Source: an uncultured Lachnospiraceae bacterium (GTDB lineage: Bacteria > Bacillota > Clostridia > Lachnospirales > Lachnospiraceae). From it: 64,000 bases of DNA. The notes under the pieces are model-generated. The model did not search any database. It saw nothing but the letters and a program-made list of their open reading frames with translations, and was not told where the DNA came from. The number at the start of each line of letters is the position of its first letter. Position 1 is the stretch's first letter. Both the position numbers and the translations under genes were made by a program. The DNA is taken from positions 1 to 64,000 of the forward strand of contig CAJODN010000007.1 of the NCBI GenBank assembly GCA_905233695.1. Reading direction: 5' to 3'. Below are positions 1 through 64,000 of the stretch, piece by piece.

Positions 1-50
1 GCGCGCGGTTAGGGACCACGAGGTCGCAGGTTCGAGCCCTGTCATTCCGA
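1..50 (+). tRNA. tRNA-Pro(AGG), 3' part only (5' part outside window)
   Basis: Anticodon loop TTAGGGA (anticodon AGG), variable loop AGGTC, T-arm GCAGG-TTCGAGC-CCTGT, acceptor 3' strand CATTCCG plus discriminator A; no encoded CCA. Confidence 0.8.
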
Positions 51-55
51 TTAAC

Positions 56-143
56 GCAGTATGCTTGCGAAGCAAGGGTACTGCACGACGAGCCCTTTCC
101 GACGAAGTCGGAACCAAAATGGGCGAGTCTCCTTGTGAGACTC
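56..143 (+). other. Run of three hairpins between tRNA-Pro and pyrB
   Basis: 56-84 GCAGTA..CTTGC-GAA-GCAAG..TACTGC; 97-113 TTCCGAC-GAA-GTCGGAA; 125-143 GAGTCTC-CTTGT-GAGACTC. Confidence 0.6.
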
Positions 144-154
144 ATTGTGAATGC

Positions 155-183
155 AAGACTTGACGAAAGCTCAAGTCTTTTTT
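155..183 (+). terminator. Intrinsic terminator or attenuator upstream of pyrB
   Basis: AAGACTTGA-CGAAAGC-TCAAGTCTT followed by a T run. Confidence 0.75.
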
Positions 184-211
184 CATAGTATCATTAATAA
201 GGAGAATACTT

Positions 212-1126
212 ATGCGACATCTTATGAGTCCCATGGACTTTACCGTTGAAGAATTGGAAGAGCTTATGGATCTTGCCAACGATATCGAAGCTAATCCCGA
301 GAAGTATAGTGAGGCCTGCAAGGGTAAGAAGCTTGCAACCTGCTTCTATGAGCCCAGCACAAGAACCAGGCTTTCATTTGAATCGGCGATGCTTAATCTC
401 GGTGGAAATGTTATAGGCTTCGCCAGTGCTGATTCAAGTTCGGCGTCCAAGGGTGAGTCGGTGTCCGATACGGTTCGTGTAATATCCTGCTATGCGGATA
501 TATGCGCCATGAGACATCCCAAGGAAGGTGCGCCGCTTGTGGCTTCCAAGAAGTCACGTATTCCCGTAATCAATGCCGGCGACGGTGGTCATCAGCATCC
601 CACCCAGACGCTTACTGATCTTCTTACAATAAGATCATTAAATGGTAAGATTGGCAACATGACAATCGGTCTCTGCGGTGATCTTAAGTTCGGTCGAACG
701 GTTCACTCGCTTATTAACGCACTGGTTAGATACGACAATATCAAGTTCATCCTAATTTCTCCGGGTGAGCTTCGCGTACCAAGTTACATAAGAGAAGACG
801 TACTTAAGAAGAATAATATCGAATTCGAAGAGGTTGAGAGACTTGAAGATGCTATGCCGGATCTTGATATACTCTATATGACAAGGGTTCAGAGAGAGCG
901 TTTCTTCAATGAAGAAGAATATTTACGAATGAAGGATTATTATATCTTGGACGGTCAGAAGATGACACTTGCCAAGGATGATATGCTTGTCCTTCATCCG
1001 CTTCCCAGGGTTAATGAGATATCGGTTGAGGTTGATGATGACGAGAGAGCTGCGTATTTCAAGCAGGCACAGTACGGCGTATATATCAGGATGGCACTTA
1101 TATTGACACTGCTTGAACTGAATTAG
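212..1126 (+). CDS. pyrB: Aspartate carbamoyltransferase catalytic subunit
   Basis: [38 protein letters not shown] motifs; 304 aa. Confidence 0.97.
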
Positions 1127-1206
1127 ATATGTCCGATTAATGGGACACCATAGGGAGAGCGCGGAATTGTTTCTTTATGTATAATGTGATATTGGGAGGA
1201 AAGCAT

Positions 1207-1647
1207 ATGCTTAACATCAGTGGAATTCATGAAGGTTATGTACTTGATCATATAAGAGCCGGCAAGGCCATGAAGCTTTATAATTATCTTCATCTCGACG
1301 AATTCGACGGAACGGTCGCAATGATTATGAATGTTGAGAGCTCTAAGATGGGGCGTAAGGATATAATTAAGATTGAAGGGCCTCTTGATACAATCGACCT
1401 TGATATATTAGGATATTTTGACCATACCATTACGGTAAATGTTATTCATAAAGATAAGATTGTAGACAAGAAGATACTTCGTTTGCCGAAGAAGATAACT
1501 AACGTTATTAAGTGCAAGAATCCGAGATGCATAACGAGTATCGAACAAGGCCTTGACCACGTATTCGTTCTTGCCGATGAGAAGAAGAAATTATACAGAT
1601 GCCAATATTGTGAAGAGAAGTATTCTAAGAAGAGCGAACGGGGGTAG
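1207..1647 (+). CDS. pyrI: Aspartate carbamoyltransferase regulatory subunit
   Basis: MLNISGI.EGYVLDHI..GKAMKLYNYL and CKNPRCIT...CQYCEE zinc motif; internal ATG at 1207 preceded by GGGAGGA. Confidence 0.93.
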   Translation: MLNISGIHEGYVLDHIRAGKAMKLYNYLHLDEFDGTVAMIMNVESSKMGRKDIIKIEGPLDTIDLDILGYFDHTITVNVIHKDKIVDKKILRLPKKITNVIKCKNPRCITSIEQGLDHVFVLADEKKKLYRCQYCEEKYSKKSERG

Positions 1648-1649
1648 CA

Positions 1650-3251
1650 ATGAATTTGATCACTTCTTTAGACAAGCTTTTAAGTAAGTTTGAATATGAG
1701 GTTTTAAAAGGTGAGTTAAACGGCGATATTACCGAGCTTCTTACTGATACGAGGAAGGTGTCGGAGGGCTCGCTTTTCGTATGTATTAAGGGTGTTAACT
1801 ATGATCCTCACGAACATATAGATGAGATAGCGAATAATGGTGCTAAGGTAATAGTTGTAGAGAAGGGTGTAATTGATTCTAAGAATATTTCCCTTGAAAA
1901 TGTTAAGAGTACAACTGTAGTCGCGGCAAATGACACAAGGTCGGCGCTTGGATATATTGCTGCGGAATACTTTGATCATCCTGCCGACAAGATGAAGATA
2001 ATCGGAGTTACCGGAACAAAGGGTAAGACCACCACGACCTATATGGTAAAGTCGGTATTAGAGAGCGCCGGTCTTAAGGTTGGTCTTATCGGAACGATTG
2101 AGATTGTATATGAAGGAACACAGATTAATTCCGTTAACACCACGCCTGATTCAATGGTGATAGAAGAGCAGTTTGCGAGGATGGTTGACGTCGGATGTGA
2201 CGCCTGCGTTATGGAGGTTTCCTCTCAGGCAATGCTTCTCCACAGGGTGGACGGCTTTACATTTGAGATAGGGATTTTTACCAACATTTCCCCGGATCAT
2301 ATCGGACCGAATGAGCACGACAGTTTCGAGGATTACCTCTATTGCAAGAGCTTGCTCTTTACGAAGTGCAGGTATGCAATAATTAACGGTGATGATGAGC
2401 ATGCATCGTACATTCTTAATGCTTGTAAATGTGATAGCCTAACTTATGGTCTAAACGAGGCATGCGACCTTCAGGCATACGACATTAATCTTGTTAACGA
2501 CAGCGGACTTCTCGGTGTCACATATAGGGTTAAGGGTGAGCTTTTAATGGATGTTCGTGTTAACATGCCGGGTACATTCAGCGTATATAATTCCATGTGT
2601 GCCATAGCGATTTGCAATCGTCTTGGTGTAAATGCAGATGTGATTAAAAAGGCTATAGAAAGTGCCAAGGTTAAGGGCAGAATTGAGATGCTTGACGTGC
2701 CGGGTAACTACACGCTTATGATTGATTATGCGCACAATGCAATGAGTCTTAAGGCGCTACTTATAAGCCTTCGGGAATATAATCCCAAGCGTCTTGTGGC
2801 ACTTTTCGGATGCGGTGGTAACAGGGCTAAGGGCAGAAGGTACGCCATGGGTTCCGTGTCGGCAAGGTTTGCTGACTTTACGATTATTACTTCCGATAAT
2901 CCAAGAGACGAAGAGCCTGATATGATTATTAAGGATATTATTGCGGGTTATGCTCTCGGCCTTCAGGGTAAGGAAGCGGAAGACATAGATGACCTTTCCG
3001 AAGAGGAGGTTAACACCCTCATAGACGGCATGGACCATACCAAGGATAAATACATTATGATAGCCGACAGAATCGAAGCCATAAGGTATATTATGAATAA
3101 TTTTGAAGAGGGAGATCTTGTTGTTCTTGCGGGCAAAGGTCACGAGGATTATCAGATTATTAAGGGTAAGAAGAACCACCTTGATGAGCGCGAGGTGGTC
3201 GCAGATATTGCAGATGAAATAATAAGCCGTCAGGGGAGGCGTGATAAGTAA
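1650..3251 (+). CDS. murE: UDP-N-acetylmuramyl-tripeptide synthetase (MurE)
   Basis: GVTGTKGKTTTTYMV, DYAHNAMSL, SDNPRDEEP and GKGHEDYQ motifs. Confidence 0.93.
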   Translation: MNLITSLDKLLSKFEYEVLKGELNGDITELLTDTRKVSEGSLFVCIKGVNYDPHEHIDEIANNGAKVIVVEKGVIDSKNISLENVKSTTVVAANDTRSALGYIAAEYFDHPADKMKIIGVTGTKGKTTTTYMVKSVLESAGLKVGLIGTIEIVYEGTQINSVNTTPDSMVIEEQFARMVDVGCDACVMEVSSQAMLLHRVDGFTFEIGIFTNISPDHIGPNEHDSFEDYLYCKSLLFTKCRYAIINGDDEHASYILNACKCDSLTYGLNEACDLQAYDINLVNDSGLLGVTYRVKGELLMDVRVNMPGTFSVYNSMCAIAICNRLGVNADVIKKAIESAKVKGRIEMLDVPGNYTLMIDYAHNAMSLKALLISLREYNPKRLVALFGCGGNRAKGRRYAMGSVSARFADFTIITSDNPRDEEPDMIIKDIIAGYALGLQGKEAEDIDDLSEEEVNTLIDGMDHTKDKYIMIADRIEAIRYIMNNFEEGDLVVLAGKGHEDYQIIKGKKNHLDEREVVADIADEIISRQGRRDK

Positions 3252-5483
3252 GTGTTGTATTGTAATGTAGTTGTTGATATATCGATTGACAGACTTGATA
3301 AGACATTTCAATATAAGATTCCCTCATCTCTGGAAAGTGTTCTTATGGAAGGCATGCAGGTAATAGCACCCTTCGGCAAAGGCAACCGTAAGATTACGGG
3401 GTATGTAATGGACATCACCGACACCCCTGAGTTCGACCCTGCTAAGACAAAGGAAATTATTAAGATAGTCGACGATGCAACAAGCATCGATAATCAACTT
3501 ATTATGCTGGCGGGTTGGATGAAGCGTAATTTTGGCTCCACGATGAACCAGGCTCTTAAGACGGTAATCCCCATTAAGAAGAAGAGTAATCCTAAGCAGA
3601 AGAAAACAGTTGTCTTAGCACTTGATGAGCAGTCACTTTCAGACGAGTATGCGTCTCTTATGGCAAGAACCAATCATTCGGTGGCGAAGGAGAGACTGTT
3701 TAAGGCGCTTATGGAAGACGATGAGATTCCATGGGATGTAATAACGAAGAAGCTTAATATAGGTTCTAATATAATTCGGGATTTTGAGAAAAACGGCTTT
3801 GTTACTGTGAGGACGGAGAGTACATATCGAAATCCCGTATCACATTTACACGGAAGAGAAAAACGTCTTGAATTAAATGACGACCAGAAAAGAATCGTAG
3901 GGAGGTTCAAAAACGACTATGATGTCGGCACTCGTGATACATATCTAATATTCGGCGTAACGGGCTCCGGTAAGACTCTATGTTATCTCGAGATGATAGA
4001 GCATGTGTTAAATGCAGGGAAGGAAGCGATTGTTCTTATCCCCGAGATAGCACTTACATATCAGACTGTTATGCGTTTCTATAAGCGCTTCGGCGATAAG
4101 GTATCCATTCTTAATTCGAGGATGAGTACGGCCGAGAGATACGATCAGTTCGAGCGTGCAAGATGCGGAGATATTAAGATTATTGTGGGGCCGCGTTCGG
4201 CACTTTTTACACCATTTCCGAATCTTGGTCTTATCGTAATCGACGAAGAACATGAGTCTTCATATAAGTCGGATAACGTTCCGAAATACCATGCCGTTCC
4301 CACTGCAATTGAGAGAGCGAGGCTCTCGGGGGCATCGGTGGTACTCGGCTCTGCGACGCCAAGTATTGACAGCTTCATGAAAGCTAAGTCCGGGGAGTAT
4401 ACAATGTTAAAGCTTCCCGGTCGCGCCAACGAAAGCGAGATGGCATCATGTGAGATTGTCGATATGAGAACGGAGCTTAGACGCGGTAACGCCTCCATTA
4501 TAAGTAACAGACTTCGCGAACTTATTCATGATAGGCTCTCTAAGAAGGAGCAGGTAATGCTTTTTCTTAACAGGCGCGGGATGCTTGGTTGCATAAGCTG
4601 TCGTGAGTGTGGACACACCCTTAAATGTCCTCACTGTGACGTGTCTCTGAGTCTTCATCGCGACGATAAGATGCACTGCCATTACTGCGGATATATTACT
4701 TCAAAACCTTCTGTGTGTCCCGAGTGCGGTTCGAAAGCAATCGGCGGCTTCAGTATCGGAACAGAGAAGGTTGAAGAAATCGTTGCCAAGGAATTCGAAG
4801 GTGCAAGAGTTCTTCGAATGGATATGGATACCACCAAAGGTAAAGCCGGTCACGAAGAAATCTTATCGAAGTTCGCAAATAAGGAAGCTGACATTCTTGT
4901 CGGAACACAGATGATTGTTAAGGGTCACGACTTTCCCAATGTGACGCTTGTCGGTGCTCTGGCCGCAGATATGTCTCTTAATGTGCCGGACTATACAAGT
5001 TCGGAAAGGACATTTCAACTATTAACACAGGCGATTGGTCGCGCGGGGCGTGGTGAGAAATCGGGAACTGCCGTAATACAGACGTATAATCCCGAACACT
5101 TCAGCATCATAGAATCGAGAAGTCAAGACTACGAAGCCTTCTACGATAAAGAGATTGTATATAGAAGCCTTATGCATTATCCACCTGCATCCCATATGCT
5201 TCTTCTGTCGATTCAGTCGGAGGTTGAGGCGGATGCCGAGGGACTTGCTAATGCAGTGGCAGGGGAGATCTCAGAACACTATCCGGATGTCAAGATGCTT
5301 GGTCCCACCAACGCCAACATCTACAAGATTAACGACATCTATCGGAAGACCATCTATATTAAGGACGAACGCTACGATTTCCTTGTAGGGATTAAGGACT
5401 TACTGGATAAGTTCCTCCTGGGAAATGTAAAGTACACACGAGGGCATGTCTACTTTGACTTTGATCCGATTAATGTGCAGTAG
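3252..5483 (+). CDS. priA: Primosomal protein N' (helicase PriA), TTG start
   Basis: GVTGSGKT, DEEHESSYK, zinc-binding CxxC clusters, GTQMIVKGHDFPNVTLVG, QAIGRAGRG. Confidence 0.95.
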   Translation: MLYCNVVVDISIDRLDKTFQYKIPSSLESVLMEGMQVIAPFGKGNRKITGYVMDITDTPEFDPAKTKEIIKIVDDATSIDNQLIMLAGWMKRNFGSTMNQALKTVIPIKKKSNPKQKKTVVLALDEQSLSDEYASLMARTNHSVAKERLFKALMEDDEIPWDVITKKLNIGSNIIRDFEKNGFVTVRTESTYRNPVSHLHGREKRLELNDDQKRIVGRFKNDYDVGTRDTYLIFGVTGSGKTLCYLEMIEHVLNAGKEAIVLIPEIALTYQTVMRFYKRFGDKVSILNSRMSTAERYDQFERARCGDIKIIVGPRSALFTPFPNLGLIVIDEEHESSYKSDNVPKYHAVPTAIERARLSGASVVLGSATPSIDSFMKAKSGEYTMLKLPGRANESEMASCEIVDMRTELRRGNASIISNRLRELIHDRLSKKEQVMLFLNRRGMLGCISCRECGHTLKCPHCDVSLSLHRDDKMHCHYCGYITSKPSVCPECGSKAIGGFSIGTEKVEEIVAKEFEGARVLRMDMDTTKGKAGHEEILSKFANKEADILVGTQMIVKGHDFPNVTLVGALAADMSLNVPDYTSSERTFQLLTQAIGRAGRGEKSGTAVIQTYNPEHFSIIESRSQDYEAFYDKEIVYRSLMHYPPASHMLLLSIQSEVEADAEGLANAVAGEISEHYPDVKMLGPTNANIYKINDIYRKTIYIKDERYDFLVGIKDLLDKFLLGNVKYTRGHVYFDFDPINVQ

Positions 5484-5563
5484 TGCATAGCAAGGCGTCA
5501 AGGCGTGTAATATATGACTTGACGCAAGCCAAGATATTAATTAAAGCATATAAGGAGAAAAAA

Positions 5564-6064
5564 ATGGCAATAAGACAGATAAGAGAACAAGGAGATGAAA
5601 TCCTAACGAAAAAGTGCAGAGAGGTTAAGGAAATAACCCCTCGCCTAAGGGAGTTAATAGAAGACATGATCGAGACCATGCATGACGCTGACGGTGTCGG
5701 TCTTGCGGCGCCTCAGGTAGGAGTTCTGCGCCGGATCGCAGTAGTGGACGTTGGCGAAGGCCCGATTATTCTCGTTAACCCCAAGGTCGTTCTGACAGAG
5801 GGAGAACAGACCGGTCAGGAAGGCTGCTTAAGTGTCCCCGGCAAGGCAGGAATAGTAACGAGACCTATGAAGGTTAAGGTAGAAGCATGTAACGAGAATA
5901 TGGAAAATGTTACTGTTGAAGGTGAGGAGCTTCTCGCCCGCGCCCTCGTTCATGAAATCGATCATCTTAACGGTCATATGTATACGGAGCTTGTGGAAGG
6001 CGACCTCTTCGAAGTGAAGTATGAGGAAGAAGAACCATCCGAAGATGGAGGTACTAAAGAGTAG
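5564..6064 (+). CDS. def: Peptide deformylase
   Basis: GVGLAAPQVG, EGCLSVPG, HEIDHLNG motifs; RBS AAGGAG before ATG 5564 (ORF track start at 5483 is upstream). Confidence 0.95.
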   Translation: MAIRQIREQGDEILTKKCREVKEITPRLRELIEDMIETMHDADGVGLAAPQVGVLRRIAVVDVGEGPIILVNPKVVLTEGEQTGQEGCLSVPGKAGIVTRPMKVKVEACNENMENVTVEGEELLARALVHEIDHLNGHMYTELVEGDLFEVKYEEEEPSEDGGTKE

Positions 6065-6065
6065 T

Positions 6066-7019
6066 ATGAAGATTATATTTATGGGGACTCCCGATTTCGC
6101 AACGTATATTCTTGATGAGATAGAAAGAGCCGGTCACGATATCGTGCTAATAGTAACTCAGCCCGATAAACCAAGGGGGAGAAGCGGTAAGAAAGCTCCA
6201 TCTCCCGTCAAGAGCTGGGCTATGGAACGCGAGATAGATGTATATCAACCTGCGAAGATCAGAGAGGAATCTTCAATAGAATATCTAAGGGGAATTGAGG
6301 CCGATATATGTGTCGTTGCTGCATTTGGGCAGATTCTTCCCAAGGAAATACTTGATATGCCGCCATACGGTTGTATCAATGTTCATGCATCCCTTCTTCC
6401 TAAATACAGGGGTGCTGCGCCCATACAGTGGTCTATTCTTAACGGCGATGACAAGACCGGAGTTACCATTATGCAGATGGGTGTCGGACTTGATGACGGT
6501 GATATTCTTTATACAGAAGAAGTTAAGCTTAACGGTACCGAGACAGGAGGCGAGCTTTTCGATACGCTGGCAGAAGTTGGCGGTAAAGCCTGCGTCAAGG
6601 CACTTTCGCTTATTGAGGGCGGAAGTATAAGTCCCGTTCCTCAAGACGATAGTCTTGCCACCCATGTCGGAATGATTGATAAGAAAATGGGTAAGATAGA
6701 TTGGTCAGACTCTGCCGATAGAATTGAAAGATACGTAAGAGGCCTTAATCCCTGGCCCTCTTGCTATACGACATATAAGAATAAGACTCTCAAGATATGG
6801 AAGAGTCATGTAGTGCCTAAAGCAGAGCTTCATAGCATAAGTACGGGTGACTATAACGTAGGGCAAGTATGCTTTGTCGATAAGTCGAATATTTATGTCT
6901 TGGCAGGGGACGGTACGGTCCTTGGGCTGGACGAACTTCAATTAGAGGGTAAGAAGAGAATGGATACGAAGAGTTTCCTTCTCGGTAACCCCGTACGCCT
7001 CGGGGAGGAACTGAATTAA
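6066..7019 (+). CDS. fmt: Methionyl-tRNA formyltransferase
   Basis: MKIIFMGTPDFA, NVHASLLPKYRGAAPIQWSI. Confidence 0.95.
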   Translation: MKIIFMGTPDFATYILDEIERAGHDIVLIVTQPDKPRGRSGKKAPSPVKSWAMEREIDVYQPAKIREESSIEYLRGIEADICVVAAFGQILPKEILDMPPYGCINVHASLLPKYRGAAPIQWSILNGDDKTGVTIMQMGVGLDDGDILYTEEVKLNGTETGGELFDTLAEVGGKACVKALSLIEGGSISPVPQDDSLATHVGMIDKKMGKIDWSDSADRIERYVRGLNPWPSCYTTYKNKTLKIWKSHVVPKAELHSISTGDYNVGQVCFVDKSNIYVLAGDGTVLGLDELQLEGKKRMDTKSFLLGNPVRLGEELN

Positions 7020-8323
7020 TGGCCGATGCGATTAATGTAAGAAAAGTATCATTTGATATCGTAACTAAAGTATTAAATGATGGTTATTTCCTTAATGATG
7101 CCATAACTGATACTTTCGATAAACGTGATATCAAGGATAAGCAGAAGAGAAGCTACATTTCCCGTCTTTCAAGGGGAGTGATTGAGCGCTTTCTTGAACT
7201 TGATGCAATTATTTCTACATATTCTAATACTAAGCTTTCTAAGCTTAATCCCAATATCAAAAATATATTACGACTCAGTGTATATGAATTAAAATACATG
7301 GATTCCGTGCCGGAATCTGCTACCGTAAATGAGTATGTTTTTCTTGCGGGTAAGGTTGCGCCCGTACGCCTTAAGGGCTTTGTTAACGGTATCCTAAGGA
7401 ATATGATAAGAGACAATTTCTCTAAGGTTAATCTTAAGCCGAACGAGGAGGTATCTCTTCCTAAGTGGCTCTACGATATGCTTGAAGAGGAATACGGCTT
7501 GGCTTATGATATAGGCAAATCATTTCTCGGTAAGACAAGGCTTGCTGTAAGAACGAACCTTGCCAAGTGCACTCCGACTGAACTTCAAGCGCTGCTAAGA
7601 GAAGAGGGTATCACCGCGGAGCCGATACCTGAACTCGACTACGCATTTATAATTGATAATATCGATAACCTAAGCAGCATAGAAGCCTTTAATAAGGGCT
7701 TATTCTATGTGCAGGATATAAGCTCTATGATGGTGGGAGATAAGTCCGGTGCGAGAGCAGGTGATACGGTTATTGATGTATGCGCATCTCCCGGAGGTAA
7801 GAGCCTGCATGTTGCCGAGATCATGAGTATTGCAGGTGGCACCGGTGAACCCGGTCAAGTCCTCTCTTTTGACATTTCCAAAGAAAAGGTAGCCCTTATT
7901 AACGACAACATAAAAAGGACCGGTCTTACCAACATAACCGCCGAAGTAGCCGACGCAAGGAAGAGACGAGACGACCTGGTCTGCAAAGCTGATATCGTAA
8001 TCGCCGACGTTCCCTGCTCCGGTATAGGTGTCATCGGTAAGAAACCTGATATTAAAGTCAGACTTACACCCGAGGATATTGATAACTTATCTATGCTACA
8101 ATACGAGATAGCGTCTAACGTCAAGGACTACGTTAAGCCCGGTGGCAAGCTCATCTACTCTACCTGCACAATAAGTAAGCGAGAGAACGAGGAAAACGTC
8201 AAGAAATTTTTAGAAAATAACAGTGAATTCACACTCTTAGAACAGACGGAGTATCTGCCTGACGATATTAGAGATGGATTCTTTATTGCAATACTCCTAA
8301 AGGAGGATGAGAAGTATGCTTGA
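7019..8323 (+). CDS. rsmB: 16S rRNA (cytosine-5) methyltransferase B
   Basis: NusB-like N-terminus, VIDVCASPGGKSLH, DVPCSGIGVIGKKPDI, STCTISKRENE. Confidence 0.93.
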   Translation: MADAINVRKVSFDIVTKVLNDGYFLNDAITDTFDKRDIKDKQKRSYISRLSRGVIERFLELDAIISTYSNTKLSKLNPNIKNILRLSVYELKYMDSVPESATVNEYVFLAGKVAPVRLKGFVNGILRNMIRDNFSKVNLKPNEEVSLPKWLYDMLEEEYGLAYDIGKSFLGKTRLAVRTNLAKCTPTELQALLREEGITAEPIPELDYAFIIDNIDNLSSIEAFNKGLFYVQDISSMMVGDKSGARAGDTVIDVCASPGGKSLHVAEIMSIAGGTGEPGQVLSFDISKEKVALINDNIKRTGLTNITAEVADARKRRDDLVCKADIVIADVPCSGIGVIGKKPDIKVRLTPEDIDNLSMLQYEIASNVKDYVKPGGKLIYSTCTISKRENEENVKKFLENNSEFTLLEQTEYLPDDIRDGFFIAILLKEDEKYA

Positions 8324-9365
8324 TATCAAATCATGTACTCCCGAGGAGTTAGCAGAATATATTGAATCTATAGGCGAGAAGAAATTCAGAGCCAAGCAAA
8401 TATACGAATGGATGCATGTTCATCTTGCAAGAGACTATGATGAGATGACTAACATTAAAAAGAAACTAAGAGAGACTCTGAAAGAGACTACCGAATACAC
8501 GAGTCTCGAAGTAAAGGACATGAAGGAATCCGCTATAGACGGCACAAGAAAGTACCTGTTCGCCCTATCCGACGGCAATATGATAGAATCCGTTATGATG
8601 AGGTACAGGCACGGAATAAGCGTCTGCATATCTTCTCAGGTCGGTTGCAGAATGGGGTGCAGATTCTGTGCATCCACAATAGACGGGGTTGTGAGAAGTC
8701 TTACACCGTCTGAGATGCTGGACCAGATTTATATGATATCGAGAGATACCGGTGAGAGAGTAAGTAATGTCGTTGTTATGGGAATGGGAGAGCCTCTTGA
8801 TAATTACGACAATCTCGTTAGATTCATAAGACTTCTTACGGATGAGAACGGGCTTAACATATCGGAACGAAATGTTACTGTTTCAACATGCGGAATTGTT
8901 CCGAAGATATACGATCTTATGGAAGAGGACTTTAATATTACCCTTGCACTGTCTCTTCACGCACCGACACAGGAGAAACGTGAAGAAATTATGCCTATCG
9001 CTAAGTCCTATGACATAGATACGGTAATCAGAGCCATGCGGGAATACGCAGATAATACGAAGAGACGGATAACTTACGAATACACATTGATTTCGGGTTT
9101 TAACGACAGCGAAGAAGACGCTGAGGATCTTATTAAATTGCTGGGAAGACAGCTGTGTCATGTTAATCTTATTCCCGTTAACCCTATAGTAGAAAGAAAT
9201 TATAGCGCTACAAGCGAGACATACGTCCTTAACTTTAAGAAAAAACTTGAAAAAAACGCGATAAATGTTACTATTAGAAGAGAAATGGGTCGAGATATCG
9301 ATGGTGCTTGCGGACAACTTAGACGTAAGCATACAGAAAGCGGCGCAAAGGAAGGACTATTATGA
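8316..9365 (+). CDS. rlmN: Dual-specificity RNA methyltransferase RlmN (radical SAM)
   Basis: CRFCAST radical SAM motif, VVVMGMGEPLDNYDN, NVTVSTCGIVP; RBS AAAGGAGG before ATG 8316. Confidence 0.96.
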   Translation: MLDIKSCTPEELAEYIESIGEKKFRAKQIYEWMHVHLARDYDEMTNIKKKLRETLKETTEYTSLEVKDMKESAIDGTRKYLFALSDGNMIESVMMRYRHGISVCISSQVGCRMGCRFCASTIDGVVRSLTPSEMLDQIYMISRDTGERVSNVVVMGMGEPLDNYDNLVRFIRLLTDENGLNISERNVTVSTCGIVPKIYDLMEEDFNITLALSLHAPTQEKREEIMPIAKSYDIDTVIRAMREYADNTKRRITYEYTLISGFNDSEEDAEDLIKLLGRQLCHVNLIPVNPIVERNYSATSETYVLNFKKKLEKNAINVTIRREMGRDIDGACGQLRRKHTESGAKEGLL

Positions 9366-10090
9366 GATATTACGCATTAACCGATACGGGTAAATCTCGA
9401 ACTGAAAATCAAGACTATGTCTATGCATCAGGAGACAGTGTCGGCATACTTCCCAATATCTTCATAGTTGCAGACGGAATGGGCGGACATAACGCCGGGG
9501 ACTATGCTTCAAGGATAGCGGTAACAACCGCTCTTGAGCAGATTAAAAGGTCTGACGAAAGTAAGCCCGTTGCCATTCTTAACGAAGCAATTAAGAAGGC
9601 TAACTATGTACTTTACAGGGAAGCGCAAGGCGATATAGCGAAGAAGGGAATGGGTACCACATTTGTGGCGGCGACAATAAGCGATAAGAAGCTCTATGTT
9701 GCCAATGTAGGTGACTCCAGACTTTATATTGCGAGTGGTTCGAGCATTTGCCAGATTACAAGAGACCATTCCTTAGTCCAGGAAATGCTTAGAAGCGGTA
9801 GGATGGGTTCGTTCGATCCCAAGAGGCATCCCAAGAGAAATGCCATAACAAGAGCTATCGGCGCAGAAGAAGATGTTACCATTGATTTCTTCGAGGTCGC
9901 CAATAATAACTTCGAGCAGTTTCTTCTTTGTTCTGACGGCCTTACCAATATGATTGATGATAATGAGATATTTGCACAGCTTACCGGTAATGACGATGCC
10001 AAGACGAAGGCAAGTGTACTTGTAAGTCTTGCCAACAGGAACGGCGGTCTTGATAATATCTCGGCAATAGTTGTAGAACCTTTTGAATAA
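9362..10090 (+). CDS. PP2C-family Ser/Thr protein phosphatase
   Basis: TDTGKSRTENQDYV, VADGMGGHNAGD, NVGDSRLY, CSDGLTNMI. Confidence 0.94.
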   Translation: MRYYALTDTGKSRTENQDYVYASGDSVGILPNIFIVADGMGGHNAGDYASRIAVTTALEQIKRSDESKPVAILNEAIKKANYVLYREAQGDIAKKGMGTTFVAATISDKKLYVANVGDSRLYIASGSSICQITRDHSLVQEMLRSGRMGSFDPKRHPKRNAITRAIGAEEDVTIDFFEVANNNFEQFLLCSDGLTNMIDDNEIFAQLTGNDDAKTKASVLVSLANRNGGLDNISAIVVEPFE

Positions 10091-10128
10091 GTCGTGTGAT
10101 TCACGTATAAGAAACGGAGATTATTAGT

Positions 10129-12051
10129 ATGTTGCATAAGGGAATGTATCTTCAAGATAGATATGAGATATTGGAAGAGATAGGCTCGGGCGGAATGTCT
10201 GATGTCTATAAAGCCAAGGATCATGTACTTAACAGAGAAGTTGCCATTAAAGTGCTTAAGAAGGAATTTACCGAGGATATGAGCTTCGTTACCAAGTTCC
10301 GAAGAGAAGCTCAGTCGGCGGCTGTTCTTGAGCATCCCAATATTGTTAATATATATGACGTAGGCTCGGAAGACGGCATGTACTTTATCATTATGGAGTA
10401 CATAGACGGTATTACGCTTAAGTCATACATTGAGAGAAAGGAACGCCTTAATTACAAGGAGGTTCTCTCCATTGCAATTCAGGTGGGAAGAGGTATTCAG
10501 GCGGCTCATGAGAAGGGCATTATCCATAGAGATATTAAGCCTCAGAATGTAATTATTTCCACTGAAGGAAAGGTTAAGGTTACAGACTTCGGTATTGCCA
10601 AGGCCGTGTCTTCCAACACCATCAACGCCGAGGTTATGGGATCAGTTCACTATACATCGCCGGAGCAAGCGAGAAACGGAATGGTTAATTGCCAGACCGA
10701 TATCTATTCTCTCGGAATCGTGATGTATGAGATGATAACAGGTCATGTGCCCTACGACGGTGATACGACAGTTGCGATAGCGCTTCAACATTTACAATCT
10801 GACATTGTTCCGCCATCTCAATATGTTGAGGATATTCCCATCAGCGTAGAGAAGATTATCTTAAAATGTACTATGAAGAGTACGGATAAGAGATATGAGA
10901 CAATGGACGACCTTCTCTTAGACTTAAAGAAGGCGCTTGTTAATCCCGATGAGGATTTCGTTGTTATTAGTGATGGAGGCACCGAAGCGGAGCAGACTCG
11001 TGTCATTACGGCAGAGGAGCTTGATGCGATTAAGAAGGAAGCGGGAGTTATCGACGAAAATGCTACTCCCAAGAAGATAGATGATGAAGATGACAAGCCC
11101 GAAGAAGGTAAGGTCAATCCCAAGATGGATAAGGCAATAACCATTATGGCGATTGTCGCTGCTGTAGTAGTTGTGGGAGTGCTTGTGTATTTCATAGGTA
11201 GCGGTCTCGGCTGGTGGAAGTATTTCGGCGGTGATTCTACGGAGAACAGCGAGCAGGTTACAATGGTTGACCTGACCGGAATGACCGAGAAGGAAGCCAT
11301 CGCCAAGCTTAAGGAGCTTAACTTGGGCTACAAGAAGGAAGAGGTATCTTCAGACCAGTATCCGGAAGGCCAGGTCTGTGGTCAGTCCGTTAAGAAGGGC
11401 GATAAGGTTCCCGTTAATTCAACGGTTACAATTCAGATAAGCACCGGCAAAGGTGATGTAGATGTTCCGAATGTTGTGGGACAGACAGAGTCCGCCGCAA
11501 TTAATGCATTGCAGACGGCAGGCTTTAAGTATAGCGTTGATTATCAATACAGCGATAAAGAGCAGGGCAAGGTAATGTCCCAGAGCCCATCCGCCAATTC
11601 CAAGGCGAAGTCGGGTGATACGGTAAGAATCGTTGTAAGCCAGGGTTCCGAGAAGGCTAAGGTTCCGTCAGTTGTGGGACAGAGTCAGTCGGCGGCTTCA
11701 GCGGCATTAAGTTCGGCAGGTCTTAATGTGTCCGTTTCAACGGAGGCATCAGACTCTGTATCAAGCGGCAACGTTATAAGCCAGAGTATTGATTCGGGTA
11801 AATATGTGGATAAAGGAACAACCGTTAATATTGTTGTAAGTTCGGGCAAGAAGACGTCTTATTATAAATACAACAAAACCCTTAGTGAAGAGGGTAACTA
11901 CAGACTTACAGACGCCAACGGTTCGACTCTCGGAAGCTGGAGCGTGGGAGCAGGTCAGTCGCAGACAATATCCGTAAGTAATATTACAACAAGCACAGGT
12001 ACCTTATATACGCCAAGCGGATCGGAGGCTGTATCTTTCAGCCCGCAGTAA
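10129..12051 (+). CDS. pknB: Ser/Thr protein kinase with PASTA repeats (PknB/PrkC type)
   Basis: GSGGMSDVYKAKD, HRDIKPQNV, TM segment, three PASTA-like repeats, extra C-terminal tail. Confidence 0.94.
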   Translation: MLHKGMYLQDRYEILEEIGSGGMSDVYKAKDHVLNREVAIKVLKKEFTEDMSFVTKFRREAQSAAVLEHPNIVNIYDVGSEDGMYFIIMEYIDGITLKSYIERKERLNYKEVLSIAIQVGRGIQAAHEKGIIHRDIKPQNVIISTEGKVKVTDFGIAKAVSSNTINAEVMGSVHYTSPEQARNGMVNCQTDIYSLGIVMYEMITGHVPYDGDTTVAIALQHLQSDIVPPSQYVEDIPISVEKIILKCTMKSTDKRYETMDDLLLDLKKALVNPDEDFVVISDGGTEAEQTRVITAEELDAIKKEAGVIDENATPKKIDDEDDKPEEGKVNPKMDKAITIMAIVAAVVVVGVLVYFIGSGLGWWKYFGGDSTENSEQVTMVDLTGMTEKEAIAKLKELNLGYKKEEVSSDQYPEGQVCGQSVKKGDKVPVNSTVTIQISTGKGDVDVPNVVGQTESAAINALQTAGFKYSVDYQYSDKEQGKVMSQSPSANSKAKSGDTVRIVVSQGSEKAKVPSVVGQSQSAASAALSSAGLNVSVSTEASDSVSSGNVISQSIDSGKYVDKGTTVNIVVSSGKKTSYYKYNKTLSEEGNYRLTDANGSTLGSWSVGAGQSQTISVSNITTSTGTLYTPSGSEAVSFSPQ

Positions 12052-12120
12052 CACGCGCTGTCTTTTAAGAAGTGATGATTATTAGCTTTTAAGTAAGAAA
12101 TTGTTGGAGAGAAGTGATTA

Positions 12121-12993
12121 TTGACAGGTAAGATAATAAAAGGAATTGCCGGCTTCTATTATGTCCATATAATCGGACAGGGTATATATGAATGCCGCGC
12201 CAAGGGTATCTTTCGGAAGATGGGCATTAAGCCCTTAGTCGGGGACAATGTTGAAGTAGAGGTTATATCCGAGGAAGATAAGACCGGTAATGTTGTAAGC
12301 ATCCAAGATAGGAAGAGTACGTTAATAAGACCCGCGGTGGCTAACGTAGATCAGGCGATAACAATATTTGCGGTAAAAAGTCCCGAACCTAATCTTAATC
12401 TCCTCGATAGGTTTCTCGTAATGATGGAATACCAGAAGGTGCCCGTGGTTATCTGCTTTAACAAGGGTGACCTTACCGATGACGATTATCTGTCAGAGCT
12501 TAAAGAGATATATTCCTTTACGGATTATGACATATTATTCACAAGTGCCAAGACTCTCGAAGGACAAGAAGAACTTAAGATGAGACTTAAGGGCAAGACC
12601 ACTGTTCTTGCAGGACCGTCCGGAGTAGGCAAATCTTCGATTATCAATACCCTTCAATCCGATGTCCTTATGGAGACCGGGGAGATAAGTAAGAAGCTTA
12701 ACAGAGGTAAGCACACCACAAGGCACTCGGAGATTGTTCCTATAAGTGATAATGATAATTCGTACATAATCGATACGCCGGGGTTTTCGGCTGTTGATAT
12801 ACCTGATTTTAGTAAGGAAGATTTATCGAGTTGCTTTACAGAATTCGATAAGGTTTCGGATAAATGCAGATTCGCAGGGTGTTCACATATCAGTGAACCG
12901 GATTGCGAGGTCAAGAGACTTCTTTCGGAAGGAAAGCTATCTAAGGTAAGATATGATAATTACGTGAAGTTGTATTCGGAATTATCGTGTTGA
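12121..12993 (+). CDS. rsgA: Ribosome small-subunit-dependent GTPase A (TTG start)
   Basis: GPSGVGKSSIIN, DTPGFS, C-terminal Cys/His zinc motif C..AGCSHISEPDCEVK. Confidence 0.94.
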   Translation: MTGKIIKGIAGFYYVHIIGQGIYECRAKGIFRKMGIKPLVGDNVEVEVISEEDKTGNVVSIQDRKSTLIRPAVANVDQAITIFAVKSPEPNLNLLDRFLVMMEYQKVPVVICFNKGDLTDDDYLSELKEIYSFTDYDILFTSAKTLEGQEELKMRLKGKTTVLAGPSGVGKSSIINTLQSDVLMETGEISKKLNRGKHTTRHSEIVPISDNDNSYIIDTPGFSAVDIPDFSKEDLSSCFTEFDKVSDKCRFAGCSHISEPDCEVKRLLSEGKLSKVRYDNYVKLYSELSC

Positions 12994-13010
12994 TATATGG
13001 GAGAAATGCA

Positions 13011-13661
13011 ATGACTAATTGTTTGTCACCTTCAATCTTATCAAGCGACTTCGGACGGCTTGGTGAGGATGTAAGGACTGTAGACGAGGCGGGAGCCGAA
13101 TATATTCATATTGATGTAATGGACGGAATGTTTGTTCCGAGTATTACAATCGGAATCCCCGTTGTTAAGTCCCTTAGGAATTATACGGATAAGGTCTTAG
13201 ACGTACATCTTATGATAGAAGATCCGGACAGGTATATAGTTGAATTTGCCAAGGCGGGTGCTGATATTATTACGGTACACGAAGAAGCTTGCACACACCT
13301 TGACAGGACGGTTGAGCTTATTAAGTCACAGTCTGTTATGGCATCGGTTGCACTTAATCCCGCAACCTCGATTCATACACTTGATTATATCCTGCCGAAG
13401 CTTGATATGGTACTTATTATGTCGGTTAATCCGGGCTTCGGCGGACAGAAGTTCATTCCCTATTCTCTTGACAAGATAAGGGATATTAAGTCTGTTATTG
13501 ACAGGAGAGGTCTTAACGTTGATATAGAGGTTGACGGCGGTGTTAATCTCGATAATGTAACGGATGTAATAAATGCCGGAGCTAATATTATAGTAGCGGG
13601 CTCTGCGGTATTTAACGGAGATGCGGCTTCGAATGTCAGAGCATTTATGGCAAAGATGTAG
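13011..13661 (+). CDS. rpe: Ribulose-phosphate 3-epimerase
   Basis: LSPSILSSDF, HIDVMDGMFVP, VLIMSVNPGFGGQKF. Confidence 0.95.
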   Translation: MTNCLSPSILSSDFGRLGEDVRTVDEAGAEYIHIDVMDGMFVPSITIGIPVVKSLRNYTDKVLDVHLMIEDPDRYIVEFAKAGADIITVHEEACTHLDRTVELIKSQSVMASVALNPATSIHTLDYILPKLDMVLIMSVNPGFGGQKFIPYSLDKIRDIKSVIDRRGLNVDIEVDGGVNLDNVTDVINAGANIIVAGSAVFNGDAASNVRAFMAKM

Positions 13662-13699
13662 CTTTTATAATACATTTTACAAAAGGAGGAGGTTTTACT

Positions 13700-14425
13700 A
13701 TGGCAGATGAAAGGATTTATATAATTGCAGGAGGTAGCGTTAACGATGATTTTGTTAAGAACCTGATATGCGATAAGAAGGGCAATAAGAAAGAGGATAT
13801 CTATCTTCTTGCGGTTGACAGAGGACTTGAATGCCTGCTTCGTCTTAAGGTTAATCCCGATGAAGTAATAGGCGACTTTGATTCAATATCTGACGAAGCA
13901 AGAATCGCAATCGGACTTGAACCTCGCAAGAAGCCAAGGAAGAAAAAGGATGGAGAAGAGCCTTTCGTATTCGACGTTCTTCCCTACCATATAAGACAGC
14001 TTGATGTTCATAAGGATCAGACCGATACGGAAGAAGCAGTAAGATTCGCTATGAGATACTTAAGAGGCGACATCGTTCTTCTGGGTGCCACCGGAACGAG
14101 AATCGATCACGTCCTCGGCAATATTTCAATACTGGGCTTAGGTGTTCTCTCGGGATACAGAATTATCCTTATGGATGAACGTAATAAGATATCTCTTGTT
14201 AAGGAAGAGATGACAATCACTAAGAAGGAACAGTTCGGTGACTATGTATCAATTGTTCCTTATACAGATGATACGTATGTCACACTTACGGGCTTTAAGT
14301 TCAATGTTGACAATAAGCATATGAAGCGTAATCTCTCTCTCGGAATAAGTAACGAGATAGAAGATGATGAAGCTAAGATTGTTGTTAATAACGGTGTTGC
14401 AATCGTTATTGAGTCGAAAGACTGA
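13700..14425 (+). CDS. thiN: Thiamine pyrophosphokinase
   Basis: AVDRGLECLL, VIGDFDSIS, KDQTDTEEA, GATGTRIDHVLGN. Confidence 0.88.
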   Translation: MADERIYIIAGGSVNDDFVKNLICDKKGNKKEDIYLLAVDRGLECLLRLKVNPDEVIGDFDSISDEARIAIGLEPRKKPRKKKDGEEPFVFDVLPYHIRQLDVHKDQTDTEEAVRFAMRYLRGDIVLLGATGTRIDHVLGNISILGLGVLSGYRIILMDERNKISLVKEEMTITKKEQFGDYVSIVPYTDDTYVTLTGFKFNVDNKHMKRNLSLGISNEIEDDEAKIVVNNGVAIVIESKD

Positions 14426-14492
14426 TAAGTACAGTGTTATGTCGCTTAGAAGAGAAATGCATGAAACAGTAAGACAAAGGAGGTAAAATTTT

Positions 14493-15038
14493 ATGTCGAC
14501 AGTATATGATTTTGAGGTAACAGACAGAAAAGGCGGTAAGGTAAGCCTTAAGGATTATGAAGGCAAGGTGCTTCTTATAGTGAACACCGCAACAGGCTGC
14601 GGATTCACACCGCATTACGAGCCTCTCGAAGCTATGTACAAGGATCTTAAGGACAAGGGATTCGAGATACTTGACTTCCCTTGCAACCAATTTAACAACC
14701 AAGCACCGGGGGATGACGAAGAGATTCATGAATTCTGTACTCTTAAGTTCGGCACTGATTTCCCGCAATTTAAGAAGCTTGAGGTTAACGGCGATAATGC
14801 GGATCCCCTCTTTGCATATCTTGCAACGGAGAAGCCTTTCGAGGGCTTCAACGGTGTTAAGGGAGTGGCAATGAATGCCGTTAAGAAGAGTATTGATAAG
14901 ACTTACGGCGACAAGGCTTATATCAAGTGGAATTTCACGAAGTTCTTAATAGACAGAGAAGGAAATGTTGTTAAGAGATTCGAGCCCACATATGATATGG
15001 GCAAGTTAAGAAAAGAAGTTGAGGAAATGTTAGGATAA
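14493..15038 (+). CDS. Glutathione peroxidase family peroxidase
   Basis: NTATGCGFTPHYEPLE, FPCNQFNNQ, WNFTKFLIDREG. Confidence 0.92.
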   Translation: MSTVYDFEVTDRKGGKVSLKDYEGKVLLIVNTATGCGFTPHYEPLEAMYKDLKDKGFEILDFPCNQFNNQAPGDDEEIHEFCTLKFGTDFPQFKKLEVNGDNADPLFAYLATEKPFEGFNGVKGVAMNAVKKSIDKTYGDKAYIKWNFTKFLIDREGNVVKRFEPTYDMGKLRKEVEEMLG

Positions 15039-15051
15039 AAGGTGATTAAAA

Positions 15052-15987
15052 ATGTACGAAGAAAACTACGGATACGAATACAACGGAAATGATGCAAACG
15101 GATCGGACTATGGTGCTTACAATTCAGCAAGCGGCAGTGACTACGGCGCTTATAATTCGCAGGGACACGACTACGGTGAGAACAGTGGCTCTGGCGGAGC
15201 AAGCGCAGGCAGTGGTTTCAGTGGCGGTAGTACCGGAAGCGACTTCGGTGGGGCAGGCGCAGGCAGCAGTTTTGGCGGAGCAGGTGTAAGCGGAGCTTCA
15301 AGTACTCCCGGAGGAGCAGGAGAAGACGAGCTTCTTTCACAGATAGATGCTTTCCGTGATAAGGCTAAGGAATTACAAGACCTTATTTCTGAGAGAGAAC
15401 GTAAGGTTAACGAGCTTGGAAGTGGTCAGGGCGGTATGGCGCCTTCTGTTGATATGACAAGAGAATTCGACAGAATGAGCGAATCTATCAATGCGTCCCT
15501 TTCAGGTATTGTTCAGAGACTTAATCAGCAAGGTCAGACGCTTGCCGGTATCGAGAACAGAATCGGTGCCCAGGACAATATGCTTACCGGTATTGAGACA
15601 AGACTCGGTACACAGGACGGTGCTTTAAGCGGAATTGAAAGTAAGATTGATTCCTTCGAAGGCGGTTCCGGAGAAGGCGCGGACACAGCTTCACTTAAGG
15701 AAGAGATAGCCGAACTTAACAGATCTGTTGAGAAGGTAATATCCGATCTTGATACAATGAAGAATGAGATCTCGGAGAAGATTCATTCTGAAAACGTTAA
15801 AGTATATCGTAATCTTAATGATGTTATCAAGGAAGGTAACGGCGGAGAAGATGATAAGAACGAAATCCTTAAGAAGATTAAGGGTGCCAAGGGTACTGCA
15901 AGTTGGGCATTTACATTTGCACTTCTTGATTTCATGGGAATTGCAGGAATTATCGTTCTTATGCTTAGGCTCGTAGGTATAATCTAA
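15052..15987 (+). CDS. Uncharacterised protein: G/S/Y/N/D-rich N-terminus, coiled coil, C-terminal TM
   Basis: Repeated SDYGAYNS, 14-aa IExRIGxQDxxLxG repeats, final hydrophobic segment FALLDFMGIAGIIVLMLRLVGII; downstream of gpx with a RBS. Confidence 0.8.
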   Translation: MYEENYGYEYNGNDANGSDYGAYNSASGSDYGAYNSQGHDYGENSGSGGASAGSGFSGGSTGSDFGGAGAGSSFGGAGVSGASSTPGGAGEDELLSQIDAFRDKAKELQDLISERERKVNELGSGQGGMAPSVDMTREFDRMSESINASLSGIVQRLNQQGQTLAGIENRIGAQDNMLTGIETRLGTQDGALSGIESKIDSFEGGSGEGADTASLKEEIAELNRSVEKVISDLDTMKNEISEKIHSENVKVYRNLNDVIKEGNGGEDDKNEILKKIKGAKGTASWAFTFALLDFMGIAGIIVLMLRLVGII

Positions 15988-16009
15988 GTACATTTGACAG
16001 GGTACCAAA

Positions 16010-17668
16010 ATGGATAATAAAGATATATGGGTTGTAGGACATAAGAATCCCGATACGGATTCTGTCTGTTCTGCAATTTCGTATGCCAATTTTAAGAATT
16101 TAACATCAGAGGGGAATTATATACCGAAGAAAGCGGGAGAGATTAATAACGAGACCGCTTTTGTCCTCGATTATTTCGATGTCGAGGAGCCTGCCACAGT
16201 TGAGTCTGTGGGAACCCAGATTAAGGATATTGATATTAGGCAGAACAAGGGTATTGACTCTCACCTCTCTCTTAAGAGGGCATGGGATCTTATGAATGAG
16301 CTTGATGTTGTAACACTTCCCGTTGTTGATGATAACGGAAGAGTAGAAGGCATCATTGTTAACGGTGATATCGCCTATTCATATATGAATGTTATTGATA
16401 ACAGCATTCTAAGCCAGGCAAGAACCCAGTACAAGAATATTATCGAGACCTTGAACGGTAAGCTTATATGCGGTAATGAGCATGCATATTTTGTTAAGGG
16501 AAAGGTATGCGTAGCATCCGGTTCTCGTGATACTATAAAGAGCGAGATTGAGAAGGATGATCTTATTATAAGCGGTAATATTAAGGAGAGACAGCTAATA
16601 GCCTTAGATCAGAATCCCAGCTGTATGGTGGTGTGTTGTGCTACTAAGCTTGATAAGGAAGTAATTGATAAGGCAAATGAAATAGACTGCGTTCTTCTTA
16701 CTACGGAATACGATACATTTACTGCGGCAAGACTTATTAATCAGAGCATGCCCGTAAAGTATTTTATGACTAAAGACAACCTCGTCATGTTCGACCGTGA
16801 CGATTATATTGATGAGGTTAAGGATGTAACAAGTCGTATAAGACACAGGGATTTCCCGGTGGTTGATGAACAGCTTCATTACGTTGGTATGTTCTCCAGA
16901 CGTCATCTCCTGGGTAAAGGTCGAAAGAGCATTATCTTAGTTGATCATAACGAGAAGTCACAGGCGGTTGACGGAATTAACGAAGCCGAGATTCTTGAGA
17001 TAATAGATCACCACAGAATCGGTTCCCTTGAAACCATTTCGCCTATCGTGTTTAGAAATTACCCATTGGGTTGTACGGCGACTATTATTTATAAATTATA
17101 TAAAGAGCATAACGTTGAGATAGAGCCTAAGATTGCGGGAATAATGTGTGCGGCAATTCTCTCGGATACACTTATGTTCCGCTCGCCGACTTGTACCGAC
17201 TACGATAAAGAGGTGGGAGAGGAACTTGCGAGAATAGCGGGAATTGATATTGAGAAGTTCGCACTTTCAATGTTCGAGGCGGGTTCTGATTTCGGTGAGA
17301 AGCCCATAGAAGAAATCTTCTATACCGACTTCAAGACATTTGCGGCATCGGATATTGTCTTCGGTGTATCGCAGGTCAGCGCCGTAACGGATAATCAGCT
17401 TAACTCGGTTAAGGATAAGATATATCCGGCTATGAAGCAGGCAGCTCTCGATAAGAAGCTTGATATGGTATTCGTGATGCTTACGAATATTATCGATCAG
17501 AATACGAAGCTTATCCATATAGGCGATATGGACATGAAATATGTGCGAATGAGTTTCCCCGACAGTGTTATGGAAGGCGATGCTTTGATACTTGATAAAG
17601 TGGTATCACGTAAGAAGCAGTTAATCCCCGGTCTTATGGAAGCGTTTAGCTTGAGGGATGGAAATTAA
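16010..17668 (+). CDS. ppaC: Manganese-dependent inorganic pyrophosphatase with CBS/DRTGG insert
   Basis: VVGHKNPDTDSVCSAISYA, CBS-like segments, IIDHHRIG, CTATIIYKLY, AAILSDTLMFRSPTCTDYD. Confidence 0.9.
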   Translation: MDNKDIWVVGHKNPDTDSVCSAISYANFKNLTSEGNYIPKKAGEINNETAFVLDYFDVEEPATVESVGTQIKDIDIRQNKGIDSHLSLKRAWDLMNELDVVTLPVVDDNGRVEGIIVNGDIAYSYMNVIDNSILSQARTQYKNIIETLNGKLICGNEHAYFVKGKVCVASGSRDTIKSEIEKDDLIISGNIKERQLIALDQNPSCMVVCCATKLDKEVIDKANEIDCVLLTTEYDTFTAARLINQSMPVKYFMTKDNLVMFDRDDYIDEVKDVTSRIRHRDFPVVDEQLHYVGMFSRRHLLGKGRKSIILVDHNEKSQAVDGINEAEILEIIDHHRIGSLETISPIVFRNYPLGCTATIIYKLYKEHNVEIEPKIAGIMCAAILSDTLMFRSPTCTDYDKEVGEELARIAGIDIEKFALSMFEAGSDFGEKPIEEIFYTDFKTFAASDIVFGVSQVSAVTDNQLNSVKDKIYPAMKQAALDKKLDMVFVMLTNIIDQNTKLIHIGDMDMKYVRMSFPDSVMEGDALILDKVVSRKKQLIPGLMEAFSLRDGN

Positions 17669-17672
17669 TCCC

Positions 17673-17713
17673 ACCAAAATGGGCGAGTCTCATTACAAAA
17701 TGGGCGAGTCTCA
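17673..17713 (+). repeat. Two tandem copies of (A)CAAAATGGGCGAGTCTCA; third copy at 113-131
   Basis: Read directly: ACCAAAATGGGCGAGTCTCA (17673-17692), CAAAATGGGCGAGTCTCA (17696-17713), ACCAAAATGGGCGAGTCTC (113-131). Confidence 0.85.
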
Positions 17714-17745
17714 TAATAAAATAAAATGTGTTAGGAGAAAACAAA

Positions 17746-18897
17746 GTGAACGAGACAGATAAGAAAGCAATAGAACTTCATAAAGAGTGGAAAGGTAAGC
17801 TTGATACAACAGCGAAGGCCAAGGTTAATACAAGAGAGGATCTGGCAATCGCCTATACGCCCGGTGTTGCGGCACCCTGCAGAATAATACATGAGAATAA
17901 GGAAGAGGTGTATACATACACAATTAAGCAGAATACCGTTGCCGTTGTATCAGACGGAAGTGCGGTTTTGGGGCTTGGTAACATAGGACCGGAAGCGGCT
18001 CTTCCCGTTATGGAAGGGAAATGTGTACTCTTCAAGGAGTTCGGCGGTGTTAACGCATTTCCCATATGCCTTGACACACAGGATACAGAAGAGATTATAT
18101 CCGCAGTTAAGGCTATAGCGCCTGTATTCGGCGGAATCAACTTAGAAGATATATCGGCACCTCGCTGCTTCGAGATAGAGACAAGACTTAAGGAAGAACT
18201 TGATATTCCTGTCTTCCACGACGATCAGCATGGTACAGCCATCGTTGTTCTCGCAGGTCTTATTAACGCACTTAAGCTTACGGGTAAGGATAAGGCGAAA
18301 TGTAAGGTTGCAATAAGCGGAGCGGGCTCTGCGGGAGTTGCAATTACCAATCTTCTGTTAAGATACGGCTTTACCGATATTATTCTCTGTAACAGTAAAG
18401 GTATTATATCGAAGGATTCGCCCAGACTTAACTGGATGCAGGAGAAGATGCTGGATGTAACTAACCCCAGGGGAGTATTCGGTTCCCTTGCAGATGCAAT
18501 GGTGGGCGCTGATATCTTTATCGGTGTATCGGCTCCGGGAATTGTGACGGAAGGTATGGTTAAGTCAATGAACGATGATGCTATTATATTCTCTCTTGCG
18601 AACCCCATTCCGGAGATTATGCCCGATATTGCGAAGAAGGCGGGAGCAAGAATTGTTGCTACGGGAAGAAGTGACTTCCCCAATCAGGTTAATAACGTTG
18701 TGGCGTTCCCGGGCATTTTCAAGGGGGCACTTGAAGGAAGAGCACCGAAGATAACGGAAGAAATGAAGCTTGCTACGGCTAAGGCGCTTGCGTCACTTGT
18801 ATCCGATGACAAGCTTTCGGAAGACTTCATTATGCCGGAAGCCTTCGATCCGAGAGCGTCTGAGGTAGTAGCCGAAGAAGTTAAGAAACTTATATAA
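17746..18897 (+). CDS. NAD(P)-dependent malic enzyme (GTG start)
   Basis: AYTPGVAAPC, FHDDQHGTAIVVLAGLINAL, GAGSAGVAITNLLL, SLANPIPEI. Confidence 0.95.
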   Translation: MNETDKKAIELHKEWKGKLDTTAKAKVNTREDLAIAYTPGVAAPCRIIHENKEEVYTYTIKQNTVAVVSDGSAVLGLGNIGPEAALPVMEGKCVLFKEFGGVNAFPICLDTQDTEEIISAVKAIAPVFGGINLEDISAPRCFEIETRLKEELDIPVFHDDQHGTAIVVLAGLINALKLTGKDKAKCKVAISGAGSAGVAITNLLLRYGFTDIILCNSKGIISKDSPRLNWMQEKMLDVTNPRGVFGSLADAMVGADIFIGVSAPGIVTEGMVKSMNDDAIIFSLANPIPEIMPDIAKKAGARIVATGRSDFPNQVNNVVAFPGIFKGALEGRAPKITEEMKLATAKALASLVSDDKLSEDFIMPEAFDPRASEVVAEEVKKLI

Positions 18898-18898
18898 T

Positions 18899-19420
18899 AT
18901 GGCTGATATAGATCTTGTATACAAATTAATAGTGCTGCGTATTCTTGACAGGGTTGACTTTGCGGTAAGTAACGTGCAGATTACGACGTTTTTCACAGAA
19001 TACGGATACACTGATTATTTCAAGGCACAGCTTGCGCTTAATGATGTGGCGGATTCATCTCTTGCAAATGTTACTAAGAGCCACGGTAACACAAGCTACA
19101 CGCTAAGTTCCGAGGGAAAGAAGACCTTAGAGCTTTTTATCGATAGGATTACGGAGGATATTGACAGTGATATTACATCGTATCTTAACGATAACGAGCT
19201 TCGGATGAAGGAAGAACAGTCGGTTGTGGCTGATTATTTCCCTGTGGAGCCTAAGGGTTATACCGTTAATTGTAAGATTGTTAATAACAGTACGAACCGT
19301 ACAACATACGAGGTTAACTGCTTTGTGCCTACGAAGGAGCAGGCGGAAGCCATATGTAATAATTGGAAAGCAAAATACGAGAAGATGTATCTTGAGTTTC
19401 TTGACGAGTTGACTTCTTAA
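18899..19420 (+). CDS. DUF4364-like protein
   Basis: LVYKLIVLRILDRVDFAVSNVQITTFFTEYGYTDYF..AL.DV resembles the DUF4364 family. Confidence 0.75.
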   Translation: MADIDLVYKLIVLRILDRVDFAVSNVQITTFFTEYGYTDYFKAQLALNDVADSSLANVTKSHGNTSYTLSSEGKKTLELFIDRITEDIDSDITSYLNDNELRMKEEQSVVADYFPVEPKGYTVNCKIVNNSTNRTTYEVNCFVPTKEQAEAICNNWKAKYEKMYLEFLDELTS

Positions 19421-19491
19421 TAGTTACAGAATGTGATATTACATTTTCAAGAAAATGAAAAATATATATACAAAATGAAAGGGGTTTTTAT

Positions 19492-20127
19492 ATGAAGAAA
19501 GTATTTGGAGTCATTACAACTATAGCGGCAATAGGAGTAGGAGCCGTGGCCGGAAAGGTTATCTATGACGCTCTTCAGGACAAGAAGAAGAGAGAAGAGT
19601 TCGACAGGGAATTTCTAAATGATATCGAGGATGATTTCTTCGGATTCTCTGAGGCTTCCGGAAGCGCTGGTGAGTCTTCTTCGGCTAAGGAAACTGTAAG
19701 TACAATTGCGAAAGAAGCCGCAAAAGTAGCAGCAAAACAGGTTGAAGCGTCGACAGCGCCTAAGGCACCTACCGCTACGAAGAAGGTAGATGTAAGTAAG
19801 ACGAAGACATCCGCACCTAAGAAGACTAACGACAAGGCAAAGGCTGAATGTAAGAAGGCGATTGATGCAGCGGCAAATGTACTTGGTGTAACAGCAGATG
19901 AGATTCTGTCTAAGTCAAGAAAGGGCGAAGTAGCGAGTGCGAGACGTGTTGCAATATACGTATGTTCTACGGAACTTAAGATTGCGGATTCTGACATTTG
20001 CGACGGATTCGGCGGAATCGGTTCTTCCACAGTAGCCAATGCCAAGAAGAATGTAGCTGATAAGATTAAGGCTGACGACGATTTTGCGGCTGATGTAGAA
20101 GACGTTATTGATGAGGTTAACAGCTAA
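19492..20127 (+). CDS. Membrane-anchored protein with DnaA domain IV-like C-terminal DNA-binding domain
   Basis: N-terminal TM (VFGVITTIAAIGVGAVAGKVIYDAL), A/K/T-rich linker, then ANVLGVTADEILSKSRKGEVASARRVAIYVCSTELKIADSDICDGFGGIGSSTVANAKKNVADKI, which aligns by eye with DnaA domain IV. Confidence 0.75.
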   Translation: MKKVFGVITTIAAIGVGAVAGKVIYDALQDKKKREEFDREFLNDIEDDFFGFSEASGSAGESSSAKETVSTIAKEAAKVAAKQVEASTAPKAPTATKKVDVSKTKTSAPKKTNDKAKAECKKAIDAAANVLGVTADEILSKSRKGEVASARRVAIYVCSTELKIADSDICDGFGGIGSSTVANAKKNVADKIKADDDFAADVEDVIDEVNS

Positions 20128-20240
20128 TACTTCCTCATAAAAATATATTGTCTATATATAGTTCACAAAAACTACACAATTTTTTTGGCTATTATGTAAT
20201 GTTGTGAAGCCAGTAAACTATGATAGAATAGAAGGGAACG

Positions 20241-20263
20241 CGGGAAACTATTATCGTTTCCCG
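20241..20263. promoter_or_regulatory. Inverted repeat upstream of TetR gene (candidate autoregulatory operator)
   Basis: CGGGAAAC-TATTATC-GTTTCCCG, perfect 8-bp arms. Confidence 0.5.
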
Positions 20264-20293
20264 TAAATATTCTGTTTTTATGGGGGAAAAGTT

Positions 20294-20860
20294 ATGTCGA
20301 CTGATAATAAGACGAGAATTCTTGAAGGCTCATTAAATGTCTACAAGGCTAAAGGTGTCAAGTTCACAATGGATGATTTGGCTACCGAGCTTGGAATGAG
20401 TAAGAAGACAATCTATACGGTGTTTCCCGATAAGGGAACGCTTCTGTATGAAATGGTCGACTACGCATTTGACAGTATCAATGCAACGCAATCCGAAGCT
20501 CTTAACAATCCGGATCTTTCGCTTGTTGATAAGCTTAAATTGATACTCGGAGTATTGCCCGATGCATACGCGGGAGTTGACTTTACGCAACTCTATGTTC
20601 TTAAGGGAAAGTATCCTAAGGCTTATACAAGACTTCAGGAGCGACTTGAAAGCGGCTGGGAACAGACTCTGAACTTAATCGACGAAGGTATTGAAAAGGG
20701 ATTAATCAGAAATGTCAATAAGGTCGTATTCCAGATTGCGCATGAGGCTACTCTTGAGAGATTCCTTATGGGTGACGAGCTTTCTCGGAATAAGATTACT
20801 TATGAAGAAGCTTTATCGGAACTTGTAGAGATACTTACAGAAGGTATTATTGTAAAATAG
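20294..20860 (+). CDS. TetR-family transcriptional regulator
   Basis: TRILEGSLNVYKAKGVKFTMDDLATELGMSKKTIYTVFPDKGTLLYEMVDY HTH. Confidence 0.92.
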   Translation: MSTDNKTRILEGSLNVYKAKGVKFTMDDLATELGMSKKTIYTVFPDKGTLLYEMVDYAFDSINATQSEALNNPDLSLVDKLKLILGVLPDAYAGVDFTQLYVLKGKYPKAYTRLQERLESGWEQTLNLIDEGIEKGLIRNVNKVVFQIAHEATLERFLMGDELSRNKITYEEALSELVEILTEGIIVK

Positions 20861-20870
20861 GGGGGAATTG

Positions 20871-23312
20871 ATGAGTAAGATTTATCTTGACCGTAATTGG
20901 CTCTTCTCGGAAGAGTTCAAGGAGGAATATATTTCTAATGCCATAGATGGCGGCAAGGTGGTCAATGTACCGCATACCGTGAAGGAGACGGCATTCAATT
21001 ATTTTGATGAGCACGAATACCAGATGGTAAGTTGCTATCAGAAGAATATCACGTACAACCCGGATTGGAAGGGTAAGAATCTATATCTTGTATTTGAAGC
21101 AGTTGCTCATCAGGCTGACATATATATCAACGGTGAGCATAAGAAATGTCATAAGAACGGTTATAACGCATTTTCCATAGATGTAACAGAGCTTCTCACA
21201 GAGGGTGATAATCTTGTTACCGTAAAATGTAATTCCAACGAGAATATTAATCAACCGCCTTTCGGATATGTGGTGGATTATATGACATACGGCGGTATCT
21301 ACAGAGATGTGTATCTGGAGGTTAAGGAGCCTGTTCATATAATAAGTTGCTTTTATAAGCCCACACCCCTTTCTGTATCTACCAAGAGGAAGAGCAGAAG
21401 TGAGATAGAGAAGATGACCGTTGCGGCTCATCTTAAGACGGAATTCAAATTATCAGAGGATGCCAAGGATGCCGTTAAGGCCAATAACATCGTTGTGAGA
21501 CAATACCTTGACGATAAGCCCATACTTGAACTTCCGTTGGAACCGTCTCTTGAGACGATGGTTCCCTTATCGGAGGTAAAGCTTTGGGATATTGAGAGCC
21601 CGAAGGTATATAAGGTAAGGACGGAGCTTGTATATAACGGTGAAGTTACCGACGTTAACGAAGAGAAGATAGGATTTAGGGAAATAGCATTTAAGCCGGA
21701 TGGCTTCTACCTTAACGGAAGAATAGTTAAGATCAGAGGACTTAACAGACATCAGAGTTATCCTTATGTGGGATATGCGATGCCGGAGTCAATGCAGAGA
21801 GATGACGCGAGAATTCTCAAGAATGAGCTTGGTGTTAATACGGTTAGAACATCTCATTATTCTCAGTCAAAATATTTTATGGACGAATGCGATAAGCTGG
21901 GACTTCTGGTTGTTACGGAGTTCCCGGGCTGGCAGCATATAGGCGATGACGACTGGAAGCATATCGCTTGCAAGAATGTTAAGGAGATGATTAAGGAATT
22001 CAGGAATCATCCTTCAATCATTCTCTGGGGTGTCAGAATTAATGAGTCAGATGACGACGGGGAATTCTATAAGAAGACCAATAAGATAGCGCATCATTAC
22101 GACCCTACAAGACCTACCGGAGGAACGAAGGCGGGAACGAAGATGCAGACCTTCGAAGATGTATATGCATATAACGATTTCCTTCATAACGGTACTAACG
22201 AGGGATGTCATAAGAAGAAGGATGTTGTCCCCAAGGAAAGACCTGACATGCCTTATCTCGTAACGGAGTATAACGGTCATATGTTCCCGACTAAGAACTA
22301 TGACACGGAAGAGCATAGAAGAGACCATATGCTTCGTCACGCTAAGGTAATGAATGATACATTTGGTACGGAAGGCTTATCCGGCTCAATCGGATGGTGT
22401 ATGTTCGACTACAACACACATAAGGATTTCGGTTCGGGAGACAGGATATGCTATCACGGTGTATGTGATATGTTCCGTAATCTCAAGATGGCGGCTTCAG
22501 TGTACGCTTCGGAATCAGATGATATTGACGTACTGGAACTTGCATCTACAATGGACGTTGGAGAGCACCCCGAATGTAACAGGGGAAGGACATACATTTT
22601 ATCCAATATGGATTCCGTGAAAATGTATAAGAATGACAAGATCTTAAGAGAATATACGTCGGCTGATTCCGAATACACGAATCTTAAGCACGGACCGATT
22701 CTTATGGATACATTCGTTGTACAGGAGGACATGATTAAGGGCGAGGGCTGGTCGAAGGATCAGGCCAAGGCAGTAGGAGACCTGCTTAACTGGGCAGCTC
22801 TGAACGGCTGGGGTAACCTACTTAATTTCAAGGTTGCCAAAATGGCTGCACCCCTTGTACTTAAGTATCATATGGATCCCGGAGATGCGGTAAAATTGTT
22901 CCAGAGATACGTCGGTGACTGGGGCGGTGAGTCGGCAGAATACAAGCTTGAAGGATATAAGAACGGTAAGCTTGTTAAGACGCAGAAGGTCGGAACTGTT
23001 ACAAGCGTAAGCCTTAATACTAAAGTATCATCAGAGGTGCTTACGGAGGATATAACATATGATGTAGCCGGAGTTCGTATTAAGGCAGTTGATGAATACG
23101 GCAATCTCGTACCATTCTTCCAGGAAGCTGTTATAGCAGTTACGGAAGGTCCCATTGAACTTATAGGACCTGAGATAATCCCACTTCGAGGCGGAATGTG
23201 CGGACTGTACGTAAGGTCAACGGGTAAGAGCGGTAAAGCGAAGGTTACACTTAAGGCTGTAGGAATTAAAGAAGCGGTAACAATACCTTTCGAGGTTAAG
23301 GTTAATAAATAA
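20871..23312 (+). CDS. Glycoside hydrolase family 2 protein (beta-galactosidase/glucuronidase-like)
   Basis: RGLNRHQSYPYVGYAMP, ELGVNTVRTSHY, IILWGVRINES (acid/base), LVTEYNGH (nucleophile). Confidence 0.92.
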   Translation: MSKIYLDRNWLFSEEFKEEYISNAIDGGKVVNVPHTVKETAFNYFDEHEYQMVSCYQKNITYNPDWKGKNLYLVFEAVAHQADIYINGEHKKCHKNGYNAFSIDVTELLTEGDNLVTVKCNSNENINQPPFGYVVDYMTYGGIYRDVYLEVKEPVHIISCFYKPTPLSVSTKRKSRSEIEKMTVAAHLKTEFKLSEDAKDAVKANNIVVRQYLDDKPILELPLEPSLETMVPLSEVKLWDIESPKVYKVRTELVYNGEVTDVNEEKIGFREIAFKPDGFYLNGRIVKIRGLNRHQSYPYVGYAMPESMQRDDARILKNELGVNTVRTSHYSQSKYFMDECDKLGLLVVTEFPGWQHIGDDDWKHIACKNVKEMIKEFRNHPSIILWGVRINESDDDGEFYKKTNKIAHHYDPTRPTGGTKAGTKMQTFEDVYAYNDFLHNGTNEGCHKKKDVVPKERPDMPYLVTEYNGHMFPTKNYDTEEHRRDHMLRHAKVMNDTFGTEGLSGSIGWCMFDYNTHKDFGSGDRICYHGVCDMFRNLKMAASVYASESDDIDVLELASTMDVGEHPECNRGRTYILSNMDSVKMYKNDKILREYTSADSEYTNLKHGPILMDTFVVQEDMIKGEGWSKDQAKAVGDLLNWAALNGWGNLLNFKVAKMAAPLVLKYHMDPGDAVKLFQRYVGDWGGESAEYKLEGYKNGKLVKTQKVGTVTSVSLNTKVSSEVLTEDITYDVAGVRIKAVDEYGNLVPFFQEAVIAVTEGPIELIGPEIIPLRGGMCGLYVRSTGKSGKAKVTLKAVGIKEAVTIPFEVKVNK

Positions 23313-23326
23313 AATGTAAAGGGGAA

Positions 23327-24829
23327 ATGATTATGGACAGAGCAAAAGTAATATTTGGAAATGTGCTACCTGATAAGGTCTACAGGAAAGCCTGCAAGGG
23401 CAAGGCAAAGAATGCCAAGAAGTATGGATATGACGAGAATAAAGCATATCCCACGGTGATTCAGAAGAATCCTTACATAGGAGATTCGCTTGATGTTGAT
23501 AACATCTTAGTAGGTGAACTTGATACCAATAATCACTATAATCCTTCGGATTCAACAACTACCGAGTTCGATACAGAGAAGGGTATCATTGTAGGAAATA
23601 TCCGTATGGGATTCGGTCATTATCGTATATCAATGGCTATGGCAAGCTGTGCTAAGGCAAAAGGATATAAGCCTTATTGGATGGATCTTAATTCATATAA
23701 CGAGACGCCTTGCACCAAGATTATTGCCGCATCCAATGAGCTTTATTCAATGGGTTCTCGTTGGTCTAAGAATCCTATCTTCAATAAGCTTGTATGGGAG
23801 CCTGTTAACTATGAACTGTTCCGTCAGCTCTCTTATAACAGTGGTGACCAGAAGAATGCTGAGATTATGGCTCAAGTATATAAGAATGTACCGAAGGAGA
23901 TTCCCGTAATCGGAACACACGCTTGGCCGGCACAGGCAGCAGTTCACGCAGGAATGAAGAGCGTCGTTAACGCCGTTCCCGATAACTGGCCTATGGCATT
24001 ACATTTCTCAGAAGGCTCTGTTCATGCCATCCAATGTAAGAATGCATATATGGGCTACAGAATCTGTAACGGAATGCAGAAGAAGAAAATCTGTAATCCC
24101 ATGCCTAATGATGCTCTTGTATACACAGGTCACTATATCGACCATGAGCTGGCTTCCAATATTGAAGTGGATTGCGATGCTCGTATGGAAAGAAAGAAGA
24201 ACGGCAAGGCTACAAGATACCTTCTTACAATCGGTGGTGCAGGTGCTCAGAGAGAGTTATTCGCTCCTATTATTAAGCATCTTATGCCTGAGATTAAAGC
24301 AGGTAAAGCTGTTATCTACTTGAATATCGGTGACTACAGCGAAGTATGGGATTGGATGAAGACTGAGATTCAAGGTGTATCTGACGTTGCTACAGAGCAT
24401 ATGGACAACTGGTCTGATACAGAGGCATTCTGCGAGAGCGCGCTTGATCCCAACACTGATGTTACAGGCGTTCACGTATTCTGGCATAAGAACATTTTTG
24501 AGGCTGTATATGCTACGAACCTTCTTATGAGAAGTAGTGATGTACTTGTTACGAAGCCCTCTGAGCTTGCATTCTATCCTATTCCGAAGCTCTTCATAAG
24601 ACGTGTCGGTAAGCACGAGATGTGGGGCGCTATCCATTCGGCAGAGATGGGAGACGGAACGCTTGAGTGCAGAGACGTACCGCATATACTCCAGATGGTT
24701 GATATGTTCCAGAAGGACGACCATCTTCTCGGTGAAATGTGTGAGTCAATTAAGGAAAACAATAAAGTTGGACTTTATGACGGAGCTTACAGGGTAGTAG
24801 AAATCGCTATGGGCATGAAAGATAAGTAA
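23327..24829 (+). CDS. GT-B fold glycosyltransferase-like protein (uncharacterised)
   Basis: GIIVGNIRMGFGHYRISMAMA (GT28/MGDG-synthase-like N-terminus), LLTIGGAGAQRELF, SSDVLVTKPSELAFYPIPKLFI. Confidence 0.6.
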   Translation: MIMDRAKVIFGNVLPDKVYRKACKGKAKNAKKYGYDENKAYPTVIQKNPYIGDSLDVDNILVGELDTNNHYNPSDSTTTEFDTEKGIIVGNIRMGFGHYRISMAMASCAKAKGYKPYWMDLNSYNETPCTKIIAASNELYSMGSRWSKNPIFNKLVWEPVNYELFRQLSYNSGDQKNAEIMAQVYKNVPKEIPVIGTHAWPAQAAVHAGMKSVVNAVPDNWPMALHFSEGSVHAIQCKNAYMGYRICNGMQKKKICNPMPNDALVYTGHYIDHELASNIEVDCDARMERKKNGKATRYLLTIGGAGAQRELFAPIIKHLMPEIKAGKAVIYLNIGDYSEVWDWMKTEIQGVSDVATEHMDNWSDTEAFCESALDPNTDVTGVHVFWHKNIFEAVYATNLLMRSSDVLVTKPSELAFYPIPKLFIRRVGKHEMWGAIHSAEMGDGTLECRDVPHILQMVDMFQKDDHLLGEMCESIKENNKVGLYDGAYRVVEIAMGMKDK

Positions 24830-24904
24830 ATAGCGGTCTTAGGCGTTGTGAAAAATACACGAAAATAGTGTGTCTAATTTGTGAACACAGCCAAAAATAT
24901 AGGG

Positions 24905-24936
24905 AACTATTGCGATACAAATAGTTTCGTGTATAA
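24905..24936 (+). promoter_or_regulatory. Promoter with overlapping inverted repeat for the GPH transporter
   Basis: TTGCGA-16-TATAAT; AACTATT (24905-24911) / AATAGTT (24920-24926) flank the -35. Confidence 0.55.
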
Positions 24937-24994
24937 TGTAGACAAGGTGTGTGACCTAGTAATTAAATAATTTTTTAAGAAATGGAGAAAGCTA

Positions 24995-26443
24995 ATGGAA
25001 ACTAAGAGACTTACTGGTGGCGAAAAAGTTGCCTATGGTTTAGGAGCAGTCGGAAAAGATATGATGTATATGTTCTCTGCATCATATGTACTGTACTACT
25101 TCCAAGATGTTATCGGTGTAAGCGCCGTGGCAATGGGTATTATCCTTCTTGTGGCAAGAGTATTTGATGCATTTAACGATCCTATTATGGGTATCATTGT
25201 TGCGAAGACTAAGACAAGATGGGGGAAATTCAGACCTTGGCTTCTTATTGGTACTATTACCAATGGAGTACTTCTAATAATTATGTTCTCATGTCCTCCG
25301 GATTTATCTGCAGGCGGACTTATTGCATATGCAGCTGTTACATATATCATGTGGGGTGTAACATATACAATGATGGACGTACCTTACTGGTCAATGATTC
25401 CTGCATTTACAAAAGCAGGTAAAGAGAGAGAAGGTCTTTCAGCTCTCGCAAGGTCTTGTGCCGGTGTTGGTTCTGCCCTTATTTCTATCGTAACCGTTAT
25501 GGCTGTTAAGTTCCTCGGTGGAACGACAGATAGCGGAGCAACTAATGAGGTTCTCGGATATCAGAGATTTGCAATCATAGTTGCAGCTGTATTCGTTGTA
25601 TTTACTGTAATTATGTGTATCGTAATTAAAGAGAAGTCTAACGTTGAGATGAAGACTGCTACGGTAGGCGAAATGTTCAAGGCTCTCTTCAAGAACGATC
25701 AGGCTTTAACAATCGTTGTATCAATTGTATGTATTAATATTGCTTTATATATTACATCTAACCTTGTAATTTATTTCTTCAAGTATGATTTCAGTCCTGC
25801 CCAGTGGGAGAGTAATTATACAATATTTAACATAGCGGGTGGTGGTTTCCAGATTATCGCTATGATGATATTGTTCCCGATATTCAGAAAGTTTATGAAT
25901 ACCATTAAGATATTCTATGTAAGCTTCTTCATGGCTATGGCGGGATATATCGTGCTTCTCGGACTCGCATTTACAGGAATGGATAATGTATACTTACTTC
26001 TTATCCCTGCATTCCTTATTATGTCGGCAATAGGTATGCTTAACGTTGTCGTTACCGTATTCCTTGCGAATACCTGTGACTACGGAGAACTGAAGAATCA
26101 CAGACGTGATGAGTCGGTTATCTTCTCAATGCAGACATTCGTGGTTAAGCTTGCATCAGGTCTTGCGGCTTTCATTGCATCACTTGTACTTTCAATCTTC
26201 AGCATTACTCAAGATGCGGAAGGTGCAGACACAACGGACGTTGTATACCAGAGAGCGTCAGATGCTTCATGTATGGGACTTAGAATGTGTATGACAATTA
26301 TACCTATTATAATTCTTATCATCGGTCTTATCGTATTCAAGGCTAAGTATAAGCTTACTGATGAGAAGCTTGATGAGATTACGAAAGAGCTTGATGCGCG
26401 TCATGCTGCAGAAGGCACGGCACAGGAAAGTGCTGAGGTATAA
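24995..26443 (+). CDS. GPH (MelB-type) glycoside:cation symporter
   Basis: KVAYGLGAVGKDMMY, FNDPIMG, RWGKFRPWL, 12 TM-like profile. Confidence 0.93.
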   Translation: METKRLTGGEKVAYGLGAVGKDMMYMFSASYVLYYFQDVIGVSAVAMGIILLVARVFDAFNDPIMGIIVAKTKTRWGKFRPWLLIGTITNGVLLIIMFSCPPDLSAGGLIAYAAVTYIMWGVTYTMMDVPYWSMIPAFTKAGKEREGLSALARSCAGVGSALISIVTVMAVKFLGGTTDSGATNEVLGYQRFAIIVAAVFVVFTVIMCIVIKEKSNVEMKTATVGEMFKALFKNDQALTIVVSIVCINIALYITSNLVIYFFKYDFSPAQWESNYTIFNIAGGGFQIIAMMILFPIFRKFMNTIKIFYVSFFMAMAGYIVLLGLAFTGMDNVYLLLIPAFLIMSAIGMLNVVVTVFLANTCDYGELKNHRRDESVIFSMQTFVVKLASGLAAFIASLVLSIFSITQDAEGADTTDVVYQRASDASCMGLRMCMTIIPIIILIIGLIVFKAKYKLTDEKLDEITKELDARHAAEGTAQESAEV

Positions 26444-26473
26444 TAATTAGTATCTGTTAGTTAAGTTTTATAG

Positions 26474-26514
26474 GTGGTTTGACTTGTCATATGGCAGGTC
26501 GGACCACTTTTTTT
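26474..26514 (+). terminator. Intrinsic terminator after GPH transporter
   Basis: GTGGTTTGACTTG-TCATATGG-CAGGTCGGACCAC + T7. Confidence 0.85.
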
Positions 26515-26536
26515 ATTGCAATATATTATTTTGTTG

Positions 26537-26565
26537 TTGACGATAGTCGTTTTATTAAGTATAAT
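26537..26565 (+). promoter_or_regulatory. Strong sigma-A-type promoter without an obvious CDS
   Basis: TTGACG-17-TATAAT. Confidence 0.65.
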
Positions 26566-26767
26566 TCCGTATTGTAATATCTTATTGTCTTGATTTTCTG
26601 TATGGATCAGAGTGTATGGATCAGATTTTGGTGTCCTAATAATCGGACACATTTTCCTGTATTATTATTAATAAGTGATGTTGGTAATGCTTTTTTGAAT
26701 GGGAAATGTTTTTTGGCGATACGAACAAATCGGCGAACAAGAATCGAACAAATTTTCTATTTGGGTG

Positions 26768-26796
26768 TTGACAACATTGCAGAAGTAGTATATTAT
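26768..26796 (+). promoter_or_regulatory. recA promoter
   Basis: TTGACA-17-TATTAT directly upstream of the LexA box and recA. Confidence 0.85.
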
Positions 26797-26809
26797 ATAT
26801 TTCGTAGAA

Positions 26810-26823
26810 CGAACAGAGGTTCG
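26810..26823. promoter_or_regulatory. LexA (DinR) box
   Basis: CGAAC-AGAG-GTTCG, perfect match to CGAAC-N4-GTTCG. Confidence 0.92.
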
Positions 26824-26838
26824 TAGAAGGAGAGGATT

Positions 26839-27894
26839 ATGGCGAAAGAAGAGAAGTTAAAAGCATTGGAAGCTGCCATTGTGCAGATTGAGAAGCAGTA
26901 TGGTAAAGGTTCTGTTATGAAGCTGGGTGATACTTCATCGGCTATGAAGGTTGAGACTGTTCCCACAGGCTCCATCAGCCTTGATATAGCACTGGGACAA
27001 GGAGGACTTCCCAAGGGCAGGATTATCGAGATATACGGTCCCGAATCTTCCGGTAAGACTACAGTTGCATTACATGCAGTGTCTGAGGTTCAGAAGAGAG
27101 GCGGAATAGCAGGCTTTATTGACGCAGAGCATGCTCTTGACCCTGTATATGCCAAGAATATAGGTGTTGACATTGATAACCTCTATATTTCACAGCCGGA
27201 TAACGGCGAGCAGGCTCTTGAGATTGCCGAGACAATGGTTAGATCCAATGCCGTTGATATTGTAATTGTTGACTCTGTAGCGGCACTTGTGCCTAAGGCA
27301 GAGATTGACGGCGATATGGGTGATTCCCATGTGGGACTTCAGGCGAGACTTATGTCGCAGGCTTTAAGAAAGCTTACAGCCGTTATTTCAAGAAGCAATT
27401 GTATTGTAATATTCATTAATCAGCTTCGTGAGAAGGTGGGTGTTATGTTCGGAAGCCCCGAGACCACGACAGGTGGTCGTGCACTTAAGTTCTATTCATC
27501 AGTACGTCTTGATGTAAGAAGAATCGAATCGCTTAAGCAACAGGGCGAGGTGATCGGTAACAGAACAAGGATTAAGGTTGTTAAGAATAAGATTGCACCG
27601 CCGTTTAAGGAAGCAGAATTCGATATTATGTTCGGTAAAGGCATATCTAAAGAGGGCGATATTCTTGATATGGCAGCCGATCTCGACATTATCAATAAAT
27701 CCGGTGCATGGTATGCCTACAATGGCGAGAAGATCGGTCAAGGCAGAGAGAATGCCAAGAAATACTTAGCAGAGAATAAGGCTCTCTACGAAGAAGTAGA
27801 GAAGAAGGTAAGGGAGCATTACAACCTTGACGGTGATGTAGAAGGAGACGACGGCTCTGTGCCGAGTGAAGACACGGATAAAGCAGAAAAGTAG
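26839..27894 (+). CDS. recA: Recombinase A
   Basis: [50 protein letters not shown]. Confidence 0.99.
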
Positions 27895-27934
27895 TGTGAT
27901 TATTCGGAACACATGCTGTTTAGAAAGGTGATAT

Positions 27935-28531
27935 ATGATTGTAACTGAGATAGCAGATTACACCAAGACCAAAGTGAAGGTCTGTCTTGATAACAGGACA
28001 GACTTTCAGCTTTATAAGAAGGAAATTAATAAATATAATATTGTCGAGGGTGAGGAGATTACTAATTATGATGAGATTCTTAATGAGACTCTAATCCCCA
28101 GAGCCAAGAAGAGAGCGATTCATCTTATTGAGAAGATGGATAGAACCGAGTCGGATCTAAGAAGAAAGCTTATTAAGAACGGTTATCCGAAAGAAGCAAT
28201 AGACGAAGCCATAAGCTACGTTAAGTCGTATAACTACGTTAACGATAAGCGATATGCCTGTATGTATGTAAGGAATTACAGGGATAGTCGTACCATGAAC
28301 CGTATATCCGACGATATGTATCGTAAGGGGATTGATAAGGAGCTTATTATGTATGCTCTCGCTGAAGAATATACAACCGATGAAGAAGATTTAATAGATA
28401 CGTTCATAAGAAAGCGTAATTACAATAAAGATACAGCCACAATGAAAGAAAGGGACAAGATGTTCAGATTTCTCGCAGGAAAGGGCTTTGAACTTGATAT
28501 GATAAGGCGTCACTTGACATCTACTCTCTAA
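27935..28531 (+). CDS. recX: Regulatory protein RecX
   Basis: RTESDLRRKLIKNGYPKEAIDEAISYVKSYNYVNDKRYA; directly downstream of recA. Confidence 0.93.
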   Translation: MIVTEIADYTKTKVKVCLDNRTDFQLYKKEINKYNIVEGEEITNYDEILNETLIPRAKKRAIHLIEKMDRTESDLRRKLIKNGYPKEAIDEAISYVKSYNYVNDKRYACMYVRNYRDSRTMNRISDDMYRKGIDKELIMYALAEEYTTDEEDLIDTFIRKRNYNKDTATMKERDKMFRFLAGKGFELDMIRRHLTSTL

Positions 28532-28620
28532 AAGAGTAAAATTATAGCGTTGTAGTTTATGACTGTAATTTACATTTTATGTTATATGTACAATGAAAAT
28601 TAAATAAAGGAGGTGCTCTG

Positions 28621-30183
28621 GTGTCAATGGTTATTGTTACACTTATCATCGCTCTTGTGGCTATGGTTCTTGCTATTCTCGCAACAATCATCGTGACTAA
28701 GAATATTCAGAAAAAAGACGCTGCCAATAAGATTGACAGTGCTGAGAATAAAGCACGTGAGATTATTGATGATGCAGTTAAGACTGCAGAGGCTAAGAAG
28801 CGTGAAGCACAGATAGAAGCCAAGGAAGATGCGTTAAGACAGAAGAATGAGCTTGATAAAGAGATTCGTGAGCGAAGATCAGAGATTCAACGCAGTGAGA
28901 ACAGAATCACTCAGAAGGAAGAGAATCTTGATAAAAAGCAGAATCAATTAGAGAAGAGAGAACGCGATCTTTCACAGAGAGAGTCGAAGATAAACAAAGA
29001 AAAAGAAGAAGTAGCGAAATTAAACCAGCAAAGAGTACAGGAACTGGAGAGAATCTCAGGTCTAACCTCCACACAAGCAAAAGAACAATTATTAAAAGCT
29101 GTTGAAGATGATGTTAAAATTGATGCCGCTAAGCTTATTCAAGAGACATTAGCTCAGGCAAAAGACGAAGCTAATAAGAAGGCTCGCGACATTGTGGTTA
29201 CTGCAATTCAGAAATGTGCAGCTGACCATGTATCGGAAGTTTCAATTTCGGTAGTACCTTTACCCAGTGATGACATGAAAGGTCGAATTATTGGTCGTGA
29301 AGGAAGAAATATTCGTACATTAGAGACAATGACAGGTGTTGAATTCATTATTGATGATACACCGGAAGCAGTTGTATTGTCTGCATTTGATCCTGTTCGA
29401 CGCGAGATTGCTCGTGTTGCGTTAGAGAAGCTTATTGTAGACGGAAGAATCCACCCTGCTCGTATTGAAGAGATGGTGGAGAAGGCAACGAAAGAAGTTG
29501 AGACCAATATGAAAGAAGAAGGAGAGGCTGCTACCCTGGAAGTAGGTGTTAACGGTATTAATCCTGAGCTTGTTAAATTGCTCGGTCGTATGAAGTATCG
29601 TACAAGCTTCGGACAGAATGCTTTAAAGCATTCTATAGAAGTTGCGCATCTTGCCGGTCTTCTCGCAGGAGAATTGGGGCTGGATGTCAGGGTTGCTAAG
29701 CGTGCCGGACTTTTACATGATATCGGTAAGTCAATCGATCATGAGGAAGGTGCACAAGGCTCTCACGTACAGCTTGGAGCTGAGCTTTGTAAGAAATATA
29801 AAGAATCAGCTACAATTGTTAATGCCGTTGAGGCGCATCATGGAGATGTGGAACCGGAGACTCTTATTGCATGTATTGTTCAAGCTGCTGATGCTATTTC
29901 GGCTGCAAGACCGGGTGCAAGAAGAGAGACTTTGGAGACATATTCCAACAGATTACAACAGTTAGAGGAAATTACCAACGACTTTAAGGGCGTTGATAAG
30001 TCTTTTGCTATTCAGGCAGGTAGAGAGGTTCGTGTAATGGTTGTTCCTGACCAGGTAACGGATTCCGACATGGTTATTATGGCCAGAGATATATCTAAGA
30101 GGATTGAATCTGAATTAGATTATCCCGGACAGATTAAGGTTAATGTCATTAGAGAATCGAGAGTTACTGACTACGCGAAATAG
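28621..30183 (+). CDS. rny: Ribonuclease Y (GTG start)
   Basis: N-terminal TM, coiled coil, KH domain [27 protein letters not shown] motif. Confidence 0.97.
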
Positions 30184-30207
30184 ATTGTTTTTTTACGCGA
30201 AACTATT

Positions 30208-30238
30208 TCAGCCGGCTGTATGATATGCAGCCGGCTGA
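30208..30238. other. Two copies of the perfect palindrome CAGCCGGCTG, forming an 11-bp hairpin
   Basis: TCAGCCGGCTG-TATGATATG-CAGCCGGCTGA between rny and the nudix gene. Confidence 0.85.
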
Positions 30239-30259
30239 TTTGTATCTAAGGAGGATAGA

Positions 30260-30799
30260 ATGGATCACGTAATAGTTGAGAAAAGAAATCTGATTCATAA
30301 GGGAGCTATTGTAGATGTATATCAGGATGAAATGCTTCTTCCCAACGGCAGTCATGAGACATGGGACTATATTGAACACAGAATGGGTGCGGCATGCGTT
30401 CTTCCCGTCCTTGATAACGGTAAGATAGTTATGGTTAAGCAGTATCGTCATGCACTTGACAGATACACAATAGAAGTTCCCGCAGGGAGCCGTGACAGTA
30501 AGACAGAGGACACGCTTATCTGCGCTAAGAGAGAACTGGAAGAGGAGACAGGCTATACATCCGATAACATTACATTTCTGTTGTCTCTTAAGACTACTGT
30601 AGCCTTCTGTAATGAGTCAATTGATGTATATCTTGCCAAGGATCTGAAGCCCGGTAAGCAGCATCTTGACGAAGCCGAGGATATTAATGTGATGGAGATG
30701 GAGCTTGATGAGCTTCTCGATATGATATACGAAGGCAAGCTTCAGGATTCCAAGACTGTATCGGCAATACTCGCATACGCCGTTACTATGAGAAAATAG
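30260..30799 (+). CDS. Nudix hydrolase, ADP-ribose pyrophosphatase-like
   Basis: VPAGSRDSKTEDTLICAKRELEEETGY Nudix box. Confidence 0.9.
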   Translation: MDHVIVEKRNLIHKGAIVDVYQDEMLLPNGSHETWDYIEHRMGAACVLPVLDNGKIVMVKQYRHALDRYTIEVPAGSRDSKTEDTLICAKRELEEETGYTSDNITFLLSLKTTVAFCNESIDVYLAKDLKPGKQHLDEAEDINVMEMELDELLDMIYEGKLQDSKTVSAILAYAVTMRK

Positions 30800-31658
30800 T
30801 GTTTTTAACTTTACTTACAGGCATATTCTGACCTGTCCAGAGCTTGAAGCTTCTTGCACCTTGATATAGCAGCATGTATTTTCCGTTAATATATTTGCAG
30901 CCGCATTCCTTGGCGTCAAGAAGAAGCTTTGTCATAGCCGGTTCATATATAAGGTCGCATACTGTGAGACCGGGTCTGAGAAGCGACTTATCTATTAACG
31001 TTGAGTCTTCGGTCATTCCCACAGGTGTAGCGTTAATAAGAATGTCATTCTCTGTAACCGCTTCTCTCAGGATGGTCGAATCTCCGATATCAATTACGTT
31101 AACGTCGCAGGGCGTTTTTTCTGACACTTTTTTTGAGAATTCAATTACACTGTCAATTGTCTTATTATGTCTCTTGGCAATTGTTATTCTGTGTGCGCCT
31201 TCTAACGCTAAGCTTACGATTATGGATTTGGCGGCACCTCCGGCTCCGAGAATCAGTATTTTCTTATCTGTTATATTTTCATCTATTTCTCCCAGAGAAT
31301 CGATAAAACCTGCCCCATCCGTGGTATATCCCACAAGTGATCCGTTTTCGGGAACGATTGTGTTGACAGAGCCTGATAGTTCAGACGATATATCAAGTCT
31401 GTCGATGTGGCTTATTATATCGGTCTTAAGTGGCATAGTAATATTAGCCCCGAGGAAATCTTCGCGTCTTATATATTCATCCACCGCGTCTATATGGATC
31501 TTATCTATATCTATAGCTTTGTATGTAGCATTGAACTTAATCTCATCGAAGCTTAGGTTATGCATTTTCGGGGAAATGCTATGTGCTACGGGAGAGCCAA
31601 AGAGGTATGCCTTTTTTTTATTGAAGATGGGTTTTCTCGGATTGTTTTCGATAACCAT
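30786..31658 (-). CDS. aroE: Shikimate dehydrogenase
   Basis: LFGSPVAHSISPKMHN, LGANITMPLK, ILGAGGAAKSI, NATPVGM; start at 31658 preceded by TTAGGAGAAA on the minus strand. Confidence 0.94.
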   Translation of the reverse strand: MVIENNPRKPIFNKKKAYLFGSPVAHSISPKMHNLSFDEIKFNATYKAIDIDKIHIDAVDEYIRREDFLGANITMPLKTDIISHIDRLDISSELSGSVNTIVPENGSLVGYTTDGAGFIDSLGEIDENITDKKILILGAGGAAKSIIVSLALEGAHRITIAKRHNKTIDSVIEFSKKVSEKTPCDVNVIDIGDSTILREAVTENDILINATPVGMTEDSTLIDKSLLRPGLTVCDLIYEPAMTKLLLDAKECGCKYINGKYMLLYQGARSFKLWTGQNMPVSKVKNTIFS

Positions 31659-31754
31659 AATTTCTCCTAACACTATATTTTTTATGCGTAATATGATACC
31701 ATAACTATCGTCGATTAACAAAGTAATTAGTCTTAAATATCGGAAAGGACAATT

Positions 31755-32486
31755 ATGAGAATTAAAAATATTGATATAGAGAATTTTAAGCCTGTTGTAT
31801 GCGTACCAATTGTTGATACGACTATTAAGAGAAGTCTTGAGACAGCACGTATACTCACGCTTAAAAAGGTTAAGGTTATCGAGTGGAGGCTAGACTATCT
31901 TACGGAGCTAAGCGATAAGGATGCGGTAATAGAAGGTCTGAAGGAATTTTCAAAGATTTGCAAGGAAACTGTGACAATTGCGACAATTAGAACTAAGAGG
32001 GAAGGCGGTAAATGTGACTTTAACGAGTCGGAGATGGAACTCTTCCTGTCACTCATTGCCAACAGTAAAGCAGTTGACTTTATTGACGTAGAATATTTTA
32101 CATATGAGAGACCGAATAAGTTTATAGAGAGTCTTAAGGCACTTGGAGCCGGGGTTATATGCTCGAGCCACGATTTCGAAGAGACATTGGAAGATGAGAT
32201 GCTTCTTAATGTGTTAGAGGAAATGGACTTATCATCTTGTGATGCCGTTAAGATTGCGGTAATGCCGGAAAGTGCTACTGACGTAACAAGGTTTATGGAT
32301 GTATGTAATTCATTTGCGATGGAGACAGAGAAATTGTTTATCGCAATGTCGATGGGAGAACTCGGTATGGCTTCCAGGTTTTCGGGAAATGTGACAGGGT
32401 CAGCTATAACATTTGGCTCATATATGAAGAAATCTGCACCGGGACAGATTAATTATGAGAAGCTTAGAGAGATAGTGGAGAAGTAG
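31755..32486 (+). CDS. aroD: 3-dehydroquinate dehydratase, type I
   Basis: VEWRLDYL-like IEWRLDYLTE, TIRTKREGG, DVEYF, SSHDFEET, AMSMGELG. Confidence 0.93.
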   Translation: MRIKNIDIENFKPVVCVPIVDTTIKRSLETARILTLKKVKVIEWRLDYLTELSDKDAVIEGLKEFSKICKETVTIATIRTKREGGKCDFNESEMELFLSLIANSKAVDFIDVEYFTYERPNKFIESLKALGAGVICSSHDFEETLEDEMLLNVLEEMDLSSCDAVKIAVMPESATDVTRFMDVCNSFAMETEKLFIAMSMGELGMASRFSGNVTGSAITFGSYMKKSAPGQINYEKLREIVEK

Positions 32487-32487
32487 T

Positions 32488-32982
32488 ATGATTATATATC
32501 TTATAGGATTCATGGGTGTCGGGAAAAGCACGGTAGGAAAGGGACTATCAGAACGGCTCGAATATGAACTAATCGATACCGATGAATTAATTGAAGAAAA
32601 AGAGGGATTAAGCATCAGCTCTATATTCGAAAAAAAGGGTGAGGATTACTTTAGAGAATTGGAGACAGATACTATAAAGGAGTTATCTTCAAGTGATAAT
32701 ATCGTTGTATCGTGTGGTGGCGGGATTATTAAGAATGAGGAAAATGTTAAACTCATGAAGGATTCCGGAAGGGTAATTCTTCTTACGGCATCCCCTGAAT
32801 CCATATATGAAAGAGTGAAGGATTCGACTAACAGACCTTTGCTGGAAGGAAGGAAGAGTGTTGAAGGGATAAATGATTTACTTCTTGAGAGAAAAATGCT
32901 TTATGACCGGGCCTATACTGATAAAGTGTCGGCCGATCGCCCTGTAAATGAAGTGGTGGAGTCAATTATTCAATTATTCTGA
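32488..32982 (+). CDS. aroK: Shikimate kinase
   Basis: IGFMGVGKSTVGKGL, DTDELIEE, CGGGI, RPLL. Confidence 0.94.
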   Translation: MIIYLIGFMGVGKSTVGKGLSERLEYELIDTDELIEEKEGLSISSIFEKKGEDYFRELETDTIKELSSSDNIVVSCGGGIIKNEENVKLMKDSGRVILLTASPESIYERVKDSTNRPLLEGRKSVEGINDLLLERKMLYDRAYTDKVSADRPVNEVVESIIQLF

Positions 32983-33150
32983 ACCGCATAAATACGTCAT
33001 TTCTCGGAGGAAAAATAAAAAGTTAATAATTTGTTAATAATTTTTAATAATTTGTTAATTGTTTTTTAACAATTTTTGTAGTATAGTATTAGCACGTAAA
33101 ACGTATGCCAATATTCTTTATATAAATATTTGATATAGAAATGTAACTAT

Positions 33151-33205
33151 AGACGGATGAATCTTTTCGTAGAAGTATGAAAAGGTTTGTTCGTCTTATT
33201 TTTAT
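33151..33205 (+). promoter_or_regulatory. 18-bp leader hairpin followed by a U-rich tract (attenuator or terminator)
   Basis: 33151-33168 pairs with 33179-33196 without bulges (14 Watson-Crick + 4 G.U), loop GTAGAAGTAT, then TATTTTTAT. Confidence 0.7.
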
Positions 33206-33229
33206 GTCTAAAAACAGAAGGGAAAAAAT

Positions 33230-33583
33230 ATGAATCAAATAGTAAAAACGTATATGACAATTTTTTTATTATTAATTATCGTCCTAGTCGGTGCCGGCCT
33301 AATACTATGCAGTCTTGATGCCCAGAGGGCAGAGAAGACTAACAGCGGATATGCTATGACAATTGCCGGTCATAATTATTCAGATGCATCAATTAATGCG
33401 TGCAAGAGCGAAGCATCGGGCAATGATTATGTGCTGTCGGTTAAGAAATATGATACCAATAGCGACGGGTATCCCGATGTATGCGAATGCATTTTGGAAT
33501 ATGATTATTCCCTGAAATTTCTGAATGCCGGCGAGGGAACGACTACTAATGATAAGCATCATTATTCGCGAATGATGGTGTAG
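33230..33583 (+). CDS. Single-TM small protein, TadE/pseudopilin-like, with DxNxDGxxD motif
   Basis: MNQIVKTYMTIFLLLIIVLVGAGLILCS; internal ...KKYDTNSDGYPDVCE...; RBS AAGGGA. Confidence 0.75.
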   Translation: MNQIVKTYMTIFLLLIIVLVGAGLILCSLDAQRAEKTNSGYAMTIAGHNYSDASINACKSEASGNDYVLSVKKYDTNSDGYPDVCECILEYDYSLKFLNAGEGTTTNDKHHYSRMMV

Positions 33584-33622
33584 TTGTTGTGTTTTGAATA
33601 TGTAACGGAAGGGGTGATTATT

Positions 33623-33733
33623 ATGAAATACACTATTGATGAATACACAGAAGCGATAGTAAGTGTTGCGATAGGAATGCTGCTTCTTTCTGCTATAGTA
33701 GCTTTTCTTATATATATTGTTGTTTTTGTCTAA
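33623..33733 (+). CDS. 36-aa membrane peptide MKYTIDEYTEAIVSVAIGMLLLSAIVAFLIYIVVFV (not in ORF track)
   Basis: Complete ATG-TAA frame, RBS GGAAGGGG, shares EYxxxIV motif with the two downstream proteins. Confidence 0.75.
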   Translation: MKYTIDEYTEAIVSVAIGMLLLSAIVAFLIYIVVFV

Positions 33734-33760
33734 CGGTAAATGTGTATTAAGAAAGGGAGA

Positions 33761-33907
33761 ATGATGAGACAAATAATAGAAGAATACGGAGAAGCGATTG
33801 TGGGTGTTCTTACAGCGCTTCTCATAATCGGAATAGGAATTTTTTTGTTTAGGCAAGGCGGAATAGTAGAACAGTTTTACAGTAGTGTCGCCGGAAATGC
33901 AATATAG
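33761..33907 (+). CDS. 48-aa membrane peptide MMRQIIEEYGEAIVGVLTALLIIGIGIFLFRQGGIVEQFYSSVAGNAI (not in ORF track)
   Basis: Complete ATG-TAG frame, RBS AAGGGAGA, same EYGEAIV motif. Confidence 0.75.
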   Translation: MMRQIIEEYGEAIVGVLTALLIIGIGIFLFRQGGIVEQFYSSVAGNAI

Positions 33908-33922
33908 AAACGGAGTAATACT

Positions 33923-34822
33923 ATGAAAGAAATACTTAATGAATACGGAAGTACCATTGTAACAATTGTAATTGCTGTAATTATAGTAGTATTGCTCGGT
34001 GGACTTACCATAGGAAATGCAACGGGAATCATTGACATTTTCGGAAATAATGCTGAAAAATTGGCAGATACAGACGTTGCAGATACACAGTCCGCATCTG
34101 TTACGGTATTGAATGCTCAAGCGGCTGAGACTGTTCCCGAGCTTAAGGTTAAGGCCAATGCAACGGTTAATAAAGCAATAACCCTTAACGATTTATTCGA
34201 GGTAACAAATAATGTTAAGGATGTGGACTTGTCAGTGTCTGAGATAACCACAACCCTTAATGACAGCAGCACTGATGCTGCTTCAAACGGTCTTGTTACT
34301 TTGACGGGTAATAAGATACTGACATTTAAAAGTCCGGGAGAATACTATCTTACAATAGATATAAGGACTCCCTCACGACTTATGACTAAGACCTTTAAGG
34401 TTAAGTCGGTTGTGGAGCCTAAGTACGAATTCAGACAAATAAACAGAACGTGGTGGTTCTGTAAGGTTGATTTCAATGATATTACCAATTCGGAAGAGGT
34501 AACTCCTATACAGGGTTATCCTTATACATATCGCCGGGAAGAGTTTTCGCACTATGATGGTAATTCTCTTGGTGGTTACGAATGCACATTCAGATATGAC
34601 CCCGATCAGAATGTTGTGTTAATGAATGATACATCTTGGGGTTGGGATTCTATACATTGGACTTATGACGATAATTGGAATTTCAGATATATAACAAGAA
34701 GCGGGTATTATTGTGACAGAGATTATGATTACAGAATATCCGTAAACAGTATTAATAAAGAGACGGGTATTTGTCGGGGTTGCCCACCCGGCAGTTATAC
34801 AGTGATTAATCAAGCCGGTTAG
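33923..34822 (+). CDS. Membrane-anchored extracellular protein with EYGSTIV N-terminal motif
   Basis: MKEILNEYGSTIVTIVIAVIIVVLLGGLTIG then a large soluble domain rich in aromatic residues and paired Cys. Confidence 0.8.
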   Translation: MKEILNEYGSTIVTIVIAVIIVVLLGGLTIGNATGIIDIFGNNAEKLADTDVADTQSASVTVLNAQAAETVPELKVKANATVNKAITLNDLFEVTNNVKDVDLSVSEITTTLNDSSTDAASNGLVTLTGNKILTFKSPGEYYLTIDIRTPSRLMTKTFKVKSVVEPKYEFRQINRTWWFCKVDFNDITNSEEVTPIQGYPYTYRREEFSHYDGNSLGGYECTFRYDPDQNVVLMNDTSWGWDSIHWTYDDNWNFRYITRSGYYCDRDYDYRISVNSINKETGICRGCPPGSYTVINQAG

Positions 34823-34855
34823 CTTTTCCGGGAATGTATTATAAAAGGAGAATTT

Positions 34856-35461
34856 ATGAAAAACGTTATATTCGGTATTGTAATTATTCTAATGGGACTT
34901 GTTATTACATTATCCGTACTAAGTGTTACGGGTGTTATGAATAGAGAAGTGGAGATTGAAGATGCCTTAAAGGAATCGGTTGAGAAAAGTGTAGATGCCT
35001 GCACTACGAGGAGAGGATACAGCCTTGATAATAACGACCAATTTGTAGCAGATCTACTCGCAGAACTCTCTAATGCCATAGAGAACGATTCTGATATTAA
35101 GATTGAGGTAATGGGCGTTGATAAGGATAAAGGATATATGTCTATTCGCGTCACGGAGTATTATAAAACCGCTATCGGAACGCCCAAGGTCGCTATGTGT
35201 GAGACGACTGCCTATGTTGATAAGAGTAATAATGTGGGGGCAAGTGTCGGCACCTCTACAATTACATTTATAGATAGCGATGGAGCATTTTTGGGACAAC
35301 ATACGCTTAGTGACGGGGAAAGCATTAAAGCCCCCATTACACCTTCAAAGCAGGGTAAGACATTCGTGGGTTGGGTTAATGCTGAGACAAATCAGAATGT
35401 AGGTATGAGTCTGGGCACGGCTAACAAGAATAATATTACATATAAAGCATTATATTCATAA
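34856..35461 (+). CDS. TadE-like minor pilin/pseudopilin with C-terminal InlB-type repeat
   Basis: TM followed by MNREVEIEDALKESVEKSVDAC; ITFIDSDGAFLGQHTLSDGESIKAPITPSKQGKTFVGW. Confidence 0.7.
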   Translation: MKNVIFGIVIILMGLVITLSVLSVTGVMNREVEIEDALKESVEKSVDACTTRRGYSLDNNDQFVADLLAELSNAIENDSDIKIEVMGVDKDKGYMSIRVTEYYKTAIGTPKVAMCETTAYVDKSNNVGASVGTSTITFIDSDGAFLGQHTLSDGESIKAPITPSKQGKTFVGWVNAETNQNVGMSLGTANKNNITYKALYS

Positions 35462-35499
35462 TAAGCGGAAGATGAAGAAAGCGAAAGGAGAAAGAAAAT

Positions 35500-36711
35500 A
35501 TGGAGATTAAGACAGTAGTAAGAAAACTGGTGGCAGCACTTGCAATTACTGCGCTCGGAATATGTTCAACACTGAGTGCAAATGCAGAAAACGAAACAGA
35601 AAGTGATAGAGAGAACACAATTATTTACAGACTCTACAATCCAAATGGCGGTGAACATTTCTACACGGCTGATTCCGGAGGAAAAGATTATCTTATAACG
35701 ATTGGTTGGAATTATGAGGGTATTGCTTGGATAGCGCCGGGGAGATTTATTCCCGAAACAAACGAGTGGGAAAATGTAAAAGGTTTGACACCCGTATATC
35801 GTGTATATAATCCCAATTCGGGCGAACACTTCTATCTTCAAGACGAAAGAGGAAGAGATTGGCTTGTAAGTCTTGGCTGGAGAGACGAGGGTATAGGTTG
35901 GTACACGGAAGAAGATGAGACTACTTGTAATGCGGTAGTGTATAGATTGTATAACCCTAACGCAACAGATGATGTGGGCGGAGCCGGGGCACACTTCTAT
36001 ACAATGAGTGAAAGTGACAGGGATTACCTTGATGAAATCGGTTGGAACTATGAAGGTATTTCGTGGATGTCTGCGCATAGTATTGCCGAGACGTCTCTTG
36101 ATAAGGAAGCAACTTGCGATGAGGACGGATACGAGGGTAGGGTACTCTGTGTTAATTGCGGTAAGGAATTTAAGGGAAAAGTGATTCCTGCAAACAATAA
36201 TCACGACGTGGTATACCACGTGGCGTTGTATGAAGAAAAGAGTAATGGTGTGCTTGGTGGCAGTACTACATACGAATACTATTGCCCGATTTGTGAAAAG
36301 GTTTTTTTCGAAGCTTTTGAAAATGATGAGTGGTTATTATATGAACGTAATCAATATACACCGTCTACTATAGAACATTTTAACACTTGTCACGGAACCA
36401 ATGTCAGCAAGGCTAAGATTGATGAATACGATAACGAGATAGCACGTCTTCTCTCTGAGTACAGTGAGTATCTTAGGCTATATGAAGAATCTTATGATGA
36501 TCCCGATTTATGTGATTACTATATGAGCTTGGCAAATGATAATGAGGACAGGCGTCTTGTGATTGAAACAGAAAAAAAGGATTATATCAATTCTATTGAG
36601 TTAGAGTACAGAAATATTCCTGCAACAATAAAACGGATACTTGTCAGTCCCGGATATTATTCATGCAATAGATGTAATAAGACGTCTGAGGACGGGGTTC
36701 ATTGGGATTAA
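35500..36711 (+). CDS. Secreted protein with three DUF5648-like repeats
   Basis: Signal peptide; IYRLYNPNGGEHFYT, VYRVYNPNSGEHFYL, VYRLYNPN..GAHFYT repeats each with a GW..EGI.W motif; CxxC pairs. Confidence 0.8.
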   Translation: MEIKTVVRKLVAALAITALGICSTLSANAENETESDRENTIIYRLYNPNGGEHFYTADSGGKDYLITIGWNYEGIAWIAPGRFIPETNEWENVKGLTPVYRVYNPNSGEHFYLQDERGRDWLVSLGWRDEGIGWYTEEDETTCNAVVYRLYNPNATDDVGGAGAHFYTMSESDRDYLDEIGWNYEGISWMSAHSIAETSLDKEATCDEDGYEGRVLCVNCGKEFKGKVIPANNNHDVVYHVALYEEKSNGVLGGSTTYEYYCPICEKVFFEAFENDEWLLYERNQYTPSTIEHFNTCHGTNVSKAKIDEYDNEIARLLSEYSEYLRLYEESYDDPDLCDYYMSLANDNEDRRLVIETEKKDYINSIELEYRNIPATIKRILVSPGYYSCNRCNKTSEDGVHWD

Positions 36712-36736
36712 ATACTGATCTATAAGGGAGATTTTA

Positions 36737-39700
36737 ATGAGACATTACAGAAAAATCAGAAAATCTATATTTGCCATTATTATGTGTCTTGTAGTATTCG
36801 GTACAACAGTAGTTAATGCAGAAGAACTGACTGTTGTAAGACAAGATACGGAAGATACGACAAAAGAAAGTGAGACAGCAAAGGACGAACACAAGGAAGA
36901 AACAATTGAAACCGATGAATCGAAAGATACGGATGATGAGACGAACGATACGGCAACAATATCTGATGATGAAGGGGATAATAAAGAAATAACCGGTCCA
37001 AAAGAAGATGAAAATGTAAAAGAAACCGAAATGATTCTTAATAATTCACTTTCTGAAGAAAGAGTCAGTGAAGAACATGATAATAGCATTAAATTGGCTT
37101 CCGGTTTTAATGTCAATAATGAAACCCTCGCAAGATTTGTAATTATTGATAATGTTATGTTTTTTGATAAGAATTATTCCGCCTATATTTCTTCTTTTTC
37201 ATCCATAAAAAATGCGATGGTAAGCCAGTACAAAATAAAAAATATGAGTGATGCTGTAAGCTATGTGGGAACAGGAGAAACCTATAAATCCATTGGAGAG
37301 GTTGTTTCTTTTTTTATGAATGATTCAAGCTCTCACGCCATATATTGTCCGGGCGTTGTAGATATGGGTTCATACACGATGACTGTTAAAAAGAATACTG
37401 CAAAGCACCTATTTTCTTACCGACTTGGAGTAAGTGGAGACAAGACTCCCGGATTTCGTTTTTCGGCAGACGGAACATCTGCGCCTATAAATGTTATGAG
37501 CGGAGGAACACTCTGTTTATATGACGGTACTGTATATAACGGTGTGTTGAATTCAACCAATGACATATCAGCGGTTGACAGTAGCTCATCCCGACCGGTT
37601 CTTACTAATAGAGGTACAACTTATATATATGCTACTTCTCTTCGTGGAGGTAAAAAAGCAAAGAATGTACTTAATAATACCGGAGCAATTACATTTGATT
37701 CAAGCAAGTATTATAAAGACAGCAAAGGATATTATGCCAGAGGATCCTCTCTTGGTGCTGATTCAGAAACTAATTTTATTAATTCAGGAACAGCCAATGC
37801 TTTATCTTATATTTTCAATAATGTGGAAAATGGGGTGCATTATGGTAGCAATGCTACAACGATTAATAATTCCGGTACGCTTACATTAGGAGGAAGTTCG
37901 GCAGCCGGAAGGATTGCTACGGTTGCCAAAGGCAGTACTTATGGAATAACCGGATCCAAAATGCCGACGATAAAGAATGGTACGAAGATAATGTATAACG
38001 GTACAGGTGTTAATGTTTCGAGCGGGAAGACACTTACCATGTCGGGTGGTGAAATATGTAATAATACAATCGGAATTAACAATGCAGGAACTGTTACACA
38101 AAGTAATGGTAGCATATACAGTAATACAAGCTACGGAGTCAATAATAGCGGAACATATAATCAAAGCGGTGGAAATATATACAGTAACAAAGGAGCAAAG
38201 CCCGACAGTTCTGATACTTGTTATGTGGGTGTATATCAAAATGGCGGATATACAGTAAGTGGCAGTGCCGGTATATACGGTAATTCGTTATATCTGGCAA
38301 CAAAAGACATGAGATTAAGAATAACCGACAATCTTCAAGGCTCGGGGATTGTTCTTACTACAGCCATAAATGACAGGCAAATAGGAAGAGAGCTTACAGT
38401 CGGCGGTGGAAGCGGAACCAATTATACAAAGCTTTCTCTTGCATACGGTAATTACAACGGTAAAGCTTTTTCAAAAGGTGTTAAGGATTCTGCGGAGGAA
38501 GGAAGTAATAAAGTATTTAGCGGCAATTCTGTTGCAATCAGGCCGGGAAGCTTTATTAATAATAGAATAAAAGATAACTGTTATCTGAGCGGACAATATA
38601 ATCTCTATTATGACGCCAACGCGCCTTCTGATATAAAAGGCTTGAATCCGACAAGCTTTGATAAAACAACATTTTACTGGAACGAATGGTTCTCGGCGTT
38701 ATACAAAAGGAGATTCAGTGCCTCTAATTATGAGCATACGGGATGGTCTTTACCGTCGGGTGCAACCTATGACAGTAATGCAGCTCAGTTATTTACAGGT
38801 AACAGGACTGCATCAGCGCTTTGGAAGAAAATAGCGACAGATAAATATAATGTTCATTATATATATAATAACGGATATGGCGATGAAGTGACAGACGAAT
38901 GTCTCAGAGATAATACATATACATACAGAGCCGATCCGTCAAGGTATTCAACTGCAAGAATTACATTTAATACAGATGGCGGGGATAGTATAACATCCGT
39001 TAACGGTGCAAGCTACGTTAGTGATAATCAATTTAATACAAAGAAAGAATTCGACGGATGGTCAAAGGGGGGTTCAAGTATTATGTATAAATATCCTAAG
39101 ACATTTACTAATCTGGGTGCTAAGGATACAACAGTTACATTGAACGGTAATTGGACTATAAGTTCTATTACGCTTCCCGGTTGTGAAAAAGATGATTATG
39201 AATTGGTCGGTTGGCAGGTCTTTGGAACAAGTGATGTGATTCCTGCGGGTGACACATATACACCGAATAACGATAATCCCGTAACTTTTGTTGCGGTATG
39301 GAAAGCTATTGAGAGGAAGATTATATTTGAACCCAATGGTTCGGTGGATGCAAAAGGAAACCATATAGAGCGTATAGTTCAAGATAAGAATACGCCCGTA
39401 ACAGAGCCGGTTACACTTCCCAATGGTTCGGATATAGGAGGTAAGACGCTTACGGAAGATACCACATTTACACGAGGATATATTGAAGCCAATCTATCTT
39501 CCGGTATGTCAAGTGTAGGAGCATCTGAAGCGCCACAGTACAGAGCAAAGAAAGGAGATATGGTAAATAATCTCGGTGATAGTAATTCGCTTGCCAAATT
39601 CAAAGGATGGACGAAGTCGGAAACAGGCGGTACATTATTCAACGGGACTGTATATCTTAATGATAGTGAATTATGGGGAACAAATGCGTCAAAAACGCCT

Positions 39701-40447
39701 ACATTTATATTCTATGCTATGTGGGATAGGTTCCCCGTAATTAATACAGGTACAATAATTATACCTAATGATAGTGTTAATAGAATCAGCACAAGTGACC
39801 TCTTAAAGAACATTTCAGCAACCGACAATGAGGACGGTAATATTACAAATAAGATCAATCTTATTAATTACAATGAAGTTAAGACGGCTTTTGAAAGTGG
39901 GGCATTGGAGTTTACTGCGATATATGAGGTCACAGATAGCGCCGGCAATACCACAAGAGCATTTGCCAAAATAAGAAAAGGCGAGGATGATAGTTATGAC
40001 GGAAAAGCATTAAATGTTATAACAAGGCAAGTAAGATCCATAAATCGTCACGCATATAATACTCACGATTCAAAGCTCGGCGGTTGTCTTGAAGGGAGTC
40101 CATGGTATGACGATCCTACGTATGCTTCGGTAATGACAAAGGGCTTTGACAATATGGATAAGAATACTCCGATTAAGTCAATAACGATTACAAAGGCAGA
40201 GAGAGAAGAAATATCAGAGTATATACATTCTGTCGGTTTAAGAAAAATGCACGATAAAAATGTGTTACAATACTATGTGGATAAATATATGGATGCTGAG
40301 CATACATCACGAAAGTTCGAGTATTATGATTTGTCTGTCGGACCGTATACTATTCTCGGTGATACCATGAAAGAACGTGAGAAACAAGAGCTTGATAGGT
40401 TAAGTAAGCTTAGAAATGATATGGATTTAAAAAGAGCGTATCGATAA
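36737..40447 (+). CDS. 1236-aa cell-surface protein (beta-helix-like repeats, InlB-type repeats, Ig-like domain)
   Basis: Signal peptide, acidic T/E/D linker, NNxGTxxxxxGxIYxN repeats, ITFNTDGGDSITSVNG...FDGWSKGG, ATDNEDGNIT..Y.VTDSAGNTT. Confidence 0.85.
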   Translation: MRHYRKIRKSIFAIIMCLVVFGTTVVNAEELTVVRQDTEDTTKESETAKDEHKEETIETDESKDTDDETNDTATISDDEGDNKEITGPKEDENVKETEMILNNSLSEERVSEEHDNSIKLASGFNVNNETLARFVIIDNVMFFDKNYSAYISSFSSIKNAMVSQYKIKNMSDAVSYVGTGETYKSIGEVVSFFMNDSSSHAIYCPGVVDMGSYTMTVKKNTAKHLFSYRLGVSGDKTPGFRFSADGTSAPINVMSGGTLCLYDGTVYNGVLNSTNDISAVDSSSSRPVLTNRGTTYIYATSLRGGKKAKNVLNNTGAITFDSSKYYKDSKGYYARGSSLGADSETNFINSGTANALSYIFNNVENGVHYGSNATTINNSGTLTLGGSSAAGRIATVAKGSTYGITGSKMPTIKNGTKIMYNGTGVNVSSGKTLTMSGGEICNNTIGINNAGTVTQSNGSIYSNTSYGVNNSGTYNQSGGNIYSNKGAKPDSSDTCYVGVYQNGGYTVSGSAGIYGNSLYLATKDMRLRITDNLQGSGIVLTTAINDRQIGRELTVGGGSGTNYTKLSLAYGNYNGKAFSKGVKDSAEEGSNKVFSGNSVAIRPGSFINNRIKDNCYLSGQYNLYYDANAPSDIKGLNPTSFDKTTFYWNEWFSALYKRRFSASNYEHTGWSLPSGATYDSNAAQLFTGNRTASALWKKIATDKYNVHYIYNNGYGDEVTDECLRDNTYTYRADPSRYSTARITFNTDGGDSITSVNGASYVSDNQFNTKKEFDGWSKGGSSIMYKYPKTFTNLGAKDTTVTLNGNWTISSITLPGCEKDDYELVGWQVFGTSDVIPAGDTYTPNNDNPVTFVAVWKAIERKIIFEPNGSVDAKGNHIERIVQDKNTPVTEPVTLPNGSDIGGKTLTEDTTFTRGYIEANLSSGMSSVGASEAPQYRAKKGDMVNNLGDSNSLAKFKGWTKSETGGTLFNGTVYLNDSELWGTNASKTPTFIFYAMWDRFPVINTGTIIIPNDSVNRISTSDLLKNISATDNEDGNITNKINLINYNEVKTAFESGALEFTAIYEVTDSAGNTTRAFAKIRKGEDDSYDGKALNVITRQVRSINRHAYNTHDSKLGGCLEGSPWYDDPTYASVMTKGFDNMDKNTPIKSITITKAEREEISEYIHSVGLRKMHDKNVLQYYVDKYMDAEHTSRKFEYYDLSVGPYTILGDTMKEREKQELDRLSKLRNDMDLKRAYR

Positions 40448-40467
40448 ATACAAAACCAAAAAAACAC

Positions 40468-40496
40468 TTGAATAAAGAAACTATATGTTGTACAAT
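40468..40496 (+). promoter_or_regulatory. addBA promoter
   Basis: TTGAAT-17-TACAAT. Confidence 0.7.
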
Positions 40497-40500
40497 ATAA

Positions 40501-40514
40501 CAAACATACGTTCG
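40501..40514. promoter_or_regulatory. LexA box candidate upstream of addBA
   Basis: CAAAC-ATAC-GTTCG; one mismatch to CGAACRNRYGTTCG. Confidence 0.65.
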
Positions 40515-40538
40515 AAACTTAGATAAAGGGTATTACAT

Positions 40539-43500
40539 ATGTCATTACAATTTGTTATAGGAAGCTCGGGTAGCGGAAAGTCCACTTATATTTACAATAG
40601 AATAATAGAAGAGTCAATTAAGAATCCCAAGAAGAATTATATAATAATTGTTCCGGAGCAGTTTACTATGCAGACGCAGCGGGAGCTCGTGAGACTTCAT
40701 CCGAATCATGTAATAATGAATATCGATGTATTAAGCTTCAATCGTCTGGCATACAGGGTATTCGATGAGCTTGGCACAGAGTCTCTCGATGTGTTGGAGG
40801 AATCCGGCAAGAATCTTGTGATTCGTAAGTTGTTAACCGACAAGAAGGATGGATTAAGTGCACTTGGATTAAACAGTAACAAAGTGGGGTGTATATCTGA
40901 GATAAAGTCATTTATATCCGAACTGTCACAGTATGGTATCAGTCCGACTGATTTTTTGGATTCTCTTTCGGCGGGAGGATTTAATTCACATTTTCGTAAG
41001 AAAGCCGAAGATATAGCTGTTATTTACAAAGCATATGAGGATTTTATTAAGGACAGATTCGTTACGGCAGAGACAATACTTATTCGTCTTAATGAAGTGA
41101 TAGCCGATTCGAAATTCCTAAGCGAAAGCGAATTTGTATTTGACGGTTTTACCGGGTTTACCCCGCTTCAAAATGAGCTTCTTATGACGATCCTACCGAT
41201 TATTGATAAGGCCTACGTTGTTGTTACAATGGACGAAAGTGAGCCAATGTACGGTGATATAAAGGAATATGAGCTCTTCTCAATGAGTAAGAAGATGATT
41301 AAAAAGACTACGGACATATGTGAGACCTGCAATGTAGATATTGATGATGAACCCATTATATGTGATAAGAATTATAGACTTAAAGAAAACGGAGTGCTTG
41401 AATTTATTGAACAGCATATATTCAGAATGGGAGAAAAGGAGGAATACAGAGAAGACGGTTCTTTGGACGAATTAACAATTCATCTTCTTAAGAATCCTTC
41501 AGAGGAGATTGAATTTGTTGCTACAGAGATTGCTAAGGATGTTAGGGATAACAATATGCAGTATAGGGAGATTACTGTATGTGTTTCTCAGATAGAAAAG
41601 TATAAGGATTATTTTGACGCTGTATTTACAAGATATAATATACCGTATTATTTGGATGTCAATAATGAGGTTGTATTCCAGCCTCTTATAGAATTAATAA
41701 GAAGCGCATTTCTTATATTTGAGACAGGCTTTTCTTATGAATCGGTAATGCAGTTCTTGAGATGTAATCTTACAGACCTTACAATTAATGAAGTGGATAT
41801 GATGGATAATTATCTCAGAATTACAGGAATAAGAGGTGAAGGTGCATATAAGAATAGCTTTAAGTATGAGCCCAAGGAATTCGAGAATCGACTTCGGGAG
41901 ATTAACGGCATCAGAGATAAGTTTATTGAACCGCTACTCTCATTTAACGACTCGCTTAAGGGGGAGAATGATGGAAGATCTATTTCCACAGCGCTTTATA
42001 AGTTGCTTTGTGACTATGATGTGGAAGATAAGATTAACGAGAAAGCGGATCGATTGGAAGCAGAGGGCAGAACTGTTAAGTCGGCGGAGTATTCCAAAAT
42101 ATTTAAGATAATAATCACTTTACTCGACAAGATTGTTCTTCTTCTCGGCGATGAAGTCATTAGTCCCAAGGATTATCTTGAAATATTTATATCGGCGGCG
42201 GAAGGATCTAAGATTAATACAATTCCTGCGTCAAACGATGCTGTGGTAATAGGAGACCTGGAGCGTACCAGGTACGATAACCCCAAGGCGATGTATCTTA
42301 TGGGAGTTAATGACGGAGCTATTCCGGCTTCATTTCACAGTGCGGGTATTATATCGCAGACGGAGAGGACGGCTCTTAAGAAGGTACTGAAGGACAATGG
42401 CTTTGATATAGCACCGACGGACAGAGAAAAGTCTTTCATGCAACGCTTTTACATTTATATGATACTTACCAAAGCAAGGGAGAAACTATGCCTTACATAT
42501 TCGGCCGGTGATAATGATAAGAAGCCCCTTAATAAATCATATCTTATAGATGAACTCTTAAGGATGTTCCCTGATTTAACTATTGATATTGTTAATGATA
42601 TAGGAGCCAAAGATTCGCTTGTGACATTCGAAAGCTCGAAGAGATATGTTGCTTCTTCTCTTCGTGACTTTGTTCATGATGATAATGAATTATCTCCTGA
42701 GGAAAAGGAAATATTGTTCGCACTCATAAGATATGCCGGTATTAATAATTACCGCGGATATGACAGTATTATAAGTGGTGCGTTTTATTACCATAATAAA
42801 GAAGAAATAGACAGTAAGATTTATAATGAGCTTGTTAATTCCGATAATCCCGTTGGAAGTGTGTCTCGTCTTGAATTATATAGGAAATGTGCATACAGTT
42901 ATTTCCTTAATTATTGTCTTAAGATTCGGGAGAAAGAGAATAGAAAGCTGGAGAGATTAGACCTTGGTAATATCTATCATGATATCTTAGAGAGCTTCTC
43001 ATTGATACTTAGAAAAAGAGGTATAAAATGGAGAGATGTTGACTTAGATACAAGAAGAAAAGTATTGGATGATGCGTGTGACAGTGTCTTTTCGGATTAT
43101 AAAAAGCTTGAATTATTAGATGCCCCAAGGGAAATATTTGCGCTTCGAAAAGTAAAGACAACAATGGATAAGACGGTAGAAAGTCTTGTGGACCAAGCAA
43201 AGCACTCGTCATTTGAACCTTACGGATTCGAGGTTGAATTGTCTGAGATTGCAAATCGAGAAGACCTGACGGTGGCGCTTCGTGATGGTCGAAGTATGAC
43301 ATTTCAGGGTAGAATAGACAGATTGGATACGTATGAGCGGGAAGGAAAAGTCTACGTTAAGATAATCGATTATAAATCAGGCAATAATAAAATTGACTTT
43401 GAAGAAATATATAACGGCTTACAGCTGCAACTTATATACTATCTTGATGTTGCTGTAAAGGGACTTTCAGAGAACGGCACAAAAGAAGTTAAGCCTGCCG

Positions 43501-44027
43501 CAATGTTCTATTACCATGTCAAGGATCCGATTGTGGATTACGCAAGTGATTCCATTGATGATGCAATAAAGAAAGAAATGATTCCAAGCGGTTTCTTCTT
43601 TGATGAGGAAGCAGAATGTGATGATTCGAAAAAAGATTCTGATAATAAGCACTTTGTGTTGCCTAAGAATCTTATGCTTGATATAGCAAGAGCACTTGAC
43701 TTAGATTGCGAAGATGGAGATAAGTCTCTCTACGCACCCCTTGCTTACACGGCGAAGGGAAAACTCAACGGACAGAGTACCAAGTGTCTCGGCATCCATG
43801 ATATAGAGAGGATGGAAGCATATGTAGAGAATAAGATAAAAGAGCTTGGCAGTGATATGTATAGCGGTGAGATTGATTCCAAGCCCGTTAAAGATATAGG
43901 GTGTAAATACTGTCCTTACGGAGGGGTATGCGGTTTCGACAGTAAGATGCCCGGATACGAGTATTCGGATTATAAGAGTTTGTCCGGACGGAAGAAAGAA
44001 AAGTTTTTCGAATTAATAGATAAGTAG
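40539..44027 (+). CDS. addB: ATP-dependent helicase/deoxyribonuclease subunit B
   Basis: FVIGSSGSGKSTYIYNRI, PEQFTMQTQRELV, C-terminal IDYKSG nuclease motif and Fe-S Cys cluster CKYCPYGGVCGFD. Confidence 0.94.
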   Translation: MSLQFVIGSSGSGKSTYIYNRIIEESIKNPKKNYIIIVPEQFTMQTQRELVRLHPNHVIMNIDVLSFNRLAYRVFDELGTESLDVLEESGKNLVIRKLLTDKKDGLSALGLNSNKVGCISEIKSFISELSQYGISPTDFLDSLSAGGFNSHFRKKAEDIAVIYKAYEDFIKDRFVTAETILIRLNEVIADSKFLSESEFVFDGFTGFTPLQNELLMTILPIIDKAYVVVTMDESEPMYGDIKEYELFSMSKKMIKKTTDICETCNVDIDDEPIICDKNYRLKENGVLEFIEQHIFRMGEKEEYREDGSLDELTIHLLKNPSEEIEFVATEIAKDVRDNNMQYREITVCVSQIEKYKDYFDAVFTRYNIPYYLDVNNEVVFQPLIELIRSAFLIFETGFSYESVMQFLRCNLTDLTINEVDMMDNYLRITGIRGEGAYKNSFKYEPKEFENRLREINGIRDKFIEPLLSFNDSLKGENDGRSISTALYKLLCDYDVEDKINEKADRLEAEGRTVKSAEYSKIFKIIITLLDKIVLLLGDEVISPKDYLEIFISAAEGSKINTIPASNDAVVIGDLERTRYDNPKAMYLMGVNDGAIPASFHSAGIISQTERTALKKVLKDNGFDIAPTDREKSFMQRFYIYMILTKAREKLCLTYSAGDNDKKPLNKSYLIDELLRMFPDLTIDIVNDIGAKDSLVTFESSKRYVASSLRDFVHDDNELSPEEKEILFALIRYAGINNYRGYDSIISGAFYYHNKEEIDSKIYNELVNSDNPVGSVSRLELYRKCAYSYFLNYCLKIREKENRKLERLDLGNIYHDILESFSLILRKRGIKWRDVDLDTRRKVLDDACDSVFSDYKKLELLDAPREIFALRKVKTTMDKTVESLVDQAKHSSFEPYGFEVELSEIANREDLTVALRDGRSMTFQGRIDRLDTYEREGKVYVKIIDYKSGNNKIDFEEIYNGLQLQLIYYLDVAVKGLSENGTKEVKPAAMFYYHVKDPIVDYASDSIDDAIKKEMIPSGFFFDEEAECDDSKKDSDNKHFVLPKNLMLDIARALDLDCEDGDKSLYAPLAYTAKGKLNGQSTKCLGIHDIERMEAYVENKIKELGSDMYSGEIDSKPVKDIGCKYCPYGGVCGFDSKMPGYEYSDYKSLSGRKKEKFFELIDK

Positions 44028-44036
44028 GAGAGATAT

Positions 44037-47000
44037 ATGCCCGAGTGGACGAAAGATCAGAAGAAGGTAATAGAAGAAAGAGGCAATAATATATTGGTGT
44101 CAGCGGCAGCAGGCTCAGGTAAGACTGCTGTTTTGGTTGAACGGATTGTTAAAAAGATTATTAACGAGAAGGTAGAAGTTGACAGGCTTCTCGTTGTAAC
44201 ATTTACCAACGCTGCGGCCAAGGAAATGAAGGATAGAATTAAGAAGGCAATAGATGAAGAAATTGCAAAGGATCCGAGTAACGAATTCTTGCTTAAACAA
44301 AATGCTTTAATAACAGGTGCCAATATTTCTACAATTGACAGCTTCAGCGGCAATCTTGTAAGAGATAATTTTAACGATATCGGAATTGATCCGACCTTTC
44401 GAATATGTGATGAGAGCGAAGAAGAGTTACTGTTTGAAGAAGCGGTGGATAAGGTTCTTGATCGCAATTTCGAGAAGGCGGATGATGGGAACTTCATTGA
44501 ACTTATGAATCTCTACACCAATGCATCGGATTATTCGAATATAACTTCTCTTATTAAAGGCTTATACAGGTGTGCGTCAGCGTATCCCTGGCCTATGGAG
44601 TGGCTTGACAGAATATCAAAGCCATATACTTTGGAAGAAAACCATGATATCTCAGACCATGCGCTTACTGTAATAGAACTTACACGTCAGGTCATTTTAG
44701 AATATGACATTATTAAGAGAGATAAAAATGTCGCAACATTTAATGATGTTGAGAGGTATGCACTCAATATTCTTATTGATCCCGAGACTAAGGAAGTGAC
44801 AAAGTGCGCATTGGAACTTAAGAAGACCTTTGATGAGGTCATGGTTGACGAATACCAGGACATCAACGAACTGCAGGAATATATATTAAGCACGCTTTCC
44901 AATGGATCAAATATGTTCATGGTGGGTGATGTTAAGCAAAGCATATATGGATTTCGAATGGCGAATCCGGACATCTTTATCGGTAAAAGTGAATTGTTCT
45001 CCCGGGATAATAGTAAAGGTACTCTTATTAATCTTAAGGAGAATTTCAGAAGCAGACCGGAGGTACTTAATGTTGTCAATGATATCTTTAATGACATAAT
45101 GACTAATGAGACAAGCGGGTTTGATTATGATGATAATGCTAAGCTTTATTTCGGAGCTAAAGAACTCTTTAATGATGATATCGATTCTGATCCTGAGATA
45201 ATAATTACAGATCCGCTTAAGGTTGACAAGAAGGATGCAATGTCTTCTCGTGAGACAGAAGCATGTATTGTTGCTGAGCGTATAAGAGAATTTATCGATA
45301 ACAAATATCAGGTTAAGGATAAGGACGATAATGGTAATGTAATAAAGCGCGATATCAAGTATTCCGATATTGCCATACTGCTTCGTGCAGCCAACACTAA
45401 CGGAAGAGTATATGAGGAGGCGTTAAATGAATATAATATACCGTGTTATGCAAGCGGTAACGTTGGATATTTCGGCGCAGTGGAAGTTAAGCTTGTGTTA
45501 GCATTCCTATCTGTTGTCGATAATCCGTTCCGAGATATTGAGCTTGCATCCGTTCTTCACAGCCCCATATATAATATTAGCAACGATATGATCGCAAAGG
45601 TTAGGATATACGGCAGGGACAACTGTGACTCCGATTACTTATACGATAATATTAAGGAATTTATAAATGCGTATTGTGGCGATGGTGATGATGGTGATAA
45701 TGAAGAGTTTACACGACTCGTATACGCCATGGATATGATAGAAGAGCTTCGACTTCTTGTATCCGATACGCCTATTCATGAACTTATAAGAATAATATAT
45801 GATAGAACCTCTTATCTTGATTATGTAAGTACTCTTCTTAACGGACAATATAAGAGAGCCAACCTTTTGGCATTATATGACAGAGCACTTGACTTTGAGA
45901 AGACCGGATTTAGAGGTGTCTTTCGTTTCATTAAGTTCATTGACACACTTAAGGAGCATGAGATTGATTCGGGTGAAGCATCTATTCTCGGTGAGAATGA
46001 TAATGTTGTAAGAATCCTTACAATGCATAAGAGTAAAGGGCTGGAATTCCCGGTAGTATTTGTAAGTGATCTCGGAAGCAATATGTCGAACAGAGACGCC
46101 AAAAAGTCAAATGTAATTCATAATACATTAGGGCTTGGAATGGAAATAAGGCGTGAATTAAACGGTAACAGATATAAGAAGGATAGTGAAGTAAAGATAC
46201 ATATCAAAGAACAAATGGAGAAGGACTTTAAGGCAGAGGAAGCAAGACTTCTCTATGTTGCCACAACACGTGCTAAAGAAAAGCTTATTCTTACAGCTGC
46301 AATAAAAGGTGCAGAGAAAAAAGTAGATAGTTTTAAGAAGAGCTCGATGGATTCTGAAGCCATGCTTAATGCATCGACTCGAATCGAATGGATTATAAGA
46401 GGTATTAACAGTGTTAATCCCGAGAGTCTCGATAAGATTCTTTCCTTTAAGGAGCCGGCAGGTAATGTGGAAAAAGCCATTCTTGACTTTACATATATAA
46501 GTGATAAGAAGATAGACTTTGAATATAATCTTGGTAATGTGCCGAAGGATCATATTGATAAAATAGAAGATAGGTTATCATTTAAGTATCCGTATGAAAA
46601 CAATGATAATATCAAGACAAAATATTCTGTATCCGAGATTAAACATAAAAAGATGGATGAGGCATTTTCGGAGGAGGCAGAGGCGCGCCCTGACTTCTTA
46701 AAGGAAGAGAAGGAAAAGATTATACCGAAGTTTATATCGGGTGAGAAGAAAGAGGAAGAAAATGCCGGAGCATTATACGGAACCGCTATGCATAGAGTAA
46801 TGGAATGCTTCGACTTTGCTATGGATGATTACAGTACTTCCTATGATTCTCAGCTTAGAGTTATGCGAGACAGTAATCTTATAACAGAGGAACAATTAGG
46901 CTTAATAAGCAGAGATAAAATAAAGAGCTTTTTGGAAAGCAGTCTCGCTTTCAGAATGCATAATGCCGCATTAGACGATAAGCTATACATAGAAAAGCCC

Positions 47001-47282
47001 TTTGTATTACAAGAGAATCCGAAAGCACTTTTTGAAGATGCGGGAGATAATTCTGATCCAATACTTATACAGGGAATTATTGATGTATTCTTCGAAGAAG
47101 AGGACGGAATGGTTCTTCTTGATTATAAGACAGATAAGGTAACAGACGGGGAGGAACTTATAAGTCGTTATCGTGCGCAGCTGGATTTATATACTAAGGC
47201 AATAGAGAAATACGCCGGTATTAAAGTAAAAGAAAAAATTCTTTATTCATTTTGCCTTGATGAATCTGTTGTTTTGCATTAG
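44037..47282 (+). CDS. addA: ATP-dependent helicase/nuclease subunit A
   Basis: WTKDQKKVIEERGNNILVSAAAGSGKTAVLVERI, VDEYQDINELQ, TMHKSKGLEFPVVF, LLDYKTD. Confidence 0.95.
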   Translation: MPEWTKDQKKVIEERGNNILVSAAAGSGKTAVLVERIVKKIINEKVEVDRLLVVTFTNAAAKEMKDRIKKAIDEEIAKDPSNEFLLKQNALITGANISTIDSFSGNLVRDNFNDIGIDPTFRICDESEEELLFEEAVDKVLDRNFEKADDGNFIELMNLYTNASDYSNITSLIKGLYRCASAYPWPMEWLDRISKPYTLEENHDISDHALTVIELTRQVILEYDIIKRDKNVATFNDVERYALNILIDPETKEVTKCALELKKTFDEVMVDEYQDINELQEYILSTLSNGSNMFMVGDVKQSIYGFRMANPDIFIGKSELFSRDNSKGTLINLKENFRSRPEVLNVVNDIFNDIMTNETSGFDYDDNAKLYFGAKELFNDDIDSDPEIIITDPLKVDKKDAMSSRETEACIVAERIREFIDNKYQVKDKDDNGNVIKRDIKYSDIAILLRAANTNGRVYEEALNEYNIPCYASGNVGYFGAVEVKLVLAFLSVVDNPFRDIELASVLHSPIYNISNDMIAKVRIYGRDNCDSDYLYDNIKEFINAYCGDGDDGDNEEFTRLVYAMDMIEELRLLVSDTPIHELIRIIYDRTSYLDYVSTLLNGQYKRANLLALYDRALDFEKTGFRGVFRFIKFIDTLKEHEIDSGEASILGENDNVVRILTMHKSKGLEFPVVFVSDLGSNMSNRDAKKSNVIHNTLGLGMEIRRELNGNRYKKDSEVKIHIKEQMEKDFKAEEARLLYVATTRAKEKLILTAAIKGAEKKVDSFKKSSMDSEAMLNASTRIEWIIRGINSVNPESLDKILSFKEPAGNVEKAILDFTYISDKKIDFEYNLGNVPKDHIDKIEDRLSFKYPYENNDNIKTKYSVSEIKHKKMDEAFSEEAEARPDFLKEEKEKIIPKFISGEKKEEENAGALYGTAMHRVMECFDFAMDDYSTSYDSQLRVMRDSNLITEEQLGLISRDKIKSFLESSLAFRMHNAALDDKLYIEKPFVLQENPKALFEDAGDNSDPILIQGIIDVFFEEEDGMVLLDYKTDKVTDGEELISRYRAQLDLYTKAIEKYAGIKVKEKILYSFCLDESVVLH

Positions 47283-47314
47283 AATAGTTATATTGTATTT
47301 TTAGGAGATAATAT

Positions 47315-48304
47315 ATGAATAAGCGAATAAAGCTTGTTACAATTCTAATACTAATAATGTCACTCACACTTCTTACCGGATGTTCTATAAGTGATTTTCA
47401 TATATACGCTTCTTCCACAAGCGGTATAGGAAATGTATTTAAGATAGGACCCTATTCATGCAGTAAGAAAGAGTTCCGTGTATACCTATGCAATTACAAG
47501 AATCTATATGGTGTGTTTGATGAGTCTGAAATGGAAGATGAGAGTAGTGAGAAGCTTGTTGAAGGCGGACTTAAGTCGGCTGTACTTGAGCACTTAACTA
47601 AGGTGTATAGCCTTGCACTCTACGCACGAGATAACGACATTGAACTTACCAATGATGAAGAGAAGAATTGCGAGAAGGCGGCGGAAGAATATTACGATTC
47701 CCTTACGTCGGAAGACATAAGTTATATGGGGGTGTCTGAATCTGATATTGAGAAGATGTATAAGAGATACGCTCTTGCAGAAAAAGTCTATGTTCAACTT
47801 ATGAATTCCGTGGATGAAGAAGTGTCGGAAGATGAAGCAAGGATGATGGAAGCGGAAGTGATTTATGTAACTAATGAAGCGGATGCGGCAGCGGTTACAA
47901 AAGGTCTTCAGGAAGGTGCAACATTTACATCCCTTGCACAGAAGTATTCCAAGGCTGATAATATAGATGTTACATTCGGACGTCACAAGTATCCTAAGGA
48001 GGTTGATAAGGTAGTATTCAATATGGAGAACGGACAAGTATCCAATATGATTACAACCGAAGACGGATACTATTTCTTCAAGTGTATTAACAAGTATAAT
48101 AAAGAGCTTTCGGAGCAGAATAAGGTTAATGTAATAAGTGAGAGAAAGAATGAATTAGTTGAGGATATGATTAAGGATCATGAAGAAAAATACTATTCTC
48201 ATTTCAGTGAAAGTACATTGGAGAATCTGGTAGTTAATAAAAGCCCTGAAGTAAAAAGTGATTCTTTTTTTCAAGTACTGAATAAATATATAGCTTTTAA
48301 ATAG
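47315..48304 (+). CDS. Peptidylprolyl isomerase lipoprotein (PrsA/SurA-like)
   Basis: Lipobox LLTGCS; parvulin-like AEVIYVTNEADA..GATFTSLAQKYS...VVFNMENGQVSNMITTEDGYYFFK. Confidence 0.85.
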   Translation: MNKRIKLVTILILIMSLTLLTGCSISDFHIYASSTSGIGNVFKIGPYSCSKKEFRVYLCNYKNLYGVFDESEMEDESSEKLVEGGLKSAVLEHLTKVYSLALYARDNDIELTNDEEKNCEKAAEEYYDSLTSEDISYMGVSESDIEKMYKRYALAEKVYVQLMNSVDEEVSEDEARMMEAEVIYVTNEADAAAVTKGLQEGATFTSLAQKYSKADNIDVTFGRHKYPKEVDKVVFNMENGQVSNMITTEDGYYFFKCINKYNKELSEQNKVNVISERKNELVEDMIKDHEEKYYSHFSESTLENLVVNKSPEVKSDSFFQVLNKYIAFK

Positions 48305-48382
48305 TTTTATTTATTATGTAAATAGTTCAAAAAAGTTATAAAACATATAAAAAATTTTGTTGCAATTTTTTAATAAAATCTC

Positions 48383-48411
48383 TTGATTAAATTAACGATT
48401 GTCATTATAAT
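48383..48411 (+). promoter_or_regulatory. Promoter of the H1-like gene
   Basis: TTGATT-17-TATAAT. Confidence 0.65.
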
Positions 48412-48473
48412 AAACATTGTGAAAAATGAAAAAAAGATTACTCAATAATAATGTTGGAAGGAGATTATTAAAA

Positions 48474-48929
48474 ATGGCAGAAGCAACAAAGAAAGTAAAT
48501 GTTAAAGACGCAACAGCTAAGACAACAGCAACAACTACTGCTACAACTGCTAAGGCAACAACTACTTCTACAGCAACAGCTGCTAAGAAGACAACAACAG
48601 CTAAGAAGGCTGCAACAGCTAAGAAAGCAACAACAGCTAAGAAGGCTACAACAGCTAAGAAGACAGCTGCTAAGAAGACTACAGCTAAGAAGACAACAGC
48701 TAAGAAGTCTACAGCTAAGAAGGAAGCAGCAGAGAAGGCTTACATCCAATTTGCAGGTAAGGAATTTGAGACTGATACAGTAATCAAGATGTGCAAGGAT
48801 AACTTCAAGTCAGAGAACAAGAGAAAGACTGTTGATGAAATCAGAGTTTATGTTAACGTTGATGACAGCGCAGCTTACTATGTTGTTAAGAGTGGTAAGG
48901 ACTTAATCGAAGGTAAAGTTGTTCTTTAA
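48474..48929 (+). CDS. Histone H1-like Lys/Ala/Thr-rich protein with DUF6465-like C-terminus
   Basis: (T)AKK repeats, then KAYIQFAGKEFETDTVIKMCKDNFK..VYVNVDDSAAYYVV; ATG 48474 preceded by GGAAGGAG. Confidence 0.85.
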   Translation: MAEATKKVNVKDATAKTTATTTATTAKATTTSTATAAKKTTTAKKAATAKKATTAKKATTAKKTAAKKTTAKKTTAKKSTAKKEAAEKAYIQFAGKEFETDTVIKMCKDNFKSENKRKTVDEIRVYVNVDDSAAYYVVKSGKDLIEGKVVL

Positions 48930-48957
48930 GATTAATATAGAAAATGATTATTCAAGG

Positions 48958-48985
48958 CGGCTACGCAAATTGCGTAGCCGTTTTT
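48958..48985 (+). terminator. Intrinsic terminator
   Basis: CGGCTACGC-AAATT-GCGTAGCCG-TTTTT. Confidence 0.93.
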
Positions 48986-49080
48986 ATTGTTCAAAGTTTT
49001 GCTAAATAAACCTACCTTTATTGCATAAAATGGTTTATAATGATTTATAATAGTATGTTTGTGGAGAGTTAGGTTAAGCT

Positions 49081-51366
49081 ATGGCTAAGAGACTTGGGGT
49101 GGAAAACAGAGCATTTGCACATATGGTGATTGCCGGATGCTCGACTATTCTTATAGCAATTCTATTTACGTATCTTATCTACGGTGAGGTAATGAAGGCT
49201 CCCGATAATCAGCCGGATCTCAATCAGGTTCAATACCTTTCGAATTGGGTGGCTGACATTGACGGAGAAGAAGTCCCCGTGACGATTCCGGATTCAAAGG
49301 ATATGACCGGTCATGATAATGTTACGATCAAGACTCATATCGGTGATGTTCCGGCTGAGTACGATACACTGCTGGTCTGGAGTAAGGGGCAGAAGGTTGA
49401 AGCATATTGTAACGGTGAATTGTTCTATGTGTATGATCCCGATTCGGCAGATTCCTTTGGCGCCAACAGTACATATATCTATGTATTTATGGATCTTCCC
49501 GATAATATCAGTAATAGTGAAATTGCGCTTAAATACAGTGCGGTACTTGAAAATGATGCCGGTAAGATTGGCGATGTATTAATAGGACGGCGTGCGCCCT
49601 GTCTAATCCAAGTTGTAAAGGCGAATCAGTTGGAATTGTTCTTGGGGTTATTCGTAATACTTATAGGACTTGTGGAATTGATTCTGTCTATCGCACTACA
49701 CCTTTTCACCAAGAGAGATGTGGCGTTATTCTATCAGGCGGGAGCCGTTGTCACTTTGGGCTTTTGGGTTGTAAGCAATAGCCGTGCCAGACAGTTTATC
49801 TATCCGAATGCCTCCATTATAAGAGATTGTGCATTCTTGGTACTCCCGCTGATTGCCATATGTTTCTCTGTATATGTGGATATTATTCAGAAAGAGAGAT
49901 ATCACAATATGTATATGATTATTGTGATAGCATCAATTGTTGATTTTCTTGTTATATCCGGGCTTAATTATTCGAATATTCTTGCTTTCTCAGAATCAAG
50001 AATGGGCTCGCTTGTTGTACTCGGCATTACGGTGCTTACAATTGTAGTCACGATGGTATATGATATTTTCAAGAGAAAGGATAAGTCATATATTCTTGTG
50101 GCAATAGGACTTTTGTCTCTTGCAATATGCGGTATAATTCAGCTTGTGATGGAGAGTACTTTGAAGCTCTCTGTTATATCCGGTACGGCTATTTCTCTTG
50201 GACTGATTATTCTGGTTGTATTCGGCCTTCTCTTTACGGTTAAGCAGATTAGTCAGCTTGATAGTGACAGAATAAAAGCCATTGATAAGGTTGAGTATCT
50301 CTCAAGAACTTCCATGGAGGCGCTTGCGAAGACAGTGGACGCCAAGGACAGATATACATCAGGTCATTCCATTCGTGTTGCTGAAGTATCTTGCACACTG
50401 GCAAAGGAGCTTGGCTGGAACGATGATGAGATACTTGACTTAAGATTCCAGGGTATGATGCATGATATAGGTAAGATTGGTGTGCCCGATACCGTGCTTA
50501 ATAAACCGGGACGTCTTACCAATATTGAGTTCGAACTTATTCAATCCCATACTGTTGTGGGAAGTGAGATTCTTAAGAATGTAACATCGATTCCCGAAGT
50601 TGAGAATGTTGCAAGACACCATCATGAGAGATATGACGGTCACGGTTATCCGGATCACTTGAAGGGTGAAGAGATACCGATAAGTGCCAGAATTGTAGGA
50701 ATTGCAGATGCGTATGATGCCATGAATTCCGACCGTGTATATCGTAAGGCGCTTCCTAAGAAGGTTATAAGAGAAGAGATAATTAAGGGTAAGGGATCCC
50801 AGTTTGATCCGGAGCTTGTTGATGTGTTTATTAAGCTTTTCGATGAAGATAAGCTTGATGTAAAGGAAGATACGGAATCATACATTAAGAGAAAAGACGA
50901 CGCATTTGACTCGACCGATTTTTCGGCCGAGGTTAATAAAGAGATCAACTCGATTCTTGAAGACTATGATGTTACCGATATCGAGAGAGTGAAGCTTGGT
51001 GAGATAGTAAGATTCCTCCGTAGGCTTCGTGATGAATATTATAAGTACTTCCAGGTTATTGTGTTCTCGGTTAGACCGATAGATGAAGATTTGGTCAATG
51101 AGGAGTATATGGTTAAATCCGTAGAGAGTATGGAGCTTGCCATCAAGAAGTCCGTAAGAGATAAAGACATATCGGTGCGTTACAGTAAGACGCAGTTTAT
51201 GGTTGTACTATTCGATGCAAACCCTGACAATATAGGCCTCGTTGTACAGAGAATTCTTCTTGATTTCTATAAGCTATTTGATGCAAGTGTGCTTGATATA
51301 TCTTATAAGGTGGTTGACCTTGACGAAGATTATAATACAGGAATTACTAAGGTAGAAGAAGCTTAA
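49081..51366 (+). CDS. Membrane HD-GYP protein with C-terminal degenerate GGDEF-like segment
   Basis: Multi-TM N-terminus; DAKDRYTSGHSIRVAEVS, MHDIGKIGVPD, HHERYDGHGYPD, DAYDAMNSDRVYR; C-terminal SVRYSKTQFMVVLFD. Confidence 0.92.
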   Translation: MAKRLGVENRAFAHMVIAGCSTILIAILFTYLIYGEVMKAPDNQPDLNQVQYLSNWVADIDGEEVPVTIPDSKDMTGHDNVTIKTHIGDVPAEYDTLLVWSKGQKVEAYCNGELFYVYDPDSADSFGANSTYIYVFMDLPDNISNSEIALKYSAVLENDAGKIGDVLIGRRAPCLIQVVKANQLELFLGLFVILIGLVELILSIALHLFTKRDVALFYQAGAVVTLGFWVVSNSRARQFIYPNASIIRDCAFLVLPLIAICFSVYVDIIQKERYHNMYMIIVIASIVDFLVISGLNYSNILAFSESRMGSLVVLGITVLTIVVTMVYDIFKRKDKSYILVAIGLLSLAICGIIQLVMESTLKLSVISGTAISLGLIILVVFGLLFTVKQISQLDSDRIKAIDKVEYLSRTSMEALAKTVDAKDRYTSGHSIRVAEVSCTLAKELGWNDDEILDLRFQGMMHDIGKIGVPDTVLNKPGRLTNIEFELIQSHTVVGSEILKNVTSIPEVENVARHHHERYDGHGYPDHLKGEEIPISARIVGIADAYDAMNSDRVYRKALPKKVIREEIIKGKGSQFDPELVDVFIKLFDEDKLDVKEDTESYIKRKDDAFDSTDFSAEVNKEINSILEDYDVTDIERVKLGEIVRFLRRLRDEYYKYFQVIVFSVRPIDEDLVNEEYMVKSVESMELAIKKSVRDKDISVRYSKTQFMVVLFDANPDNIGLVVQRILLDFYKLFDASVLDISYKVVDLDEDYNTGITKVEEA

Positions 51367-51400
51367 TAGGTTAGAAGCATTATTAATATATTTGCATATT

Positions 51401-51446
51401 ATAAGACCCTCTATTATGACGAAAACGTCATAACAGAAGGTCTTAT
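51401..51446. terminator. Bidirectional terminator-like hairpin between HD-GYP gene and htpG
   Basis: ATAAGACC..TTATGACGAAAACGTCATAA..GGTCTTAT. Confidence 0.75.
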
Positions 51447-51467
51447 TATTGTTCCGGTATCCTACAG

Positions 51468-53570
51468 CTACTTAGTAAGCATCATCATTATGTCATTACT
51501 TCTCTTAATGAATTCTGTCATTTCTTCAGGGCTAAGCGGAGCATTGGCCATGCTTGCAAGGTCATAAGTTTGCTTACAGAACAGATCCACATTTTCCCCA
51601 TCCTTATTATTAAGGATATACTGAACAAGTTCGTTATTGGCATTAAGGACAAGAGTTGAAGCTGTAGGGAATGCATCTTCTCCCATGCCGTACATATTGT
51701 ACATCCGCATCATGTCCTTCATACGTCTGCTTTCCTCGCTTACTGTAAGCATAGAAGCCACGTCCTTGTTCTTGAACTTCGCAACCTTAACTTCAAGCTG
51801 GTCGTTTGATAATGCTTTCTTGAAGATTTCGCTTAGAGATTTTTCTTCATCGTTTAATTCATCATCGCCGGTCTCTTCGACAAGTGAATCAGTAACGTCG
51901 GCATCAATTCTCTGGAACTTATAAGTCTCGTTACGTTGCTCAAGCTGTGAGATAAATGATGTATCAATGCTGTGATCTAAGATTACAGCGTTCATACCTT
52001 GTTCTTTGAACATCTTGATGTATTGACCTTGCTGTTCCTTATCGGTTACGTAGTATACAACGGTTCTTGTGTCCTCGGGCTCAGCATTTTCATCAGGAGT
52101 ATCTTCCTTCTTAGAAGAGTCATCCTCATCTACAACTTCGGCATCAACCTTGTTGCCGTCCTCATCGGTGACATCTGCTTCTTCCTTTTCTTCTTTGACG
52201 AGGAGGTCGGGAAGAGTAATGTATTTATCTTCAATATCCTTGAAGAGAATATAATCGTTCATGCGGTCGCAGAACTTGTCATCCTTAAGGCAACCGAACT
52301 TGATGAAGGGACTAATGTCATCCCAGTATTTCTCATAATCTTCCTTCTCGGTCTTGCACATTCCCGCAAGCTTATCCGCAACCTTCTTAGAGATGTAATC
52401 CTGAATCTTTTTAACGAATCCGTCGTTTTGAAGAGCAGAACGAGAGACATTAAGAGGAAGATCCGGACAGTCAATAACACCCTTAAGAAGCATTAAGTAT
52501 TCGGGAATTACTTCTTTAATGTTGTCTGCAACGAATACCTGGTTATTATATAATTTGATTGTTCCTTCAATTGAGTCATATTCCATATTAATCTTAGGGA
52601 AATATAATATTCCCTTAAGGTTGAATGGATAATCCATATTAAGGTGAATCCAGAAGAGTGGCTCCTTAAAGTCTGCGAACACATCGCGGAAGAATTTCTT
52701 ATATTCCTCTTCGGTGCAGTCATTAGGATGCTTAGCCCAGAGAGGATTAGTGTCGTTAAGCGGAACGGGACGCTTAACAATCTTAAGCTTATCCTTGGCA
52801 GGAGATACTTCTACCTTTTCTTTCTTGCCGTCTTCGTTTTCCTTCTCTTCGTACTTGGCTTCTTCATGGATTTCTTCGATAACCGTATCGGTGTCAAGCT
52901 TGTCCTCTACGTCGATTTCTTCATATTCTTCCTCTGCATTTGCTTTGGTAAGATAGATTTCTGTCGGCATGAATGAACAGTACTTCTCGATTACTTCCCT
53001 TGCCCTGTATTCGTTGGCGAATTCAAGAGAATCTTCATTTAAGAAGAGGGTAATCTTGGTTCCCACCTTGTCATAGATACCGTCCTTCATATCGAATTCC
53101 GTTCCGCCATCGCATTCCCAGTGAACGGCAGATGCGCCCTTCTGATATGAGAGTGAGTCGATATGTACGGCGTCCGCAACCATAAATGCAGAGTAGAAGC
53201 CGAGACCGAAATGTCCGATTATCTGATCTTCATTGGCCTTGTCCTTATATTTCTCGAGGAAATCAGTTGCACCGGAGAAGGCAATCTGATTAATGTATTC
53301 ATCAACTTCGTCGGCTGTCATACCGAGACCGTTATCGATAAATGTCATTGTCTTATCTTCCGGATTAACGATTATCTCTATCTTAGGCTTGTAATCATCA
53401 GGGAGCTCATATTCTCCCATAAGGTCTAATTTCTTAAGCTTCGTAATTGCGTCACAACCGTTAGACACAAGCTCTCTTACGAATATGTCATGGTCTGAAT
53501 ATAACCATTTTTTGATTACCGGGAAAATGTTTTCACTGGTAATTGATAGATTTCCATGTTTTTCACTCAT
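51468..53570 (-). CDS. htpG: Molecular chaperone HtpG (Hsp90)
   Basis: FVRELVSNGCDAITKL, DNGLGMT, GHFGLGFYSAFMVAD; two acidic/charged insertions. Confidence 0.96.
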   Translation of the reverse strand: MSEKHGNLSITSENIFPVIKKWLYSDHDIFVRELVSNGCDAITKLKKLDLMGEYELPDDYKPKIEIIVNPEDKTMTFIDNGLGMTADEVDEYINQIAFSGATDFLEKYKDKANEDQIIGHFGLGFYSAFMVADAVHIDSLSYQKGASAVHWECDGGTEFDMKDGIYDKVGTKITLFLNEDSLEFANEYRAREVIEKYCSFMPTEIYLTKANAEEEYEEIDVEDKLDTDTVIEEIHEEAKYEEKENEDGKKEKVEVSPAKDKLKIVKRPVPLNDTNPLWAKHPNDCTEEEYKKFFRDVFADFKEPLFWIHLNMDYPFNLKGILYFPKINMEYDSIEGTIKLYNNQVFVADNIKEVIPEYLMLLKGVIDCPDLPLNVSRSALQNDGFVKKIQDYISKKVADKLAGMCKTEKEDYEKYWDDISPFIKFGCLKDDKFCDRMNDYILFKDIEDKYITLPDLLVKEEKEEADVTDEDGNKVDAEVVDEDDSSKKEDTPDENAEPEDTRTVVYYVTDKEQQGQYIKMFKEQGMNAVILDHSIDTSFISQLEQRNETYKFQRIDADVTDSLVEETGDDELNDEEKSLSEIFKKALSNDQLEVKVAKFKNKDVASMLTVSEESRRMKDMMRMYNMYGMGEDAFPTASTLVLNANNELVQYILNNKDGENVDLFCKQTYDLASMANAPLSPEEMTEFIKRSNDIMMMLTK

Positions 53571-53593
53571 AGTAATTCACTCCTTTTCGTGTA

Positions 53594-53620
53594 TTAGCAC
53601 TCCTAAAATATGAGTGCTAA
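53594..53620. promoter_or_regulatory. CIRCE element (HrcA operator) upstream of htpG
   Basis: TTAGCACTC-N9-GAGTGCTAA, perfect match. Confidence 0.97.
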
Positions 53621-53833
53621 CAAGTATAATATCCTATTATTTATTTGTTGTCAAGTGCCGATATGCTTATACATTGATTAGATTACTGATTTTGGCGACT
53701 CAAACCATAAAAAATGTGTAAAAAATATGAAATATTTTCGTTATACTATTGTAATAATTTAACATTTCCGTTAAAATGTTGGTGCAGACATTAGAATCTT
53801 CTACTAATATTCGTTATAAGTAGGAGAGAGTTT

Positions 53834-54424
53834 ATGAAAAGAAAATTTAATATTTGTCTATTTTTGTTAATATTTATCCTGTCACTAACGGCATGCTCTA
53901 AGAGTTCTTATCTGCAGAATGACAATAATTCTACTGAGACAAAGGAAGACAGTTCTTCTAAGGATAGCAAGAGTAACTCGACTAAGAGTAATTCTACGAA
54001 GAGTTCGTCGGGGAAATGTTATGTGCAAATATCCGGTGCCGTTAATAAGCCCGGAGTATATGAGCTTGAAGGCGATGTGAGGATGTTTCAGGTAATTCTG
54101 ATGGCAGGCGGACTGAGAGAGGATGCCGATGAGGGATCGCTTAATCAAGCGGGTAAGGTAAACGACGGACAGAAGATAGTTGTTATGACTAAGGAAGAGG
54201 CTGCTCTTATGGCAGAGAACAGCGCATCGGACGGTAAAGTTGACATTAATACCGCAGATGAGACGACACTTATGACACTTCCCGGTATCGGTGAGTCAAA
54301 GGCGCAGTCCATTATAAAGTACCGTGAGACTAACGGACCATTTGGTAGTCCTGAGGATATTAAGAACATTTCCGGAATAAAGGATGGGGTATATAACAAA
54401 ATATCGGATAAGATTAAAGTGTAG
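53834..54424 (+). CDS. comEA: ComEA-like DNA-binding protein (SLBB + helix-hairpin-helix)
   Basis: Lipobox LTACS, VQISGAVNKPGVYEL, VDINTADETTLMTLPGIGESKAQSIIKYRETNGPF. Confidence 0.92.
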   Translation: MKRKFNICLFLLIFILSLTACSKSSYLQNDNNSTETKEDSSSKDSKSNSTKSNSTKSSSGKCYVQISGAVNKPGVYELEGDVRMFQVILMAGGLREDADEGSLNQAGKVNDGQKIVVMTKEEAALMAENSASDGKVDINTADETTLMTLPGIGESKAQSIIKYRETNGPFGSPEDIKNISGIKDGVYNKISDKIKV

Positions 54425-54461
54425 TATTAAATAGTATTTCATGAGGAAGGTTTTATTGGAA

Positions 54462-55154
54462 ATGTCGAAGAGAGTACTTGTAGTTGATGATGAGAAGTTA
54501 ATTGTTAAGGGAATAAAGTTCTCGCTTGAGCAGGATGATATGGAGGTTGACTGTGCATATGACGGCCAGGAAGCTTTGGATCTGGCCAAGAAGACAGAAT
54601 ATGATATGGTCCTTCTTGATATTATGCTCCCCAAGATGGATGGTTTCGAGGTATGTCAGCGAATCAGAGAGTTCTCCAACATGCCTATCGTAATGCTGAC
54701 CGCTAAGGGAGAGGATATGGATAAGATTCTCGGACTCGAGTACGGGGCAGACGATTATATTACGAAACCTTTTAATATCTTAGAGGTTAAAGCGAGGATC
54801 AAGGCAATTATGCGTCGTACGAGCGTTATCGACGACGATTCTCTTGTGGTGGGTGATGTTATTAACAGCGGAGATTTGTCTATTGATATACAAGGAAGAG
54901 GACTTAAGGTGCTCGGCAACGAGGTTAATCTTACGTCCAAGGAATTCGATATGCTTCTTCTTCTCGTCAACAGTCCGGGCAAGGTATACAGCAGGGATAC
55001 TCTTCTTACAACAATCTGGGGCGACGATTACCCGGGTGATGAGAGAACTGTTGATGTACATATAAGACGTCTTCGTGAGAAAATCGAACCTAATCCCAAA
55101 GATCCAAGATATATTCATACAAAGTGGGGGCTGGGATATTTTTATAAGGAGTGA
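54462..55154 (+). CDS. OmpR-family response regulator
   Basis: VLVVDDEKLI, LLDIMLPKMDG, LTAKG, winged-helix TVDVHIRRLREKIE. Confidence 0.95.
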   Translation: MSKRVLVVDDEKLIVKGIKFSLEQDDMEVDCAYDGQEALDLAKKTEYDMVLLDIMLPKMDGFEVCQRIREFSNMPIVMLTAKGEDMDKILGLEYGADDYITKPFNILEVKARIKAIMRRTSVIDDDSLVVGDVINSGDLSIDIQGRGLKVLGNEVNLTSKEFDMLLLLVNSPGKVYSRDTLLTTIWGDDYPGDERTVDVHIRRLREKIEPNPKDPRYIHTKWGLGYFYKE

Positions 55155-55164
55155 TTGTTTGTAG

Positions 55165-56610
55165 ATGTTTGACTTTTTGTATAAGGCTTTTTATAGATTA
55201 AATGTCAAAATACTTGTCTTAGTATGTCTTTCTGCAATCATTCCGATTATTATATTATCTGTTATAGTAGATATTGCATATGCCAATAGGAGCATAGAAT
55301 CGGAGTGTAAGAATCTCTATGCCAAATCCGAGGTGTTGGCAAAGCAGATTGTTACAAGCGGTTATTTCGAGGATCAATCTGATATTACGATGGATACAAG
55401 GCTTGATGAGATGTCTCAGCTAATAGACGGTCGTGTAATCCTTACTAATTCTTCTCTTCGTATAGTCTACGATTCCTATTCCCGTGACAATGACAAGATT
55501 TTCCTTTGGGAAAATGTTACTAAAAGCGCCTACGGTGAAGAACTATCTTATTATGATAAAGATACGGGAATATTAACTACCACAATTCCCGTAACATTTA
55601 TTAATGATGAGGGCGATATAGAGGTTGCCGGAGTGCTTCTTGCCTCGGGAGAATTTAAATTTATTGACGATAACCTCAGGCATATTATTGCGCTTGAAGC
55701 TATTATTGTATTTATGGTAACGGTACTCTCTATCGTTGTCGGAATGATATTGGGAGGAAGTTTTTCTTCGCCTATTAATGAAGCGTCAAAGCAATTTGAT
55801 AAGGGTGTAAAAGGCGGCGAGATCGGTGAGATTAATGTTACGGGTTATACGGAGATAGAAGACTTGTCTCTTAGATTTAATTCTTATGTAAGCAGGATGG
55901 AGACTATTGATAAGTCAAGGCAGGAATTCGTATCCAATGTCAGCCATGAGCTTAAGACACCGCTTACATCAATGAAGGTTCTTGCTGATTCTCTTGTTGC
56001 CATGGGAGATGCACCTGTAGAGTTATATCAGGAATTTATGAATGATATTGCAGACGAAATCGATAGAGAGACGGGTATTATAGAAGACCTTCTTGCCATG
56101 GTAAGAATGGATAAGTCTAACGCAAGTCTTAATATAGAAAATGTTAATATCAACGAGCTTACTGAACAGATTCTTAAGCGTCTTCGCCCTATTGCGGAGA
56201 AGCAGGAGGTAGAATTGGTTCTTGAGAGCTTCAGACCGATTAACGCCGAGGTGGATAAGGTGAAGCTTTCTCTTGCCATTTCCAATCTTATTGAAAACGG
56301 AATTAAATACAATAATCCCGGGGGATTTGTACACATTTCCCTTAATTCGGATCATCAGTATTTCTATATCAAGGTTGAGGATTCGGGAATGGGAATTCCG
56401 AAGGAGTCACTTGATATGATATTCGAGCGCTTCTACAGAGTTGATAAGTCACACAGCCGTGAGATTGGCGGAACGGGACTCGGTCTTGCAATTACTCATA
56501 TGGCAATTCTTATGCATAGCGGAGAGATTAAGGTTGATTCGGTTGTCGGCGAAGGAACAACATTTGACGTAAGAATTCCTTTGGTTCATATAGAAGGGGA
56601 GAGTAGCTAA
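55165..56610 (+). CDS. Sensor histidine kinase
   Basis: Two TMs, HAMP-like segment, FVSNVSHELKTPLTSMK, NLIENGIKYN, GTGLGLAI. Confidence 0.95.
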   Translation: MFDFLYKAFYRLNVKILVLVCLSAIIPIIILSVIVDIAYANRSIESECKNLYAKSEVLAKQIVTSGYFEDQSDITMDTRLDEMSQLIDGRVILTNSSLRIVYDSYSRDNDKIFLWENVTKSAYGEELSYYDKDTGILTTTIPVTFINDEGDIEVAGVLLASGEFKFIDDNLRHIIALEAIIVFMVTVLSIVVGMILGGSFSSPINEASKQFDKGVKGGEIGEINVTGYTEIEDLSLRFNSYVSRMETIDKSRQEFVSNVSHELKTPLTSMKVLADSLVAMGDAPVELYQEFMNDIADEIDRETGIIEDLLAMVRMDKSNASLNIENVNINELTEQILKRLRPIAEKQEVELVLESFRPINAEVDKVKLSLAISNLIENGIKYNNPGGFVHISLNSDHQYFYIKVEDSGMGIPKESLDMIFERFYRVDKSHSREIGGTGLGLAITHMAILMHSGEIKVDSVVGEGTTFDVRIPLVHIEGESS

Positions 56611-56612
56611 CT

Positions 56613-57539
56613 GTGAAGAAGAGATTAATATGTATTGTCTTAATCGGAATACTTTGCGTGTCAGTTCTTGCGGGATGCGGGAATGACGATGGACGAAAGT
56701 ATGATGTATATTATCTTAATATAGAGAAGACAGCCCTCGTCACTAAGAGCGTTAAGATAGAAAGCACGAAGGTCGACGACGTTATTGAGGAATTGCTTCG
56801 ATATCTTACTACTGATACGGAATCTACCGAGTATATTAAGCCGATTCCGGCTGATGTTAAGGTTCGCGATTGCAAGCTTGACAGGGGTGAACTTAAGATT
56901 GAATTTAGTCCCGAATATAATGATTTAAAGGGGCTTAAAGAAGTGCTTACAAGGTCTGCCGTTGCCAAGACTATGCTACAGGTGGAAGGTGTTAATAAGG
57001 TCTCATTCTATGTGTCAGGTGTACCGCTTATCGGTGATGATGGAAATGTTACCGTGGCCTATACAGATGATAGCTTTATCGATGATTACGGTGATGAATC
57101 GGGATTCAAGGAAAGTAAAGAGTTGACACTGTATTACGCAACAGAAGATGGCGATAATCTTATATGCGAGAAAAAAATCGTAGAACTTGATGAAAGAGTT
57201 CCGCTTGCCAATGCTGTTCTTGACTACTTAAGAAAGAAGCCGGAAACCGACGGCGCTAAGGTGCCAATACCGGACGATACGAAGATACTCTATACATCAG
57301 TATCTGACGGTGTGTGCTATGTAACGCTTGATTCGACACTGCTTACGGAGAAACCGGACATTTCAAGTAAGGCGATTATATACTCGATTGTTAATTCCCT
57401 GTGTGATTCGGCAGATGTTAAGTCGGTTGTGATCAAGACCGGTAATATTAATGATGCAACACAGAAGGACTATCTCGACATATCCGGAACTTATGTCGGC
57501 GATAAAACGATGGTTGTGCAGACGAAGACTTATTATTGA
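56613..57539 (+). CDS. GerMN-domain lipoprotein (GTG start)
   Basis: Lipobox VLAGCG; two GerMN-like halves (YYLNIEKTALV.., LYYATEDGDNLI..). Confidence 0.85.
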   Translation: MKKRLICIVLIGILCVSVLAGCGNDDGRKYDVYYLNIEKTALVTKSVKIESTKVDDVIEELLRYLTTDTESTEYIKPIPADVKVRDCKLDRGELKIEFSPEYNDLKGLKEVLTRSAVAKTMLQVEGVNKVSFYVSGVPLIGDDGNVTVAYTDDSFIDDYGDESGFKESKELTLYYATEDGDNLICEKKIVELDERVPLANAVLDYLRKKPETDGAKVPIPDDTKILYTSVSDGVCYVTLDSTLLTEKPDISSKAIIYSIVNSLCDSADVKSVVIKTGNINDATQKDYLDISGTYVGDKTMVVQTKTYY

Positions 57540-57557
57540 ATAAATTAAGAAGGTGAT

Positions 57558-60014
57558 ATTATATACAAGAGACTTATTTCGGCTCTTGCTCTTATAATGT
57601 TACTCGGATGCATTTTTATAAGTTATGACACCTTTGCGAAATATGTGATTCTTGCTGTGGGTATTGCATTTTCCGTAAGGTTAATAATATATGAAGTCAA
57701 TAACAGGCTTAAGATTATATTTATTTTGCTTAGCCTACTTTGCGTCATAGGAAGCTTTGCTCTCGGATGTATTAGATATATGAGCTTCCAAGAGGACAGA
57801 GATTACTTTGACAGAATAGAAGAGGATGGAAATGTAACATTTCAAGGGCAGTTAGCCAAGAAAGAGAAAAAAACAGCTTCTTATTATCTGTATTTTGATC
57901 ATATTTCAATTGATGGCTACGATCTAAACAGTAGCGAAACTATTATCTTACAGTCAGATTCTGACGAATTACCTCTTAATACGTGCGCTTATGTTAGCGG
58001 AGAGAAATTAAAATGGAATATAGCGAGAAACGAGGGGAATTATGATGAGAAGGATTATTATAATTCTATCGGTACGTTATGCAAGGTTAAGGGAAATGTG
58101 GATTCATACAGCGAAGATTATTTCCCTTTGCAGGAAATGTTGTATTGGTTCAGAAACGATATAAAAGAAGTGTACTCGGCTAATCTTCCGGGAGAAGAAA
58201 GCGGCATTATGTCTGCTATGAGTCTTGCGGATAAGTCGGAACTTGATACAGAGGTCAAGGATTTATTCAAGTTATCGGGACTTGCCCATATCCTTGCTAT
58301 ATCGGGGCTTCATATATCAATAGTGGGGATGAGCATATATAAACTCTTTCGTAAATTCGGTCTTGGGTTTATCATTCCCGGAGTCATATCGTCTGTCCTT
58401 GTTGTGTTATACGGTATGCTTTGTGACGGTGGAACCTCGGCAATTAGAGCAATCGGAATGTTCTTAATAATGATCTTAGCGGATATCTTGGGGCAGGGCT
58501 ACGATTCCCTTACTGCTTTGGGAGTGCTTTTGATATATATAATATTAGTATATCCATATTCCGTCTATTCTGCGGGGTTTATATTCTCCTTCGGTGCGGT
58601 ATGCGGAATAACTGTAGTGGTGAATCCCTTAGTATCTGTATATGATAAGTATATAAGGCTTCGTTTTTTAGAGCGGAATAGGAAAGGATCGTTCAGGATA
58701 AGTCTGAAGGAAAGACTTGTAAAAGCCTTAATCGGCGGGCTACTTATTCAGGTTGTTACGCTTCCCATAGTTTGTTACTACTACTTTGAAATACCGACTT
58801 ATGTGGTATTCTTAAATATAATTGTTATTCCTGTTATGGGAGTGCTTCTCGGGTCGGCTCTCTCGGGAGGAGTAGTCGGAGTGATAGCAGGTATTCTTTT
58901 GGGAGTAGCAGTTCTTGGCAATGTATTCTCGTTTATAAGCGAAATGCTTCTTTATGTAAGCCATTTTATAATATATGCATATGAATTCTTAGCGTATAAC
59001 AGTCTCAGACTGCCATTTTCAAGGATAATAACAGGACGACCGGGTATTGTCGAGATAATAGTGTATTACGCGGTGGTTCTTGCTGCCACAAGATATCTGG
59101 TATATAAGGCGAAGTATATTGACAGGTTCGAGAAAGAAGACCATATCTCATACAGAAAGAGGTTGGCCGGATGCATTATCGGCGGAGCTTTAATGGTGTG
59201 CCTTATTCTCAATAATGACAATCGCCTTGACTTCGAGATGGACGTACTCGATGTGGGGCAGGGTGACGGAATATATCTTGGCGGAAGCGGTATTAATTAT
59301 TTCTTCGACGGTGGAAGTTCTGATGTCAAGAATGTGGGAACATACCGAATACTTCCGTTCTTAAAGTATAAAGGAATCAGAAGTATCGAGTATTGGTTTG
59401 TATCCCACGTGGACAGTGACCATATGAGTGGGCTTCTTGAAGCACTTGATAAGGGATATAAGATTGAGAATATTGTGGTCGACAGGTTTATGCTGGATGA
59501 GAATAATTATAAGGAGATAGAAGCGAAAGCTAAGGAGGTCGGAACTGACATCATTGTTATGAAGGAAGGAGATGTGTTGTCTCTGGATAATCTTACCATA
59601 ACATCCATATTCGCGGGAGATGAGAGTATAGACGATATCAACGGTAATTCGCTGGTTCTTCTTGGGGAGTATGATGGTGGTGATTCTACCACAAGATTCT
59701 TGATGGGCGGAGATATGACTACTGCCTCTGAGAAATGTGTGCTCTCTAAGTCAGAATATGATATATCTAATCTGGATATATTGAAAATATCTCATCACGG
59801 GTCAAAAACAAGCTCGAGCAAAGAATTCATAAGTGCCCTAAGTCCCGATATAGCAATAATCTCGGCGGGTGTCAATAATAGATACGGTCATCCACATGGC
59901 GTCACTTTAGATACGTTAGAAGATGCAGGATGTGATATCTACAGAACAGATCAAGGAGGTAGGGTGCTTGTGGATATGGAGAGTAAGAAGGTGTCGACTC
60001 TTATAAAACAATAA
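57558..60014 (+). CDS. comEC: ComEC/Rec2 DNA internalisation protein; start codon uncertain (ATT 57558 or ATA 57561; ORF track uses ATG 57597)
   Basis: LAHILAISGLHISIVGM, DVLDVGQGDGIYL, SHVDSDHMSGL, LKISHHGSKTSSS; RBS AGAAGGTGAT at 57548-57557. Confidence 0.88.
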   Translation: MIYKRLISALALIMLLGCIFISYDTFAKYVILAVGIAFSVRLIIYEVNNRLKIIFILLSLLCVIGSFALGCIRYMSFQEDRDYFDRIEEDGNVTFQGQLAKKEKKTASYYLYFDHISIDGYDLNSSETIILQSDSDELPLNTCAYVSGEKLKWNIARNEGNYDEKDYYNSIGTLCKVKGNVDSYSEDYFPLQEMLYWFRNDIKEVYSANLPGEESGIMSAMSLADKSELDTEVKDLFKLSGLAHILAISGLHISIVGMSIYKLFRKFGLGFIIPGVISSVLVVLYGMLCDGGTSAIRAIGMFLIMILADILGQGYDSLTALGVLLIYIILVYPYSVYSAGFIFSFGAVCGITVVVNPLVSVYDKYIRLRFLERNRKGSFRISLKERLVKALIGGLLIQVVTLPIVCYYYFEIPTYVVFLNIIVIPVMGVLLGSALSGGVVGVIAGILLGVAVLGNVFSFISEMLLYVSHFIIYAYEFLAYNSLRLPFSRIITGRPGIVEIIVYYAVVLAATRYLVYKAKYIDRFEKEDHISYRKRLAGCIIGGALMVCLILNNDNRLDFEMDVLDVGQGDGIYLGGSGINYFFDGGSSDVKNVGTYRILPFLKYKGIRSIEYWFVSHVDSDHMSGLLEALDKGYKIENIVVDRFMLDENNYKEIEAKAKEVGTDIIVMKEGDVLSLDNLTITSIFAGDESIDDINGNSLVLLGEYDGGDSTTRFLMGGDMTTASEKCVLSKSEYDISNLDILKISHHGSKTSSSKEFISALSPDIAIISAGVNNRYGHPHGVTLDTLEDAGCDIYRTDQGGRVLVDMESKKVSTLIKQ

Positions 60015-60082
60015 AAAAGGTTCTTTTGATAAGAAAAAACCTTGACAGTTCTTAACATTTCCTATAAAATATACAAGGTTTT

Positions 60083-60115
60083 GTCTATGGACTGTCCGTG
60101 TCCGGCTCCGTAGAC
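60083..60115 (+). promoter_or_regulatory. Structured rpsT leader hairpin
   Basis: GTCTATGGA (60083-60091) / TCCGTAGAC (60107-60115), between promoter TTGACA-17-TAAAAT and rpsT. Confidence 0.5.
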
Positions 60116-60144
60116 TGTAAAGATTATAATAGGAGGTGTGTAGA

Positions 60145-60408
60145 TTGGCTAACATTAAATCTGCGAAGAAGAGAGTATTAGTATCACAGACTAAGGCTGA
60201 TAGAAATAAAGCAATCAGATCTAAGGTTAAGACTTGTATCAAGAAAGTCGAGACAGCTGTAGAAGCCGGCGATAAGAATGCGGCTAACGAAGCATTATCT
60301 GTTGCTATTTCCGAGATTAACAAGGCTGCCAGCAAGGGTGTATATCACAAGAACAATGCTGCCAGAAAAGTATCTCGTTTAACACAAGCTGTTAATAAGA
60401 TTGCCTAG
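60145..60408 (+). CDS. rpsT: 30S ribosomal protein S20 (TTG start)
   Basis: (M)ANIKSAKKRVLVSQTKADRNKAIRSKVKT; AGGAGGTG positioned for TTG 60145. Confidence 0.96.
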   Translation: MANIKSAKKRVLVSQTKADRNKAIRSKVKTCIKKVETAVEAGDKNAANEALSVAISEINKAASKGVYHKNNAARKVSRLTQAVNKIA

Positions 60409-60432
60409 TTTATAAATAGAATTATATTATAG

Positions 60433-60466
60433 CCCGCTAACTACCGTCATGGTTAGTGGGTTTTTT
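60433..60466 (+). terminator. Intrinsic terminator after rpsT
   Basis: CCCGCTAACTA-CCGTCA-TGGTTAGTGGG-TTTTTT. Confidence 0.92.
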
Positions 60467-60564
60467 AGTGATATTTATAACTTGTATAAAATGCCCATTA
60501 TTGTTATAATATATGGGAGTATGATGAATTTGGTGGTATCGTCTTATTTGACAAGGAGATAGGT

Positions 60565-60981
60565 ATGGCTAAGAAAAAATATGGCAATAAGAGTATAATG
60601 GAGCATAAGGAAGCGACCAAGAAGGAGATTGCTGTTGCTAAGGTTGAAGAGAGAATGCAGCGGAGAAGCTACTTCCCTCATATTAACGGACTTCTTCAGG
60701 TGTTCTATATTGTGGCTCTCGTGGCTATTATAATAGTTAATTACGTTTATCTTGATGTGCCGATTGTACCGCTTTGTACGATGGTAGTACTTGAGGCTGT
60801 GCTCGGCGTGTTGCTTTGCCGTATTGCCGCTATTAAGCTTTGGTGGATACAGCTCATCATTATAGGTATTCAGATTTTTTTGGGATATGCATTTGACAGA
60901 CTCGGATTCATGATATTCATGTCGCTTGTATACGCATTTACACTCGTTGTTATGTGGGTAAGAAGAAGAACACTGAAATAA
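60565..60981 (+). CDS. Uncharacterised membrane protein
   Basis: RBS AAGGAG, charged N-terminus, 4 TM-like segments. Confidence 0.8.
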   Translation: MAKKKYGNKSIMEHKEATKKEIAVAKVEERMQRRSYFPHINGLLQVFYIVALVAIIIVNYVYLDVPIVPLCTMVVLEAVLGVLLCRIAAIKLWWIQLIIIGIQIFLGYAFDRLGFMIFMSLVYAFTLVVMWVRRRTLK

Positions 60982-60983
60982 CC

Positions 60984-61610
60984 ATGAGTAAGAATTATCA
61001 GCTCGAGCTTGACAATATAATTATGAACTTAGACGACAGCTGTGTGCCAACTTTGTTGCTACACAGCTGTTGTGCACCTTGCAGTAGTTATGTCTTAGAA
61101 TATCTCTCTAAGCATTTCGAGATTTCCGTGTATTACTATAATCCCAACATTTATCCGCCTGAGGAATTTAGATTTAGATGTAAGGAGCAGGAGCGATTTA
61201 TCGAAGAGTTCACATTGAATAATCCTGCCGTCAACTCCATACATTTCCTAGAGGGAGAGTATGAAGATGATAAGTTCTATGAGGTCTCTCGGGGCCTTGA
61301 AAATGAACCTGAGAGAGGGAAGAGATGTACAGAATGCTTTAAGCTTCGGCTAGGCGAGAGTGCAAGGGTTGCAAGTGAAAAAGGATTTGACTACTTTACG
61401 ACTACACTTTCCATAAGTCCTCATAAGGACGCCGAACTCCTGAACACTTTAGGGGAAGAAATAGGGAAGAAATACGGAGTCAAGTATTTATATTCCGATT
61501 TCAAAAAGAAGGGCGGATTTCTCCGCTCAACGGAACTTAGCAAGGAATATGGAATGTACCGGCAGGATTACTGTGGGTGTGTGTATTCGTATAAAGAAAG
61601 GAAAAAATAA
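60984..61610 (+). CDS. queH: Epoxyqueuosine reductase QueH
   Basis: LLLHSCCAPCSSYVLEYL, YYYNPNIYPPEEF, RC.ECFKLRL, DYCGC. Confidence 0.92.
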   Translation: MSKNYQLELDNIIMNLDDSCVPTLLLHSCCAPCSSYVLEYLSKHFEISVYYYNPNIYPPEEFRFRCKEQERFIEEFTLNNPAVNSIHFLEGEYEDDKFYEVSRGLENEPERGKRCTECFKLRLGESARVASEKGFDYFTTTLSISPHKDAELLNTLGEEIGKKYGVKYLYSDFKKKGGFLRSTELSKEYGMYRQDYCGCVYSYKERKK

Positions 61611-61611
61611 A

Positions 61612-62991
61612 ATGGCACAATTATGGGGAGGAAGATTTCAAAAGCAAACTGACGACTTGGTGTACGAGTTCAATGCATCAATCACATTTGACAAGACATT
61701 CTTTAAGGAGGACTTACAGGGCTCTCGTGCTCACGTAAGGATGCTTTCTAAGCAAGGTATCATCACGAGTGATGATGAAAATGCGATTCTTAAAGGCCTC
61801 GATTCTATTGAAAAGGATGTGGATTCCGGAGCGTTAGAAATAACAACGGAGTACGAAGATATCCATTCCTTTGTGGAAGCTAATCTTATCGACAGAATAG
61901 GAGATCCGGGTAAGAAGCTTCATACGGGACGAAGCCGTAATGATCAGGTCGCTCTTGATATGAGACTCTATACGAGAAGTCAGGTAGAGTATACTAAGAG
62001 TCAACTTCTTGACTTACTTAATATAATTCTTCGTATTATGAAGGAGAATACAGATACGATTATGCCGGGCTTTACGCATCTGCAGAAGGCTCAGCCAATT
62101 ACTCTTGCCCACCATATGGGTGCTTATTTTGAAATGTTTAAAAGAGACGTACTTCGTCTCGATGATATAAGGGAACGAATGAACTATTGTCCACTTGGTT
62201 CCGGTGCTCTTGCGGGAACAACATATCCACTTGATAGGGAGTTTACTGCTAAGGAGCTTGGATTCTATGGTCCCTGCGATAATTCAATGGACGGTGTAAG
62301 TGACAGGGACTATTTGATTGAATATCTCTCGGCACTCTCTACAATTATGATGCATTTATCCAGATTCTCTGAGGAAGTAATAATATGGAATTCCAATGAG
62401 TACAGGTTCGTTGAGATTGATGACGGATTCTCTACGGGAAGTTCGATTATGCCGCAGAAGAAGAATCCTGACATAGCGGAGCTTGTACGTGGAAAGACGG
62501 GAAGAGTGTACGGTGCGCTTATGTCTCTTCTTACGACAATGAAGGGTATACCTCTTGCCTACAATAAGGACATGCAGGAGGATAAGGAGCTTGCGTTTGA
62601 CGCAATGAGAACAACTAACGGTTGCATTCAACTCTTCGCGGGAATGCTCGATACCATGTCGTTTAATAAGGATGTAATGTATGACAGCGCCAATAGGGGA
62701 TTTACCAATGCAACGGATGCCGCTGACTACCTTGTTAATCACGGTGTCCCCTTCCGCGACGCACACGGAATTATCGGACAGATTGTCCTATACTGTATTG
62801 ACAAAGGAATTGCCATTGACGATATGTCTTTAGATGAGCTTAAGAACATTTGCCCTGCCTTCGAAGAGGACATATACGACGCCATCTCTATGGAGACATG
62901 TGTCAATAAGAGGCTGACTCATGGAGCCTGCTCCAAGGAAGTGATGGAAGGTGTGATTGAGGAGTATAGTGAGTGGCTGAGAGAACTATAG
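61612..62991 (+). CDS. argH: Argininosuccinate lyase
   Basis: LWGGRF, HTGRSRNDQVALDMRLY, GSSIMPQKKNPDIAEL. Confidence 0.97.
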   Translation: MAQLWGGRFQKQTDDLVYEFNASITFDKTFFKEDLQGSRAHVRMLSKQGIITSDDENAILKGLDSIEKDVDSGALEITTEYEDIHSFVEANLIDRIGDPGKKLHTGRSRNDQVALDMRLYTRSQVEYTKSQLLDLLNIILRIMKENTDTIMPGFTHLQKAQPITLAHHMGAYFEMFKRDVLRLDDIRERMNYCPLGSGALAGTTYPLDREFTAKELGFYGPCDNSMDGVSDRDYLIEYLSALSTIMMHLSRFSEEVIIWNSNEYRFVEIDDGFSTGSSIMPQKKNPDIAELVRGKTGRVYGALMSLLTTMKGIPLAYNKDMQEDKELAFDAMRTTNGCIQLFAGMLDTMSFNKDVMYDSANRGFTNATDAADYLVNHGVPFRDAHGIIGQIVLYCIDKGIAIDDMSLDELKNICPAFEEDIYDAISMETCVNKRLTHGACSKEVMEGVIEEYSEWLREL

Positions 62992-63345
62992 CATCTCCTT
63001 AGCCTTATCAAGCATGACATACCATCTTTGAAGCGTATTTTCCAGGAAGAAATAGTGATATAGGTAGAATCCGACAAGTATGAGTGCGACAAGTGATAGA
63101 ATAAGAGGAAGTATTCCAAGTTCCGGGTGAATCAATGCCAGATACATGAGGAAGAATACAAGTATCGCTACTAAAAATGTCACTATTAGATGCACAAGTC
63201 TCTCGTGCTGTACAATCTTTATCTTTTCGCTATGTGTTTCGATGAGTTCTTCCGTAACTTCGTTGTTAGACAAAGCCGAAGCCATAATATCCTCGTGGCT
63301 TCGGCAATATTTTTTCATATTGATTCCAAATGTGTCTTTTTTCAT
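62986..63345 (-). CDS. Uncharacterised small membrane protein
   Basis: Two TM-like segments, RBS AGGAGATGACGG on the minus strand upstream of the start. Confidence 0.75.
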   Translation of the reverse strand: MKKDTFGINMKKYCRSHEDIMASALSNNEVTEELIETHSEKIKIVQHERLVHLIVTFLVAILVFFLMYLALIHPELGILPLILSLVALILVGFYLYHYFFLENTLQRWYVMLDKAKEML

Positions 63346-63459
63346 AAACCGTCATCTCCTGATAATTATAGGGTTATTATAGCATTATAATTGGTATAAT
63401 AAAAGAACTTAAGGGAGACCTATACATGATACGTATTATCGATGAGGAGGTACAGCCAA

Positions 63460-63546
63460 ATGACCCACGCTTACGATGAATGCTATCTTAAGGATGCAAG
63501 GAGAGTATTGGACCGGATGGACTATATCTTATTATCAATGGTTTAG
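63460..63546 (+). pseudogene. 28-aa frame MTHAYDECYLKDARRVLDRMDYILLSMV, possible truncated gene remnant
   Basis: RBS GAGGAGG upstream; looks like an N-terminal fragment of a small conserved protein that stops early. Confidence 0.4.
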
Positions 63547-63646
63547 GTCAATTGGTCTTCGCGACATCAATAATTGTGTTAAAATATCAACAGTTAATAA
63601 TATGTACGACAAATATCACGAGATGGATGTAAGATATGTATTATAA

Positions 63647-63675
63647 TTGACACAATCCTAATTATACGCTACAAT
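63647..63675 (+). promoter_or_regulatory. asd promoter
   Basis: TTGACA-17-TACAAT. Confidence 0.75.
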
Positions 63676-63734
63676 ACTTCGGTCGAATGAATATAAGAAA
63701 GATTACTAAGAACGAAAAAGAAAAGGAGTTAGCA

Positions 63735-64000
63735 ATGAGCGAGAGATTAAAAGTGGGAATACTTGGCGGCACGGGTATGGTAGGTCAGAGATTCATATCT
63801 CTTCTTGACAATCACCCCTGGTTCGAAGTTACAACAATTGCAGCATCTCAGAGATCTGCAGGTAAGACTTACGAAGAAGCGGTAGGCGGAAGATGGAAGA
63901 TGGATACCCCGATGCCGGAAGCCGTTAAGTCTATTATTGTTAAGAATGTTAACGAGGTTGAAAATGTGGCTGCAGACGTTGATTTCGTATTCTCTGCGGT
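63735..64000 (+). CDS. asd: Aspartate-semialdehyde dehydrogenase, 5' part (runs off window)
   Basis: [41 protein letters not shown]. Confidence 0.93.

Follow-up and report, generated by a model that had tools for sequence, protein, structure and literature searches.

A predicted membrane-anchored protein with a DnaA domain IV-like module, conserved in one Lachnospiraceae genus

DnaA makes base-specific contacts through R399, P423, D433, H434, T435 and H439 (PMC7561715), by E. coli numbering; R399 reaches into the minor groove, and the helix that begins at residue 434 occupies the major groove (PMC5742627). Domain IV without the DnaA ATPase is already known from phages and from RAYT transposases. 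Stand-alone DnaA C-terminal proteins occur in many BFVD models of tailed-phage proteins, and RAYT/TnpA-REP subclass 2.1.2 carries a C-terminal Bac_DnaA_C domain that possibly plays no direct part in recognizing the target, or whose target may be newly evolved (PMC6006769). DNA is also brought to the membrane by unrelated proteins: Rv3852 of Mycobacterium tuberculosis, a nucleoid protein with a membrane anchor, carries KAAK/PAAK repeats (PMC8233713), and Noc of Bacillus subtilis acts through an N-terminal helix (PMC4331003).

The stretch of DNA analyzed here (64,000 nucleotides; the window) encodes a 211-amino-acid protein (19492..20127, + strand) that we compared with these systems. It resembles DnaA domain IV (PF08299) in fold (TMt 0.87-0.89), helix-turn-helix layout and minor-groove arginine, but lacks domains I-III and the D433, H434 and R432 residues, is acidic, and sits on a predicted membrane helix. 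Like the phage proteins it has a domain IV without an ATPase. In contrast to them, its gene does not lie among phage genes and is fixed in the chromosome of 8/8 species; a 148-amino-acid phage frame on a 251-kb viral contig (L098:2917-3360) keeps RDHTTV intact and has neither a membrane segment nor a Lys-rich linker. The RAYT proteins likewise reuse domain IV outside DnaA but possess a Y1 transposase domain, as copies from one class-level genome (G450) also appear to; Pfam found no Y1 domain in the window protein. With Rv3852, the model proposed below shares a membrane anchor joined to a Lys/Ala-rich DNA-binding part and a narrow taxonomic range, although the Rv3852 anchor is C-terminal, it has no DnaA fold and no homology was seen; of the orthologs, only L006 matched the NCBIfam Rv3852 model (17 of 100 bits). 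With Noc it shares the delivery of DNA to the membrane via an N-terminal helix; however, Noc has an amphipathic helix and a ParB-type domain, neither of which was found in the window protein (no Pfam match for the latter), and no homology was seen. A membrane-anchored, host-conserved DnaA domain IV was not found in the open-licence literature, and the conserved, membrane-tethered host form of this stand-alone domain is what is new here.

Fold and predicted architecture

The reading frame opens with ATG, 7 bases downstream of a ribosome-binding site read directly as AAAGGGG (19478..19484, + strand); GGGGG-type sites occupy the same place in the other orthologs. Analysis of its C-terminal part revealed a Pfam Bac_DnaA_C match at residues 124-187 (19861-20052; 41.6 bits, E 1.2e-10, cut-off 31.5), and no AAA+ domain was matched by Pfam anywhere in the protein. 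A genome-wide scan recovered the same place together with one complete DnaA elsewhere (G000:C3, 472-aa frame). NCBIfam DnaA models matched through their own C-termini only (48.9 of 343.9 bits), and all significant PDB sequence matches, from single-sequence or profile searches, were to DnaA. An AlphaFold2 model built with 8 orthologs gave a confident six-helix C-terminal domain (helices 114-131, 135-138, 145-160, 166-172, 178-194 and 196-210; pLDDT 79-94, about 90 for the block), with residues 51-109 below 50. Foldseek aligned this domain with DnaA DNA-binding domains (3pvp, TMt 0.89, rmsd 1.0-1.1; 1j1v, TMt 0.87), matching the TrpR-like helical helix-turn-helix fold of domain IV. An earlier note on this DNA had proposed a domain IV-like module without the ATPase, and had named a missing DnaA_C match or a fold other than TrpR-like as grounds for abandoning the idea; both the match (Pfam, PDB) and the fold (AlphaFold2, Foldseek) were found.

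The domain IV-like region spans residues 113-211 (19828..20124, + strand). Ahead of it lie a predicted transmembrane helix (about residues 4-24; 19501..19563, + strand), a juxtamembrane acidic segment with a conserved D-x-x-DDF motif (residues 25-62; 19564..19677, + strand) and a disordered Lys/Ala/Pro-rich linker (about residues 63-112; 19678..19827, + strand; pLDDT 33-41), in the order that the note had described from the letters. The protein has a single hydrophobic segment (best KD-19 window mean 1.85, residues 6-24), with nothing comparable elsewhere; the helix is non-amphipathic (GES -27, hydrophobic moment 0.05), and a hydrophobic N-terminal segment is present by hydropathy in 8/8 orthologs. 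AlphaFold2 confidence is low in this part, and the transmembrane call combines hydropathy with conservation. In the acidic segment F41, D44, D47, D48 and F49 are invariant across the 8 orthologs, and residues 31-62 and their equivalents carry a net charge of -5 to -14. The linkers are positively charged (+3 to +13) and variable in sequence and length. Histone-like KK/AP repeats and clear KAAK/PAAK-type repeats are found in four of them (L006, L008, L009 and L010); the Lys/Ala-rich linker of the window protein has no KK repeat and belongs with the less histone-like ones. The C-terminal domain is acidic (pI 4.5-4.9, net -4 to -7), compared with a pI of 6.4 for domain IV of the genus's own DnaA. 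As read from its sequence, this small protein of gut-type bacteria is composed of a predicted membrane anchor, a Lys-rich flexible tether and a DnaA-type DNA-binding domain.

With basic residues before and after the hydrophobic helix, the sequence does not settle the topology. Three domain cysteines (C120, C158 and C170) are invariant in the 8 orthologs, a pattern that favours a reducing, cytoplasmic location, and we infer membrane insertion with the C-terminus inside. If the N-terminus were instead a signal peptide, or the C-terminus lay outside, the domain would be extracytoplasmic and unrelated to chromosomal DNA. The window protein does begin with an MKK n-region, placing positive residues ahead of a hydrophobic stretch that ends in AVAGK; however, an A-X-A site is not consistent among orthologs (ALLAK in L005, AAAVGK in L004), K22 is invariant at the would-be cleavage point, and the cysteines argue against export. 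We regard this arrangement as very unlikely.

The DNA-reading surface and DnaA boxes

Residues were mapped by an ungapped alignment to 1j1v (window residue + 256), whose 94-residue chain we take to be E. coli residues 374-467. The minor-groove reader is preserved: R143, equivalent to R399, lies in the basic loop SKSRKG (19909..19926, + strand; S140, K141, S142, R143 and K144 invariant in 8/8) and R151 (R407) is also kept. The helix-turn-helix turn and start of the recognition helix (GGIGSSTVANAKK; 20011..20049, + strand) place G177, S178 and S179 at the positions of D433, H434 and T435, as judged from ortholog and DnaA alignments. Position 433 is G or A in 8/8 orthologs compared with D in 40/42 DnaAs, position 434 is S or A compared with H in 42/42, and position 432 is Ile compared with R or K in 42/42. 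T435 is represented by S or T and H439 by N, which the genus's own DnaA has as well; P423 is also unconserved in the compared DnaA set. The reported change of RDHTTV to IGSSTV in the window protein is correct and appears throughout the family as I-(G/A)-(S/A)-(S/T)-(S/T)-V, and with D433 and H434 replaced in 8/8 the altered binding specificity that had been predicted from it is probable. K141, R143, K144, R151, R152, N183, K185 and K186 are invariant on the face that contacts DNA in DnaA, and some DNA contact by the domain is still plausible on this evidence.

The earlier note had also suggested that the protein could touch DnaA boxes or compete with DnaA, and this part was not supported. Since the major-groove readers D433 and H434 are lost, as is R432, box reading or competition with DnaA appears unlikely. 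Searches for DnaA boxes found 3 sites in the window (2.98 expected) and 29 genome-wide (26 in a reversed control), a chance level in both. Binding to DnaA-box DNA (TTWTNCACA; TTATCCACA), whether to compete with DnaA or to hold oriC at the membrane, would gain from the shared fold, the retained R399 equivalent, S/T at T435 and an N at H439 like that of the genus's own DnaA; but with two key readers replaced throughout the family and no excess of boxes near the gene or across the genome, we judge it highly improbable.

Distribution, origin and gene neighbourhood

Exactly one ortholog, besides the DnaA matches, was found in each of the 8/8 available genomes of the genus, and none outside it among 397 family genomes (334 genera), 391 class and 392 order genomes. 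These roughly 1,170 genome searches drew three overlapping sets, as samples, from larger groups, at thresholds of 1e-14 to 1e-17 that close orthologs pass and very diverged ones could miss. The survey of Lachnospiraceae that the note had called for thus gave one genus rather than a family-wide ortholog group. The few other matches that passed these thresholds were in frames as long as DnaA; the apparent relatives L018, L050-L052 and L060 (frames of 466-477 aa) were read as DnaA itself. Second Bac_DnaA_C matches (E 1e-8) were rare, occurring in only three of 195 class-level genomes: the extra copies in G450 are transposase-like, the second copy in G652 has the length of DnaA, and the window genome has the only short, non-transposase copy. 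The two G450 copies (L076 and L077) are RAYT-like transposases with C-terminal domain IV-type domains. The family sample added one genome from another Lachnospiraceae genus (G106) with a 128-aa stand-alone copy (L061:3797-4183), in which DHTTV is changed to NKTGV and which adjoins a ClpP-like protease ORF.

Domain identity is 54-100% within the family, but falls to 23-31% against the genus's own DnaA and does not exceed 39% against other DnaAs. In a tree all family members fall into a single clade (100/97) with a long branch, and the genus's own DnaA clusters with DnaAs from other Lachnospiraceae; for so short a domain and long a branch, placement beside other long branches is unreliable. Recent duplication of the genus's own dnaA was rejected on this identity and on the separate branches. 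Phage or plasmid cargo was also rejected, with one weak phage match (E 5e-3), no plasmid match and an intact RDHTTV in the sole viral locus, L098. A phage source of the domain itself is possible, because proteins made of DnaA-IV alone are frequent among structure models from tailed phages. For the pair L006/L007, domain dN was 0.075 and dS 0.75, compared with a linker dN of 0.38; the constraint is stronger on the domain, which is under purifying selection, than on the linker.

The N-terminal 62 residues alone retrieved small membrane proteins from other Lachnospiraceae, mostly in 80-120 aa frames, with a transmembrane segment and DDF-type acidic stretches but no DnaA domain. The best matches (G025, E 4e-10; G020, E 1e-9) are credible, and weaker ones could be compositional. 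Small TM and acidic (DDFDDDF) proteins that resemble the anchor part lie in several genera (L091, L093, L094, L095, L096 and L097), most of them adjoining pcrA/UvrD-like and/or RlmD/TrmA-like genes. The anchor may be older than the fusion, and the comparison suggests that the genus may have added a linker and a DnaA-IV domain to a small TM-acidic protein of this kind.

The genes upstream vary from species to species. Downstream, a block of TetR, GH2 and DUF6937/6938 is conserved, as is an MFS gene in the loci that extend far enough. The DUF6937 + DUF6938 protein (window:23327-24829), which lies downstream with GH2 and TetR, is about 90% identical within the genus. Elsewhere in the window, a coiled-coil-like protein that is rich in Gly and Ser and has a hydrophobic segment at its C-terminal end (window:15052-15987) gave a weak WXG100 match, barely above threshold (29.3 bits, cut-off 27.3). 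The surroundings of the DnaA-IV gene bear on a different function, that of a membrane-tethered transcription regulator whose helix-turn-helix would bind one or a few operators with new specificity, possibly at its own promoter, while the membrane part senses or restricts it. A new specificity that has become fixed should leave recognition-helix positions conserved in the genus yet unlike DnaA, as seen here; the gene has retained a leader of its own, in which most orthologs show a TATAAT-like element, some orthologs share by eye a TGATA-rich stretch close to the start site, and the downstream block is conserved. However, no operator was demonstrated, the upstream genes vary, and that block is more plausibly regulated by the TetR gene. 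We consider a regulatory role unlikely, though worth weighing.

In 6/8 genomes the gene for a polytopic membrane protein of about 239 aa starts about 10 bases or less past the DnaA-IV stop codon (L055:7767-8486, L056:6449-7159, L057:6091-6804, L058:7868-8587, L059:6801-7517 and L054:2276-3061); it is absent from the other two, which are the window genome and the relative whose DnaA-IV protein is most similar (G007). The polytopic protein contains the motifs FRKLMH and W-A-x-GD-x-x-AAL-x-GK, has no Pfam or NCBIfam match, and gave a model of pLDDT 66 with a best PDB match of E 0.3 only; we presume a resemblance to CTP-transferase/dolichol kinase-like proteins. Its proximity would suit a membrane scaffold in which the DnaA-IV fold was repurposed for protein binding and DNA binding was lost, as would the acidic domain, the small or hydrophobic residues at R432, D433 and H434, the invariance of the cysteines and a C-terminal helix that is acidic and conserved. 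In contrast, the invariant minor-groove arginine, the R407 equivalent and the added recognition-helix lysines would be needless without DNA binding, and we view the scaffold as improbable, if no far-fetched idea.

A candidate membrane-nucleoid tether

The best explanation, preferred to a regulator, a scaffold, a box competitor or an extracytoplasmic protein, is a bitopic membrane-nucleoid tether of one Lachnospiraceae genus with changed or relaxed DNA specificity, in which DNA binding and tethering are both inferred; we hold it tentatively, a little short of an even balance. The link between membrane and DNA raised in the earlier note is thereby graded as the best reading of a predicted anchor joined to a DnaA-IV domain. 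The N-terminal helix would lie in the cytoplasmic membrane, with a cytoplasmic part ending in the helix-turn-helix. The acidic segment could hold the membrane-proximal part away from lipid and DNA or act as a docking motif, and the flexible Lys/Ala-rich linker would provide reach and non-specific backbone contacts. The C-terminal domain would grip duplex DNA via R143 and a basic rim of K141, K144, R151, R152, K185 and K186, either with relaxed specificity or at a site that differs from the DnaA box.

The tether is consistent with the DnaA-type fold and family, the orthologs throughout the genus, the greater constraint on the domain than on the linker, the invariant basic set on the DNA face, the single non-amphipathic N-terminal helix, the cytoplasmic location that the cysteines appear to favour, and the precedents of Rv3852 (PMC8233713) and Noc (PMC4331003). 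Weighing against it are the acidity of the domain, the loss of R432, D433 and H434, the basic residues on either side of the helix, a target site that was not found and the less histone-like window linker. A bolder form, in which a host lineage made domain IV into a membrane-tethered anchor that holds the chromosome at specific sites and recognizes a sequence of its own, different from the DnaA box, is possible but doubtful.

If such a site-specific anchor were true, it would be a previously undescribed way to tie particular chromosomal sites to the membrane. A Bac_DnaA_C match need not signify replication initiation. DnaA domain IV is among the best-understood bacterial DNA-binding folds, and a genus-wide version with rewritten base readers offers a clean test case for specificity change in this fold; the same protein is a test case for direct membrane-chromosome linkage in Firmicutes.
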